From: Bacteroidaceae bacterium
GTDB taxonomy: Bacteria > Bacteroidota > Bacteroidia > Bacteroidales > Bacteroidaceae
Assembly: GCA_017650045.1 (NCBI GenBank)
Contig: JAGCFP010000048.1
Location: 1-46,791 of the forward strand
Direction of reading: 5' to 3'
Length of the DNA: 46,791 bases
The translations under genes were made by a program, and so were the position numbers. The notes under the pieces are model-generated. The model was not told where the DNA came from, made no database searches, and saw only the letters and a program-made list of their open reading frames with translations. This document shows positions 1 to 46,791 of the stretch, in pieces (positions within the stretch are counted from its first letter, which is position 1; each line of letters opens with the position of its first letter).

Positions 1-1
1 C

Positions 2-418
2 TTCTTCGTCACCCTCTTCGTCGGGGTGCTTGATCTACATACAGGCATGCTCAGCTACTGCAATGCAGGGCATGACGTGCCCCTCCTCGTGGGCCGAGAC
101 GTAGGCAAGTTGCCTGGCGATTCCAACATCCCTATCGGACTCATGGCCGACTGGGAATACACCTGTCAAGAAGTGGACATCGATGCAGGTACCACCATCT
201 TCCTCTATACCGATGGACTGAATGAAGCGGAGGACAAAGACCAGAAGCAATTCAGTGAAGAGCGCATGCTGACTGTGGCCAACACCCTGCTCGAAAAGCG
301 CCAGTACCGTCCCGAGGAGTTCATCGCCCACATGTCCGATGCCGTTCATGCCTTCATTGGCGATGCAGAGCAGAGTGATGACCTCACCATGCTAGCTGTG
401 CAGTACCAGCCATATTAA
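2..418 (+). CDS. PP2C/SpoIIE-type serine phosphatase, C-terminal part (partial)
   Basis: The open frame runs in from the left edge of the window, so only the last 138 residues are visible. They carry the C-terminal half of a SpoIIE/RsbU-type phosphatase domain: the YCNAGHDVP strand-turn, then FLYTDGLNEAED with the metal-binding Asp, then the closing DDLTMLAVQY. In this family the domain removes phosphate from anti-sigma-factor antagonists or acts as the output of a sensor protein. The N-terminal sensory or membrane part lies outside the window, so the signal cannot be judged. A GTG at 26 lies inside the domain and is not taken as the start. The gene is followed by an A-rich stretch and a hairpin that would terminate minus-strand rather than plus-strand transcripts. 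Confidence 0.85.
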   Translation, partial: FFVTLFVGVLDLHTGMLSYCNAGHDVPLLVGRDVGKLPGDSNIPIGLMADWEYTCQEVDIDAGTTIFLYTDGLNEAEDKDQKQFSEERMLTVANTLLEKRQYRPEEFIAHMSDAVHAFIGDAEQSDDLTMLAVQYQPY

Positions 419-452
419 AAAAAGGAACTACTTTCGCAAGCAGTCCCCTTCA
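418..452 (-). terminator. Terminator-like hairpin reading leftwards
   Basis: Imperfect stem around a TCGC loop (arms near 424-435 and 440-450, with mismatches). The seven A residues at its left end become a U tract only on the minus strand. It would end a transcript started from the minus promoter at 576-583. Confidence 0.4.
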
Positions 453-571
453 CACAAAACACAAAATAAAACACGACAAAACTTATTTTTTAAACCTAAA
501 TTTGTTCAGGGCACCTATCTTCACAGACCAATCACCCCCATTCGGAGAAATTTTATTCTTACATAAAATCC
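418..571 (-). ncRNA. Candidate small non-coding RNA
   Basis: This stretch has no open frame of note. It is bounded on the right by a minus-strand promoter (TACCTTTG at 576-583, TTTG at 602-605, spacing 18) and on the left by a minus-strand terminator-like hairpin. It also contains a perfect 7-bp inverted repeat with a 6-base loop (550-569), which would form the 5' stem. The predicted RNA is about 150 bases. No known RNA family was recognised. The call rests on promoter and terminator placement alone. Confidence 0.3.
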
Positions 572-575
572 GCTG

Positions 576-605
576 CAAAGGTACACTAATTTTTTTAATT
601 CCAAA
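576..605 (-). promoter_or_regulatory. Minus-strand promoter without a gene downstream
   Basis: TACCTTTG (-7 box) at 576-583 and TTTG (-33 box) at 602-605, both on the minus strand. The only gene to the left lies on the other strand. Confidence 0.5.
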
Positions 606-729
606 CAAAAAACGTATTTTTTACAAAAAATCAAGATTTTCTCCCTGAGACACGCTCCTGCCTTTTTATCACTTCTGCTGCCATACGATTTTTTCTTTCG
701 AGGCTCTCTGTTAATTCTTAAGAAAATGC

Positions 730-737
730 TATCTTTG
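730..737 (+). promoter_or_regulatory. Promoter -7 box of the serine hydrolase
   Basis: TATCTTTG, 20 bases before the ATG at 758. The rest of the 419-757 gap holds only the candidate small RNA and AT-rich sequence. Confidence 0.6.
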
Positions 738-757
738 CAGAGCTAATAAAAACAATT

Positions 758-2101
758 ATGTCAACCAAAACAACCATAACGAAAAGGCTCTTACGCTATG
801 TTGCCATTGTACTCCTCCTGGTCATTCTGGGCGGATGTATTTACCTAAACGGTCTGCTGCCCATCATTACGGGCTATGCTGCGAAGAATCTGGCCTCCGC
901 GGTGTTCGTTTCTCATCGCGAGGCGAAAGATGTGGAAGCACTTGACCTTAACTTTTCCTTCATTCGCTTCGCAAGCAACAAGGTGGATTTTGAGAACAAG
1001 ACTGTCACCAGCCGCTTCCTTTGGGGCAAATCTACAGCTGCCTACCGCGAGGACTACGGTGTAACATTGCTGCGTGGCACCACTGCCGATAAACTGAGGG
1101 AACAGCGCTTCCCGTCGGGTGTGCTTAACGAAACACAGGTACCGCTGCCTGTGGGCGACTCTGCCATCACAGAAAGCCTGGCGCCCATCGCAAAGGCTTT
1201 CGTCAGCGAGAGGGCCTATCATGGCCATCCCTTTGCTTTCATGGTTCTTCACAAAGGCGGTGTGGTAGCGGAAGCCTACGACGAGGGTATTGGTCCCGAT
1301 ACAAAGCTCCTCAGCTGGAGCATGGCGAAGAGCTTTGCCAATGCACTCGTTGGCATGATGGTGAAAGACAGTCTTCTGGACATTCATGCCCCGATGGACA
1401 TTCCTGAGTGGCAGGGCGACGGGCGCAAAGCCATCACCCTCCACGACCTGATGCAGATGCAGAGCGGACTGGCGTGGAACGAGGACTACGGTGCACGTTC
1501 CGACGTCAACATCATGCTCCACTCTGAACGTGACATGGGCCTCTTCGCGCTCTCGAAACCTCTGGAGTACGAACCTGGTACACACTGGCTATACTCCAGT
1601 GGCAGCACAAACATCGTGATGCGCTATCTGCGCAGCCGCTTCCCTTCCGACGAGGCGTTCCTCCGCTATATGCACTCACGGCTCTTTGCTCCCCTTGGCA
1701 TCGTTGGTCCTGTCTTCGAGCAAGACATGAGTGGCACGCCTGTGGCCTCATCGTACCTCTACGCCACCGCCAAGGACTTCGCACGCTTCGGACAGATGTA
1801 CCTGGACGATGGCTGCGTGGGCAGTGAGCGGATCTTGCCTCAAGGATGGGTGGACTATACGCGTGCATCTGCTTCCGACAGTTCCGACCATTATGGTGCC
1901 CTCTTCTGGCTAAACGGAAACGGTAAGTTTCCTGATGTGCCCAGGGATATGTACTATTGCGACGGCCACGATGGGCAGGACATCTTTATCTTCCCATCTC
2001 ACGAGGTGGTGGTCGTCATCCTGGGTTACTCACCCAAGCCTGACAACCTGATCGACTTTAATGCGCTCCTGAGTGACATCCTCAGCATCACGTCACGCTG
2101 A
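758..2101 (+). CDS. Exported serine hydrolase of the beta-lactamase/EstB family
   Basis: A 447-residue protein of the serine beta-lactamase-like fold (class C / EstB esterases, PF00144). The nucleophile motif is Ser188-Met-Ala-Lys191. Tyr279 sits in the WLYSSGS segment, where class C enzymes have YxN, and a GHDGQ segment at 403-407 takes the place of the third motif. The N terminus has a positive stretch, a hydrophobic segment (about 11-33) and LGGC ending at Cys27, so it is either a lipoprotein or a single-pass anchored periplasmic enzyme. The family covers esterases, D-aminopeptidases and beta-lactamases; the YxN site reads YSS, which argues against a true beta-lactamase, and the substrate cannot be read from sequence. 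Its 3' end is overlapped by 76 bases by a small gene on the other strand. Confidence 0.85.
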   Translation: MSTKTTITKRLLRYVAIVLLLVILGGCIYLNGLLPIITGYAAKNLASAVFVSHREAKDVEALDLNFSFIRFASNKVDFENKTVTSRFLWGKSTAAYREDYGVTLLRGTTADKLREQRFPSGVLNETQVPLPVGDSAITESLAPIAKAFVSERAYHGHPFAFMVLHKGGVVAEAYDEGIGPDTKLLSWSMAKSFANALVGMMVKDSLLDIHAPMDIPEWQGDGRKAITLHDLMQMQSGLAWNEDYGARSDVNIMLHSERDMGLFALSKPLEYEPGTHWLYSSGSTNIVMRYLRSRFPSDEAFLRYMHSRLFAPLGIVGPVFEQDMSGTPVASSYLYATAKDFARFGQMYLDDGCVGSERILPQGWVDYTRASASDSSDHYGALFWLNGNGKFPDVPRDMYYCDGHDGQDIFIFPSHEVVVVILGYSPKPDNLIDFNALLSDILSITSR

Positions 2102-2244
2102 TAGTCTGTACCATTCTTCAACGGTACCCTCTCTGCCACCACGGGGCAGTCGTCCAGCGTAATGCCCTCCCCAGTCTTGGAGCCACAACCAGCCATTATA
2201 AGGCTGCAAGTGCTTACGAATAATGCCAAGTAGTGCTTCTTCAT
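2026..2244 (-). pseudogene. Short lipoprotein gene, probably a truncated remnant
   Basis: Seventy-two residues starting with a clear lipoprotein signal (MKKHYLALF...LIMAGC, Cys20). After about 50 residues the frame runs into the antisense of the serine hydrolase. The upstream region, from the direct repeat at 2308-2328 through the -7 box at 2271-2278 to the start codon, closely matches that of the beta-propeller lipoprotein at 13230, whose signal peptide also begins MKKH. So promoter and signal look genuine while the mature part is far shorter than a propeller. I infer that a deletion joined the 5' end of a lipoprotein gene to the back of the hydrolase. It may still be expressed as a small lipoprotein; no function is proposed. 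Confidence 0.55.
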
Positions 2245-2270
2245 AACGCAAACATTTTAAAAGTTTGCAA

Positions 2271-2278
2271 CAAATATA
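2271..2278 (-). promoter_or_regulatory. Promoter -7 box of the truncated lipoprotein gene
   Basis: TATATTTG on the minus strand. No TTG/TTTG box at the usual distance upstream; the direct repeat ends 29 bases away instead. Confidence 0.55.
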
Positions 2279-2307
2279 GCTGTGGAAGGAGGATTTAGGT
2301 ACCTTTT

Positions 2308-2328
2308 CAGTTCAGTCCACAGTTCAGT
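2308..2328 (-). repeat. Direct-repeat element, copy 1
   Basis: On the minus strand ACTGAACTG, TGG, ACTGAACTG. It ends 29 bases before the -7 box at 2271-2278. Copies 2 and 3 are at 11599-11619 and 13147-13167. Confidence 0.85.
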
Positions 2329-2354
2329 GGAGTAAAAAAAGACATGCTCCTACA

Positions 2355-2393
2355 TCATACCAGCAAGAGGTCTTCGATTTTATCACTATTGAT
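2355..2393 (-). pseudogene. Scar of a deleted AAA/DUF4143 ATPase gene
   Basis: On the minus strand these bases translate as INSDKIEDLLLV followed by stop. The intact ATPase at 11807-12934 ends INSDNIEDLLLV. Immediately to the right, 2394-2422 matches the region upstream of the intact ATPase gene (around 13000-13020 and 13046-13056: ACGTATTCCGAAAAT, then GTGAT). The whole body of the gene is therefore missing and only its last 12 codons and part of its upstream region remain. A GATTTTTT-like run at both breakpoints could have mediated the deletion. Confidence 0.75.
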
Positions 2394-2443
2394 TTTTTGC
2401 AAAACGTATTCCGAAAATGTGATAGGGGAGCAACCCCAAAGTC

Positions 2444-2466
2444 CCCTCCCCTAAGAAAGGGGAGGG
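2444..2466. repeat. G/C-rich palindrome
   Basis: Perfect 9-bp arms CCCTCCCCT (2444-2452) and AGGGGAGGG (2458-2466) around a 5-base loop, followed by TTAGGGTGAGG. It lies in the non-coding space after the last efflux gene and may act as a transcript end. The rest of 2425-2539 shows no gene. Confidence 0.6.
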
Positions 2467-2539
2467 TTAGGGTGAGGTATGAATTAGCCAACTGCATCCC
2501 ACAAGAGGGCTACATCCGTTCGATATTGCTGAAGGTGCC

Positions 2540-5500
2540 TTAAGAGAGGCGAGACTTAGCTAAGGTAAAGATAGGCAGATAGAAGAAAATACCTACCAGC
2601 GACATCAGCAGTCCGCCTATGGTACCAGCAGCCAATGGGAACCAGAAGGCTTCACGACTGGTCCCTATCAGGAAGGGGATAAATCCCAGCATAGTAGATA
2701 CCACTGTAAGGAAGATGGGAATTATCTTGGTGTTCCAAGCCTTGGTATAGGCACGCACAGGTGACAGGCGTGGAAAGCGCCTACGCACCTTGTTGAACTC
2801 GTTCATGATGTAGATGCTGGCATTCACCGTGATGCCACAGAGCAGCACGAAGGAGGCAAAGCCACCCTGGTCAAAGTTCAGGTTGAACAGGTAGAAGGTC
2901 AGGAATACGCCAATGTAGGAAATAGGTATCACGAAGACGATGGCCAATGGCTGTGTCAGGGAGTTGAACAGGATGGACGTGATGAAGATGATGATGACGA
3001 TGACCAGCAACAGCAAGGCATACTGCCCCTTGTTCTGCGCACTGAACGTGTAGTAGGAATCATCCAGCTCGATGCTATAGCCCATAGGCAACGTCTGCTG
3101 CAGCTCCTCCACATCCTGCTTGAGCAACCTGCGTCCCTGCTCGCTGGAACCCACGTATTCATACTGCACGCAGAGCCTGTACTGCTGGTCCTCCTTCGCC
3201 ACTTCCTGAGGCGACTGCCCCTTCTCCAGCGTGGCAAAGTCGGCCAACTTATAGAACCTGTCGCCAATCTGGAAAGGTACGTTCACCAGCGCCCACACGT
3301 CATACTCCTCACTCTGCAGCGAGGTGAGCTTCAGGTTTTCCGACTGGTTGTCCACCACGATGCTGCCCATGTGCTGGTTGCGTGTATAAAGCGGACGTAT
3401 GGCCGTGAACAGCTGCAAGGCAGAGATGCCTTCCTGCGCCATCGCCTCCTTGTCGAGTTTCAGGAAATACTCGCTGTAGTCGTTCTTCCAGAAAGTGTAT
3501 TCAGAGTTGATGAGCACGTCGCGTATGCGCCTGCGCTCCAGCAGCTTACTCTTCAGGCGCTCTGCCTGCGCATAAAGCTCATCGTAGTTGTAGCCATACA
3601 TCGTCACACGCATGGAGCCAGCCGTCTCACGTACATCGTTGCTGAATCCCTGATCCTGCAGACCGGTCACGCTCCAGCTTCCACCACCCAGCGTCAGTGC
3701 CTTGCTGATGATATCAGACTTCAGCGTGTAGGGGAATCCACCACGCTCGTAGGCCTTCTTGAAATAGATGCTCATGCGTGCCTGATAAGGGCTGTAGATA
3801 TAGGTCTGAAACTGGCGTATCTCCTTGAACCCGCTGAGGTAGGCCTCCATCTTCCCTATGAGGGTGTTCATCTGCTCCAGCGTGCTGCCATTGGGCAGGG
3901 TGGCATAGACGCTGAGCACCACCTCACCCACTCCACGACTGTAGTAGCTGGCATTGCGCACCTTGTCGGCAAAGAGGCGCAGCGTACCACCCAGTGACGT
4001 ATCCACATAAGGTTTCACAGACCGCTTGTAAGTCTCACTGCCAAAGACCTTGTTGTACCACTCCGCCCAGAAGCCTTCTCCCTCTGCCTTCTCAGGCAAC
4101 ATAAAGACTGGCAGGCCGAATGCCAAGACCAGCAGCAGACAGACCGCTACCCTATAGCGCACCAACTTTCCTATCAACCACTGGTAGGCGCTGGTGAGGC
4201 GCACAGCGAGGCGATGCTGCCAACTGTGCAGCCTATGTGTCTGCCTGTTCTCCAGCCCTATCTTCTCCATCAGCGAAGGTACGAAGAAGAGTGCCACCAA
4301 CAGTGACACTGCCAGATTGATGATGACCACCGCTGCAAAGTCCTGTAGGTTCAGGCGTATCTTCTCGTCCATAAAGAAGATGATGACCAGCGCCCCTATC
4401 GTGGTGAGCGTCGCTGCCAAGATAGAAAGAAACGCCTGCAGATTGCGCTTGCGCATCAGATGGTCTGCCATCACGATAGTGTTGTCAATCACCAAGTTGA
4501 GCGAAATTGTTATACCAGCAAGTGAATAGATCTGAATCTCCAAGCCAAACAGATAATAGAAGATCAAGGCGATGCAGATATTCACTGAGAGGCTGCATAC
4601 GATGAGGAAAAGATACTTCCTGTTCAGCGTGATCAGCGCCACGAACGTCAGCAGAATGAGCACAGTGAGTCCTGTGCGGAAGTAAATCTTGTCCAGCTCT
4701 TCCTGAATGTATTCCGTAGCATCGTAGCCCATATGCACCTCATAGCCCACAGGCAGCAACGCTTCCAGGCGCCCCATGGCCTCCTTCACCTCACTGGCCA
4801 GTCGCAGCTGGTTGGCACTGTCCTCTGCCGTGAGGTTCATATACACGGAGTTCAAGCCATTGATGCGATAGTAGCTGTTGGGTGCCTGCTGCACATGCGC
4901 CACGCTGAGCAACTTATCCAGCGAGATCAGTTCCCCCTGCCCTGTGCGCACGAAGATAGCCTTCAGGTTCAGGTCGTCATCGCTGCCCGTCTTGGCTACC
5001 CGTATCCACTCCTTGTCGCCATCACTATGCTCCATGGCCACGATGCCCATGAACTCCCTGCCCAGATGGTTGACGATGGCTGCCTGCACATCCCCCACGC
5101 TGATGTCGTGCTGAGCCAACTGCCTGTTGTCATAGGTCAGGCGCCACTCCTGTGGGTTGGCCCCTGAGAGATCCACCCTGTAGATGCCCGCTATCTGTCC
5201 CAGCACAGGCTTCATGTTCATCTCCGCCCACTGCTGTATCAGGTAGGGATCCACAGGCGCATTGATGGTATAGGTGAGGAAAGGCCTTGAAGCCTCGTCT
5301 TCCGTCTGCTGCCCGCTGATGACGGGATAGCTCACCCCCGCAGGCAGTTCAGGCCATGTCTGCCTTATGATGGTAGAGACCTCGAAGCGCAGCATGTCTA
5401 TATCCGCATGCTTGTCCAGCTGCATGGTGATGCGCCCACTGCCATTGTCAGACACAGACTCCACCTTCTCTATGCCACTCACGCGTGCCAGCATGCCCTC

Positions 5501-5695
5501 CAGCTTGCTGGTCACCTCCGCCTCTACCACTCTGGAAGAGTTGCCTGGCATCGAGAAAGACACCGTGAGCGAAGGCAGCGTGCGTGAGGGGTTGAGCTTC
5601 ACTGGCAGCATGGGCAGCAAGGCCAGACCTATCAGTGAGAGCGCCACAAACGCCACGATAAGCGTGAAGGACGATATGGCGAGTCTGTGCTTCAT
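2540..5695 (-). CDS. RND-family efflux permease 2 (last gene of the operon)
   Basis: A 1051-residue inner-membrane pump of the RND superfamily (ACR_tran). It has the usual plan: TM1 at about 8-30, a large periplasmic domain, a block of helices around 340-480, a second periplasmic domain and a final helix block near 900-1045. In the TM4 region the paired Asp of AcrB-type pumps reads VIDN (Asp404-Asn405), so one proton-relay Asp is replaced. It starts at an ATG overlapping the stop of the TolC-type gene (ATGA, 5692-5695), which implies translational coupling. It is clearly different in sequence from the other pump of the operon, so the two could form a mixed pump or serve different substrates. 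The substrate cannot be read from sequence. Confidence 0.92.
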   Translation of the reverse strand: MKHRLAISSFTLIVAFVALSLIGLALLPMLPVKLNPSRTLPSLTVSFSMPGNSSRVVEAEVTSKLEGMLARVSGIEKVESVSDNGSGRITMQLDKHADIDMLRFEVSTIIRQTWPELPAGVSYPVISGQQTEDEASRPFLTYTINAPVDPYLIQQWAEMNMKPVLGQIAGIYRVDLSGANPQEWRLTYDNRQLAQHDISVGDVQAAIVNHLGREFMGIVAMEHSDGDKEWIRVAKTGSDDDLNLKAIFVRTGQGELISLDKLLSVAHVQQAPNSYYRINGLNSVYMNLTAEDSANQLRLASEVKEAMGRLEALLPVGYEVHMGYDATEYIQEELDKIYFRTGLTVLILLTFVALITLNRKYLFLIVCSLSVNICIALIFYYLFGLEIQIYSLAGITISLNLVIDNTIVMADHLMRKRNLQAFLSILAATLTTIGALVIIFFMDEKIRLNLQDFAAVVIINLAVSLLVALFFVPSLMEKIGLENRQTHRLHSWQHRLAVRLTSAYQWLIGKLVRYRVAVCLLLVLAFGLPVFMLPEKAEGEGFWAEWYNKVFGSETYKRSVKPYVDTSLGGTLRLFADKVRNASYYSRGVGEVVLSVYATLPNGSTLEQMNTLIGKMEAYLSGFKEIRQFQTYIYSPYQARMSIYFKKAYERGGFPYTLKSDIISKALTLGGGSWSVTGLQDQGFSNDVRETAGSMRVTMYGYNYDELYAQAERLKSKLLERRRIRDVLINSEYTFWKNDYSEYFLKLDKEAMAQEGISALQLFTAIRPLYTRNQHMGSIVVDNQSENLKLTSLQSEEYDVWALVNVPFQIGDRFYKLADFATLEKGQSPQEVAKEDQQYRLCVQYEYVGSSEQGRRLLKQDVEELQQTLPMGYSIELDDSYYTFSAQNKGQYALLLLVIVIIIFITSILFNSLTQPLAIVFVIPISYIGVFLTFYLFNLNFDQGGFASFVLLCGITVNASIYIMNEFNKVRRRFPRLSPVRAYTKAWNTKIIPIFLTVVSTMLGFIPFLIGTSREAFWFPLAAGTIGGLLMSLVGIFFYLPIFTLAKSRLS

Positions 5696-7170
5696 CGATA
5701 CATGCCTGCAGCATAGTCGAACTTGGCCGACAGTGAGAAACCGCTTTCAAAGTCGTGCAGTGTCAGCCTTCTTATCTTATAGTAGTCCTGCCAGTAGTTG
5801 CGCAGCGCCTGTATGTAGTTCTTCTGCGCCTCCTGTTGACGGTTCAGTGAGAGCGTCAGGCTGTTCACGTCTGCACGCCCTATGATGAAGCGCTGGCGTG
5901 TCTGCTCATGCGCCTGTATGGCGAGGTCGAGCGCCTCCTCCGCACTGGCGATAAGCCGTTGCTGGATGTTGAAGTCGCTCACCGTCACAATAATCTCTTT
6001 CTCCACGCTCTGGCGCTCCTGATCAGCTGAGGTACGCACCACGTTGAGGTTGTTCCTCGCCATGTTCACCCTACCCTTACGCACGCCCCAGTCCACCAGC
6101 GGAATGCTCAGCGTCACCTGCACCAAGTCCTGACGCAGCGGGTGCCGATACGCCTCACTGAGCTTGTCAGCCACCTGGTTGAAGCCTATGCTGGCATTCA
6201 CGCTCGCATTGAAGCGTGCCTCCATCCTGGCACGGTCCAGGCTCTGTTCAGCCTCCAACACATTCTGTTCCTGCTCCAGGAAGGTAGGATTATTCTCTTC
6301 AGCCTTGGCCAAAGCCTCCTCCACCGTGATGGCCTTGCTGGTAGGCTTCCCAGGCAGGTCGAGGGCTATCTCCGTATCCTTGTCGATGTTCAGAAAGGTT
6401 GCCAGCGAGAACATGGCTCGCTTCACAGATATCTCCGCATTCTGTAGGGTGTTCTGCGCATTCACATGGTCCAGACGGAGCGTCAGCAGGTCGGCCTGTG
6501 AGATGGAGGCTATCTTCTGTCGCTGCACGCCTATCTTGTAGAGCGTATCCGTAGAGATCAGGTTCTCCTGCGCCAGTGCCAGCTCTGCCTGAGCAAGCGC
6601 CAGCTCGAAGAAGTACGCCACGGCTTCCTCCGCCATCTGCTCCGTATTGTAGATAAACTGCTTCTTCACCTTCTCGTACTTCAGCGGCTCTATCTTGCGT
6701 TCCCAGCGGAAGGGGTTGTAACCCAGCAGGTTCTGCTGATAGCCTATGCGCAGCGGTACGCTGGAATACTGCGTATAGGTCTGCGAGCCGAAGTTGCGCA
6801 TATAATCCAGGTCGGTATCTATGTAGAACGTACCACCCGTAAGGTCGAAGTTCTGCGAGATATTCAGACCACCAGAGGCGCTGAACATCTGCTGTTCACG
6901 ATACACGTCGATGTCCTGCCCAGAGTCATAGCGCTGGGTGATGTAGCGATAGTATCTGGCAGGCGTGAGGTTCAGCGTCAGACTGGGCAGGCGATTGGCC
7001 TGATAGGTGCGATACTCCCAGTACCCTGCCAGATACATGTTCTGGTTCCTGAAGGCCGTCAGCGAACTGTCTGCTGCCATCTCTATCACCTTGTCCAGCG
7101 TCAGTCGCAGCTGTGCCTGCATGCCCGTTGTGAACCACAACCCCAATAATAGGATGAATAGCTTCTTCAT
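5692..7170 (-). CDS. TolC-family outer-membrane efflux channel
   Basis: A 492-residue protein with a Sec signal (MKKLFILLLGLWFTTGMQA, about 19 residues) and the repeated alpha-helical hairpins of outer-membrane efflux proteins, including DWGVRKGRVNMARNNL in the second half. It should form the trimeric outer-membrane duct that docks with the adaptor and RND pumps encoded on either side. It starts 27 bases after RND pump 1 ends and shares a 4-base overlap with RND pump 2, so all belong to one transcript. The position of the channel gene between two pump genes is less usual than adaptor-pump-channel. Confidence 0.92.
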   Translation of the reverse strand: MKKLFILLLGLWFTTGMQAQLRLTLDKVIEMAADSSLTAFRNQNMYLAGYWEYRTYQANRLPSLTLNLTPARYYRYITQRYDSGQDIDVYREQQMFSASGGLNISQNFDLTGGTFYIDTDLDYMRNFGSQTYTQYSSVPLRIGYQQNLLGYNPFRWERKIEPLKYEKVKKQFIYNTEQMAEEAVAYFFELALAQAELALAQENLISTDTLYKIGVQRQKIASISQADLLTLRLDHVNAQNTLQNAEISVKRAMFSLATFLNIDKDTEIALDLPGKPTSKAITVEEALAKAEENNPTFLEQEQNVLEAEQSLDRARMEARFNASVNASIGFNQVADKLSEAYRHPLRQDLVQVTLSIPLVDWGVRKGRVNMARNNLNVVRTSADQERQSVEKEIIVTVSDFNIQQRLIASAEEALDLAIQAHEQTRQRFIIGRADVNSLTLSLNRQQEAQKNYIQALRNYWQDYYKIRRLTLHDFESGFSLSAKFDYAAGMYR

Positions 7171-7187
7171 GTTTTAATGTTTTATTT

Positions 7188-7219
7188 TTTGAATCTTTTA
7201 ATCTTTTAATCTTTGAATC
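7188..7219. repeat. Tandem 8-mer repeat over the 3' end of RND pump 1
   Basis: Four consecutive 8-mers: TTTGAATC, TTTTAATC, TTTTAATC, TTTGAATC. The stop codon and last residues (IQRLKD) of RND pump 1 are encoded inside it. A related stretch lies inside the same gene at 8758-8786. Confidence 0.8.
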
Positions 7220-10200
7220 TTATAGTATATAAGCGGTACTACGAAGAGGCTCACCAGTGTCCCCATCACCATCGCCCCTATCATGGCAATGGCCAGTGGC
7301 TGTTGCATCTCCGACCCCATGTCCGAGGTGAAGAGCAGCGGCACCATGGCGAAGATGGTGGTCAGTGACGTCATGATGATCGGACGCAGGCGACGGCTTC
7401 CAGCTGTATGTATGGCCTCATAGAGCGGCATGCCCTTCTTGCGCAGCGCGTTGATGCTGTCCAGTTTCAGGATAGAGTCATTCACCACGATACCACAGGT
7501 CACAATGATGCCGATGGCCGACATCAGGTTGAGCGTATGCCCGAAGATCCACAGCGTGAGCAGTGCGAAAGCCGTGTCGATGGGAATCTCTGCCAGCACG
7601 ATGAGCGGCTGCAGGAAACTCTCGAACTGGGCACACATGATGAAGTACATCAGCAGCACGGATACCAGCAAGATGATGACCAGCTCACCCAGCATCTCCC
7701 GATTGTCCAAGAAGCTGCCTCCGAAATCCACGTCCCAGTCGGCATGCTGCGTCACCACGCTGCGCACCTCGTTCATCAGGTGTTGCTCCCCGCCAGTGAG
7801 GTAGTAGTTCAGTGGCACATACTCCCCATTATCGTCAGCGATGATGCTCTTCAGGTCCTCCGTAGGCACTGCCTTTACCAACTCCCGCAACGGGATCTGA
7901 TAGATGCGCCCCTGCGTGTCAGGCATGGTCTGTACCAAGGTCTCAGCCAGCACCCTGTTCACGCTCTGCTCCTCACCAGCGATGCTGATGGTGAGGTACT
8001 GCTGGTAAGAGTGCAGCGTAGAAGCCTGGTTCTCCCTGAAGGCCGTACGCAGCACACGGTCCACCTCCGCGTAGGCCACGTTGTAGAGCAGCAGCTTCTC
8101 ATGGTCCACCTGCAGGTTCAGCTGACTGCTCCACGGAATGTCTTCCGTCTGCTGCATGGTTTTCTTCCCTATCTCCGTCTGCAGTGCCCGCAGGTTCTCA
8201 GGCGCTGGCGAGGCATTGCGGTTCATCAGGCGAAGCTTAGCCACCACGTCAGGCTCACCCGTCACGAAGAGCTTCTCGAAGATGGTCTCAGGAGGTGAGA
8301 AGGTCACCACTGCCCCACTGTATTGCTGCTTCAGCCATGCTGCCACAGCCTGCTGCAGCGAAGCTATCTGGCTGGGCTTCTCCGTCTTCAGGTACACCTC
8401 CGCCTCAGTGGCAGTCAGCTCATCCGTGCCGCTGGCCAGCAGATAGTCCTGTATGCCCACATACACCTCATGCTCCGTCACCTGCCCCTCCACCTCCTTC
8501 AGCAGCAGGTTCACCCTACGGTTGTTCTCCTCCACATGGATGTTCTCATTCCACTCTATGCGGGCTATCAGCTCGTTCTGGTCTATCTCAGGCATGCGCT
8601 CCTTCTTCATGAAGATGAAGAGCGCCACGCAGGCAGGGATGGTCAGAGCCGTGAGTGTCAGGGTCAGTGCCTTATGGCTGAACACCCACGCCATACCCTT
8701 GTCGTAAAACTTTGTCAGATAATCCGAGGAAATGCGAAGGTGCCTGATATTTGCCTCTTTGAATTTTTGAATCTTTGCATTTTTGCCATACAGCAAGTAG
8801 TACAGTACAGGCAGCAGCATGATGCCCGTCAGGTAAGACACAGCCAGTCCCACTGTGATAGAGAAAGCCTGATCCATGAAGATGGCCCCTGCGATGCCGC
8901 TCATGAAGATCAAGGGAACGAAGACCGCTATCGTAGTGAGGTTAGAGCTCAGCATGGGCGTAATCATCTCCGTGGTGCCAGCAGCGCAGGCATCGTCCAG
9001 CGAGAGGCCACGCTCCCTGTACTGCGCGATGTTCTCCGTCACGATGATGCTGCTGTCTATCATCATACCTACCGCCAGGATCAGTCCTGAGAGCGAAATC
9101 ACGTTCAGCGACACCCCAAAGAGGTAGAACAGGAAGAACGTGATCACGATGCTCGTCACCATGCTGATGCCTATCACCAGCGGCGAGCGCACATCACCCA
9201 GGAAGAAGATGCTCACGATGAAGATGAACAGCAGTCCCAGCATCAGGTTCTGCTGCAGGTTGGAGATGGTATAGTCCAGCAGTTCCGTCTGGTTGCGACT
9301 GATGCTGAAGTCTATCTGCGGATAGCTCTCTCTGTAGTAGTCTATGGCCTCGCTGAGACGCTCTTTCATGCGGTCCATGTTCTCATCGCCCTGCTTGATG
9401 ATGGCCAGTGTCACAGCCCGCTTGCCTGCACTCAGGCTTCGCCCCGTCTCCTTCTTCGACACCACCCCTATCTGGCAGAAGTCCTTCAGTTGGAACAGTC
9501 GGCCCGCCTTGCTGATGTAGATGTTCTGCACATCCTCAGGCGTACGCAGCAGGTTGTCCATCCGTATGTTGTATTCATAGTACCCATCGCGCACCAGCAT
9601 GCTGCCAGGCTCCACGTTGTTCACGCTCAGCGCCTGCTCTATGTCCTCTATGCTGACTCCCATCATCGCCAGACGGTCCTTGTCGGGCACTATCTGCAGC
9701 TGCTGCCCAGGGATGCCCGTGATGTCTGCGATGGCCACCTCAGGCAGCTGCTCTATGCGACGCTTCACGATGTTCTCAGCCAGCTGGCACATCTCCAAGA
9801 ACTGGCTCTCCGTGGTAGGCTCATAAGCCACATCATTCTTCAGCGTCATGTTCACGTAGAGCACAGGGATGTCCGTAGCGCTGGCCTTCATGGCCTTGGG
9901 GCGTGCCACCTCCTTCGAGAGGCTGTTCATGGCAGCATCTATCTTCTCGTTCACCTCTATGAACGCCAAGTCCGTATTCGTTCCGAAGTCGAACTCCAGC
10001 CTTATCAGTCCCAGTCCGTCGCGTGTCTCACTGCTCAGCTCCTTCAGTCCAGCCACCTGCAGCAGTTGTCTGCGCACAGGTGCCACCACCGTATTCTCCA
10101 ACTCCCTGGCAGAGGCATTCTCCCCCGTCACCTGCACCGTGATCTGTGGGATGGCGATGTCAGGCAGCATGGACACAGGCAGCAGATTGTAGGTAATCAG

Positions 10201-10269
10201 CCCCACAATGAAGCATGCCAGGAATGCCATCAGCACGGCAATAGGTCGTTGTATCAGAAACTTTATCAA
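7198..10269 (-). CDS. RND-family efflux permease 1
   Basis: A 1023-residue RND pump, close to the usual length. It begins IKFLIQRPIAVLMAF, the standard cytoplasmic start and TM1 of this family. The start codon is TTG at 10267-10269: the family N terminus aligns there and the next ATG would fall within TM1. In TM4 the motif is MIDSS (Asp405-Ser406), keeping one of the two proton-relay acidic residues of AcrB-type pumps. The cytoplasmic loop at about 496-512 (KNAKIQKFKEANIR) is encoded by a run related to the TTTGAATC repeat found at the gene's 3' end. It follows the adaptor gene after a 126-base gap that can fold into a large stem, so its level may be tuned separately from the adaptor. Confidence 0.93.
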   Translation of the reverse strand: MIKFLIQRPIAVLMAFLACFIVGLITYNLLPVSMLPDIAIPQITVQVTGENASARELENTVVAPVRRQLLQVAGLKELSSETRDGLGLIRLEFDFGTNTDLAFIEVNEKIDAAMNSLSKEVARPKAMKASATDIPVLYVNMTLKNDVAYEPTTESQFLEMCQLAENIVKRRIEQLPEVAIADITGIPGQQLQIVPDKDRLAMMGVSIEDIEQALSVNNVEPGSMLVRDGYYEYNIRMDNLLRTPEDVQNIYISKAGRLFQLKDFCQIGVVSKKETGRSLSAGKRAVTLAIIKQGDENMDRMKERLSEAIDYYRESYPQIDFSISRNQTELLDYTISNLQQNLMLGLLFIFIVSIFFLGDVRSPLVIGISMVTSIVITFFLFYLFGVSLNVISLSGLILAVGMMIDSSIIVTENIAQYRERGLSLDDACAAGTTEMITPMLSSNLTTIAVFVPLIFMSGIAGAIFMDQAFSITVGLAVSYLTGIMLLPVLYYLLYGKNAKIQKFKEANIRHLRISSDYLTKFYDKGMAWVFSHKALTLTLTALTIPACVALFIFMKKERMPEIDQNELIARIEWNENIHVEENNRRVNLLLKEVEGQVTEHEVYVGIQDYLLASGTDELTATEAEVYLKTEKPSQIASLQQAVAAWLKQQYSGAVVTFSPPETIFEKLFVTGEPDVVAKLRLMNRNASPAPENLRALQTEIGKKTMQQTEDIPWSSQLNLQVDHEKLLLYNVAYAEVDRVLRTAFRENQASTLHSYQQYLTISIAGEEQSVNRVLAETLVQTMPDTQGRIYQIPLRELVKAVPTEDLKSIIADDNGEYVPLNYYLTGGEQHLMNEVRSVVTQHADWDVDFGGSFLDNREMLGELVIILLVSVLLMYFIMCAQFESFLQPLIVLAEIPIDTAFALLTLWIFGHTLNLMSAIGIIVTCGIVVNDSILKLDSINALRKKGMPLYEAIHTAGSRRLRPIIMTSLTTIFAMVPLLFTSDMGSEMQQPLAIAMIGAMVMGTLVSLFVVPLIYYKIQRLKD

Positions 10270-10310
10270 AACTTTTTATTTTAATTGAGGATTGAAAATT
10301 ATTAATTGAG

Positions 10311-10394
10311 AATTGAGGATTGAGAATTGAGGATTAAGCTGCGCTGTCAGCAATGCGTGAACCCATCCGGATGGATAATTCTCAATCCTCAATT
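10311..10394. repeat. Inverted repeat between adaptor and RND pump 1
   Basis: Perfect 18-bp arms, AATTGAGGATTGAGAATT at 10311-10328 and its complement at 10377-10394, around a 48-base loop. Extra partial units (ATTGAGGATTGA) extend it left to about 10284 and right to 10410. The adaptor stop codon lies just inside the right side. Confidence 0.85.
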
Positions 10395-10395
10395 T

Positions 10396-11457
10396 TCAAT
10401 TCTCAATCTTAACAGGGCTCTCGTGCGCCAGATTCACATTCCCAGTCACAATCACTTGCTTCCCCTCCTCCAATCCATCGATGATGGTATATTCCGTGAG
10501 GTTCTCCAGTCCCGTCTTCACGTAGTTCCAGTAAGCCCGTCCGTTCTCCAGCGTGAAGAGCACCTGCCTGTCAGAGCGCAGCACCACCGCCGTCTTGGGC
10601 ACCACCAACTGGTCTGGCACAGCACGCTTCACACTCACACGCACGTTCATGCCATCGAAGAGGTCGCGCCCGCTCACCCTGGCACGCACACGCACCATGC
10701 CGTTGGCATCCACCAGCGGATTTATCTCGCTCACGCTGCCCTGAACGCTGTTAGCTCCTTGCGCGTATGGCGTCACCTCCACCTTGTCACCTATCTTGAT
10801 CAGAGAGAGCTCACTTTCCAGCAAGTTGAAGTCCACCTCCATGCTCCCTGTGCCCACGATGCGACAGAATGCCTCACTGGTATTCGCCATGTTCATGGGC
10901 TTCTGGAAAAGGTTCGCCACACGTCCGTCCATCGGAGCCGTGAGCGTGGCCTGCTGCAGGTCATGCTGAGCCGCCTCATAGAGCGCCTTCTGCTGCTCGT
11001 AGCCACTCTTCACCCTGGCCAGCTGCAGCACATCTGCAGGCACAGCCTCCATGTGGTCAGGCGCATAGCCCTGCCCTATCAGCACATCCTGCATCTCCAG
11101 CGTGGCCTGTTCCAAGCCGTTCTTACGCTGCGTCAGTTCGTTCTCAAAGGGAAACAGGTCCAGCTCAGCCAGTTTCTGCCCCCTGCGCACATAGTCGCCA
11201 TTCTTCACATACACATGCGCCACCACCTCCGCACGACGGAAGTAGAGGTCTGTATATTGCTGCGAGGTCACCTTGCCATTGCTCACCAGCTCATGGTTGA
11301 ACGCCTGCCTATGCACCGTCATCACTGTCACCTGCGCCTCCTCCTGAGGCAAGGCCGTCTCCACGCCATCCTCCTCAGTGGTACGCTCTGCAGCGTTGCT
11401 GCAAGACATCAGCATTGCTGCTGGAATAATGAATAAGAATAATCGTTTATACTTCAT
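10396..11457 (-). CDS. Efflux adaptor (membrane fusion) lipoprotein, first gene of the operon
   Basis: A 353-residue HlyD/AcrA-type periplasmic adaptor. The signal ends in LMSC with Cys19, so it is a lipoprotein, as usual for RND adaptors. The middle has the barrel-sandwich halves (DLYFRRAEVVAHVYVKNGDYV near the front, LTAPMDGRVANLFQ after the helical hairpin) with a coiled hairpin between them, then beta-barrel and membrane-proximal segments (VVPKTAVVLRSD). It would join the RND pumps to the TolC-type channel. It is transcribed first, from the -7 box at 11563-11570, which is preceded by a short inverted repeat and copy 2 of the direct-repeat element. No regulator gene is adjacent. Confidence 0.92.
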   Translation of the reverse strand: MKYKRLFLFIIPAAMLMSCSNAAERTTEEDGVETALPQEEAQVTVMTVHRQAFNHELVSNGKVTSQQYTDLYFRRAEVVAHVYVKNGDYVRRGQKLAELDLFPFENELTQRKNGLEQATLEMQDVLIGQGYAPDHMEAVPADVLQLARVKSGYEQQKALYEAAQHDLQQATLTAPMDGRVANLFQKPMNMANTSEAFCRIVGTGSMEVDFNLLESELSLIKIGDKVEVTPYAQGANSVQGSVSEINPLVDANGMVRVRARVSGRDLFDGMNVRVSVKRAVPDQLVVPKTAVVLRSDRQVLFTLENGRAYWNYVKTGLENLTEYTIIDGLEEGKQVIVTGNVNLAHESPVKIEN

Positions 11458-11562
11458 TCCAAAAGCCTTTAAAACTATACTTAATGCAAATAAACTAAAT
11501 TGTTTCGTTTATTCACTAGAAAATCTCGTTAATAAATATTAATAGCCATTATTATGCTTGTA

Positions 11563-11592
11563 CAAAGATAGGTCAAACACCATAAGATGGTG
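11563..11592 (-). promoter_or_regulatory. Promoter of the efflux operon with overlapping inverted repeat
   Basis: TATCTTTG (-7 box) on the minus strand at 11563-11570. No -33 box at the usual distance. CACCAT (11578-11583) and ATGGTG (11587-11592) form a 6-bp inverted repeat with a 3-base centre in the -20 to -33 interval, a good place for a repressor or activator. Copy 2 of the direct repeat follows at 11599. Confidence 0.55.
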
Positions 11593-11598
11593 CTTTTT

Positions 11599-11619
11599 CA
11601 GTTCAGTCCACAGTTCAGT
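11599..11619 (-). repeat. Direct-repeat element, copy 2
   Basis: Same two ACTGAACTG units three bases apart on the minus strand, ending 28 bases before the -7 box of the efflux operon. It is inverted relative to copy 3, so the pair flanks the ATPase gene. Confidence 0.85.
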
Positions 11620-11735
11620 GGAGTAAAATAAGCATACAGAATCGATTTGACATTGAATTAGCCCGCCAAAAGCCTACGATATTGCAACGACTGAACGACA
11701 TTCACAAGGCATGTGCAGCAGTATTCTGAAAAGTT

Positions 11736-11756
11736 AAGGGGATGCGAAAAGCATCC
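11736..11756 (-). terminator. Terminator-like hairpin after the ATPase gene
   Basis: Perfect 8-bp stem, GGGGATGC and GCATCCCC, around five bases. On the minus strand it is followed by TTAACTTTTC, a weak U tract. It lies about 50 bases past the ATPase stop. Confidence 0.5.
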
Positions 11757-11806
11757 CCTATTTAATTCCCTCTACTCCAATAGATTTACAAAGTAATGCC
11801 CCTACA

Positions 11807-12934
11807 TTACACTAGCAACAGGTCTTCGATGTTGTCACTATTGATTAAGGTGAACGAGGCGGAAGGATAAGCATTCTTGAACGAAAGCGGAAGGGAGGCT
11901 TTCCTCCGAGGATTCCATTTCAGTTCGAATGCAGTCAGGTTACCATCTTTTTCTTCGATGTAGTCCACTTCTTGCTTAGCCGTTGTTCGCCAGAACCAAC
12001 TATTAGCATAATCTCCCGTGTATTCCTTACATTTCATGCGTTCTGAAATAGCATAGTTCTCAAACAACGCTCCTGCATCTGTCCTGTTCTCTATTTGTGA
12101 GAAGTTGCCAATTATGGCATTTCGGATACCATTGTCATAGAAGTAGATTTTTTTGCTGTTCTTCAACTCATTTCTTAAATTCCTGCTGAATGAGCCAAGT
12201 TTGAAAATAATATAAGCCTGCTCCAGAATGTTGATGTAGCTGTCCACAGTCTTTGAATCCAAGCCGCAGAGCTGTGCCAGTTCGTTATAAGAAACTTCAG
12301 AACCTACCTGATAGGCCAAGGCCTGAAGGAGCTTCATTAGCTTATCAGGTTTATGTATCTTGTCGAATTCCAATATGTCCTTATAGAGATAGCTGTTGGT
12401 CAGTTGGCGAAGTATATCCACCTCGTCGCTGGGATGGGTGACCACATCAGGATAGCAACCAAAGACCAGGCGATGAGGCAACATTCTTTTTTCATCCAAC
12501 AGGTTAGTATGAGCTACCATTTCTGCAAATGACAAGGGAAACATCCTATACTCCCATTTCCGTCCTGTCAAAGGCTCGTTGATCCTGTTTGCCAGCTCGA
12601 AAGATGAACTGCCAGTAGCTACTAACTGGACTTCTGGTATCTGGTCTGTGATCAATTTCATCTTCACCCCAATGTCCTTGATTCGTTGCGCTTCATCTAT
12701 CACTACCACTTGGTGATCGTTTATGATGGCTTTCAATCTTGTAGAAGAGATATTCTCAAAAAGCTCACGCACATCTTGTTCATCTCCGCTCAACCAGAAT
12801 ACTTTCTGGCTGCTGTCAGAAAAAAGTTGCTTGAGCAGAGTTGTCTTGCCTACTTGTCTGGCTCCCATCACAACGATAGCCTTGCCACTGAACATTCGTT
12901 GCTTAATCTTGTCTTCTATTAGCCTCCTGATCAT
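11807..12934 (-). CDS. AAA-type ATP-binding protein with DUF4143 domain
   Basis: A 375-residue protein of the AAA_14/DUF4143 family common in Bacteroidota. Walker A is G24ARQVGKTT32, Walker B is VVVIDEAQ (Asp80-Glu81), and a Ser-rich sensor segment (ATGSSSFEL) follows. The C-terminal domain has QEVDYIEEKDGNLTAFELKW, the E-VDY...E-K pattern of restriction-endonuclease-like folds. The cellular role of the family is unknown; a nucleic-acid-linked or mobile-element role has been suspected because of the fold and high copy number. Here the gene lies between inverted copies of the 21-bp repeat (11599 and 13147), and a deleted paralogue remains at 2355-2393 beside another copy. It has its own promoter at 12957-12986. 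Confidence 0.9.
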   Translation of the reverse strand: MIRRLIEDKIKQRMFSGKAIVVMGARQVGKTTLLKQLFSDSSQKVFWLSGDEQDVRELFENISSTRLKAIINDHQVVVIDEAQRIKDIGVKMKLITDQIPEVQLVATGSSSFELANRINEPLTGRKWEYRMFPLSFAEMVAHTNLLDEKRMLPHRLVFGCYPDVVTHPSDEVDILRQLTNSYLYKDILEFDKIHKPDKLMKLLQALAYQVGSEVSYNELAQLCGLDSKTVDSYINILEQAYIIFKLGSFSRNLRNELKNSKKIYFYDNGIRNAIIGNFSQIENRTDAGALFENYAISERMKCKEYTGDYANSWFWRTTAKQEVDYIEEKDGNLTAFELKWNPRRKASLPLSFKNAYPSASFTLINSDNIEDLLLV

Positions 12935-12956
12935 AGTTACTATAATAATGTGTCAG

Positions 12957-12986
12957 CAAAGATAATAAAAAAACGGCAATTCCAAA
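12957..12986 (-). promoter_or_regulatory. Promoter of the AAA/DUF4143 gene
   Basis: TATCTTTG (12957-12964) and TTTG (12983-12986) on the minus strand, spacing 18. The -33 box lies at the edge of the repeat array to its right. Confidence 0.6.
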
Positions 12987-13070
12987 AATATTGCGATTTT
13001 TTTGGAACGTATTCCGAAAATATTACGATTTTTGCGGAATTCTTTCCGAAAATGTGATTTTAAATTCCTA
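12980..13070. repeat. Three imperfect ~30-bp direct repeats upstream of the ATPase gene
   Basis: Units near 12980-13010, 13011-13040 and 13041-13070 share TTCCRAAAAT, then (A/G)CGATTTTT or GTGATTTT. Part of this array also survives at 2400-2422 beside the deleted ATPase copy, so it travels with the gene. Confidence 0.65.
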
Positions 13071-13077
13071 AAAGAGA

Positions 13078-13117
13078 AATGAAGCCACTTTAAAAGCGGC
13101 TTCATTACCTTTTTACA
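13078..13117 (+). terminator. Hairpin with T run between divergent promoters
   Basis: AATGAAGCC (13078-13086) and GGCTTCATT (13098-13106) form a perfect 9-bp stem followed by ACCTTTTTAC. No plus-strand gene ends here, so it may insulate the lipoprotein promoter from the divergent ATPase unit. Confidence 0.5.
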
Positions 13118-13146
13118 TACAGCTAGTCAGACCACTTTTTGACCCC

Positions 13147-13167
13147 ACTGAACTGTGGACTTAACTG
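13147..13167 (+). repeat. Direct-repeat element, copy 3
   Basis: ACTGAACTG, TGG, ACTTAACTG (one mismatch), ending 29 bases before the -7 box at 13197-13204. Confidence 0.85.
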
Positions 13168-13196
13168 AAAAAGCATCAAATTCCCCCTTCCACAGC

Positions 13197-13204
13197 TATA
13201 TTTG
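13197..13204 (+). promoter_or_regulatory. Promoter -7 box of the beta-propeller lipoprotein
   Basis: TATATTTG. No -33 box between it and the direct repeat, which suggests the promoter depends on an activator. Confidence 0.6.
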
Positions 13205-13229
13205 TCGCAAACTTTTAATTGTATGCGTT

Positions 13230-14573
13230 ATGAAAAAACACTTATTTTATTCCCTCTTGATGCTGATAAGCCTCATGGGATGCAACGCTGCCAAAGCCAA
13301 TCCAGAAGCAGAGGTGGTGGAAGAAGTCGAAGAAGGATTGCCAGTGATTAATCTCTCTGCAGGTATGGAAGAAGTGAAACAACTCAATCTCAGAGATGCA
13401 GTAGAGCGTGTGAAGATAGTGAAGTTAGAAACTTCTGACAAGAGCTTTCTGTCTAGCATATTAAAAATTGAAGTTACAGATAATGACATATGGATTACTC
13501 ATACGCATGACGTAAGAATTTATCGTTTTTCTCATGATGGAAAGTTCTTGAATACAGTAGGAAAACAAGGCGAAGGACCTGAAGAATATGTACGTATTCA
13601 TGATTTCGTAATTGACGATAAGAAAAAAGAAGTTTATGTTATTCCTACAATGAAAGGGATAAAAGTGTATGATTTTGGAGGTAACTTCTTGCGAGAACAA
13701 ACTGACCAATGGCTTACCCCACAGATTTTCACAGGATCAAGTATTAGAATTATTCTAAATGAAGGGCAATTTGTTTTGAGTCAGAATCTGGCTATCAATT
13801 TCCCTATTCAAAATCCCAAAGACTCCCTTTGGTCTGTAGCTGTTGTTGACAACAGCTTCAAAAAGACAAAGTTATTTAAAAATCCTATTCATATAGGAAA
13901 AGAAAATGATATCATGGCAAACAGGGCACCTGCACAAGAGGGGTGGTTTAATTATATAACGGAACAGATACCTACATCGATTGACAGTTATAACAATAAG
14001 TTGACTTTCAAAATGCCTGGAACAGATACTATTTACGTTTACAATAGTGCCAGCAGGGAACTGCAACCGCAATATGCCATCACCACAAATGAAAGCAAGG
14101 GTGATTTCATAAAAACTAATATGTGGATAAAGGATAGAAGCGTCTATGACTATTTTGCTATAGCTAATTATTTTGATACCAAAGATTATATATACTTGGT
14201 ATGTAGCAAGGGTGAGCAGATTATGACATATTGCTATGATAAGGAAAAACACATAGTTAGACAAGTTAAACGACAAGGCAAGATTGTTGCAAGAGATGCC
14301 CCTTTTAAGGCCGTGTTTGGAAAACCACATCTCAATTTCCAACGCCCTTTTATCCTAAATAATAATATAACAGGAGGGGATTTCAAACTGGATTATCGCT
14401 CATCGGGTAAATACTGGATTCAAGTATTAGATCCAGGTTCTTCAGATTATGAAAAGTATGTCTCTGACCTAAAGAAAGCCCCCGCTGCTCCACAGAAGCA
14501 GCAGCTGCTGGATGTGATAGCGAGAACTGGGGAGGACGATAACCCGATACTTCTAATTGCCGTGCTGAAATAG
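13230..14573 (+). CDS. 6-bladed beta-propeller lipoprotein
   Basis: A 447-residue lipoprotein of the Bacteroidota 6-bladed beta-propeller type (DUF5128/NHL-like). The signal is MKKHLFYSLLMLISLMGC with Cys18. It is followed by an acidic linker and then VKIVKLETSDKSFLSSI and FLNTVGKQGEGPEEY, the characteristic opening of these proteins; later repeats have the pattern of a hydrophobic strand, then DKEK or DNS turns. The frame is open further upstream, but the ATG at 13230 is chosen because the promoter lies at 13197-13204 and the signal peptide starts here. Members sit on the periplasmic or surface side; ligands are unknown. The gene is AT-richer than the efflux operon. Its promoter region matches that of the truncated lipoprotein at 2244. 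Confidence 0.85.
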   Translation: MKKHLFYSLLMLISLMGCNAAKANPEAEVVEEVEEGLPVINLSAGMEEVKQLNLRDAVERVKIVKLETSDKSFLSSILKIEVTDNDIWITHTHDVRIYRFSHDGKFLNTVGKQGEGPEEYVRIHDFVIDDKKKEVYVIPTMKGIKVYDFGGNFLREQTDQWLTPQIFTGSSIRIILNEGQFVLSQNLAINFPIQNPKDSLWSVAVVDNSFKKTKLFKNPIHIGKENDIMANRAPAQEGWFNYITEQIPTSIDSYNNKLTFKMPGTDTIYVYNSASRELQPQYAITTNESKGDFIKTNMWIKDRSVYDYFAIANYFDTKDYIYLVCSKGEQIMTYCYDKEKHIVRQVKRQGKIVARDAPFKAVFGKPHLNFQRPFILNNNITGGDFKLDYRSSGKYWIQVLDPGSSDYEKYVSDLKKAPAAPQKQQLLDVIARTGEDDNPILLIAVLK

Positions 14574-14643
14574 TATCTCTACCAAAAGCAAAAGGGCTTC
14601 GGTGTTATCACTGAAGATTTTTGAGACGTATTGGGGGGATACA

Positions 14644-14692
14644 AAGAATCCCGATGCGAAGAATTATAACTTTGCGTCAGGATTCTTTTTTC
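14644..14692 (+). terminator. Terminator of the beta-propeller lipoprotein gene
   Basis: AAGAATCC...GC pairs with GC...GGATTCTT over a 17-base loop, followed by six T. Confidence 0.7.
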
Positions 14693-14798
14693 CCATATCA
14701 CTGGTAAATCTGCACTGAAAAAAATAAGAATAGTTTGTATTAATTGTTATTTGTATTATTTTGTCGCCGAATTGCAAACCATTAAAATAAAAACGGCA

Positions 14799-15383
14799 AT
14801 GAATGATATTGAATTAATCCAAAACAAAATCTATGAGATTCGAGGTCAGCGCGTCATGCTGGACAGAGATTTAGCAGAATTATATGGTGTAGAAACACGA
14901 GTTCTTAATCAAAGTGTAAAACGTAACTTGAAACGCTTTGAGGGTGATGACTTTATGTTTCGGCTAACCAAAGACGAAGCTAATACTATACTTTCAAGAT
15001 CACAAATTGTGACCTTGAACAAGAGACGTGGATATAACATAAAATATCTTCCTTATGCTTTTACTGAGCTTGGTGTTGCTATGCTTAGTAGTGTTTTAAA
15101 GTCGGAGATTGCTATTAATGTAAACCGCGAAATTATGCGAGCTTTTGTTACTTTGAGACATATAATCACTCTGCCTGACGATAGTAACCGTATCCTCGTC
15201 ATAGAACAAGAGCTGAAAAAACTGAAAGATGAGATGAATGACATCCTTCGTGATCAGAATGACATCAACGAGGAAACCCGAATGCAGCTGGATGCCATTT
15301 CCATAGCGCTTGCAGAGCTGCAAGCAAAGCCCAAAGAAGAGAAGCCCCACCGTCGCATTGGGTTTGTGCAAGATGACAAATAG
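14799..15383 (+). CDS. ORF6N-domain DNA-binding protein
   Basis: A 194-residue protein. The first about 100 residues form an ORF6N domain: IYEIRGQRVMLDRDLAELYGVETRVLNQSVKRN, then RFxxDFMF and LPYAFTELGVAML. The remainder is a charged helical tail (about 120-180) likely to form a coiled coil. ORF6N and KilA-N domains come from phage antirepressors and in Bacteroidota occur as single genes of unknown regulatory role, often near mobile DNA. The start is placed at 14799 (MNDIELIQNKIY), where the domain begins, rather than at an in-frame ATG 48 bases earlier. It is bounded by similar terminators on both sides. Confidence 0.85.
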   Translation: MNDIELIQNKIYEIRGQRVMLDRDLAELYGVETRVLNQSVKRNLKRFEGDDFMFRLTKDEANTILSRSQIVTLNKRRGYNIKYLPYAFTELGVAMLSSVLKSEIAINVNREIMRAFVTLRHIITLPDDSNRILVIEQELKKLKDEMNDILRDQNDINEETRMQLDAISIALAELQAKPKEEKPHRRIGFVQDDK

Positions 15384-15393
15384 CAACAAAGAC

Positions 15394-15433
15394 TCCCGAT
15401 GCAAGGTATAAAGTCGCATCGGGAATTCTTTTT
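15394..15433. terminator. Bidirectional terminator between ORF6N gene and smalltalk gene
   Basis: TCCCGATGC (15394-15402) pairs with GCATCGGGA (15416-15424), followed by ATTCTTTTT on the plus strand and by GTCTTTG on the minus strand. It serves convergent genes. Confidence 0.75.
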
Positions 15434-15539
15434 ACAGCAAACTCATGCAGCTGGATACGCCTATTGAGGTTCCTATGGCTGTTAAGATTGCTATCAGTAG
15501 CTGAATGCCATACTTCAAAAGTTCTTTCTTGTTTTTCAT
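15432..15539 (-). CDS. Smalltalk protein (35 residues)
   Basis: A 35-residue frame: MKNKKELLKYG, then a hydrophobic helix LLIAILTAIGTSIGVSSC, then MSLL and stop. This is the layout of the smalltalk family of Bacteroidota: a short Lys-rich head and one membrane helix ending in a Ser-Cys pair. The family is usually found just downstream of HU-like DNA-binding proteins, as here. The Cys could be lipidated or lie at the membrane face. Function is unknown. A 295-base gap separates it from the HU-like gene and holds a large palindromic element, so co-transcription through that element is possible but not certain. Confidence 0.8.
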   Translation of the reverse strand: MKNKKELLKYGIQLLIAILTAIGTSIGVSSCMSLL

Positions 15540-15583
15540 TGTTATTAAGGTTTAAGGTTATTATTTTTATTCATTTCTTTTGC

Positions 15584-15793
15584 TCGTGCAAAATAAACGA
15601 ATCAAAGAAAACACGCCGACTGCATTTTTTACACTAAAAATCGTTCACGTTTTCGGGAGGGGCGCAAGACGACCGCTTCGCGCTCTTATTGGTGCACCCC
15701 TCTTTTCCGAAAACGCTTACGATTTTACTTACGTGAACATCGGCTGCACTCGGCATAGTTCAAGCAAGCTTGACTCTGCTCTCATTTGCACGA
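15584..15793. repeat. Large nested palindromic element (about 210 bp)
   Basis: Non-coding. Five nested complementary pairs share one centre near 15680-15690: TCGTGCAAA 15584-15592 with 15785-15793; GCCGACTGCA 15615-15624 with 15745-15754 (one mismatch); AAAATCGT 15637-15644 with 15719-15726; CGTTTTCGG 15648-15656 with 15707-15715; GAGGGG 15657-15662 with 15697-15702. The right arm holds its own small hairpin (TCAAGC, AA, GCTTGA). Confidence 0.8.
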
Positions 15794-15834
15794 TGTTTTC
15801 TTAACGCTCCAAAAATGAGGTCGGAAAGAAACTC

Positions 15835-16413
15835 TTAGCCGATACCGCCGCTAGGGTTATCGTTACCACCTGGAGTCTCGGTGTTACCACCAGTCTCGGT
15901 GCTGCCACCATTATCGGTGCCATTGCCGTTCACGTTATCGGAGGTCTCGCCGTTATCGTTCTCGTTGTCCTCCACAGTGCCAGCGTCATCACTGGTTACC
16001 TGTTTCACGAGGTTGCCATCCTTGTCGTAGCAAGTGATGTTGATGCTCGTGCTCTTCAGCTCGTCCTTGATGTCCACGTTCGGCGTGAAGATCACCTTAC
16101 GCGTCTTGATCAGACCAGTGCTCACTTCCGACACGTCGGCCACAGAAGAGGCACGCACGCCGAAGCGCATGGTACCCAGTCCAGGGATAGCCACGCTATG
16201 GCCCTCGGTGGCCCACGCCTTGATCACCTCGCCGATGGCTGCCCATGAGGCGTTGATGGTGCCCTGCGCGATACCTGAGCGCATGGAGGCCTCCTTGATG
16301 ACCTTGGCTTCAGCCAGCTTGTTGTACAGTTGTGCCTGGAGAACGAATCGATAGGTTCCAGCCTTGGTGCCGACCTTCATCAGCATTTGTTTAGCAGATA
16401 CTTTGATACTCAT
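15835..16413 (-). CDS. HU-like DNA-binding protein with low-complexity tail
   Basis: A 192-residue protein. Residues 1-125 match the Bacteroidota HU-like (HU-HIG type) DNA-binding family: INASWAAIGEVIKAWATEGHSVAIPGLGTMRFG carries the helix and the PGLGTF-like turn of HU, followed by VRASSVADVSEVSTGLIKTRKVIFTPN. After a short beta domain, residues about 142-192 are almost entirely Asn, Gly, Thr, Asp, Glu and Ser, encoded by near-repetitive DNA. In this phylum such genes are often found with a smalltalk gene and an amidase gene; the smalltalk gene is present, the amidase is absent. A TACCTTCG box (minus, 16497-16504) may be the promoter. Confidence 0.85.
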   Translation of the reverse strand: MSIKVSAKQMLMKVGTKAGTYRFVLQAQLYNKLAEAKVIKEASMRSGIAQGTINASWAAIGEVIKAWATEGHSVAIPGLGTMRFGVRASSVADVSEVSTGLIKTRKVIFTPNVDIKDELKSTSINITCYDKDGNLVKQVTSDDAGTVEDNENDNGETSDNVNGNGTDNGGSTETGGNTETPGGNDNPSGGIG

Positions 16414-16438
16414 AGTTGTTTAGTTGTTTAAGGTTAAT

Positions 16439-16470
16439 AGTTTAGAGTTTAGAGTTTAGAGTTTAGAGTT
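16439..16470. repeat. Tandem GTTTAGA heptamer repeat
   Basis: Four consecutive GTTTAGA units in the leader of the HU-like gene. Copy number is likely to vary between strains. Confidence 0.75.
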
Positions 16471-16740
16471 TAAGGTTATTTCATCGATCGACGCTGCGAA
16501 GGTACTATACACGGATAGGTGTCGCCAAATTTTTAACACTTTTCCGAGGGGTGAAATCTTAAAAAGTATTAAATACTTTACGCTTTCTAATGTGTTAAAA
16601 TATGTCAATGAGGCGAAAAATGGCCGAAGTAGTCGTGAAGGCGAAAAGTGCCAAATTTTACGTTTCTAGTTAGGAAAAAATATTTCTCTAGTTAGGAAAA
16701 TAAAAATAACAACACAAAGTCACTCAAGATTCTGACAAAA

Positions 16741-16918
16741 CTTACAGTTCTGACAATTATTTTCGCGGTATATATCAATGGTTCTTTACACTCTCAAAAA
16801 TATCTATATTATATATTTAAATATATAATATAATAAATATAGTTATCAAATATAAGCATTCATGAATCAGAGAAAGTATACCCCAGAAAATAATTGTCAG
16901 ATTTGTCAGAACTGTAAG
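16741..16918. repeat. Nested palindrome with AT-rich core in a gene-free stretch
   Basis: The interval 16505-17095 has no credible gene. Within it, a 24-base left arm (16741-16764) is complementary to a right arm (16886-16918), which differs only by a 9-base near-duplication (GTCAG unit twice). Inside lie GGTATA and TATACC, and near the centre a perfect 28-bp A/T palindrome (16805-16832). Further left are a 17-base palindrome (16563-16579) and two CTAGTTAGGAAAA copies near 16664 and 16690. Confidence 0.8.
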
Positions 16919-17095
16919 GAACGTTTGTCTTTTCCTACATGATACCGACTTACATGAGGGTGCCATCATTGTTGTATCCTACGACTTTAGTTTACTCTCC
17001 CTCTAAAACCTATTGCCTATTTTCCTAATTCTGTTGTCTCTTTTCCCAGAGAAGTGGACTCCCCCCGCCCCTCTTCGCTGTGAAGCGCGGAGGGA

Positions 17096-17139
17096 AAAAG
17101 TAAGAGGGTGTGTCAAAATAGTCGCACCCTCTTACTTTT
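17096..17139. terminator. Bidirectional terminator downstream of the Fe-S aldo/keto reductase
   Basis: Perfect 15-bp stem (17096-17110 with 17125-17139), rich in AAGTAAGAGGGTG. The flanking A and T runs give U tracts on both strands. Confidence 0.85.
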
Positions 17140-17159
17140 CTACATTAACTTAATCACGA

Positions 17160-18572
17160 TTAAAGCGTATTCTGTTTCAAACTCTCCACAAATTTGTCGA
17201 TGCGCTGCATCTCACCAGGAATGTCGATGCGTTGCGGACAATTGGGTGAGCATTGGTTGCAACCCGTGCAATGGCTGGCTTGGCGCAACTTAGGTACAGA
17301 ACGGTCATAACCCACCAAGAAGGCACGACGCATCTTGCGGTATTCAGGGTCGCCCTGACTCTCGGGCAGATTGCCATCGTTTACACATTTATTATAATGC
17401 AGCAGCGTACCGGGGATGTCGAGCCCGTAAGGACAAGGCATGCAATACTGGCAGTTGTTGCATTGGATGATAGGATACTTGATAAGCAACTGGGTGGTCT
17501 CTTCCAGAAAGTCGAACTCTTCTTCATTCAGCGGCACCAATGGCGAGAACGAGCGCACGTTGTCTTCCAGGTGCTCCATATAGGTCATGCCACTCAGCAC
17601 ACTCATCACGTGCTCATGCGAGCCTACCCAACGGAAAGCCCATGAGGCCACGCTATTCTCAGGATTGCGCTGCTTGAGGCGCTGCACCAAGTGTACGGGC
17701 AGATTGGACAGGCGTCCGCCTAATAACGGCTCCATAATCACGATGGGGATATTGCGCTCGGCCAGCATGTTGTACATGATTTCTCCCTGAACAGCATTCA
17801 GTCCTTGTGGATAATGCCAATCCTGATAATTCATCTGAATCTGTACGAAGTCCCAATGAGCATCGCCCTTATCGTGCATCTCCATCAGATACTCCAGCAC
17901 CTCAATGTCGCCATGATAAGAGAAGCCCATGTTGCGGATGCGTCCAGCTTCCTTCTCTTTCATCAGAAACTCGTGCATGCCGATGTCCAAGTACTTGGCA
18001 CGCAGGTTGTCCATACCCGTCACGCCACCAGGGCCGAAGCCGCCGAGACCTGCGCCATGAATCAGATAGTAGTCCAGATAATCTACCTGCAGTTCCTTGA
18101 ACGAATTATAGTAGCCAGCACGAGCCACATTGGGGTCGTTGCCGTTGGCATCCAGGAAGGTGGACATCTTGGTGGCGATATAGTAGCTCTCACGTGGGTG
18201 GCGCTTCAAGGCGATACCTGTGGCACGCTCAGACTGTCCACGGCCATAGTGAGGCGATGTGTCGAAGTAGTTCACACCATGCTCCAAGGCATAGTCCACC
18301 AGACGGTTCACCTGCTCTTGGTCTATGATTTCTCCTTGTCCGTTGGGATTCGGAATCATCGGCCAGCGCATGCAGCCATAACCCAAAAGGGAAACCTTGT
18401 CGCCCGTATTGGGATTGGTACGGTATGTCATCTGCCCTGTGGGTACAGGGGTGGTATAATGTCCGGCTGGATCAGAGTCAGCCGCTTTCTTGGGTGCACA
18501 ACTGGCTACTGCTGCTCCAGCAGCTCCCACACTCAAGGTCTTGAGAAAACTTCTTCTATCTATTTTATTCAT
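17160..18572 (-). CDS. Tat-exported aldo/keto reductase with two 4Fe-4S motifs
   Basis: A 470-residue protein of the AKR family that carries a ferredoxin-like tail (COG1453 type). The N terminus is a Tat signal (RRSFLK at 6-11) ending in a lipobox-like VASC (Cys25), so the folded, cofactor-loaded enzyme should be exported and possibly lipid-anchored. The AKR barrel keeps the catalytic set Asp104, Tyr109, Lys135, His172. The tail has two CxxCxxCxxxC-like motifs, Cys371/374/377/380 and Cys435/438/441/445. The gene follows a membrane polyferredoxin after 98 bases with no recognisable promoter between them, so I infer co-transcription and electron delivery from it. NAD(P)H is not expected in the periplasm. 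The true substrate is unknown. Confidence 0.88.
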   Translation of the reverse strand: MNKIDRRSFLKTLSVGAAGAAVASCAPKKAADSDPAGHYTTPVPTGQMTYRTNPNTGDKVSLLGYGCMRWPMIPNPNGQGEIIDQEQVNRLVDYALEHGVNYFDTSPHYGRGQSERATGIALKRHPRESYYIATKMSTFLDANGNDPNVARAGYYNSFKELQVDYLDYYLIHGAGLGGFGPGGVTGMDNLRAKYLDIGMHEFLMKEKEAGRIRNMGFSYHGDIEVLEYLMEMHDKGDAHWDFVQIQMNYQDWHYPQGLNAVQGEIMYNMLAERNIPIVIMEPLLGGRLSNLPVHLVQRLKQRNPENSVASWAFRWVGSHEHVMSVLSGMTYMEHLEDNVRSFSPLVPLNEEEFDFLEETTQLLIKYPIIQCNNCQYCMPCPYGLDIPGTLLHYNKCVNDGNLPESQGDPEYRKMRRAFLVGYDRSVPKLRQASHCTGCNQCSPNCPQRIDIPGEMQRIDKFVESLKQNTL

Positions 18573-18589
18573 AATAGTATCTGTTTTTT

Positions 18590-18660
18590 TACAGGATTAA
18601 CAGGATTAAAATGATTATAAATGTTATAATAAAATCCTGTTAATCCTCTTAATCCTGTGA
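18590..18660. repeat. Inverted repeat between polyferredoxin and AKR genes
   Basis: ACAGGATTAACAGGATTAA on the left is complementary to TTAATCC and AATCCTGT units on the right (ATCCTGTTAATCC, TTAATCCTGT). It can form a long stem in the mRNA between the two genes and could protect the upstream message or weaken expression of the second gene. Confidence 0.7.
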
Positions 18661-18670
18661 AATAAATTAA

Positions 18671-20245
18671 TCATATAACACGGTGAACTTCATGCCCTTC
18701 CACGTAGATGGCGCTCAGCGGACGACTTGGGCAAAGGGCCTCGCACATGCCGCAACCGATACACATCTCCTCATTCACCACAGGAATCTTCTTCGACTTA
18801 GGGTCGTTGGCATCGATGGGGACCATCGTGATGGCGCTCGTAGGACAATGACGCTCGCAGTTGCCGCAGTCCTTGTCGTCACGTATGACAATACAGAGCT
18901 CACGTGTCCATACGGCATGGCCTATCTGGATAGAGCTCTTCTCCTCCTTCGTGATAGGCATGATGGCACCAGCAGGACAGACACTCGAACACTCGATGCA
19001 CTCTGGGCGGCAATAGCCGCGCTCATAACTCATCTCTGGCTGCATGAAGGTCATCAGGCTGGTCGAAGGACGGAGCACACCATTAGGGCAAGCGGATACG
19101 CACAACTGGCAGGCCGTACAATGGTTCTTCATGTTGCGGGCACTCAAGGAACCCGGAAGGGTCAGAGCCGTGGCGCGTACGGGCTTCTCTTTCTCTACGA
19201 TATCGGCCAGACCACCATCCACTTTCTTATCAGTTGCCTCCTCGATAATCTGTGCCTTGGCCATCTTGGCAGTAGCCCCAATGGCGATGGCAGAGAAGAT
19301 GGCACGAAGTGTTGGATCTGAAGGTTTGCCTTCAGCCTTAGACGCAGGCTTAGCTGCCTTTGGAGCTGCAGCAACAGCCTCTGCCTTCTTTGGGAAGGCC
19401 GTAGCAAGTGAAGGTACTGCAAACTTGTAGTGCAGCGCATCGAACTTGCACTTCTCCAGACAGTTGCCACAGGTCACGCAGCGACTGTAATCCACCTGAT
19501 GGTTCTTGAAGTCTATGGCACTCGCCTTGCAGTTGCGTGAGCACATGCTGCAGTTCTTACACTTGTCCTCATCGAAGGTGATGTGGAAGAAACTGAAACG
19601 AGAGATGAAGCCAAGCACCGTTCCCACAGGACAAATGGTGTTACAGTAGGTACGCCCGTTCTTGTAGGCCAGATAACCCACAATCAGAAGGGTTGCCAGC
19701 GCGATGATAAAGGTTGGCAGCGACTTCATCCACACGTCTGTATCATAGAACGCATAGCTTTCATAATGTTCAGCGATGGAAGCCAAAAGGTTGTTGCCCC
19801 AGCGATAGAACGGCTGCAGGATGTTACTCGCGATGCGACCATAGCTGCTGTACGGAGCCAGCAAAGCCACAAACGAGCCCACGCCGCCGATGATGGCTAA
19901 GATGAACACGCCCAGTACTGAGTAACGAAGCACGCTCTTGGCAGGCGAGTAGGTGTAAGGAGTCTTTTGTTCCTTCTTCGGACGGGTCTTCTTGCCTATC
20001 CACGCAATGATGTCCTGCATCACACCCATCGGGCAGATGACCGAACAATAGATGCGGCCGAAGAGAAGCGTCAGCAAGATAAGGAAAAGGATTACGCCCA
20101 CGTTCAAGGCCAGAAGCGCAGGCAGGAATTGAATCTTGGCCATCCAGCCGAACCACAGGTGCAGCGTCCCGGTAAAGTCCATGAACAGCAACGTGATCAG
20201 CACAAAGAAAATGACGGCCAGCGTCAGTCTGATTTTACGTAACAT
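18671..20245 (-). CDS. Membrane-bound polyferredoxin (NapH/NosR-like)
   Basis: A 524-residue protein. The first about 210 residues hold four or five membrane helices and two CxxxCP motifs (YCSVICPMG, YCNTICPVG), the signature of NapH/NosR/RdxA-type quinol-linked proteins. A series of ferredoxin-type clusters follows: CKNCSMCSRNC, CVTCGNCLEKC, CTACQLCVSAC, CIECSSVC, CGNCERHC and CIGCGMCEALC. An Ala/Lys-rich linker (about 285-310) divides the cluster sets. Proteins of this plan pass electrons from the quinone pool or cytoplasmic donors to a periplasmic reductase. The gene just downstream encodes a Tat-exported Fe-S aldo/keto reductase, the obvious partner. Upstream is an exported NTF2-like protein on the same strand. 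Confidence 0.88.
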   Translation of the reverse strand: MLRKIRLTLAVIFFVLITLLFMDFTGTLHLWFGWMAKIQFLPALLALNVGVILFLILLTLLFGRIYCSVICPMGVMQDIIAWIGKKTRPKKEQKTPYTYSPAKSVLRYSVLGVFILAIIGGVGSFVALLAPYSSYGRIASNILQPFYRWGNNLLASIAEHYESYAFYDTDVWMKSLPTFIIALATLLIVGYLAYKNGRTYCNTICPVGTVLGFISRFSFFHITFDEDKCKNCSMCSRNCKASAIDFKNHQVDYSRCVTCGNCLEKCKFDALHYKFAVPSLATAFPKKAEAVAAAPKAAKPASKAEGKPSDPTLRAIFSAIAIGATAKMAKAQIIEEATDKKVDGGLADIVEKEKPVRATALTLPGSLSARNMKNHCTACQLCVSACPNGVLRPSTSLMTFMQPEMSYERGYCRPECIECSSVCPAGAIMPITKEEKSSIQIGHAVWTRELCIVIRDDKDCGNCERHCPTSAITMVPIDANDPKSKKIPVVNEEMCIGCGMCEALCPSRPLSAIYVEGHEVHRVI

Positions 20246-20417
20246 ACTTTTTATGATTTAGTATTAATAGTCCACATACCATTTATCCATGCAAATTTGG
20301 GAATTATCTCCCAAAATCAACTTATACAAATTACCGCCCTATTTACACAAAATACAGAAAGCCACATACAACGCCTCTGACATTGCATGCAGCTTTCTGT
20401 TAATGCAGGTTTACACC

Positions 20418-20891
20418 TTACTCGTTGAAGAGTATGTACTGGTCGCGTTCTACGATCCACCAGCGACCGTCGATCTTCTCATACTTGTCGAAATAACGCA
20501 GATACATGTGGCTAGCATTCCCGTTGCTTACCATCAGGGCGGTGAGGTAAACCCATCCGCTGGCATGGGTACTGTCGGCAAATTCAAGCACCTGCTGACC
20601 CGTCTGGTGGAAAGAAATGTCAACAGCTCCGGCACGCTTATAAATGTTGATCATGTTGTCAACGCCATTGATTTCGTTCACATTGTCGCCTACATGAATG
20701 CGCAGTCTCAGGTCTTTGGCAAAGATCTCGCTATAGTTTTCCTGTTTGAACTGGTCGCTCTCAAGGGCATAACGATCTACAAGCGCACGGATTTGGATGC
20801 GGTCACTCATTTCTTGTGCAGAAATTGGCTGTTGTGCATAGATGCCTGTAACCATGGCAAGCATCATCATCATTACAAATAACTTTTTCAT
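20418..20891 (-). CDS. Exported NTF2/SnoaL-like protein
   Basis: A 157-residue protein with a Sec signal (MKKLFVMMMMLAMVTGIYA, about 19 residues) and a SnoaL/NTF2-like alpha+beta barrel: an initial helix IRALVDRYALESDQ, then FAKDLRLRIHVGDNV, and the closing WWIVERDQYILFNE strand. The fold binds small hydrophobic molecules and occurs both in enzymes (isomerases, hydratases) and in non-catalytic proteins. It lies 26 bases after an acetyltransferase gene and 172 bases before the polyferredoxin gene, all on one strand, and may supply or bind the substrate of the exported redox enzymes. Catalytic residues could not be assigned. Confidence 0.8.
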   Translation of the reverse strand: MKKLFVMMMMLAMVTGIYAQQPISAQEMSDRIQIRALVDRYALESDQFKQENYSEIFAKDLRLRIHVGDNVNEINGVDNMINIYKRAGAVDISFHQTGQQVLEFADSTHASGWVYLTALMVSNGNASHMYLRYFDKYEKIDGRWWIVERDQYILFNE

Positions 20892-20917
20892 TTTCTCCTT
20901 TTATTTTTTGTTACGAC

Positions 20918-21466
20918 TTAAATATTCTTAATAAACTTGGCAGGATTTCCACCTACGATGGCGTTTGGCGCTACATCCTTGGTCACCACAGCCCCGGCAG
21001 CCACTACGGCATTCTCACCTATGGTCACACCTGGCAGGATGATGGCCCCTACCCCAATCCACGCACCTTTACAGATGTGTACGGGCTTACAGCGCAGCAC
21101 CATGCGGTTCTGGAAGTCGTGATTGTCGGTCACAATACGCACGTTGGGCCCTATCATCACCCCATCGTCTATCGTGATGCCGCCAGCAGCCATGCAGGTG
21201 ATGGAATGATTCACGAACACATGCTTACCTATGTTTATCTGGCAGGCAAAATCTATCTGAACTGGAGGCATGAAATAGCTTGATGCATCGAGTCGGCCAT
21301 CAAAGAGTTTCTCCTCTAAAGGACGGATGGTCTCAGCGTCAGGTTCCGACGTATTGATTTTGTGGCAGATGCTGCTGCATGCTGTCATGTGCTGTATGGC
21401 TGCGCCATATTCAGGTGTGGCCATATCCACATCGGCACCCGAACGAAGTTTTTCAAAAATATCCAT
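20918..21466 (-). CDS. Hexapeptide-repeat sugar O-acetyltransferase 1
   Basis: A 182-residue acetyltransferase of the maltose/galactoside O-acetyltransferase family (left-handed beta-helix). It has the N-terminal helical cap, the catalytic His region IVTDNHDF, and the repeated I/V-G-x4 hexapeptides ending [45 protein letters not shown]. It uses acetyl-CoA in the cytoplasm. The frame is open to an ATG at 21490, but that codon lies only four bases after the -7 box (21495-21502) and the paralogue at 25948-26502 begins MNVFERF, which aligns with MDIFEKL. The start is therefore placed at 21466. Substrate unknown; its place near redox genes may reflect detoxification rather than sugar metabolism. 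Confidence 0.88.
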   Translation of the reverse strand: MDIFEKLRSGADVDMATPEYGAAIQHMTACSSICHKINTSEPDAETIRPLEEKLFDGRLDASSYFMPPVQIDFACQINIGKHVFVNHSITCMAAGGITIDDGVMIGPNVRIVTDNHDFQNRMVLRCKPVHICKGAWIGVGAIILPGVTIGENAVVAAGAVVTKDVAPNAIVGGNPAKFIKNI

Positions 21467-21494
21467 AATGCTGTTTGTTTTTAGTTTCATGCTG

Positions 21495-21502
21495 CAAAGA
21501 TA
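21495..21502 (-). promoter_or_regulatory. Promoter -7 box of acetyltransferase 1
   Basis: TATCTTTG on the minus strand; it decides the start codon of the gene (see that entry). Confidence 0.6.
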
Positions 21503-21564
21503 CGTACTTGTCAGGCAAGTAAAGTTATCCTTTTTGCCAGCGAATTTTCACAAACAGCAGAATG

Positions 21565-22377
21565 TTATGACTGGCGGTATTCTGAAGGCGATTTTCCCAG
21601 CACTTTCCTCACGTAACGTGAGAAATAAGAAAGGTTTGAGAAGTTCATCAGGTCTGAAATTTCTGTCAAGGTCTTTGACGTGTCATTGAGCAGTGACACC
21701 AGCTCAAAGGCAGCATAATAGGTGATCCATTCAGAAGCTGGCAGATTAGTCACTTCACGACACACCTGTGAAAGATACTTGGGCGTGATGCAAAGCTGGT
21801 CGGCATAGAAGGCGGGCTCACGGTTAGAACGCACCTGTTGCTGCACCAACTCTAAGAAGCGCAAGAAAATGCGAGCGGCATTGTCTGTGGTCTCCATCTG
21901 CGCCAGTCCGTGCCGATAGACCGTCCACAGGTCATAGAGGAAAATCTGCATCACGCGGCCCAGCGTGTCACGCCTGAACGTATCATCTGTCTGCAACAGG
22001 CGGAAACGGAAAAGATTGAAGTCTGCGTCTATCAGCTGTAAGCTCTCCGCATCAAGGTGGAAAGAGGGGTTCAGGCGGATAAAGATAAACCCTTTGGAGG
22101 CCCACACCATCTCGGGATTGAATTGCTGCAGGAATGAAGGAGAAGCCAGAAGGAAATCGGCCTCGAAGTCGTCCGAATAATTCACCTGCGTAATGTGATT
22201 AGACATCTGCCAGATGACCAAATCGTCAGGATGTGACGTAAACAGATTTTTCCCGTCAAAAAAGGTCATCGTGCCTTGACGCACCAGCACGTGCACATGA
22301 TAAAGATCTGTGTACTCAGATGGCAAATACCCGTCAAGCCGGGTATTCAGAACGTTGCATCCTATCTTATCTTCCAT
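21565..22377 (-). CDS. AraC-family transcriptional regulator 1
   Basis: About 270 residues. The N-terminal part is a cupin-like sensor domain (VLVRQGTMTFFDGKNLF) and the last 100 residues are the double helix-turn-helix of AraC regulators: YADQLCITPKYLSQVCREVTN and then LTEISDLMNFSNLSYFSRYVRKVLGKSPSEYR. The frame could begin at a TTG (22383), but the ATG at 22377 (MEDKIG) is the more likely start. A perfect 14-bp inverted repeat surrounds its promoter. It lies just upstream of acetyltransferase 1 and in the same orientation, so it may control that gene and the polyferredoxin/AKR genes beyond. Its HTH closely resembles that of the regulator at 27276. Confidence 0.88.
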   Translation of the reverse strand: MEDKIGCNVLNTRLDGYLPSEYTDLYHVHVLVRQGTMTFFDGKNLFTSHPDDLVIWQMSNHITQVNYSDDFEADFLLASPSFLQQFNPEMVWASKGFIFIRLNPSFHLDAESLQLIDADFNLFRFRLLQTDDTFRRDTLGRVMQIFLYDLWTVYRHGLAQMETTDNAARIFLRFLELVQQQVRSNREPAFYADQLCITPKYLSQVCREVTNLPASEWITYYAAFELVSLLNDTSKTLTEISDLMNFSNLSYFSRYVRKVLGKSPSEYRQS

Positions 22378-22382
22378 AAACA

Positions 22383-22426
22383 ATTTTCCCTATATTCATA
22401 CTTTGCGGTACAAATATAGGGAAAAT
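22383..22426. promoter_or_regulatory. Perfect inverted repeat around the AraC 1 promoter
   Basis: Arms ATTTTCCCTATATT (22383-22396) and its exact complement (22413-22426), 16 bases apart. The right arm overlaps the -7 box TATATTTG (minus, 22411-22418). It may be an autoregulatory operator; it could also end the transcript of the propeller gene upstream. Confidence 0.6.
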
Positions 22427-22443
22427 ATATGAAGAATGTATCA

Positions 22444-23763
22444 CTAATTGGCCACTTTCACACAGATCATGTGCGTCTGGTCACGCAGCAGCAGCTTGCC
22501 GTCGGCCAAGGCCATGGCTCCCCAGTTCTGTACGCCGAAGCTGGCCATGAACTGGTTGCTATCGTCGCTCTTCTCAATCAGCAGCTCTGCCTTGGCTATC
22601 TGCTTGAAACCCGTTGGATCAGGCTCCACCAGGTAGAGGGTCTTGGCACCATCGGTTGCCAGCATCAGTCCGTTGGCTATGATGATGCTGCCACGATTGA
22701 AATCGGGATTGCGACGCGTCTTCCAAAGCAGTTTACCATTCAGGTCCATGCACACCATACCGTCGCGCTTGGCGTTGGTTCGATAGAGGGCGTAGAAATG
22801 ATCGTTAAAGAATACAGCCGGCTTGGTCTGGTCGCCAAACTCTGTCGTAGTGAACAGCTCCTTAGCCTCATAGGCGCCATTGGCACCCTTGTTTACCTGC
22901 AGTAAGGTGGCACCACGCTCATAACCACCCACCACCAGCAGGCGGTTCTGGCTAGCATCGGTCGGACTGGCTACCGGGATGTGGCACTCCCAGTCGTCAT
23001 AGCGCCAGAGGATCTTGCCAGTCAACGGCTCCATACCCACCACGCTGCCCTTCTTTACATCTTGCTGAGGGCCACCTGGGAAGCCTGCCTGTGAGGCTGT
23101 CACCATCACCACATGGTCGGCTCCGTCTATTTTAATTATGGTGGGACTCACATAGCCAGTCGGTCCTAATGATGGGGTCTTCCACTTCACGGCACCCGTA
23201 TGCTTGTCATAGGCCACCACCCCTGCATCAGGAGCCTGAGAGGCGATGATCAGCAGGTCGCCATAGATCAGCGGGCATTGAGAGATGGCCCATGTAGGAA
23301 TCTCTCCGCCTCCAAAGTCGGTCCACACATTCTTGTGCCACACGGGCTGATGGGTGTTGATGTCTATGCAATACAGGTCGCCGTTAGGGCCGCAGGAAAA
23401 CACATACTTATCATCTACGGCAGGTACCGTTCGAGAGCCTGGGAACATCACGGAGCCAGGAGAGCTGTAGCCAAAGTTCCAGAGTTCCTGTCCCGTATTG
23501 AGGTCGTAGCAACGCATGGTGTCGCCCACCTCATCATCGCGGTCCAGCAGATACACTTTTCCGGCTTTCACCACAGGGCCGCCGAAGCCGATGCCCAGGT
23601 TGGTGCTCCATAACACTTCAGGGCCACTCTCGGGCCAGGTGCGCAGCAATCCCGGTTGTGAGGTGATGCCATTACGGTCGGGTCCCATGAACTGGGGCCA
23701 GTCTTGCGCCTGCATGCTAAGAGCTAATGCCAGCATCGCAGTTGAAATAAGAAGTCTTCTCAT
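22444..23763 (-). CDS. Exported PQQ-like beta-propeller protein
   Basis: A 439-residue protein with a Sec signal (MRRLLISTAMLALALSMQA) and PQQ-type propeller repeats: DWPQFMGPDRNGI at the front, then blades with the pattern CYDLNTGQELW, CIDINTHQPVW, AYDKHTGAVKW, GMEPLTGKILW and CMDLNGKLLW. This is the PQQ_2/outer-membrane-lipoprotein-like family. Many members do not bind PQQ and act as scaffolds, so enzymatic PQQ use is not claimed. The -7 box is at 23794-23801. It is transcribed towards the AraC gene. Confidence 0.85.
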   Translation of the reverse strand: MRRLLISTAMLALALSMQAQDWPQFMGPDRNGITSQPGLLRTWPESGPEVLWSTNLGIGFGGPVVKAGKVYLLDRDDEVGDTMRCYDLNTGQELWNFGYSSPGSVMFPGSRTVPAVDDKYVFSCGPNGDLYCIDINTHQPVWHKNVWTDFGGGEIPTWAISQCPLIYGDLLIIASQAPDAGVVAYDKHTGAVKWKTPSLGPTGYVSPTIIKIDGADHVVMVTASQAGFPGGPQQDVKKGSVVGMEPLTGKILWRYDDWECHIPVASPTDASQNRLLVVGGYERGATLLQVNKGANGAYEAKELFTTTEFGDQTKPAVFFNDHFYALYRTNAKRDGMVCMDLNGKLLWKTRRNPDFNRGSIIIANGLMLATDGAKTLYLVEPDPTGFKQIAKAELLIEKSDDSNQFMASFGVQNWGAMALADGKLLLRDQTHMICVKVAN

Positions 23764-23793
23764 AAGTCTTTTTGTAAATTGTAATTATCAGGG

Positions 23794-23801
23794 CAAATAT
23801 A
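23794..23801 (-). promoter_or_regulatory. Promoter -7 box of the PQQ-like propeller gene
   Basis: TATATTTG on the minus strand, about 30 bases before the ATG at 23763. Confidence 0.55.
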
Positions 23802-23966
23802 GCGAGTTTTGATATTACCATGTGTTATACAAATTCCCGTACAACTTACACAATTTACAGATTTTATAATCCGTTTCTCACAACAAATGCATCTTTCTCA
23901 CCACTTTCGGCATTCTATGTAAATTTAAAGGCAATTTTGGAAACAATCTATCTGCCTTTTGGTTCG

Positions 23967-23974
23967 TATCTTTG
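23967..23974 (+). promoter_or_regulatory. Promoter -7 box of the SDR/AKR pair
   Basis: TATCTTTG, leaving an unusually long leader of about 125 bases before the ATG at 24107. The remainder of the 23764-24106 gap shows no gene and no clear structured element. Confidence 0.55.
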
Positions 23975-24106
23975 CAGAGACAAAAGATATTTCACCAAAT
24001 CATTTGAGCAATTATGGAAGGACGTGCACAACCATGAATTACTCATTTGCAAGCTAAGCTTACCAAGCATATAGTTTTAACATTAATAATATAAGGAGAA
24101 CAAATT

Positions 24107-24955
24107 ATGATTTTCGACCGTAACAACGAGAAAGCAGTAGTGGCACTCTTAGGTGCCGGCAGTATGGGAACGGCCATCGTGCGCCGCATAGCAGCAGGCA
24201 AGAAGATCCTGCTGGGTGATATCAGCCAGAAAGCGCTGGAGCGTGTTTCTGACAACTTCCGCCGTAGTGGCTATGATGTAGAGACCTGCATCGTTAATGC
24301 GCTGGAAAAAGACAGCATCGAGGCTTTCGCTAAGAAAGCTGCCGAACTGGGACCTGTGATGTACTTCATCGATACAGCAGGAGCATCGCCTAATCAGGCC
24401 AGTCCTGAGCATATTGTCAACCTCGACATGCTGGGCACAGGCTATGCCGTCGATGCCTTTGGCAAAGTAATGGCCGCAGGTGGAGCCGGTCTCATCATCT
24501 CCAGCCAGGCTGCCTATATGTACCCCATCCCTAACGAAATCGAACTTCAGTTGGTAAATACCCCAACCGAGAAATTGGCCGAGGTACCTTTCATTAAGGA
24601 GGTAGCTTTGCAGAACTCAGGCTTCGCCTACATGATCGCCAAGCGTCTGAACCACCTGCAGGCACAACGTGCAGCTGCCACCACATGGCGTGAGCGCAGG
24701 GCACGCATCAACACCATCAGCCCAGGAGTCATCGTCACTCCATTGGCCTATGATGAGTTCAATGCCAACGGCGCAGGCTATCAGGCCATGATCGATGCTT
24801 CAGCCTCACGCCGAGTGGGTACCAGCGATGAGATAGCCGAGGCGTCAGCCTTCCTTCTGGGCGAGCATGCCACTTTCGTCAACGGTACCGACCTGCTCAT
24901 CGACGGAGGTGTCATTGCCTCTATCCGTACAAGAGAATTCAAACTTCAAGGATAA
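24107..24955 (+). CDS. Short-chain dehydrogenase/reductase
   Basis: A 282-residue cytoplasmic SDR. The nucleotide-binding motif is GAGSMG (16-21), followed by the acidic residue of LLGDIS typical of an NAD-type site. The catalytic Ser lies in ISSQAAY and the Tyr-Lys pair in FAYMIAK; INTISPGVIVTPL and LIDGGV close the fold. A Shine-Dalgarno-like AAGGAG precedes the ATG, unusual for this window. The next gene, an exported aldo/keto reductase, starts six bases after the stop, so they form an operon. A 40-residue stretch (IELQLVNTPTEKLAEVPF) between Ser and Tyr is longer than in classical SDRs and probably shapes substrate binding. The substrate is unknown. Confidence 0.88.
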   Translation: MIFDRNNEKAVVALLGAGSMGTAIVRRIAAGKKILLGDISQKALERVSDNFRRSGYDVETCIVNALEKDSIEAFAKKAAELGPVMYFIDTAGASPNQASPEHIVNLDMLGTGYAVDAFGKVMAAGGAGLIISSQAAYMYPIPNEIELQLVNTPTEKLAEVPFIKEVALQNSGFAYMIAKRLNHLQAQRAAATTWRERRARINTISPGVIVTPLAYDEFNANGAGYQAMIDASASRRVGTSDEIAEASAFLLGEHATFVNGTDLLIDGGVIASIRTREFKLQG

Positions 24956-24961
24956 AGCCTA

Positions 24962-25888
24962 ATGAAAAAGATTTTATTTACATTATTTACCATTTTATGT
25001 GTGACAACTATGAACGCTCAGCATAATCAAACATATCTTACACTAAATAACGGGGTACAAATGCCTCAGTTTGGCCTCGGAGTCTATAGCATCCCTGCAG
25101 GCGACATGACCTACAACTCTGTACTGACAGCCCTGCAGAGCGGCTACCGCCACATCGACACAGCCCACGCCTATCAGAACGAAGCCAACGTGGGACAGGC
25201 CATCAGGGAAAGTGGCATAGCTCGCGACTCTATCTGGGTCACCAGCAAGCTCTGGCCCAATGAATATGGTGAAGGCAAGACGTTGAAGGCCATCGACAGG
25301 ATGTTGGGGCGCTTGGGACTCGACTACGTTGACCTCGTATATTTCCACCAGCCTATTGGCGACTATGTGGGTGGCTGGAAAGAGATGGAGAAAGCCCTCG
25401 AAACCGGCAAGGTGCGTGCCATCGGCATTTCTAATTTCGATGTGAACGACTCCATCTGGAACTCCCTCGTCGAGACAGCCCGCATCAAGCCGCAAATCGT
25501 GCAGATAGAGTGTCATCCTTATGCCCAGCGCAAGCATTGGCAAGAGATGGCCAAGAAGCACGACATCAAGATAGAGTGCTGGTTCCCACTTGGCGGACGC
25601 GACTCGAAAGGCGAAATCCTGCGCGACCCTGTCATCAACCAGATAGCTCAGGCGCATGGAATGACAGCTGCCCAGGTCATCATCCGCTGGCACCTGCAAG
25701 AAGGCTTCTCAGTAATCCCCGGCTCCACTAATCCTGCTCATATACGTGAGAATATCGGGGCCTTCGACTTTGCCCTTACGGATGCCGAAATGCAACAGAT
25801 TCGCTCACTCGACCGTGAAGCCCGTTACTTCAACATGTCTTATGAAGACCAGAAGAGGTGGTTCGGCCAATGGAACCCGACCGACTGA
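24962..25888 (+). CDS. Aldo/keto reductase with Sec signal peptide
   Basis: A 308-residue AKR. The catalytic tetrad is complete: Asp66, Tyr71 (HIDTAHAYQNE), Lys96 (WVTSKLW), His129 (YFHQP). The C terminus has the coenzyme segment VIPGSTNPAHIRENI. Ahead of the barrel is MKKILFTLFTILCVTTMNAQ, a good Sec signal with cleavage after about residue 19, so the enzyme is predicted to be exported. That is odd for an NAD(P)H-dependent family, since the cofactor is not available in the periplasm. It is translated directly after the SDR gene. It resembles 2,5-diketogluconate reductase-type members. Confidence 0.88.
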   Translation: MKKILFTLFTILCVTTMNAQHNQTYLTLNNGVQMPQFGLGVYSIPAGDMTYNSVLTALQSGYRHIDTAHAYQNEANVGQAIRESGIARDSIWVTSKLWPNEYGEGKTLKAIDRMLGRLGLDYVDLVYFHQPIGDYVGGWKEMEKALETGKVRAIGISNFDVNDSIWNSLVETARIKPQIVQIECHPYAQRKHWQEMAKKHDIKIECWFPLGGRDSKGEILRDPVINQIAQAHGMTAAQVIIRWHLQEGFSVIPGSTNPAHIRENIGAFDFALTDAEMQQIRSLDREARYFNMSYEDQKRWFGQWNPTD

Positions 25889-25898
25889 TATATAAAGT

Positions 25899-25944
25899 TA
25901 TCCCCTGCTTCAAGCCTCCGATAGGTTTCTGCAGGGGATATTTC
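25899..25944. terminator. Bidirectional terminator between AKR and acetyltransferase 2
   Basis: TATCCCCTGC (25899-25908) pairs with GCAGGGGATA (25931-25940), followed by TTTCG. The two genes converge on it. Confidence 0.75.
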
Positions 25945-25947
25945 GTT

Positions 25948-26502
25948 TCAAACAGCACTCTTGATGAACTTGGCAGGATTACCTCCCACCACGGTATGCG
26001 GAGCCACATCCTTGGTCACCACGGCCCCTGCAGCCACGATGGCCCCATCGCCTATGGTCACTCCCGGACAGATGATGGCTCTGGCCCCTATCCAGGCACC
26101 CCGACAGATGCGCACAGGCTTAGGAATCAGCGTCCACAGGTTAGCGAAGTCATGATTGATGGTCAGCACATTCACATCGGGCCCTATCATCACGTCATCC
26201 TCGATGGTGATGCCCGCCGACGAGGTGGTATGGAAGCCATAGTTGATGAGCACCCGCTCGCCAATCTTGATCTGACAGGCATAGTCGATGGTCAGTGGCA
26301 CTCCGATGTTGGAAGTGGCAGGGAGCCGATGCTGGAACAGTTCTTCCATCAGCCCACGTACCTGGGGGTCGAAGGGCATCAGCTGATTGAGTTCATGACA
26401 CAACTGGGCACAGCGCATGCTTTCTACGCGGAACTCGCCTGCCTGTGGGTCGGTCTGGAGATTGATGTGTTCTCCGTTGTTGAATCTTTCAAAAACGTTC
26501 AT
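25948..26502 (-). CDS. Hexapeptide-repeat sugar O-acetyltransferase 2
   Basis: A 184-residue paralogue of the acetyltransferase at 20918-21466. They share YACQI.IG, the catalytic NHDF, and the near-identical end [10 protein letters not shown]...[10 protein letters not shown]. Its cap region differs. It lies 36 bases after the flavodoxin gene on the same strand without a clear promoter of its own, so it is probably co-transcribed. The pairing of an acetyltransferase with a redox gene and an AraC regulator occurs twice in this window, which suggests duplication of a functional set. Confidence 0.87.
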
Positions 26503-26538
26503 TGTATCTTGATGCTTTTAATGGGTTGCTTTAATCAA

Positions 26539-27180
26539 CTAATATCCAAGGCTGTTGAGCCAACGCTGTACGCTGGCCTTTCCGCTGCGTACATCATGCC
26601 CAGCAATGGAGAACTGGCCTGTAACGGTGGCTTTAGGATAGGCTTTCTTGACATCACTCACCACGTTGCCTAATCCGCTGCCCTCATGGGTACTGAATGG
26701 GATGAGGGTCTTACCGCTGAGGTCGTTGTCACGGAAGAAGGTGAACATCACGCGTGGATAAGTGCCCCACCAGATAGGGCCTCCGATGAAGATAGTATCA
26801 TACTGAGCCAAGTCGGGCACCTGTCCCTTATAAGCTGGGAGCTCGCCCTTACGCTCTTCGTCTTGCGCCACCTTAATGAGTTGGCTGTAAGGCATGTCGT
26901 AGCTCTTCTCTGCCACAATCTCAAACTGATCGGCACCTGTCTGCTCAGAGATATAGTCGGCTACGATTTTCGTGTTGCCCACCTCGATAACACCTACGCT
27001 GTAGTTCTCTCCTGCATGTGAGAAGAACACCACCAATGCTTTTCCTTTCTTTTCCATATACGTTGTCTGATTACTTGTTTCGTTAGTTTCTGCCTCTTTG
27101 TTTACCTGTTTAGTGCCTCCGTTTGCGCTGCAAGAGACAGTAGCCAGCAGCGTCAGGGCGGCGATAAAAATACTTCTCAT
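26539..27180 (-). CDS. Lipoprotein-type flavodoxin
   Basis: A 213-residue protein. Residues about 40-213 are a flavodoxin domain: KGKALVVFFSHAGENYSVG is the phosphate-binding loop region, followed by DTIFIGGPIWWGTYPRVMFTFF and FSTHEGSGLG, typical of flavodoxins that bind FMN. Before it is a lipoprotein signal ending TVSC and an Asn/Glu/Thr-rich linker. An in-frame GTG at 27195 lies just four bases after the -7 box (27200-27207), so the ATG at 27180 (MRSIFIAAL) is taken as the start. A periplasmic flavodoxin needs a membrane electron donor; the polyferredoxin at 18671 is a candidate. Confidence 0.87.
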   Translation of the reverse strand: MRSIFIAALTLLATVSCSANGGTKQVNKEAETNETSNQTTYMEKKGKALVVFFSHAGENYSVGVIEVGNTKIVADYISEQTGADQFEIVAEKSYDMPYSQLIKVAQDEERKGELPAYKGQVPDLAQYDTIFIGGPIWWGTYPRVMFTFFRDNDLSGKTLIPFSTHEGSGLGNVVSDVKKAYPKATVTGQFSIAGHDVRSGKASVQRWLNSLGY

Positions 27181-27199
27181 TACGTAAAATTTCACGGTG

Positions 27200-27207
27200 C
27201 AAAGATA
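27200..27207 (-). promoter_or_regulatory. Promoter -7 box of the flavodoxin gene
   Basis: TATCTTTG on the minus strand, 19 bases before the chosen ATG at 27180. Confidence 0.6.
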
Positions 27208-27275
27208 CGGCGGAATTATGTCAGCCCATTTACATAAATTGCTGACATATTTATCAAAAATACGGAAATATCGAC

Positions 27276-28082
27276 TTATTCTCTATAAGCGCTGGGGCTG
27301 GTGCCTAAATATTTCTGTACGAATCTGCTGAAATAGGCTTGTGATGAAAAATTGAAATCATCGGAAATCTGGGTAAGGGTGAGCGCTCTATTGCGTAGTA
27401 AGCGTTGTATTTCTATGATGGTAAAGCGATTTATCCAATAGTTGGCTCCATGGCCACTGACTTTCTTACTCACTTCCGACAGGTATTTCGGAGTGACGCA
27501 AAGTGCATCGGCATAATAGCTCACTTCCCTATTCTGCCGATAATCACCACGGAAGAGCATCTGCAAGAATCCCATCATCAGGCTCGCTCCTTGGAATGGC
27601 ACGTCATCGCCAGGATAGAGCCTACGATGGAAACGGAAGAAATCGAGGAACATGGCTTGGCAGGCACAGCTCACCACATCGTTCTTGAAGGGGTGGTCTT
27701 CAAGGAGGCGCTCTTCCACCTCACGGAAATTTCGCTGGCATCGCACCTGCTCTGTCTCATCGAGCTGCATGAGGGGGTTGATGAACAACATGAGTGAGCC
27801 TCGCACTCCATAATTATTTCGTGGGGTTGACATCTCAATGAAACTGGGCGTGATGTAGATACAAGTGGCCTTAAAGTTGGCCGATGGCTGCACATCGCTC
27901 ACCAAGCTCCGTACACGCACGATCATGCAGTGGCCTGCCTGAAGCTCCATCCTTTCTCCGTGGTATTTCAGGGAACATGTTCCTTCATAGACATATACAT
28001 GCACCACATAATCCATCAAAGACTCTGAGACCAGGTTATCTACTCCATGCTCTACAATGACGTTATTGAGATTGTACTCCAT
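27276..28082 (-). CDS. AraC-family transcriptional regulator 2
   Basis: A 268-residue regulator with an N-terminal cupin-like part (VHVYVYEGTCSLKYHGERMELQAGHCMIV) and a C-terminal AraC double HTH (VSYYADALCVTPKYLSEVSKKV, then LTQISDDFNFSSQAYFSRFVQKYLGTSPSAYR). It lies directly upstream of the flavodoxin gene in the same orientation with about 80 bases between and is the likely regulator of flavodoxin and acetyltransferase 2. The -7 box is TATCTTTG at 28108-28115. It belongs to the same subfamily as regulator 1. Confidence 0.88.
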   Translation of the reverse strand: MEYNLNNVIVEHGVDNLVSESLMDYVVHVYVYEGTCSLKYHGERMELQAGHCMIVRVRSLVSDVQPSANFKATCIYITPSFIEMSTPRNNYGVRGSLMLFINPLMQLDETEQVRCQRNFREVEERLLEDHPFKNDVVSCACQAMFLDFFRFHRRLYPGDDVPFQGASLMMGFLQMLFRGDYRQNREVSYYADALCVTPKYLSEVSKKVSGHGANYWINRFTIIEIQRLLRNRALTLTQISDDFNFSSQAYFSRFVQKYLGTSPSAYRE

Positions 28083-28107
28083 TACTTCCCTTGTTGGTTT
28101 CTCCCCA

Positions 28108-28115
28108 CAAAGATA
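28108..28115 (-). promoter_or_regulatory. Promoter -7 box of AraC regulator 2
   Basis: TATCTTTG on the minus strand, 25 bases before the ATG. Confidence 0.6.
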
Positions 28116-28170
28116 AAGGATAATCGCAGGAAATCAAAATATGTGACACGGATTCTCGATTCGTGGGACT

Positions 28171-28209
28171 AAAAAAAACAGGCCCCCGTTCCTGAGAACA
28201 GAGGCCTGC
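28171..28209 (-). terminator. Terminator of the PD40 propeller gene
   Basis: CAGGCC...GTTC pairs with GAAC...GGCCTG, and the A run at 28171-28178 forms a U tract on the minus strand. Confidence 0.75.
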
Positions 28210-28229
28210 ATCATCTTATGGTCGATGTG

Positions 28230-29171
28230 TTATTCGCTCAGTCTGTAGCTTACGAAAGCCAGGTAGCGGCTATCGGGTGCCCAAGAGTTTACGTTGATGG
28301 TGCCCTGACCACCAAAGAGTTCAACCATCTTCTTAGGCTGTCCACCCTCTGCAGGCATCAGCCAAAGCTCTACGTTCTTGTTGGCCACATGCTGGTTAGG
28401 CTGCAGGTCACCCTTATGGTAGGTGATGTAGATCACTTGCTTGCCATCAGGTGATACGTGTGGGAACCAAGCATTGCGGGTCTCATCGAAGGTCATCTGG
28501 GTCTGCTCAGAGCCATCGGCATTCATGCGCCATACTTGCATCAAACCACTGCGAACACTGTTGAACCAGATGTGCTTGCCGTCTGGAGAATACTCTGGAC
28601 CATCGTCGAGGTCATCGGCAGTAGTGAGTCGCTTCTCCACGCCAGTACCATCGGCATTCATGGTGTAGATGTCGCGGATGCGGCCACCCTCACGGAAGGC
28701 GCAATATGCCAGTGTCTTGCCATCAGGGCTCCATCCATGCAAATAGCTGGGGCTTGAAGGTGTCACCAGGCGTGGCAGTTCCTTGCCATCCAGTGAAATG
28801 ATATACACGTATGAGCCACCGCCATTGGAGCTGGGGCTCGTACTCACTGCGATATACTTGCCATCGGCACTCAGCACATGGTCGTTGTTGCAACGAGAAA
28901 GGTAGTGGGTGTTCACCAATTCCACCTCACCAGTACCATCGGGAGAAACACGGTAGATGTGTCCGCCACTGTTATACACCAACCATTTGCCATCCTTGCT
29001 CCAGTTGGGAGCCTCGATGGTGCCATTAAATTCACGTACTACACGACGTGCACCTGTCTGGGTATCCAGCACTTCGAGGATGCTCGTCACACGTGGCTGC
29101 TGCTGTTGCTGCTGAGCCTTCAGGCCCAATGTCATGGCAGCCAAGGCCATCACTAATAATGTCTTCTTCAT
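28230..29171 (-). CDS. Exported TolB-like PD40 beta-propeller protein
   Basis: A 313-residue protein with a Sec signal (MKKTLLVMALAAMTLGLKA) followed by six PD40 blades, each marked by an S-x-DG-K turn: WSKDGKWLVY, LSADGKYIAV, WSPDGKTLAY, YSPDGKHIWF, VSPDGKQVIY and WAPDSRYLAF. The fold matches TolB's propeller domain but the TolB N-terminal domain is missing, so this is not TolB. A poly-Gln stretch (QQQQQQ) follows the signal. Proteins of this type in Bacteroidota are periplasmic; binding partners are unknown. The -7 box TATCTTTG is at 29206-29213. It could belong functionally with the two exported TIM barrels upstream. Confidence 0.85.
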   Translation of the reverse strand: MKKTLLVMALAAMTLGLKAQQQQQQPRVTSILEVLDTQTGARRVVREFNGTIEAPNWSKDGKWLVYNSGGHIYRVSPDGTGEVELVNTHYLSRCNNDHVLSADGKYIAVSTSPSSNGGGSYVYIISLDGKELPRLVTPSSPSYLHGWSPDGKTLAYCAFREGGRIRDIYTMNADGTGVEKRLTTADDLDDGPEYSPDGKHIWFNSVRSGLMQVWRMNADGSEQTQMTFDETRNAWFPHVSPDGKQVIYITYHKGDLQPNQHVANKNVELWLMPAEGGQPKKMVELFGGQGTINVNSWAPDSRYLAFVSYRLSE

Positions 29172-29205
29172 GATAAAAATACTATTTAGTTATAAATAAG
29201 TGTTG

Positions 29206-29213
29206 CAAAGATA
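29206..29213 (-). promoter_or_regulatory. Promoter -7 box of the PD40 propeller gene
   Basis: TATCTTTG on the minus strand. Confidence 0.55.
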
Positions 29214-29260
29214 ATCCTTATTTTTAATAATCAAGTGTTTTAAAGGAAAATTATAATGAT

Positions 29261-30199
29261 TCAGACAAATTCTGCGTTCATCAGGTAGGCTGCACTCTCA
29301 CGCAGACGCTCTGTCTGATGTCCGCTACGGGCATTCTCATCTTCCACGTAAAAGTCTGCATAGCCATTGGCGTGGAACTGACGGAAGATGCGCTCATAGT
29401 TCAGCATGCCACTCTGTCCCAAGGCTGCATAATCACGCACATGCAAGAGATGGAAACGCTGCGGATAACGTTGCAGATATTCCACAGGATCGTTGAAACC
29501 TTGCACAGCAGCCATGCAGTCGTACTCGAAGGTCACCAACGCTGGATCTGTCTCTTCAAGCAGCACATCCATAATCTGTCTGCTGCCCTCTGGATAGCGT
29601 CCTTCCAACAAGTAGAGGCTCTGTTCGCCTCCAGGTGCCACACGGTAGCAGAAGCCTGCATCGTTGTGCAGTCCCCACTCGATGCCTGCGGCTTTAGACA
29701 GTTGTCCCACTTCATTGAAGAGGGCTGCCACATGCTGTGTTTCCTCTAAGCTACGACACTGAGGCAGTGCTGGCTGTATGAGATACTTCACATCAAGCTT
29801 CACATGGTCGTCCAACGTCTTTTTCCAGAAATCCAGGAGTTCGGACTTATTGTCTTCTGTATAGGCGCGTAGGGATGGGCGCACGTGTGAGCTGCTTATG
29901 GTGAGTCCGGCTTCTTCGGCCATGCGACGGTATTCCATGATGTCTATGGGGGCGGCAAACATGCCCACCTTACCTTCACGATAGCCAGCCAACTCGAGGG
30001 TGCTATAGCCCATTTCTTTCACGGTGCGGAAGCCATTGGGGAGGTCGTTCTCCAACTCTGGGCCCATGCCATAGATTTGCAATCCGAAGTATTTAGATGC
30101 TTTCGCTGCGGATTCTTTGGGCTCTGGAGTACATGAGGATGCCATCACACCCATCATGGCCGCAGATACTGTTTTCAAAAAGTCTCTTCTTGTCATCAT
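29261..30199 (-). CDS. Exported sugar phosphate isomerase/epimerase-like TIM barrel 1
   Basis: A 312-residue AP-endonuclease-2-type TIM barrel (xylose isomerase-like). The start is a Tat-type signal (TRRDFLKT) with a lipobox-like ASSC. The barrel contains STLELAGYREGKVG, ISSSHVRPSL and EYDCMAAVQGFNDPVEYLQRYPQRFHLLHVRDY, with His/Glu/Asp residues in the usual metal-binding strands. The open frame extends to a TTG at 30226, but that lies inside the -7 box (TATTTTTG, 30224-30231), so the ATG at 30199 (or the adjacent one at 30196) is the start. Members act on sugars or inositols; export suggests a periplasmic sugar derivative. It is related in fold to the next gene upstream but has its own promoter. 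Confidence 0.85.
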   Translation of the reverse strand: MMTRRDFLKTVSAAMMGVMASSCTPEPKESAAKASKYFGLQIYGMGPELENDLPNGFRTVKEMGYSTLELAGYREGKVGMFAAPIDIMEYRRMAEEAGLTISSSHVRPSLRAYTEDNKSELLDFWKKTLDDHVKLDVKYLIQPALPQCRSLEETQHVAALFNEVGQLSKAAGIEWGLHNDAGFCYRVAPGGEQSLYLLEGRYPEGSRQIMDVLLEETDPALVTFEYDCMAAVQGFNDPVEYLQRYPQRFHLLHVRDYAALGQSGMLNYERIFRQFHANGYADFYVEDENARSGHQTERLRESAAYLMNAEFV

Positions 30200-30223
30200 A
30201 GCTTTATTGGTAAAAACTTGCAA

Positions 30224-30231
30224 CAAAAATA
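30224..30231 (-). promoter_or_regulatory. Promoter -7 box of TIM barrel 1
   Basis: TATTTTTG on the minus strand; it rules out the TTG start at 30226. Confidence 0.5.
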
Positions 30232-30313
30232 GAGTTTATTTATATCATTGCAAAAGAAATGAAACTTAATTATTTTAATGGCAATTATTTTGTTGTATGG
30301 CTAAGGATACAAA

Positions 30314-30349
30314 AAATCCCCTCTGCACAGTAAAGTGTGGAGGGGATTT
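30314..30349 (-). terminator. Terminator of TIM barrel 2
   Basis: AAATCCCCTC (30314-30323) pairs with GAGGGGATTT (30340-30349); the A run on the left gives a U tract on the minus strand. Confidence 0.8.
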
Positions 30350-30373
30350 GGTATCATGCTGTCAGATGGGGCA

Positions 30374-31441
30374 TCAACTGAGTTCCAGCACTTGACGGGC
30401 AAACTTCACGCAGGTGCCTACTTCCTTTACGGAGTCACTCCAAGGTGCTACAGCATACTCCAACTCGATGTCGCAGTAGATTTGCGGGTACTTGCTCTGC
30501 ACCAGCTTCAGAACGTCTGCCAGCGGTGTCTGACCCTGGCCCCAAACTTGGTTCTCATTTGGTGTGGCTGCGTCAGGACCTGTCTTATCTTTAGTGTGCA
30601 TAGAGAAGATACGGTCGTGGTACTTCTCGATGAAGTCGCATGGGTTCTTGCCAGTAGAGCCAAAGTAGTGCGCAAAGTCGAAGTTGAGCATCACATTTGG
30701 TGATACGGCCAGCACCTCTTCGGGGCCAGCGGCAAACTCTGGGGTGGCATACTGAAAGTGGTTGTGCATGCAGTAGTACATATCGTACTTCTCTGCAAAT
30801 GGTGCGCAACGCTTGGCGTTCTCTACAGACATCTCTGAGGTGACACCCTTGGCGCCCATGGCCTTGGCCAACTTGAAGGCGTATTCGATGTCTTCGTCGG
30901 AAGAAGCAGAGGTAGGCTGTGTCTTAACGATATGAATGTCGATGCCCAAGTCTTCGAAGCGCTTACGTACTTCCTCTACCTTGTTCATGTCAAGATTGTT
31001 GCGGAAGTCGCTATAGGCTTTCTGGAAATCGGCCAATTGCTTCTTCTCATCGTCTGTCATGACCTCCATGATACCTGCGCCACTGGACATGGCCCTGTTT
31101 CGCTGCTCCTCAGTGAGACGGGCGAATACGGATGCATAGAGACTCATCATAGGACTTTCTGGGGCTCCCAAAGCGGTCTCCAGGTCATTGCCCATCAGTT
31201 CCAGATTACTCACGCCTGCACGACGGCAGTAGTCTAAGAGGTTCTCGAGTCCGCCTGGCATGTCACGCCAACTGTAGGTGATGACACCTATATGTACACC
31301 ACCAAAATCAGAGTTCACTTTGCCATCTGCAGCCTTGGCTGTTGGCTTAGCAGCTTCACCAGCACAAGAGGCTAATGAAGGCATCAGTGCCATGCCTGCA
31401 AGGGCTGAGGCACCCATTCCAAAGAATTTTCTTCTGTTCAT
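30374..31441 (-). CDS. Exported sugar phosphate isomerase/epimerase-like TIM barrel 2
   Basis: A 355-residue protein: Tat-like signal NRRKFFGMG with a Cys in ASCAG, then an AP-endonuclease-2-type TIM barrel. Metal-site strands include VSNLELMG, MYYCMHNHFQY (His-Asn-His), VMLNFDFAHYFGSTG, FSMHTKDKTG and YCDIELEY. The frame is open to an ATG at 31483, but that codon overlaps the -7 box TATATTTG (31481-31488), so the start is the ATG at 31441 at the Tat signal. It is a family frequent in Bacteroidota, of uncertain substrate (keto-sugar or inositol derivatives). It is divergent from the UbiA gene. Confidence 0.87.
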   Translation of the reverse strand: MNRRKFFGMGASALAGMALMPSLASCAGEAAKPTAKAADGKVNSDFGGVHIGVITYSWRDMPGGLENLLDYCRRAGVSNLELMGNDLETALGAPESPMMSLYASVFARLTEEQRNRAMSSGAGIMEVMTDDEKKQLADFQKAYSDFRNNLDMNKVEEVRKRFEDLGIDIHIVKTQPTSASSDEDIEYAFKLAKAMGAKGVTSEMSVENAKRCAPFAEKYDMYYCMHNHFQYATPEFAAGPEEVLAVSPNVMLNFDFAHYFGSTGKNPCDFIEKYHDRIFSMHTKDKTGPDAATPNENQVWGQGQTPLADVLKLVQSKYPQIYCDIELEYAVAPWSDSVKEVGTCVKFARQVLELS

Positions 31442-31480
31442 TTTTTCAATAATTAAGTCATAAATCAATTTTTGGTATTG

Positions 31481-31488
31481 CAAATATA
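31481..31488 (-). promoter_or_regulatory. Promoter -7 box of TIM barrel 2
   Basis: TATATTTG on the minus strand; only 34 bases from the divergent plus-strand box at 31523. Confidence 0.6.
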
Positions 31489-31522
31489 GGACAAAAAAAA
31501 CTTTTATGACAATTATTTTGCT

Positions 31523-31530
31523 TATCTTCG
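31523..31530 (+). promoter_or_regulatory. Promoter -7 box of the UbiA/radical SAM pair
   Basis: TATCTTCG, one base off consensus, 20 bases before the ATG at 31551. Confidence 0.45.
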
Positions 31531-31550
31531 CATAATAAATCGAAATATTG

Positions 31551-32570
31551 ATGATTAAACGTTGGCTTTACAATGCGCGCTCTTTCGCAGCGCCTCAGAA
31601 TCTGATGCCAAGTATCTTGGCGGTAGTGCTGGCCATTGGCCTGCCTGGTTTTAATATATGGTTGGGCCTGCTGGCTGTGCTGGGGGTATGCCTGGTGCAT
31701 CTGGGTGGTAATCTGCTGGATGATTATTTCGACTGGCAGGATGAGCTGCTCTCCTACCGTGAGGACTTGCGCAAGGAGGGTGAGAAGGCGTTTACGGACA
31801 AGTATCCTTATATGCGCGACGGCTCTACCACGGTGCCACAACTGCGTAACGCGATCTGTGTGTTCTTCGGACTGGCGTTTCTCTGCGGACTGATTATCTG
31901 GTGGGCACGTGGGTTCGACAGTTGGATTCTGGGCATCGCGCTGGTGGCTGCCTTGCTGTGCTACTTCTACTCGGGTCCTCCCTTCAAACTGGGTTTCCAC
32001 GGACTGGGTGAGCTGGTGATAGGTATCTGCTTCGGACCTTGTCTGATTTGTGGGGTGTACCAATCGGCTTGTGGCGGACTCTATACGCCTGAGACGGGGT
32101 TTGCATGGCATATCTTCGCACTGGGATGCGCCATTGGTATGTTTGTGACGAATATTCTCTATACGCACTCGTTCGTGGAGCGCCATGTGGATGAGGTGTC
32201 GCACAAAAAGACACTGGCAGTGCTGCTGCGTACGGATGTGGCAGGACTGACGGCTTATGCCATCTTCCTCTTCGTGCCTTTTATCTTAGTGCTGCTGTGC
32301 GTGGCAATGGACTTCATCCATTGGGCATACGCCTTGGTGTGCCTGATGCTGCCTCAGGCCTTCTGGCTGATGTGGGCGATGATTCAGTTTGCGAAGGACA
32401 AGGAGGTGGCTACGGAGCATCCGCATCGGTGGCTGGGGCCTATGGACAACTGGGAGCAGGTGGAGCCTGAGAACCGTTACTACTTGCTGCGCTGGTACAC
32501 GATGCGCAACATCAATACGGGCTTCTGCTTCATCCTGGCGATTGTGAAACTGGTTTTATTCTTTATCTGA
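31551..32570 (+). CDS. UbiA-family prenyltransferase
   Basis: A 339-residue polytopic membrane protein (about eight or nine helices). The first prenyl-diphosphate site is NLLDDYFDWQD (the N-xxx-D-xxx-D motif), and the second is VDEVSHKKTLAV, corresponding to the Asp-rich loop and the K-TLAV segment of MenA-like enzymes. An 80-residue insert after the first site (YREDLRKEGEKAFTDKYPYMRDGS) is longer than in MenA. Such enzymes move a prenyl chain onto an aromatic or other acceptor in the cytoplasmic membrane. A TTG at 31548 precedes the ATG, which is preferred. The radical SAM gene begins one base after the stop, so the two are coupled. Menaquinone MenA is possible, but the neighbour points to another lipid. 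Confidence 0.85.
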   Translation: MIKRWLYNARSFAAPQNLMPSILAVVLAIGLPGFNIWLGLLAVLGVCLVHLGGNLLDDYFDWQDELLSYREDLRKEGEKAFTDKYPYMRDGSTTVPQLRNAICVFFGLAFLCGLIIWWARGFDSWILGIALVAALLCYFYSGPPFKLGFHGLGELVIGICFGPCLICGVYQSACGGLYTPETGFAWHIFALGCAIGMFVTNILYTHSFVERHVDEVSHKKTLAVLLRTDVAGLTAYAIFLFVPFILVLLCVAMDFIHWAYALVCLMLPQAFWLMWAMIQFAKDKEVATEHPHRWLGPMDNWEQVEPENRYYLLRWYTMRNINTGFCFILAIVKLVLFFI

Positions 32571-32571
32571 T

Positions 32572-33531
32572 ATGATACAGGCGTTCAAGCAACTATCGTA
32601 CTTGGCGGGGTGGCAAATGCGCGCCATGATGGGCAGGCGCACGCCTCTGCAGTCGGTGATCTTCATCCTGGATCAGTGCAACCTGCGCTGCAAGCATTGC
32701 TCTGTGTATGCTATCTCTAAACCACGCATCAAGACGATGCAGGCGATACGTGAGGAGCTGGAGGACTGCTACAAGATGGGCTCGCGCTTCGTGGATTTCG
32801 AGGGGGGTGAGCTGTATCTGTGGAAGGATCAGACGGCGGATGGCAGGACGCTGGACATCAATGATGTGATAGACATGGCGCACGAGATAGGTTTCTGGAA
32901 CGTGACCATTACCACGAATGCACAGTTGCCTTTCGTGGGTACGCATGCCGATCAGGTGTGGGTATCGATGGATGGTGTGGGTGAATGGCACGACGAGATT
33001 CGTGGGAAGGGGGCTTTCGAGCGCTTGAAGAAGCACATCGCCCAGTATGGCGCGGAGCAGAAGAAGGTGATGGGACACAAGGCGCCGCTCTGCGTGAACA
33101 TGGTGGTGAACTGTCTGAACTATAAGAACCTGGAGGGGTCGTTGGAGTTTGTGAGGAGTAATCCGAACATCGACCAGATTTCTGTGAATTTCCACACGCC
33201 TTTTGCTGAGACGGAGGAACTGTTTTTGGATCCTGACATTCGCAATGCGCTGATCGACAAGCTGCTGAAGTACAAGCAGAAGGGGTATCCCATCATGAAC
33301 TCTTATTCTGGATTGAAGGCCATGAAGATGGTGAATGGCAAGACGGTATGCACGGATGAGTATTGCTGGATTACAAATTTTATCTTCTCTGATGGCAGTC
33401 GCTCTCCGAAGTGCATGGGTTATACGCACCATGTGTGTGATCGCTGCGGATTCTCCATGGGGGGCGAGATGTATGCCGTGCGCCACTTCAAGCCTGACAC
33501 GCTGTTCAGCGGTCTGAAGCTGAGGATGTGA
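32572..33531 (+). CDS. Radical SAM enzyme coupled to UbiA
   Basis: A 319-residue radical SAM protein. The 4Fe-4S/SAM motif is Cys36-xxx-Cys40-xx-Cys43 (LDQCNLRCKHCSVY), followed by the glycine-rich FEGGELYLW and the barrel strands WNVTITTNAQ and WVSMDG. A C-terminal cysteine group (CTDEYCW, then CMGYTHHVCDRCGF) may hold a second cluster or zinc, and recalls HpnH-type enzymes that attach SAM's adenosyl group to a membrane lipid. That likeness is by eye only. Starting one base after UbiA's stop, it probably modifies the same prenylated product. The last 26 bases overlap the end of the convergent AraC gene. Confidence 0.87.
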   Translation: MIQAFKQLSYLAGWQMRAMMGRRTPLQSVIFILDQCNLRCKHCSVYAISKPRIKTMQAIREELEDCYKMGSRFVDFEGGELYLWKDQTADGRTLDINDVIDMAHEIGFWNVTITTNAQLPFVGTHADQVWVSMDGVGEWHDEIRGKGAFERLKKHIAQYGAEQKKVMGHKAPLCVNMVVNCLNYKNLEGSLEFVRSNPNIDQISVNFHTPFAETEELFLDPDIRNALIDKLLKYKQKGYPIMNSYSGLKAMKMVNGKTVCTDEYCWITNFIFSDGSRSPKCMGYTHHVCDRCGFSMGGEMYAVRHFKPDTLFSGLKLRM

Positions 33532-34411
33532 GAATGCGTTTCTGGCGATAAGCTCTGGCACTCTTCCCACGCATGCGTGTGAAGAACTTGTGGAACGAGG
33601 CCGTGGAAGCGAAATGTAGGCGATCTGCGATCTGTGCCACTGATAGGCTTGAGGAGGTGAGCAGCCAGGTGGCTTCTGTGGCGAGCATCTGATTAATGTA
33701 CTCTACCACGGTGGATCCCGTGACTTGCTTGACGATGCGTGAGAGGTAGGTGGTGGAGATATGAAGAAGGTCTGCATAGTAGCCAATATCGTGGTGATCT
33801 ACGTAATGCTGGCGCACCAGTGTATAGAATGAGATAAAAATGTCTTCTGTGCGACGCGAGATAGGATTGGCATTCAGGGCGTGCTCCTGCATGTCGATCA
33901 GATCGAGGATAAAGACGGAATAGAGCATCTCCAGTGTCTCATCAGTGAAGATGGTGGGACGGGCAATGTGATTCATCATCGAACGCATATCAGCATTCAA
34001 TCGGGCAGCATCGTCAGCACTGAGTGTGAGCTTGGGTTTGCCCGACTGTAACAAGGGGTGAAACGAGGCACGGATCAGGTTTCTGAAAGCAGGGGTTTCA
34101 TAGGTGGCTTGCTCATCTACCAGCAGCACCAGGGAGCGATAATCATCACTCACGGATAGGATGCGCACAGGATAGCCTGGCATATAAACGTAGAGGTCGT
34201 TGGCAGAAAAGGCTATCTGCTGCCCATTGTTTTCCAACAACAGGGCGCCACTAAGTACCAACGTGAAGGTGTAGCATGCCAACGTGTCTTGAAGTTGGTT
34301 GGTAAGCAGCGTGCGCTGCGCATTGCTCTCAGCACAAGCAAATCGGCCGTTCCAGATTTCATCAGTGTGGTGCGGGCCTACCGTTTGATATGCTTCTGTC
34401 AGATTATACAT
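33506..34411 (-). CDS. AraC-family transcriptional regulator 3
   Basis: A 301-residue regulator: N-terminal cupin-like sensor half (LVLSGALLLENNGQQIAFSANDLYVYMPG) and C-terminal double HTH (IGYYADLLHISTTYLSRIVKQVTGSTVVEYI, then LSVAQIADRLHFASTASFHKFFTRMRGKSARAYRQ). The -7 box TATCTTTG (34416-34423) is only four bases before the ATG at 34411, and no other ATG follows for many codons, so the message may be nearly leaderless. Its end overlaps the radical SAM gene by 26 bases in tail-to-tail orientation. Its target is unknown; the UbiA/radical SAM pair is the nearest candidate. Confidence 0.88.
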   Translation of the reverse strand: MYNLTEAYQTVGPHHTDEIWNGRFACAESNAQRTLLTNQLQDTLACYTFTLVLSGALLLENNGQQIAFSANDLYVYMPGYPVRILSVSDDYRSLVLLVDEQATYETPAFRNLIRASFHPLLQSGKPKLTLSADDAARLNADMRSMMNHIARPTIFTDETLEMLYSVFILDLIDMQEHALNANPISRRTEDIFISFYTLVRQHYVDHHDIGYYADLLHISTTYLSRIVKQVTGSTVVEYINQMLATEATWLLTSSSLSVAQIADRLHFASTASFHKFFTRMRGKSARAYRQKRILTSSASDR

Positions 34412-34415
34412 GCCA

Positions 34416-34423
34416 CAAAGATA
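34416..34423 (-). promoter_or_regulatory. Promoter -7 box of AraC regulator 3
   Basis: TATCTTTG on the minus strand, four bases before the start codon. Confidence 0.55.
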
Positions 34424-34477
34424 GCACTATTTCTGATAGGTTGTTTCGTTTGGGATAACTTTCTTTCGCTTTGAGAT

Positions 34478-34508
34478 TTTGTAAGCAGGGGGCTTTAAAC
34501 TAACTTTG
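34478..34508 (+). promoter_or_regulatory. Promoter of the ferritin-like/MBL operon
   Basis: TTTG (34478-34481) and TAACTTTG (34501-34508), spacing 19: among the best matches to the Bacteroidota consensus in this window. Confidence 0.65.
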
Positions 34509-34545
34509 CAAAAACGTTTAACCAACAATTTTTGACAGTATTATT

Positions 34546-35001
34546 ATGGATGCAAAGAAATCAATCGAAGCACTGCAGTTCTTCGCAACAGGACTGACTG
34601 AGGGTGCATTGGTACACAAGTTGCAAGGACAGATTTTCAAGTCTGCGGGTTTCTCAAAGCTTGGTCAGAAATACATCGACCACTTCTCTGAGGAGATGGA
34701 ATGGGTAGAGAAGTTCAATGATCGTATTCTGGACTTAGGTGGTGAAATTAAGGCAGAAGGTGCCAAGAGCCGTGCGCTCATAGCTAATCCTATCGACTAT
34801 ATCAAGGAAGACCTGAAGATTCAGGAGGCTGGCGTGGATCTGCTCTATAAGTGCATGGAAACGCTGAAGGATGATCCTACCACCTATGATATTATGAAGG
34901 GGTATCTGAAGGACGAGGAAGAGGATCTCTACTGGAGCCAGAATGCTGTGGAGCTCATCGAGTGCATCGGTGTGCAGAACTGGCTGATCACTCAGTTATA
35001 A
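34546..35001 (+). CDS. Ferritin-like protein with altered di-iron ligands
   Basis: A 151-residue four-helix-bundle protein resembling bacterioferritin: SEEMEWVEKFNDRILDLGGE aligns with its second helix and DEEEDLYWSQNAVELIECIGVQNWL with its last. By eye against E. coli Bfr the His of the EEMxH site is Trp53 and the His of the EExxH site is Asp127, while Glu50, Met51 (equivalent to the heme Met) and Glu124 remain. The ferroxidase centre is therefore probably changed or absent. No other ferritin-like gene is in the window. Two genes follow closely (57-residue winged-helix-like protein, MBL hydrolase), suggesting one operon from the promoter at 34478. Confidence 0.75.
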   Translation: MDAKKSIEALQFFATGLTEGALVHKLQGQIFKSAGFSKLGQKYIDHFSEEMEWVEKFNDRILDLGGEIKAEGAKSRALIANPIDYIKEDLKIQEAGVDLLYKCMETLKDDPTTYDIMKGYLKDEEEDLYWSQNAVELIECIGVQNWLITQL

Positions 35002-35041
35002 ATCACTACAACCAATCTATTAACCTTTTATATTTATTTTC

Positions 35042-35215
35042 ATGAAAGAGAAAGTTTTACAGGCTATGCGTGAAGCTGGGAAACCAGTTTCTGCAGGTGA
35101 CGTAACCAAGGCACTGGGTGCCGATCGTAAGGAAGTGGACAAGGCATTTGCGGAGCTGAAGAAAGAGGGAGCCATCGTGTCTCCTGTACGCTGCAAGTGG
35201 GAACCAGCAAAGTAA
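35042..35215 (+). CDS. 57-residue winged-helix-like DNA-binding protein
   Basis: A small frame, MKEKVLQAMREAGKPVSAGD to EPAK. It has the pattern of a minimal winged helix: helix 1 (KEKVLQAMREAG), helix 2 (SAGDVTKALG), recognition helix (DRKEVDKAFAELKKEG), then a short wing (AIVSPVRCKWEP). It starts 40 bases after the ferritin-like gene and ends eight bases before the MBL gene. Codon usage and spacing support a real gene despite its length. It may regulate this operon, or act as a protein-protein adaptor. Confidence 0.8.
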   Translation: MKEKVLQAMREAGKPVSAGDVTKALGADRKEVDKAFAELKKEGAIVSPVRCKWEPAK

Positions 35216-35223
35216 TTCAGACT

Positions 35224-35973
35224 ATGGAAATCAAAGCTGTTAGAATGTTCGACGGTGGTTTTATGAACCAGTCGTTCGCCTTTGGCGGTAAAGAAGGAAA
35301 AGCTGCCTTCGATGAACAGATTATCTATCGCAGTAGTCTGCAGAACTTCCTTATCGACACGGGTGAGGAGGTAATCCTGGTGGATACGGGTTTCAAGAAC
35401 GGTTTTCCTGCACCATCCAAAAAACTGGGTGCCCCACTCTACATGGGTGAAAAGGTGGCCGACTATATGGAGGCGTTTGCTGCACTGGGTTACAAGCCTG
35501 AGCAAGTGACGAAGATACTGGTTACCCATAAGCACAACGACCACTCTGATGCGCTGCAGTACTTCCCCAACGCAAAGATTTACATAGGTCCTGAGGATGC
35601 GGATGCCATGAAGTTAGAAGGCGCGAATATCGTGTGTGCCACCTATGAGGATGGCTCCTACTACAACTTCCCCAAGACTGTGAAAATCAGCGATAAGATT
35701 CGTTTTATTGAAGCGAAGGGACACACAAAAGGCAACAGCATCGTGATTGTGGAAGACGGGGATTTATTCTACCTTTTCCATGGGGATGTGACCTACTGTG
35801 ATGCTGCCTTGAAGGCCAATAAGCTGAGTATCGTCTTTGAGGACAAGGAGGCTGCACGTGAAACGCTGGATCGGGTGCGTGAGTTCGTCGCCAATCATCC
35901 TACCGTTTATCTTTCTACCCATTGCCCTGAAGGCTATGAGAATCTGGAAATGAAACGCGTAATGAAGCTGTAA
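35224..35973 (+). CDS. Metallo-beta-lactamase-fold hydrolase
   Basis: A 249-residue MBL-fold protein. The metal site is His102-x-His104-x-Asp106-His107 (THKHNDHSDA), followed by GHTKGN, FHGDVTY with the bridging Asp, and a final STHCPEG His. This is the set of the lactonase/glyoxalase II-like branch. An earlier in-frame GTG (35197) overlaps the previous gene; the ATG at 35224 is chosen as it begins the first strand MEIKAVRMFDGG. It is co-directional with the ferritin-like and winged-helix genes and ends before a terminator. The substrate is unknown; an N-acyl-homoserine-lactonase-like or other lactonase role is possible. Confidence 0.87.
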   Translation: MEIKAVRMFDGGFMNQSFAFGGKEGKAAFDEQIIYRSSLQNFLIDTGEEVILVDTGFKNGFPAPSKKLGAPLYMGEKVADYMEAFAALGYKPEQVTKILVTHKHNDHSDALQYFPNAKIYIGPEDADAMKLEGANIVCATYEDGSYYNFPKTVKISDKIRFIEAKGHTKGNSIVIVEDGDLFYLFHGDVTYCDAALKANKLSIVFEDKEAARETLDRVREFVANHPTVYLSTHCPEGYENLEMKRVMKL

Positions 35974-35996
35974 ACAAATTGTAAAAAGCTTGTTGG

Positions 35997-36040
35997 AATT
36001 GGCCAAGTCCTTAAAAAAGAACTTGGCTAATTCTTTTATT
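35997..36040 (+). terminator. Terminator before manA
   Basis: AATTGGCCAAGT pairs with ACTTGGCTAATT, followed by CTTTTATT. The TTG at 36023-36025, inside the right arm, can serve as the -33 box of the manA promoter. Confidence 0.75.
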
Positions 36041-36045
36041 ATACT

Positions 36046-36053
36046 TATCTTTG
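36046..36053 (+). promoter_or_regulatory. Promoter -7 box of manA
   Basis: TATCTTTG, 20 bases after the TTG at 36023-36025. Confidence 0.65.
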
Positions 36054-36078
36054 TCGGCAGATTATTTAATTTTATAGT

Positions 36079-37056
36079 ATGAAACCCTACAAATTTGCTC
36101 CATACCTGAAGACCACCATTTGGGGTGGTTACCAAATCGCTCCTTTCAAAGGCATCTATACTGCCCAGCCAAATATCGGTGAGAGTTGGGAAATCAGTGG
36201 CGTTCCTGGCCATGAAAGCGTGGCCATCGATCGTGGCGTAATCAACGATGTGGACCTTGGTCTGAACCTTACCCAACTGATCGACAAGTACAAAGGTTTG
36301 CTGGTGGGTGAAAGGATTTATAAGAAGTTTGGCAACCGTTTCCCGCTGTTGGTGAAATTCATCGACTCCCGTCAGGATCTTTCCATACAGGTGCACCCTA
36401 ACGACGAACTGGCTCAGAAGCGTCATGGATGCAACGGAAAGACGGAGATGTGGTATGTGATCAAGAGTGATGTGGGTTCTAAAATCTATTCTGGACTGAA
36501 GGAAAGCATCACGCCTGAGCAATACGAGCAGATGGCTACTGCTGAGCCTATCAACGGGCGCTCACAGATGATGGACGTAATCGCTTGTCATGAGGCGCAT
36601 CAGGGCGACCTTTTCTTCTTGCCTGCTGGTCGTCTGCATGCCATTGGCGCTGGTACGTTCTTGGCGGAGATTCAGCAGACCAGCGACATCACTTATCGTG
36701 TGTACGACTATGGGCGTAAGGATGCTCAGGGGCATCCCAGACCGCTCCACATCGAGGAAGCAAAGGAGGCTATCGACTATCAGGTATGGCCTGAATATCG
36801 TACCAGCTACGACTCTACACGTCCTATCTCAGAGCTTATCAACTGCCCCTACTTCAACGTGAATCGTGTGGTGGTACAGGTGGCGCAACAAGTGGATCTG
36901 CATTCAGACTCCTTCGTGGTGGCCATGTGTCTGTGGGGCGAAGCCAACATCAACGGTATCAAGGTGCGCCAAGGAGAAACCTTGCTGGTGCCTGCCAGTG
37001 AGAACATCCTGTACATCTTTGGTAACGCGACCCTCCTGACTGCAACGATGGGATAA
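36079..37056 (+). CDS. manA: Mannose-6-phosphate isomerase, class I (short bacterial type)
   Basis: A 325-residue cupin-fold isomerase that interconverts mannose 6-phosphate and fructose 6-phosphate, feeding mannose metabolism and GDP-sugar synthesis. Zinc ligands are recognisable in LSIQVHPND (Gln and His), TEMWYVI (Glu) and GRLHAIGAG (His). It begins with the family's KFAPYLKTTIWGG and has WEISGVPGHES. Length fits the short Bacteroidota/Firmicutes form. It has its own promoter and follows a terminator. The start MKPYKF is preceded by an AT-rich leader without Shine-Dalgarno. Confidence 0.92.
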   Translation: MKPYKFAPYLKTTIWGGYQIAPFKGIYTAQPNIGESWEISGVPGHESVAIDRGVINDVDLGLNLTQLIDKYKGLLVGERIYKKFGNRFPLLVKFIDSRQDLSIQVHPNDELAQKRHGCNGKTEMWYVIKSDVGSKIYSGLKESITPEQYEQMATAEPINGRSQMMDVIACHEAHQGDLFFLPAGRLHAIGAGTFLAEIQQTSDITYRVYDYGRKDAQGHPRPLHIEEAKEAIDYQVWPEYRTSYDSTRPISELINCPYFNVNRVVVQVAQQVDLHSDSFVVAMCLWGEANINGIKVRQGETLLVPASENILYIFGNATLLTATMG

Positions 37057-37124
37057 ATCGAGCAGGGATAGCAAATGACCAACTTATCGTGGAATTAGAG
37101 CAACGGTGTTTGCCCTAAACGCTC

Positions 37125-37132
37125 TATCTTTG
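37125..37132 (+). promoter_or_regulatory. Promoter -7 box of the GH2 gene
   Basis: TATCTTTG. An ATG follows four bases later (37137) and opens a 12-codon frame that overlaps the GH2 start. Confidence 0.55.
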
Positions 37133-37161
37133 CAGCATGAAATATTATTTAATTGATAAAG

Positions 37162-39552
37162 ATGAAGAATATTAACTTAAACCTCCTTTCTGGAGTGTTG
37201 GCAGCAGGACTGACTGCCTGTTCTACTGGCCAACAGGATTTCAATGAAGACTGGGAATTTTGGAGCGACAGTCAGTCAGAACGTCAGGTGGTGGACCTGC
37301 CTCATGATGCCATGCAGACAGAGACACGTAGTGCGGATGTGCCTGAGGGTCGTCACAACGGCTTTTATCCTGGCAACATGTATCACTATGAGAAGACATT
37401 CAACACCTCTGCTGACATGCTGCAGAAGCACGTGACCCTGAAGTTTGATGGCGTGTATCGCAACAGTAAGGTGCTGGTGAACGGACAGGAAGCTGGGGGC
37501 TATCTCTATGGCTATATGCCTTTCGAGGTGTGCCTGGATGGATTGCTGAAAGCTGGCGAGAACGTGATCCGTGTGGATGTGGACAACTCTGAGATGCCCA
37601 ACAGTCGCTGGTACAGTGGCGCTGGTATCTATCGCCCTGTGACGCTCTGTGTGCAGGAGAAAGACTATATAGAAGAAGTAAGAATCAGTACACTTTCCAT
37701 CGCTCCTGCAAAGGTGGCTGTGCAGACCTCTCATCAAGGGGGTGAAATCAGCGTAAGTATCTTTGATGGAAATGCCAAGGTGGCTGAAGCTGAGGGCGAC
37801 AAAGTGGAGCTCACTGTGGATGGTGCCAAGCTGTGGAGTGCTGAGCATCCGAATCTCTACACGGCTGTGGTAGAACTGAAGAAGGATGGTAAGACGATCG
37901 AGGTGCAGGAGAAGCGCTTTGGCATTCGTCAGATCAGTTGGAATGTGCAAGATGGTCTGCTGGTGAATGGCGAGAAGGTACTGCTGAAGGGTGGCTGCAT
38001 CCATCACGACAATGGTGTGCTGGGAGCTGCTGAGTATAAGGATGCCGATCTGCGTAAGGTGGGTCTTATGAAGCAGTATGGTTTCAATGCCCTACGTATC
38101 TCACACAACCCTGCTTCTGAGGCTCTGCTGGAGGCTTGCGACGAACTGGGTATGTATGTGATGGATGAACTGTGGGACATGTGGTACATCACCAAGACGC
38201 AGTACGACTATAGCAACTACTTCCGTGCCAACTATCAGGAGGATCTCCGTCGCTTTGTAGCGCATGACTTCAATCACCCCAGCGTGATCATGTACAGCAT
38301 TGGCAACGAGGTAGGTGAGCCTGCGCAGGAAGAGGGATTGGCACTGGCAAAGGATTTGATCGCTCGCCTGCATCAGGAAGATGCCTCACGTCCTGTGACC
38401 GCTGGTATCAATATCATGATCGTGGGTCTCACAAGTATGGGACAGAACCTCTTCGCAACTGCCAATTCTGCCCAAATGGGTGGACAAGGTCCTATGACCA
38501 GTGAGCAGTATAACCAGATGATGGTGGCCTCCAGTGAGGGTATGCTGAATGCTGTGATGTTGCCTATGATGGATACGACGGCCTCTCCTGTACTGGATGC
38601 ACTGGACATTGCTGGATACAACTATGCCAGCAAACGTTATCCTATGGAAGGCGACCTTCATCCGGAACGTATCATCGTGGGTAGTGAGACCTTCCCATTC
38701 CAGTTGGCTGAAAACTGGAAGATGGTGGAAGAACTCCCCTACCTCATTGGCGATTTCATGTGGACTGCTTGGGATTATATAGGTGAGATAGGCTTAGGGT
38801 CTTGGTACTATTCTGACGATGCGAATTTTGCCAACAAGGAGTTCCCTTGGCACCTGAATGGTGGGGGCGCGCTGGACATCAACGGTAATCCAACTGGTGA
38901 AGCGCTGTTGGCTAAGGCGATTTTCACCAAAGACAACAAGCCTTATATAGGGGTGCAACCGCTGCATAAGGAGCCTCTGATTAAATCGATGTGGCGTGGT
39001 ACCAATGGTATTCCTTCTTGGAGCTGGCAAGGGTGCGAGGGCATGACAGCCACTGTGGAGGTGTTCACCAGCGCTCCAAGCGTGAAGCTTTACCTGAATG
39101 ATAAGTTGGTGGGCGAGCAGGAGGTGAAGGACTATGTGGCTACCTTCGAGGTGCCTTACGAGGCTGGTACGCTGAAGGCTGTCACCAGTGGTGGAGAGCA
39201 GACGCTGACCTCTGCAACTGGCAAGGTGGGCATTACCATTGCTCCTGAAAAAGAGAGCTACAAGGTGGGTGAACTCATCTATCTGGACATCAACCTTACG
39301 GGTGAGAATGGCGAGGTGGAATCAAAGGCGGACCGTGTGCTGAACGTACAAGTGGAAGGCGCCAAGCTGTTGGGCTTTGGCAGTCAGACACTCATCACCA
39401 CCAACACGTTCCAGAGTGGCACCTACCCCACTGCCTATGGGCGCTCACTGGCTGTGCTGAAGGCTAAGCAAGCAGGCACAGTGAAAGTGATAGTCAGTGG
39501 TGAAGGCTTAGATACAGCAACGTGCACCATCAACCTTACAGGTGATAAGTAA
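37162..39552 (+). CDS. Glycoside hydrolase family 2 lipoprotein (beta-galactosidase-like)
   Basis: A 796-residue GH2 enzyme. A lipoprotein signal ends in LTACS. Then come the jelly-roll domain (YHYEKTF...VLVNGQEAGGYLYGYMPFEV), the Ig-like domain with FGIRQISWN, and the TIM barrel starting LLKGGCIHHDNGVLG. The acid/base is Glu383 in SIGNEVGEP; the nucleophile is Glu509 in GSETFP. The C-terminal part has DUF4982-like and Ig-like domains (YKVGELIYLDINLTGENG). Substrate may be a beta-galactoside, but GH2 also covers glucuronidases and mannosidases. A TTG at 37153 precedes; the ATG at 37162 is taken. Its last 17 bases overlap the convergent DUF3943 gene. Confidence 0.9.
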   Translation: MKNINLNLLSGVLAAGLTACSTGQQDFNEDWEFWSDSQSERQVVDLPHDAMQTETRSADVPEGRHNGFYPGNMYHYEKTFNTSADMLQKHVTLKFDGVYRNSKVLVNGQEAGGYLYGYMPFEVCLDGLLKAGENVIRVDVDNSEMPNSRWYSGAGIYRPVTLCVQEKDYIEEVRISTLSIAPAKVAVQTSHQGGEISVSIFDGNAKVAEAEGDKVELTVDGAKLWSAEHPNLYTAVVELKKDGKTIEVQEKRFGIRQISWNVQDGLLVNGEKVLLKGGCIHHDNGVLGAAEYKDADLRKVGLMKQYGFNALRISHNPASEALLEACDELGMYVMDELWDMWYITKTQYDYSNYFRANYQEDLRRFVAHDFNHPSVIMYSIGNEVGEPAQEEGLALAKDLIARLHQEDASRPVTAGINIMIVGLTSMGQNLFATANSAQMGGQGPMTSEQYNQMMVASSEGMLNAVMLPMMDTTASPVLDALDIAGYNYASKRYPMEGDLHPERIIVGSETFPFQLAENWKMVEELPYLIGDFMWTAWDYIGEIGLGSWYYSDDANFANKEFPWHLNGGGALDINGNPTGEALLAKAIFTKDNKPYIGVQPLHKEPLIKSMWRGTNGIPSWSWQGCEGMTATVEVFTSAPSVKLYLNDKLVGEQEVKDYVATFEVPYEAGTLKAVTSGGEQTLTSATGKVGITIAPEKESYKVGELIYLDINLTGENGEVESKADRVLNVQVEGAKLLGFGSQTLITTNTFQSGTYPTAYGRSLAVLKAKQAGTVKVIVSGEGLDTATCTINLTGDK

Positions 39553-41860
39553 ACCCACCCCGAATCTCGAAAGTATTGGCTTTCACATTGGGATAGTACT
39601 TGTAGTGGGTACGACGATAGAACAACGAGGTGGCAAGGGATAAGCTCCAGCCTTGACGGAGGTCGATCTCCGCCATCGGGCTGATCACAAAAAGACGAGC
39701 ATTTCCCTTGTCACCTTGTGCGTTCAGATGCAGTAGGTCGACGGTACTGAGGTCTTTCTGCTCATATCCTTTCCAAGTGAACAGATGGAAATACTTGGCA
39801 TGCAGGATAAAGCGTCCAAAGTTGCTCATCTCCAGATGGGTCTTGGTCTTGATACTGAAACCACTGCCCATGTTATAGTCGCGATCTATCACGTTGTAGT
39901 AGTCGCTCTTCGTACCACCCAAGAGGATGCCACTGAGGAATACCCGTTGCTCGATGTGCGCCAATGCTCCCACCTGAGGCAAAGAAAGCACCACACCCGG
40001 ACCAACGGACGCGGCCTCACTGATGCGATAAGGCGTGAGTGAAGAGCCTTCTTTCACGGGCTTGGAATCATAGTAGTTGAAGTGCTGATAGAAGCCAAAC
40101 TCTGCCTTGATCTCGTCCTTATCCACCATCTTGAAACTCCACAGGCGTCCCAGCAGATGAAGGCCGTTGATGAAAGGCTGGTTCTTACTCAATCCGAAGG
40201 TCACCTCCGCATCGAAGAAGTCGTAAGGCTTGTTCTGCTTTCCTCGATTCAGCACATCGCCATATTCCAGATAGAAATTGATAAACGGGTTATGCTCCCC
40301 ACGGAACATCGCCCCATTATCTGCCAAGTAGCGATTACCAAAGGTCAAGGAGAAATCGATGGGGAACTGGTTGCGATCATGGTACAGATAATGGTCGTGC
40401 TTCACCCTCCAAGCCTGTCCGCTAATGATGCGATTAAATCCCTTCATAGGATCAATGAGGGTGGCAGTAGCTTCACGCAGAAAACGCTGGAAGCCTGTGG
40501 CCCGATCATTGAGCACCACATTACTGATGCGGTGGGTAATTTCACCAATGGCGATACCACCCATCGTGGTGGCCATGAGGTCGTTGATGGCAGCAGGCTC
40601 ACGCTCGCCAAAGAACTCCCACATGAGGGAACCACCCAAAGCGTAGGGAGCCGACTCCCAGAACGTCAGTCCGTTGCTGCGCGCTGAATTATAATAGAGG
40701 TTGCCATGATAAGGATGTGCAAACAGATTGGTAGAGAACTGATCATTGTCCCACACAAAGCCATCGCGCAGATTGCGTCCATAGCTATGCAGCGTGGTCT
40801 TGGCAAACTCCTCGCCCATCACAAAGCGATCGAAGCTATGTACCAGCGCATTGATGCCTGTGACCTCTGCAGCAGCTACCCAGTAACGCTTACGTGGAGA
40901 GGGAGCCAACAAGGTTTCGTCTGTCACTCCAACCTCTTCGTCGTTCCATCTGTACAACAGGTTATTGGTGCCACGCTCCATACGCATGGAGAGTCCGCCC
41001 TCCAGAATCAGGCGTTGGCGATAACGCTTGGAATGATGGTAATGACGGGTGTCGCCATAGCCCAAAGTGGCGAAGACCCCTAAACGCTTCGTCAGTTGGT
41101 AATCAGCATTGACGCGCACCTGCAGCGAATACAGACGCTCAGGCTTCCCTGCGCTCTCATGCTCGAAAGTCTCTATGTGCTGAAAGCCCACATCCCCACT
41201 GAGCGAGAAACGGGGTGAGAGCATGAAATACTGTCCGATGCGATAGGTCAGTGCCCCAGAGAATTTCTTATCAAGGCCCATATAGTGCGTGCCCACGCCA
41301 ATGATGCTGTAGGTACTGCGATTGCGGTAACGAATGCCCACATTGCCCTTAGAGGCCGTGCCTGCATAAAACAGATAGTCGATGGTGGTATTAGGGTTCA
41401 CGTTCACCAGTCCCAGTTTATGGGCAATGGTATCACGAGTAATGTTCACCACACCCACCTGCCATCCTTTAGGATGACTCAGTGCCACATTGATCAGTCC
41501 GATCTGTGTGCCACTCAGGGAGTCGGCATAGTTGGCAGCACCCAGTTGCAAACCACGCATATAGTCGGAAGAGACATTGAGCAGTGACGAGAACTGTATG
41601 CCCAACTCCATGCCTCGCGTGATGTTACTGAGTCCACTTAGCTGAATGCCTTTCAAAGGACCAGCCGACATGTTGGTGAACGTAGAGAGTTGCACGCCCT
41701 TAGAAGCTCCTGTGGCGATGGAAGAGATAAGTCCCACCTGCACATGCTTCACGGTGTCTTGAGAGCTCACAATGCCTATAGGGAAACGCTGGGCTTGGGC
41801 CACTGCAAACGGAAGCAGTGCCAGCAAAAAGAGGTATGTACGCATAAAAAAGGTTTTCAT
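39536..41860 (-). CDS. DUF3943 outer-membrane protein
   Basis: A 774-residue protein with a Sec signal (YLFLLALLPFAVAQAQ). Residues about 30-150 contain a repeating G-(V/I)-Q-(L/I)-x(3)-N pattern (GVQLSTFTN, GIQLSGLSN, GIQFSSLLN, GLQLGAANY, GTQIGLIN) typical of Bacteroidota surface repeats. The middle, from LFAHPYHGNLYYNSARSNG through ALGGSLMWEFFGEREPAAINDLMATTMGG, is the DUF3943 domain, and the rest is rich in alternating strands ending in Leu, as in outer-membrane barrels. An upstream in-frame start at 41899 lies before the -7 box (TATCTTCG, 41868-41875), so 41860 is used. Function unknown. Confidence 0.87.
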   Translation of the reverse strand: MKTFFMRTYLFLLALLPFAVAQAQRFPIGIVSSQDTVKHVQVGLISSIATGASKGVQLSTFTNMSAGPLKGIQLSGLSNITRGMELGIQFSSLLNVSSDYMRGLQLGAANYADSLSGTQIGLINVALSHPKGWQVGVVNITRDTIAHKLGLVNVNPNTTIDYLFYAGTASKGNVGIRYRNRSTYSIIGVGTHYMGLDKKFSGALTYRIGQYFMLSPRFSLSGDVGFQHIETFEHESAGKPERLYSLQVRVNADYQLTKRLGVFATLGYGDTRHYHHSKRYRQRLILEGGLSMRMERGTNNLLYRWNDEEVGVTDETLLAPSPRKRYWVAAAEVTGINALVHSFDRFVMGEEFAKTTLHSYGRNLRDGFVWDNDQFSTNLFAHPYHGNLYYNSARSNGLTFWESAPYALGGSLMWEFFGEREPAAINDLMATTMGGIAIGEITHRISNVVLNDRATGFQRFLREATATLIDPMKGFNRIISGQAWRVKHDHYLYHDRNQFPIDFSLTFGNRYLADNGAMFRGEHNPFINFYLEYGDVLNRGKQNKPYDFFDAEVTFGLSKNQPFINGLHLLGRLWSFKMVDKDEIKAEFGFYQHFNYYDSKPVKEGSSLTPYRISEAASVGPGVVLSLPQVGALAHIEQRVFLSGILLGGTKSDYYNVIDRDYNMGSGFSIKTKTHLEMSNFGRFILHAKYFHLFTWKGYEQKDLSTVDLLHLNAQGDKGNARLFVISPMAEIDLRQGWSLSLATSLFYRRTHYKYYPNVKANTFEIRGGFTYHL

Positions 41861-41867
41861 AACGCTG

Positions 41868-41875
41868 CGAAGATA
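41868..41875 (-). promoter_or_regulatory. Promoter -7 box of the DUF3943 gene
   Basis: TATCTTCG on the minus strand, eight bases before the ATG at 41860; divergent from the box at 41930. Confidence 0.5.
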
Positions 41876-41929
41876 CGTTTTTTTTTTGCTTTTACACACG
41901 ATATCCCCCCAATTTATTGTTCAATTTAT

Positions 41930-41937
41930 TACCTTTG
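41930..41937 (+). promoter_or_regulatory. Promoter -7 box of the HD hydrolase gene
   Basis: TACCTTTG, 18 bases before the ATG at 41956. Confidence 0.6.
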
Positions 41938-41955
41938 CATGAATTTATTTAGGAT

Positions 41956-42582
41956 ATGGAGAATAAGGAGATACATCTCAACATCAGTCTGCAGGAAGAG
42001 CAGATCCTCGTAGCGTATGATGCAGAAGACAAGCTGGAGGTCTGTGGGCCAACGGTGGCAGACGTGAAGCAGAAAGCTATAGAGGCTGTGCAAGCGCTTT
42101 ATGGCAAGGACTACCAGGTGAGCTTCAGCTACATCTATGTGGAGGAGGAATATCAGGCGCTCTTCGAGAAAGCCATCGGCCTTATGCTGGAGAAGCATCG
42201 CGGACAAAAGGATAAGGCGGGGAAGCCCTATTACGGACACCTTATCCGTGTGGCACAGGATGTCTTCACAGGCAAACGCAAGATCGTGGCGCTGTTGCAC
42301 GATATCGTGGAGGATACGGATGCCACGCCAGAATTTCTGTTGCAACAAGGATTCCCCTCAGAGATTGTAGAAGCTGTGGAAGCCATCAGTCACAGAGAAG
42401 ACGAGAGCTATGAGGCGTTCATCAACAGGGTGGCTCAGAATCCGTTGGCAACAACGGTGAAGATCTCCGACCTGGAAGACAATATGGATATCTTCCGCCT
42501 GAAAGAAATCACGGAAGAAGACAGGCTCCGCCTTAACAAGTATCTGAAGGCGTGGCGCCAACTGGTGGAGCTGGAGGGTTAG
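41956..42582 (+). CDS. HD-domain hydrolase related to (p)ppGpp hydrolases
   Basis: A 208-residue protein. The first 65 residues are an extra alpha+beta piece; the rest is the HD fold of SpoT/MESH1-type enzymes: His95 (YYGHLIRVA), His115-Asp116 (ALLHDIVEDT) and Asp172 (KISDLEDN). There is no synthetase, TGS or ACT domain, so this is a stand-alone hydrolase like the small alarmone hydrolases, which remove pyrophosphate from (p)ppGpp or use NADPH. The glycine and basic residues around the first His would decide the substrate and could not be judged. It lies between a divergent outer-membrane gene and a convergent FAD enzyme, with just three bases before the latter's stop. Confidence 0.85.
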   Translation: MENKEIHLNISLQEEQILVAYDAEDKLEVCGPTVADVKQKAIEAVQALYGKDYQVSFSYIYVEEEYQALFEKAIGLMLEKHRGQKDKAGKPYYGHLIRVAQDVFTGKRKIVALLHDIVEDTDATPEFLLQQGFPSEIVEAVEAISHREDESYEAFINRVAQNPLATTVKISDLEDNMDIFRLKEITEEDRLRLNKYLKAWRQLVELEG

Positions 42583-42585
42583 CCT

Positions 42586-44148
42586 TCACTTCGCAGAGGC
42601 TTCCATCTGCTGATAGACTTTCGTGGCATCTACGCTCTGTACGATGCCTCCACACTGATCAATCGCCTGACAAGCGGCCAAAGCTGCACTCTGTCCCAGC
42701 ACCATAAAGACTGGCTCCATACGGATGCTGCCATAGGCGATGTGGGAAGCTGAGAGGCACACGGGCACCAGCAGGTTTCTACATTCCTCCTCGCGAGGCG
42801 TGATGGAGCGGTAGGACACGCGATAAGGTTCCTTGATGCCTATCTCTACGTTGCCTTCATTCTTCACCATCCCTTGAATGACGTAGCGCCCACAGTTGTG
42901 CGAATCCATCGTGTAGGCAGCCCACCCAATGTAATCGTCCACTTGCACCCTACTCTCACAGTCGGCTTGTGTCATTACGTAGCGTCCCAGCATCCTGCGA
43001 CTCTCACGGATGTAGAGCTGAGGGGTAAAGTGGTCGCTGGTGAGGAACTCATCCTTGGGATAGCCCCAACGCAGCATCTCCTGACGTACGTTTTCAGGGA
43101 TGCGTTCATCATGCCCCACGAAGTAGAGCAAGCCCTTGGTATAGTCCAGATGCTGCTTGGCAATCTCTGCGCGACGCTCATAGCTGGCTGTGGGATAGTC
43201 CCAATTTTCCCCAATCACATCCGTAGAGAAGCCCCCACGATTATTGATGTCCGTCTTATGGTTAGGCATACGGCTCCAGATGAAGATATCCTCCAGTCCT
43301 CTGTCTGTGAAAGGAGCACGCTCTTTCATACGGATCAGCAGTTCGTATTTCGTAGGGTCGTAGTTCTCAGGCTCTGTGATGGGAATCAGATTGTCAGGAT
43401 CATCCGTCAGCGTGATGCGATAGTTGTACGCCTGAATGTGCTTGTCGCCCTGTCCAGGCAACATAGGTTCTCCTGGAAGGATACCATAGAGCAATCCGCT
43501 TGAAGGATCGCCTTTCACCACCCAGGGATCCACATAGTCGGGAAACTGGTGATGAAGCGACCAGAACGACCCATTCCACGTCTCGCCATATACCTCATTG
43601 CCCTCACGTCCAGTGGTAAAGCTCACGTTGCTGTTGGCCATCAGGTCACCCTCATAAGAGCAGTCGATGTACTCCTTCGCCCAAATGGTAATATTGGTAT
43701 TTTTCGAAGGGTGCTTGCTATCCTCCACCACGATGTATTTTATCACGTTGTTCTCCATCTGCACACTGAAGAGGCGATGGTTGTAGAGCACCTTCACCCC
43801 AGCCTCATCGATGTATTCCTGATAGATTTGGAGCGCCACCTTAGGCTCGAAGGCGAAGTGCATCTCCGAAGTGCCGTAATACTCTCCTATGCGCTTGTAG
43901 AAGTTGTAAGTATAACCCTTCATGATGTAAGGATTACCGATGTCTGTGGCACCCAAGCCACCAGTGGTGAGTCCGCCAATACGGTCGGTTGGCTCCACCA
44001 ACAGTACGCTCTTACCTGCCTTACGGGCCGTGTAGGCAGCCATCACTCCAGAGGAGGTTCCGCCATAAATACAGATATCGACTGTCTCAACGGCATAGGT
44101 GCTCATCGCAGCGACCAATGCCAGCAACCATAGGAAAATCTTCTTCAT
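42586..44148 (-). CDS. Exported FAD-dependent oxidoreductase
   Basis: A 520-residue protein of the FAD_oxidored family (PF12831). It has a Sec signal (MKKIFLWLLALVAAMSTYA), then VDICIYGGTSSGVMAAYTARKAGKSVLLVEP, which holds the dinucleotide-binding GGxSSG, and the family's RIGGLTTGGLGATDIGNP. Conserved family segments follow: EYIDCSYEGDLMA, ESRRMLGRYVMTQAD and HIAYGSIRMEPVFM. The open frame continues upstream through the NUDIX gene on the other strand, but signal peptide and promoter (TATATTTG, 44176-44183) place the start at 44148. In Bacteroidota such enzymes often occur with polysaccharide utilisation genes. The substrate is unknown. Confidence 0.88.
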   Translation of the reverse strand: MKKIFLWLLALVAAMSTYAVETVDICIYGGTSSGVMAAYTARKAGKSVLLVEPTDRIGGLTTGGLGATDIGNPYIMKGYTYNFYKRIGEYYGTSEMHFAFEPKVALQIYQEYIDEAGVKVLYNHRLFSVQMENNVIKYIVVEDSKHPSKNTNITIWAKEYIDCSYEGDLMANSNVSFTTGREGNEVYGETWNGSFWSLHHQFPDYVDPWVVKGDPSSGLLYGILPGEPMLPGQGDKHIQAYNYRITLTDDPDNLIPITEPENYDPTKYELLIRMKERAPFTDRGLEDIFIWSRMPNHKTDINNRGGFSTDVIGENWDYPTASYERRAEIAKQHLDYTKGLLYFVGHDERIPENVRQEMLRWGYPKDEFLTSDHFTPQLYIRESRRMLGRYVMTQADCESRVQVDDYIGWAAYTMDSHNCGRYVIQGMVKNEGNVEIGIKEPYRVSYRSITPREEECRNLLVPVCLSASHIAYGSIRMEPVFMVLGQSAALAACQAIDQCGGIVQSVDATKVYQQMEASAK

Positions 44149-44175
44149 AGTTTCTACGTATTGATAAAAGGTTTT

Positions 44176-44183
44176 CAAATATA
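44176..44183 (-). promoter_or_regulatory. Promoter -7 box of the FAD oxidoreductase gene
   Basis: TATATTTG on the minus strand, 27 bases before the ATG at 44148. Confidence 0.6.
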
Positions 44184-44262
44184 GCAACAAAAAATCGAAT
44201 GGCGCACCTTTATCTGACAAAAAAGTGATATCTTTACGCGAAAATAAAGAAAGGTACAGAAA

Positions 44263-44805
44263 ATGAAAGATATGTCTTATAAGATAGTGAGCAGCGAATA
44301 CCTCATCAAACGCCCTTGGCTCACTGCCCGTCGCGATAAGGTACAGTTGCCCGATGGAAGAATAAACCCTGAGTATTATGTGCTGGAATACCCCACGTGG
44401 ATCAACGTGATAGCCATCACTAAAGAGGGACAGATGGTGCTGGTGCGCCAATATCGTCACGGGTTGCAACGTACCAACTTCGAGATTGTGGCAGGCTGTA
44501 TGGAAGAAGGCGAACAGCCCATCGATGCTGCTAAGCGCGAACTGATGGAGGAAACGGGCTTTGGTGGTGGCGAGTGGCAGGAAATCATGCAGCTTTGTGC
44601 CAACCCCAGTACCACCAACAACATGACGCACAGCTTCCTGGCGAAGGGTGTGGAGCGTATCAGCACCCAGCATTTAGATGCGACAGAAGACATCGAGGTC
44701 TATCTCTTCCCTCAAGAAGAGGTGCGCCAGATGCTGGAGCGTGGCGACTTTGTTCAAGCCCTGATGATCGCTCCGCTGTGGAAGTATTTCTCCGTGCTGG
44801 CGTAA
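44263..44805 (+). CDS. NUDIX hydrolase (ADP-ribose pyrophosphatase-like)
   Basis: A 180-residue NUDIX enzyme. The Nudix box runs from GCMEEGEQ to REL MEETGF, matching Gx5Ex7REUxEExGU. Upstream, MVLVRQYRHGLQRTNFEIVAG is the substrate-side strand and ExxAG of ADP-ribose/ADP-sugar pyrophosphatases, and CANPSTTNNMTHSFLAKGV follows, as in that subfamily. It would split nucleoside diphosphate sugars into a sugar phosphate and a nucleoside monophosphate in the cytoplasm. A TATCTTTA at 44229-44236 may be the -7 box. The start is at 44263 or three codons later (44272). It is divergent from the FAD enzyme. Confidence 0.9.
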   Translation: MKDMSYKIVSSEYLIKRPWLTARRDKVQLPDGRINPEYYVLEYPTWINVIAITKEGQMVLVRQYRHGLQRTNFEIVAGCMEEGEQPIDAAKRELMEETGFGGGEWQEIMQLCANPSTTNNMTHSFLAKGVERISTQHLDATEDIEVYLFPQEEVRQMLERGDFVQALMIAPLWKYFSVLA

Positions 44806-44917
44806 ACTGTCTTTTGCAGATGCACACACGAACACTTTTTCCTGTGCGTAGCCGCAAATTTTCCTTGGCGTAGGAATTATTCGTCAACAGAAACGGGGGG
44901 ATTGGTGTAAAAACTGC

Positions 44918-44947
44918 TTGGCTATTGAACTAAACGCGTTAGCTTTG
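44918..44947 (+). promoter_or_regulatory. Promoter of the TonB-plug gene
   Basis: TTG (44918-44920) and TAGCTTTG (44940-44947), spacing 19. The remainder of 44806-44970 shows no gene. Confidence 0.6.
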
Positions 44948-44970
44948 CCTCACAAATCAAAATAACGCAA

Positions 44971-45564
44971 ATGAAAACAAAGAACAATCAATTCACAATC
45001 GGGATATTATTCCTGTCAATGAGCCTATTCTGTGCAACCCCATCAGTGCTGGCACAGGATATGGTAACAGCCGTTGGTAACGACGGTTTAGAGAAAACAG
45101 TGAGCTACGATGTGGCCAAATTTACAGACGTGCGCGACAAGAAACTGGAGGACGTGATGAAGAAGATGCCTGGTCTCACAGCAATGGAGAGAAACGGGTC
45201 AACATCCTTCATGTATAATGGTATGTACGTAGAAAAAATCTATGTGAACGGACTCGATATGCTGGAGGGCAACTATGCCCCTGTGTATAATATGAAGCCT
45301 GAAGACGTGGAACGACAGGAATTCACGGAGAATCATGTGGGCATCAAGGTGATGAAGGGCGTGCAATATAGCGACAATGCTGCCATCAATGTGGTGCTGA
45401 AAGAGCATGCGCAGTCTAAGTGGACGGGCTCCATCAAAGGCGGACTGGGTGTTACCCCTCTTTTGATGAACGCTGATGTGAATGCCTTGAACATCGGACA
45501 GAAGATGCAAACCACCGTGCTGCTGAAGGCCATGAGACCTATCAGTCTTTCAGCAATTCCATAG
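44971..45564 (+). pseudogene. Outer-membrane TonB-type receptor, truncated to its plug
   Basis: The frame encodes a Sec signal (LFCATPSVLAQ) and a plug-like domain: KFTDVRDKKLEDVMKKMPGL, YVEKIYVNGLDMLEG, VGIKVMKG and AAINVVLKE, as in Bacteroidota TonB-dependent receptors. It stops after 197 residues, while full receptors have a 500-800-residue barrel. After GQKMQTTVLLKA (to about 45530) the next residues (MRPISLSAIP) are the out-of-frame reading of a sensor-kinase sequence that continues in another frame. So the barrel was lost by a deletion that fused the plug to the middle of the next gene. The product, if made, would be a soluble plug fragment. Confidence 0.8.
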
Positions 45565-46451
45565 AGCATTTCATTCCTATCTATGTGCTCTATTTCCTTA
45601 ACTACTACCTGTTAGTTCCACGTTATTACAACAAGCAGAAACCTGTCTTCATTGCAATCAACGTCGTTCTGAGTTTGCTTTTCACTTTCGGATATGAGGT
45701 CATAGACGATGGTTTCTTCTGGAGAGACAGGCATTTCAATGCCTCCAGATTCTTCTTCTCTTTTGCTTTTGAAGCTGTGATGTATCTACTGGCTGCTGCC
45801 TGTGCCTTAGCTGTGCGCTCTATCATGCGCCTGAACCATGTGGAACTGCAGCTGAAGGAGTTGAAACAACAGAATGCAGAAGCTGAGTTGGTGTGGCTGA
45901 AGAACCAACTGAATCCGCACTTCCTCTTCAACACGCTGAACAACATTTCGAGTCTGGTGCAGATTAATGCAGACGATGCACAAGACAGCATTACTGAGCT
46001 CAGCGACCTGCTACGCTATGCCCTCTATGAGACCAACAAGCCCGTTGTAGCGCTGGCTGATGAGGTGGACTTCATGCATAACTACGTGCAACTGATGAAG
46101 CTGCGTTGCAGCGATAAAGTGCAGGTAGAGACCCACTTTGAGGTACCCTCAGAGCCCGTCTTCATCGCTCCGATGATTTTCATCTCTGTGCTGGAGAATG
46201 CCTTCAAGCATGGAGTGAGCTCACATGAAGCCTCATTCATCAAGGCGACCTTAAAGGTTGTTGACGGACTAATTACTTTCACTTGTGATAACACCAATTT
46301 CCCAAAGAAGGCAGATGCAACTACAGGGAAAGGCGTAGGCATAGAGAACCTCCAACGCAGGTTGCAACTACTCTACCCACACAGGAACCAGTATGTTTAC
46401 GCTCTGAAAGACGGTGTGTATCATGTAGAAATCAGCTTAAAAACTTCATAA
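45531..46451 (+). pseudogene. LytS/YehU-type sensor histidine kinase missing its N terminus
   Basis: The frame is open from at least 45516, but kinase-like sequence begins at about 45531 (HETYQSFSNSIEHFIPIYVLYFLNYYLLVPRYYNK), inside the previous frame; there is no ATG upstream, and a GTG at 45585 is the first possible start. Two further membrane helices follow, then a linker helix, the His_kinase box NPHFLFNTLNN, and an ATPase domain (ISVLENAFKHG, the G-rich GKGVGIENL). The C-terminal half looks intact, so autophosphorylation could survive if translation starts at 45585. The first helices of the sensor are missing, lost at the junction with the TonB-type gene. Confidence 0.75.
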
Positions 46452-46454
46452 ATC

Positions 46455-46558
46455 ATGGAACCTATCAGATGCATGGTCATAGACGATGAGCCGCTGGCTG
46501 CTCATCCGAAGGTTATCAAGAGGCTTTTAACACTTACCTGAAAGCCAACCAACCCTAA
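46455..46558 (+). pseudogene. LytTR response regulator reduced to its two ends
   Basis: Starts three bases after the kinase stop with MEPIRCMVIDDEPLA, the first strand and acidic pair of a receiver domain. After about 16 codons the frame changes character and stops. In another frame the following bases read SSEGYQEAFNTYLKANQP and stop, which resembles the end of LytTR regulators. The phospho-acceptor region and most of the DNA-binding domain (about 200 residues) are missing and the two ends are out of frame, so the gene is non-functional. Confidence 0.75.
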
Positions 46559-46560
46559 CA

Positions 46561-46589
46561 AAAAGAGGCAGCTCTTCGCTGCCTCTTTT
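46561..46589. terminator. Bidirectional terminator between LytTR remnant and rhamnosidase
   Basis: Perfect 12-bp stem, AAAAGAGGCAGC (46561-46572) and GCTGCCTCTTTT (46578-46589), loop of five bases. A and T runs serve both strands. Confidence 0.85.
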
Positions 46590-46608
46590 GCTTTCTATTA
46601 GAGAAAAA

Positions 46609-46791
46609 TCACTTGGCTTCGATGGTGTTCTTACCACCCTTCAGTTGATAGGTCTTACCTGCCCAAACCAAGGTGCCAGATACACTTTCAGGCAGCTCAA
46701 TGTCGGCCTTCAGGGTGGAGCCGTTGCGCTGATAGTTCACCTTGATATTACCCTGCGGATGTGGCATCGTGCCACCAATCTTCTGGATATC
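46609..46791 (-). CDS. C-terminal end of a GH78-like alpha-L-rhamnosidase (partial)
   Basis: An open frame enters from the right edge and ends with TGA at 46609-46611, giving 60 residues: IGGTMPHPQG, then NIKVNYQRNG, LKADIELPESVSGTLVW, GKTYQLKGGKNTIEAK. This matches the C-terminal beta-sandwich of GH78 alpha-L-rhamnosidases (the Met-Pro-x-Pro-x-G turn, the GKLKAxIxLP strand and the LxxGxN ending). The catalytic barrel is outside the window. With the GH2 enzyme and FAD oxidoreductase it suggests plant polysaccharide or glycoside use. Confidence 0.65.
   Translation of the reverse strand, partial: DIQKIGGTMPHPQGNIKVNYQRNGSTLKADIELPESVSGTLVWAGKTYQLKGGKNTIEAK

Follow-up and report, generated by a model that had tools for sequence, protein, structure and literature searches.

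Aldo/keto reductases (AKRs) are usually seen as soluble enzymes of the cytoplasm that use NAD(P)H. A locus on a 46,791-nucleotide stretch of DNA from a Bacteroidaceae bacterium (the whole stretch analysed, here called the window) raises the question of whether an AKR with an export signal works together with the membrane polyferredoxin (PFD) encoded beside it, and in which chemistry. Sequence analysis and comparative genomics show linkage, motifs, putative export signals and partner swapping, and we consider it likely that AKR and PFD are a real, uncharacterised extracytoplasmic redox pair. The reductase comprises the following features.

17160..18572, minus strand: predicted Tat-exported Fe-S AKR, 470 aa (open reading frame; PF00248, Fer4 and TIGR01409 matches; relatives)
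18498..18572, minus strand: AKR Tat signal peptide, RRSFLK at residues 6-11, with candidate lipoprotein Cys25 (conservation)
18057..18263, minus strand: AKR tetrad D104, Y109, K135, H172 (alignment)
17238..17462, minus strand: AKR C-terminal two-cluster Fe-S domain, C371-C380 and C435-C445 (Cys positions; invariant)

The complete Asp-Tyr-Lys-His set and the two four-Cys Fe-S motifs that the initial annotation ascribed to this protein were both confirmed. Its barrel matches PF00248 (E = 6.9e-38, Pfam profile search), Fer4 matches are also present, and the tetrad is invariant in alignment A2 (n = 63) and present in 45/45 exported and 5/5 cytosolic AKR relatives, placing the protein in the aldo/keto reductase superfamily by both barrel homology and tetrad. 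The first cluster ligand set (C371/374/377/380) reads CxxCxxCxxC and differs from the textbook CxxCxxCxxxC, the second is C435/438/441/445, and all eight cysteines are invariant in the same alignment. Cytosolic AKRs with a C-terminal ferredoxin domain, which we take to be the COG1453 type, have the tetrad and most cofactor positions in common with the window AKR, and two more distant cytosolic members of A2 also have its cluster cysteines. In contrast, the five cytosolic proteins compared have no Tat signal and carry Gln at position 334 and a variable residue at 287. The best solved relative of the barrel is 1ynp/1ynq (E = 4.9e-29, profile), presumably AKR11C1 (317 aa), which matches in the barrel only, without the Fe-S domain or the export signal.

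The RRSFLK Tat signal and Cys25, likewise proposed at the outset, held up. R6, R7 and C25 are at least 90% conserved in alignments A1 and A2, TIGR01409 scores 21.4 bits against a cut-off of 16.7, and the context of Cys25 looks lipobox-like by eye. Among the best 80 of at least 581 relatives, a twin-Arg occurs in 77 of the 79 usable AKRs, followed within 30 residues by a Cys in 75 of these 77, and 59/79 have a lipobox-like pattern; the AKR thus displays the twin-Arg, hydrophobic stretch and lipobox Cys of a Tat substrate and lipoprotein. The window's own genome encodes TatC, and a TatC gene lies inside the fetched flanks of 27/80 loci (best 80 of at least 581). That the AKR is cytoplasmic and its Tat-like start incidental is hardly credible: the window protein narrowly misses the cut-off of the Pfam TAT_signal model (22.1 vs 22.7), but TIGR01409 exceeds its own, the twin-Arg and the following Cys recur in nearly all usable AKRs of the best 80 relatives, tatC is linked at the loci, and four cytosolic kin start without a Tat-like segment. 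Acidic residues behind the lipobox Cys are a surface-export signal. At least two of them among the five residues after the Cys were found in just 2/75, so the sequences favour a periplasmic facing, and placement on the outer surface was set aside.

The polyferredoxin lies upstream of the AKR, also on the minus strand and 98 bp away.

18573..18670, minus strand: intergenic stretch between PFD and AKR with an inverted repeat (sequence)
18671..20245, minus strand: PFD, NapH-NapG-like fusion, 524 aa (open reading frame; TIGR02163 and TIGR00397; Cys)
20033..20047, minus strand: first CxxxCP motif of PFD (C67, C71), membrane part (Cys positions, hydropathy)
19631..19645, minus strand: second CxxxCP motif of PFD (C201, C205), membrane part (Cys positions, hydropathy)
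19448..19561, minus strand: NapH-type 2x[4Fe-4S] motifs of PFD (C229-C266), predicted cytoplasmic (side deduced from NapH)
19244..19306, minus strand: internal hydrophobic segment of PFD with R314, the internal twin-Arg site of relatives (Leu-Arg here)
18731..19207, minus strand: NapG-like domain of PFD with four [4Fe-4S] motifs (C376-C505), predicted periplasmic (TIGR00397)

As first described, this upstream protein is polytopic with two CxxxCP motifs (residues 67-71 and 201-205) and six four-Cys [4Fe-4S] sets, and the resulting 28 cysteines are all invariant in alignment A3 (n = 55). Its assignment to a NapH-type plan was right as to a NapH-like half of the electron-delivery type but fell short, as the same chain also contains a NapG-like half. 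TIGR02163 (NapH) matches best over residues 186-274 with 80.5 against 213.05 bits, and TIGR00397 (NapG) matches residues 347-505 with 57.4 against 178.85; with both scores well under the NCBIfam cut-offs, PFD falls outside the curated NapH and NapG families. The NapGH quinol dehydrogenase of the periplasmic nitrate reductase has the same cluster-motif order and membrane part, but consists of separate proteins and feeds a molybdoenzyme, whereas PFD is a single chain far below the NapGH cut-offs. With a NapH-like membrane part fused to a NapG-like four-cluster part, PFD has the architecture of the dual Sec-Tat polyferredoxins. Such dual-targeted NapH-NapG fusions are already known from MLMS-1 (Q1NSB0; Tooke et al. 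2017, PMC5449189). Q1NSB0 and the PFD family have in common the fusion of NapH to NapG, four clusters predicted outside and, in most PFDs, a twin-Arg before the last transmembrane segment; that paper gives seven predicted clusters for Q1NSB0, three of them inside, against six plus two CxxxCP in PFD, and a twin-Arg where the window PFD has Leu-Arg. The string "aldo" has 0 occurrences in the main text of Tooke et al.

The 80 loci yielded 72 usable full-length PFDs and 79 usable AKRs, with L060 dropped from both owing to undetermined bases. Across 73 PFDs, the internal site in the NapH-NapG linker is Arg-Arg in 60, Lys-Arg in 10 and Leu-Arg in 3, and in the rest of the chain, which is far longer than the linker, 12/73 show the identical Arg-Arg pattern. 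A hydrophobic stretch (mean hydropathy above 0.8 over 18 residues) follows the site in 45/60 Arg-Arg and 6/10 Lys-Arg proteins and is weaker in the others. From these sequences, the NapG half of most PFDs would end up on the same side as the AKR by virtue of the internal twin-Arg. The three Leu-Arg proteins are the window's own copy, L036 and L058, an observation that counts against the pair model set out below. PFD is duplicated in the window's genome (contigs C52 and C59); the copies are 92% identical and differ by 152 synonymous and 41 non-synonymous codons, indicating purifying selection, whereas the AKRs of this genome are 66% identical.

Conserved adjacency of the two genes had been named in advance as the check on the pairing, and it was found. 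AKR and PFD adjoin in 77/80 named relatives (best 80 of at least 581 confirmed), in the order PFD-AKR in 74 and AKR-PFD in 3, with a median gap of 42 nt between BLAST ends; the remaining 3/80 have an AKR without a directly adjoining PFD. A stricter cut gave 76/80, and the 77 include L099, whose PFD is cut by a contig end. Being the best of at least 581 relatives, the 80-locus sample leans towards close kin. In a phylum sample of 198 genomes, the AKR was detected at E<=1e-60 in the window's own genome alone, the other genomes among the matches listed being of the same class or phylum and not the same order, and adjacency was therefore assessed in an order sample of 118 genomes, the window's own included. 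Here the AKR occurs in 22/118 genomes, a PFD-like protein in 22/22 of these and an adjoining pair in 21/22; at the gene level, 23/27 AKR genes directly adjoin PFD and 4/27 do not (one on contig C47 of the window's genome among them). Because almost every relative examined has the two genes as neighbours, AKR and PFD probably work together outside the cytoplasm.

PFDs without an AKR point to a wire that changes partners. A DUF362 protein lies within 170 bp in 21/24 fetched loci with other PFDs, the identity was Pfam-confirmed in 4/4 scanned, many of these proteins have Tat-like starts, and the PFD-DUF362 pair also occurs in P. distasonis. Judged from sequence, PFDs without an AKR thus mostly sit beside an exported DUF362 protein that is unrelated to the AKR (one wire, two enzymes), which suggests that the wire is modular. 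Meheust et al. 2021 (eLife, PMC8238504) describe NapH-like modules as apparently working with reductases as well as oxidases, an ethanol oxidase among them, and the flavinylated NapH-like systems covered there share with PFD the idea of a modular wire for different extracytosolic oxidoreductases; "aldo" has 0 occurrences in that paper. PFD is unlike those flavinylated systems (PMC8238504) in that no FMN-binding domain was found on it in the Pfam scan or on a neighbouring gene; the window's genome has two FMN_bind places, on contigs C47 and C11, and none on the PFD contigs C52 and C59.

Among the best 80 of at least 581 relatives, other neighbours were DUF1893 (23/80), ECF-S (13/80) and a TonB receptor (7/80), and a homologous ECF-S gene also neighbours the PFD-DUF362 pair in L148 and L149. 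The TatC (27/80), DUF1893 and ECF-S neighbours, together with the replacement of the AKR by DUF362, would fit an AKR that acts not as a substrate-specific enzyme but as a redox sensor, or as a factor that matures some envelope system operated by PFD and Tat; the invariance of the four catalytic residues (n = 63) speaks against such a role, which we hold to be quite improbable. A SnoaL-like (PF13577) gene at 20418-20891, with a hydrophobic, signal-like start by eye, had been suggested to encode an exported NTF2-like substrate binder. This idea was dropped: tblastn (E<=1e-3) across loci L001-L181 recovered the window's own copy (L031) alone, the two closest AKRs (L002/L119 and L003/L118) lying at contig ends with their upstream genes outside the search, and L036, whose AKR is 65% identical, has no SnoaL-like match.

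Some loci encode exported flavodoxins, a hint of a flavin relay. In L115 and L176 a flavodoxin gene with a signal-like start closely precedes PFD-AKR, a Tat-type EFR1 flavodoxin-ferredoxin occurs in L056, and a Tat-type FMN_red protein lies between AKR and PFD in L136. Such linkage is confined to a minority (6/80; best 80 of at least 581), and it is not specific, since flavodoxin-AKR neighbours covering most of a fused query also occur in four plasmid records from other phyla.

The pocket offers a view on the cofactor. The initial annotation asked whether NADPH-pocket residues are degraded in the exported enzyme; by alignment, cofactor-contact positions are nearly identical between 45 exported AKRs (40 of them every second of the 79 usable named AKRs) and 5 cytosolic relatives. 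Nothing suggests that export has eroded the pocket, and export-specific decay was rejected. The clearest differences are His334, in 43/45 exported AKRs against Gln in 5/5 cytosolic ones, and Arg287, in 42/45 against 0/5. Basic residues at the positions that hold the 2'-phosphate in AKR1C are presumably absent across the Fe-S AKR subfamily, cytosolic members included, with AKR1C equivalences that we take from general knowledge and alignments to solved relatives and not from a structure. This absence is not decisive, because 1ynq, which we take to be the NADPH complex of AKR11C1, also seems to lack such residues at the aligned places.

The nearly unchanged contacts fit an AKR exported with tight NAD(P)(H) that is recycled by coupled substrate oxidation and reduction, the Fe-S domain and PFD serving only to reset or protect it. 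Glucose-fructose oxidoreductase of Zymomonas is exported with tightly bound nucleotide and recycled in this way, and Tat carries folded, cofactor-loaded proteins. We nevertheless judge this unlikely, as it leaves both the strong PFD linkage and the invariance of the eight cluster cysteines unexplained.

We instead consider it reasonably probable that AKR and PFD form an extracytoplasmic electron-transfer pair, with PFD as the wire and AKR interconverting carbonyl and alcohol in the periplasm, a model for which we infer cluster locations, docking, electron source, direction, cofactor and substrate. PFD would cross the inner membrane. Its NapH-type half, with some four helices, both CxxxCP motifs and two clusters in the cytoplasm, would exchange electrons with menaquinol or cytoplasmic ferredoxin, and its NapG-type half, behind the internal twin-Arg in most relatives, would expose four clusters to the periplasm. 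The AKR would fold and receive its Fe-S clusters in the cytoplasm, undergo Tat export, probably be lipoprotein-anchored via Cys25 and dock with its two clusters against the NapG-like half, leaving the barrel to perform the periplasmic interconversion. AKRs transfer hydrides and Fe-S clusters single electrons, and a two-electron cofactor would therefore be needed between clusters and barrel, which may be a nucleotide carried out in the barrel or, at some loci, FMN on exported flavodoxins. A point against the pair model is that the hydride step has no explanation in an AKR that carries an Fe-S domain and lacks flavin.

For this pair, the reductive direction, clearing the envelope of activated carbonyls such as reactive aldehydes, appears somewhat more likely than oxidation. 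By its potential, menaquinol is a poor donor for ordinary carbonyls and quinol-driven reduction is thermodynamically awkward; the AKR may instead work as an oxidase, or ferredoxin or flavodoxin may be the donor. Running the chain in reverse strikes us as possible but doubtful; in that case the periplasmic AKR would oxidise a sugar, an alcohol or some hydroxylated compound, and PFD would hand the electrons on to menaquinone. Alcohol/carbonyl couples lie well below menaquinone in potential, so oxidation would be downhill, and the TonB receptor (7/80) and ECF-S (13/80) neighbours (best 80 of at least 581) fit compound uptake. AKRs, however, favour reduction in cells with NADPH, the cytoplasmic PFD clusters could accept low-potential electrons, and two genes of L056 best match PRK15138 (presumably YqhD) and DkgA, both below cut-offs, which we take to be aldehyde-response enzymes usually tied to aldehyde reduction. 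By analogy, quinoprotein alcohol oxidases may likewise use NapH-like proteins. The apparent service of NapH-like modules to oxidases, including an ethanol oxidase, described by Meheust et al. (PMC8238504) also speaks for the oxidative direction.

The polyferredoxin type is already known; among the matches listed in the open-licence literature, we found no paper on a Tat-exported AKR with a PFD partner. Such a system is easy to overlook, since in two named records the genes carry no more than the labels "4Fe-4S binding protein" and "aldo/keto reductase". The pairing of an exported Fe-S AKR with a trans-membrane wire is conserved, with the AKR present in 22 of the 118 sampled genomes of the order, and it supplies a specific partner to a type of polyferredoxin known from work on its biogenesis. 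If the pair model is true, carbonyl or alcohol groups of diet, host or microbial compounds could be converted within the envelope, the quinone or ferredoxin pool supplying the electrons; the system is directly testable in cultured Bacteroides and Parabacteroides. More tentatively, gut Bacteroidota may run a periplasmic aldo/keto chemistry independent of cytoplasmic NAD(P)H, in which a swappable NapH-NapG wire would feed Tat-exported Fe-S AKRs, in some lineages with an exported flavodoxin in between, and a member of one of the most familiar NADPH superfamilies would have turned into a respiratory-chain enzyme.

The initial annotation had proposed an exported reductase chain, consisting of a Tat-dependent Fe-S aldo/keto reductase (AKR) and a membrane polyferredoxin (PFD), and the gene positions it gave for both were borne out. 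The PFD gene precedes the AKR gene, with a gap of 98 bp.

17160-18572, minus strand: AKR; PF00248 (6.9e-38) and 4Fe-4S domain matches
18671-20245, minus strand: PFD; NapH-like and NapG-like stretches
AKR D104/Y109/K135/H172: Asp-Tyr-Lys-His tetrad
AKR 371/374/377/380: first four-Cys set, CxxCxxCxxC
AKR 435/438/441/445: second four-Cys set, CxxCxxCxxxC

All features claimed for the two proteins are present: in the AKR, RRSFLK at residues 6-11, Cys25, the full tetrad and two four-Cys sets; in the PFD, two CxxxCP motifs and six four-Cys sets. Tetrad and cluster cysteines of the AKR are invariant among 63 aligned sequences (the window and 62 relatives). The PFD has exactly 28 cysteines (4 in the CxxxCP motifs, 24 in the four-Cys sets), and 28/28 are invariant among 55 aligned sequences (the window and 54 relatives). 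It is a fusion with the NapH-like part first (best stretch 186-274) and the NapG-like part after (347-505), both matches scoring under the curated cut-offs. Between the genes lies an inverted repeat (18592-18657) whose 16-base arm occurs as one exact copy across the draft genome.

The PFD-AKR pair is recurrent in Bacteroidales. Conserved adjacency, which had been singled out for checking, was found in the best 80 of at least 581 confirmed relatives from a search of genome contigs: a PFD flanks the AKR at 77 loci (74 ordered as in the window, 3 reversed), the others being L055, L076 and L105. A fairer sample comprised 118 genomes of the order, including the window's own, at an AKR threshold of E<=1e-60. 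Here, 22 genomes carry the AKR, 22/22 of these also encode a PFD-like protein, and 21 have the adjacent pair (exception, G238). At the gene level, 23 of 27 AKR genes directly adjoin a PFD; those that do not are G000:C47 (own genome), G238:C1, G297:C46 and G250:C26, the last with a PFD ~1 kb off. PFD-like proteins without the AKR occur in 19 more of the 118 genomes. Across a phylum-wide sample of 198 genomes, the AKR was present in the own genome only and PFD-like proteins in 9, own included. AKR paralogues without an adjoining PFD at L118 (8793-11162) and L121 (7413-9773) neighbour a predicted exported esterase, which at L121 is BD-FAE by Pfam scan.

The window's genome, a draft that is 76.6% complete, has a second pair on contig C59, with 92% identity for the PFD and 66% for the AKR, while C47 carries one more AKR, also 66% identical, that lacks a PFD; codon differences between its two PFDs are 152 synonymous versus 41 non-synonymous. 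FMN_bind (flavinylation-type) places at C47 44460-44726 and C11 8535-8822 are not on PFD contigs. A Parabacteroides distasonis record shows the order PFD-AKR-AKR-PFD. Two 'plasmid' records of P. distasonis TSDC17.2 (L180, L181) carry housekeeping genes (ftsK-type translocase, tgt) and may be chromosome pieces.

The same kind of PFD also occurs with another partner. We fetched 26 further regions (24 PFD loci and two AKR loci without PFD), covering 6/8 other-genome PFD places of the phylum-wide set and part of those of the order sample. A DUF362 protein lies within 170 bp of the PFD in 21/24 loci, an identity given by Pfam in 4/4 scanned, and many DUF362 proteins start with a Tat motif. Three loci fall outside this group: at L136 the PFD accompanies an AKR and a Tat-type FMN_red protein, L141 carries G238's unlinked PFD, and the third is L130.

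L129-L154, e.g. L139 6690-9217: NapH-NapG fusion with DUF362 neighbour
L181 5044-7581: PFD with DUF362, named P. distasonis record

A tree was built of 67 PFDs: the window's PFD, its paralogue, those of the 24 loci above and 41/72 usable named relatives (a random draw with a few selected additions). One branch (100/100) separates the 43 AKR-paired rows from the 21 DUF362-paired rows, and L136 attaches immediately outside the AKR-paired group (96/95); the tree is rooted for display only. We found no known function for DUF362, which PMC11770544 places in the same Pfam clan as the lactate racemase family.

Export signals are widespread in the AKRs. Twin-Arg starts occur in 77/79 usable sequences, with a Cys shortly downstream in 75/77, and a lipobox-like pattern in 59/79. 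TatC, present in the own genome, lies in the fetched flanks (of differing length) of 27/80 AKR loci, often as the next gene. In the window PFD, a hydrophobic segment (316-334) separates the NapH and NapG halves; the linker carries Arg-Arg in 60/73 PFDs, Lys-Arg in 10/73 and Leu-Arg in three (window, L036, L058), while the identical Arg-Arg pattern occurs outside the linker in 12/73, over a far longer stretch. This design matches the MLMS-1 polyferredoxin, which Tooke et al. 2017 (PMC5449189) describe as NapH fused to NapG and dependent on both Sec and Tat, with a Tat-dependent segment of low hydrophobicity. Therefore, judged from sequence, the AKR would be expected on the same side of the membrane as the NapG half, with the window's own Leu-Arg as a caveat. 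Two adjoining xylose-isomerase-like TIM-barrel proteins (PF01261; 29261-30226 and 30374-31483, minus strand) also have Tat-like starts.

Electrons would pass from menaquinol or ferredoxin to two cytoplasmic PFD clusters, then via the intramembrane CxxxCP pair to four NapG-type clusters, and from there over two AKR clusters to the AKR barrel, whose chemistry takes two electrons at once. Cofactor positions barely separate 45 exported from 5 cytosolic AKR relatives in the alignment, the clearest differences being Arg287 and His334 (Gln in the cytosolic proteins). The step that is missing between clusters and barrel may be supplied by exported flavodoxins. At L115 and L176, the gene immediately upstream of PFD-AKR encodes a flavodoxin whose start looks signal-like by eye; at L136, the FMN_red protein sits between AKR and PFD; and in Odoribacter lunatus (L056) the row is signal-start flavodoxin, EFR1 flavodoxin-ferredoxin with a Tat-type lipoprotein start, PFD and AKR.

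L056 5498-6451, L126 11798-12733, L120 3259-4191: EFR1 family flavodoxin-ferredoxin near AKR
L162 1489-2967, minus strand, and L173 844-2301, plus strand: flavodoxin-AKR fusions of genome G321, lipoprotein-like start

However, a flavodoxin occurs at only 6/80 AKR loci, and unrelated bacteria also have flavodoxin-AKR neighbours on plasmids (at least 80% of a fused query is covered in four records), which counts against the specificity of this link. EFR1 proteins of the L056 kind are rare (a single hit at E<=1e-40 among the 118 genomes, plus L126 and L120), and the AKR part of both G321 fusions is of the other, DkgA-like type. The window itself encodes, 5-7 kb away from the pair, a DkgA-like AKR (24962-25888, plus strand) that starts with a Sec-type signal and is 54% identical to the exported-looking one of L056, as well as a lipoprotein-like flavodoxin (PF12682; 26539-27195, minus strand).

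With a potential of about -75 mV, menaquinone is poorly suited to reduce ordinary carbonyls (about -200 mV), and therefore the substrate would be an activated carbonyl, the donor would be ferredoxin, or the enzyme would oxidize alcohols. Reduction is slightly favoured on the evidence of one locus, L056, because genes in its context best match PRK15138 and DkgA, in both cases below cut-off, which are aldehyde-response genes.

Other neighbours of the pair suggest uptake or cofactor traffic (e.g., L045 9380-12251): DUF1893 at 23/80 loci, a TonB receptor at 7/80 (nearest BtuB, below its cut-off) and an unnamed ECF-S-like protein at 13/80, one ECF-S family being common to both locus kinds (also L136, L148, L149). 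The polyferredoxin is of an already known kind, and modular use of NapH-like wires is described in PMC8238504. No publication on an Fe-S AKR as polyferredoxin partner was found among the literature matches listed.
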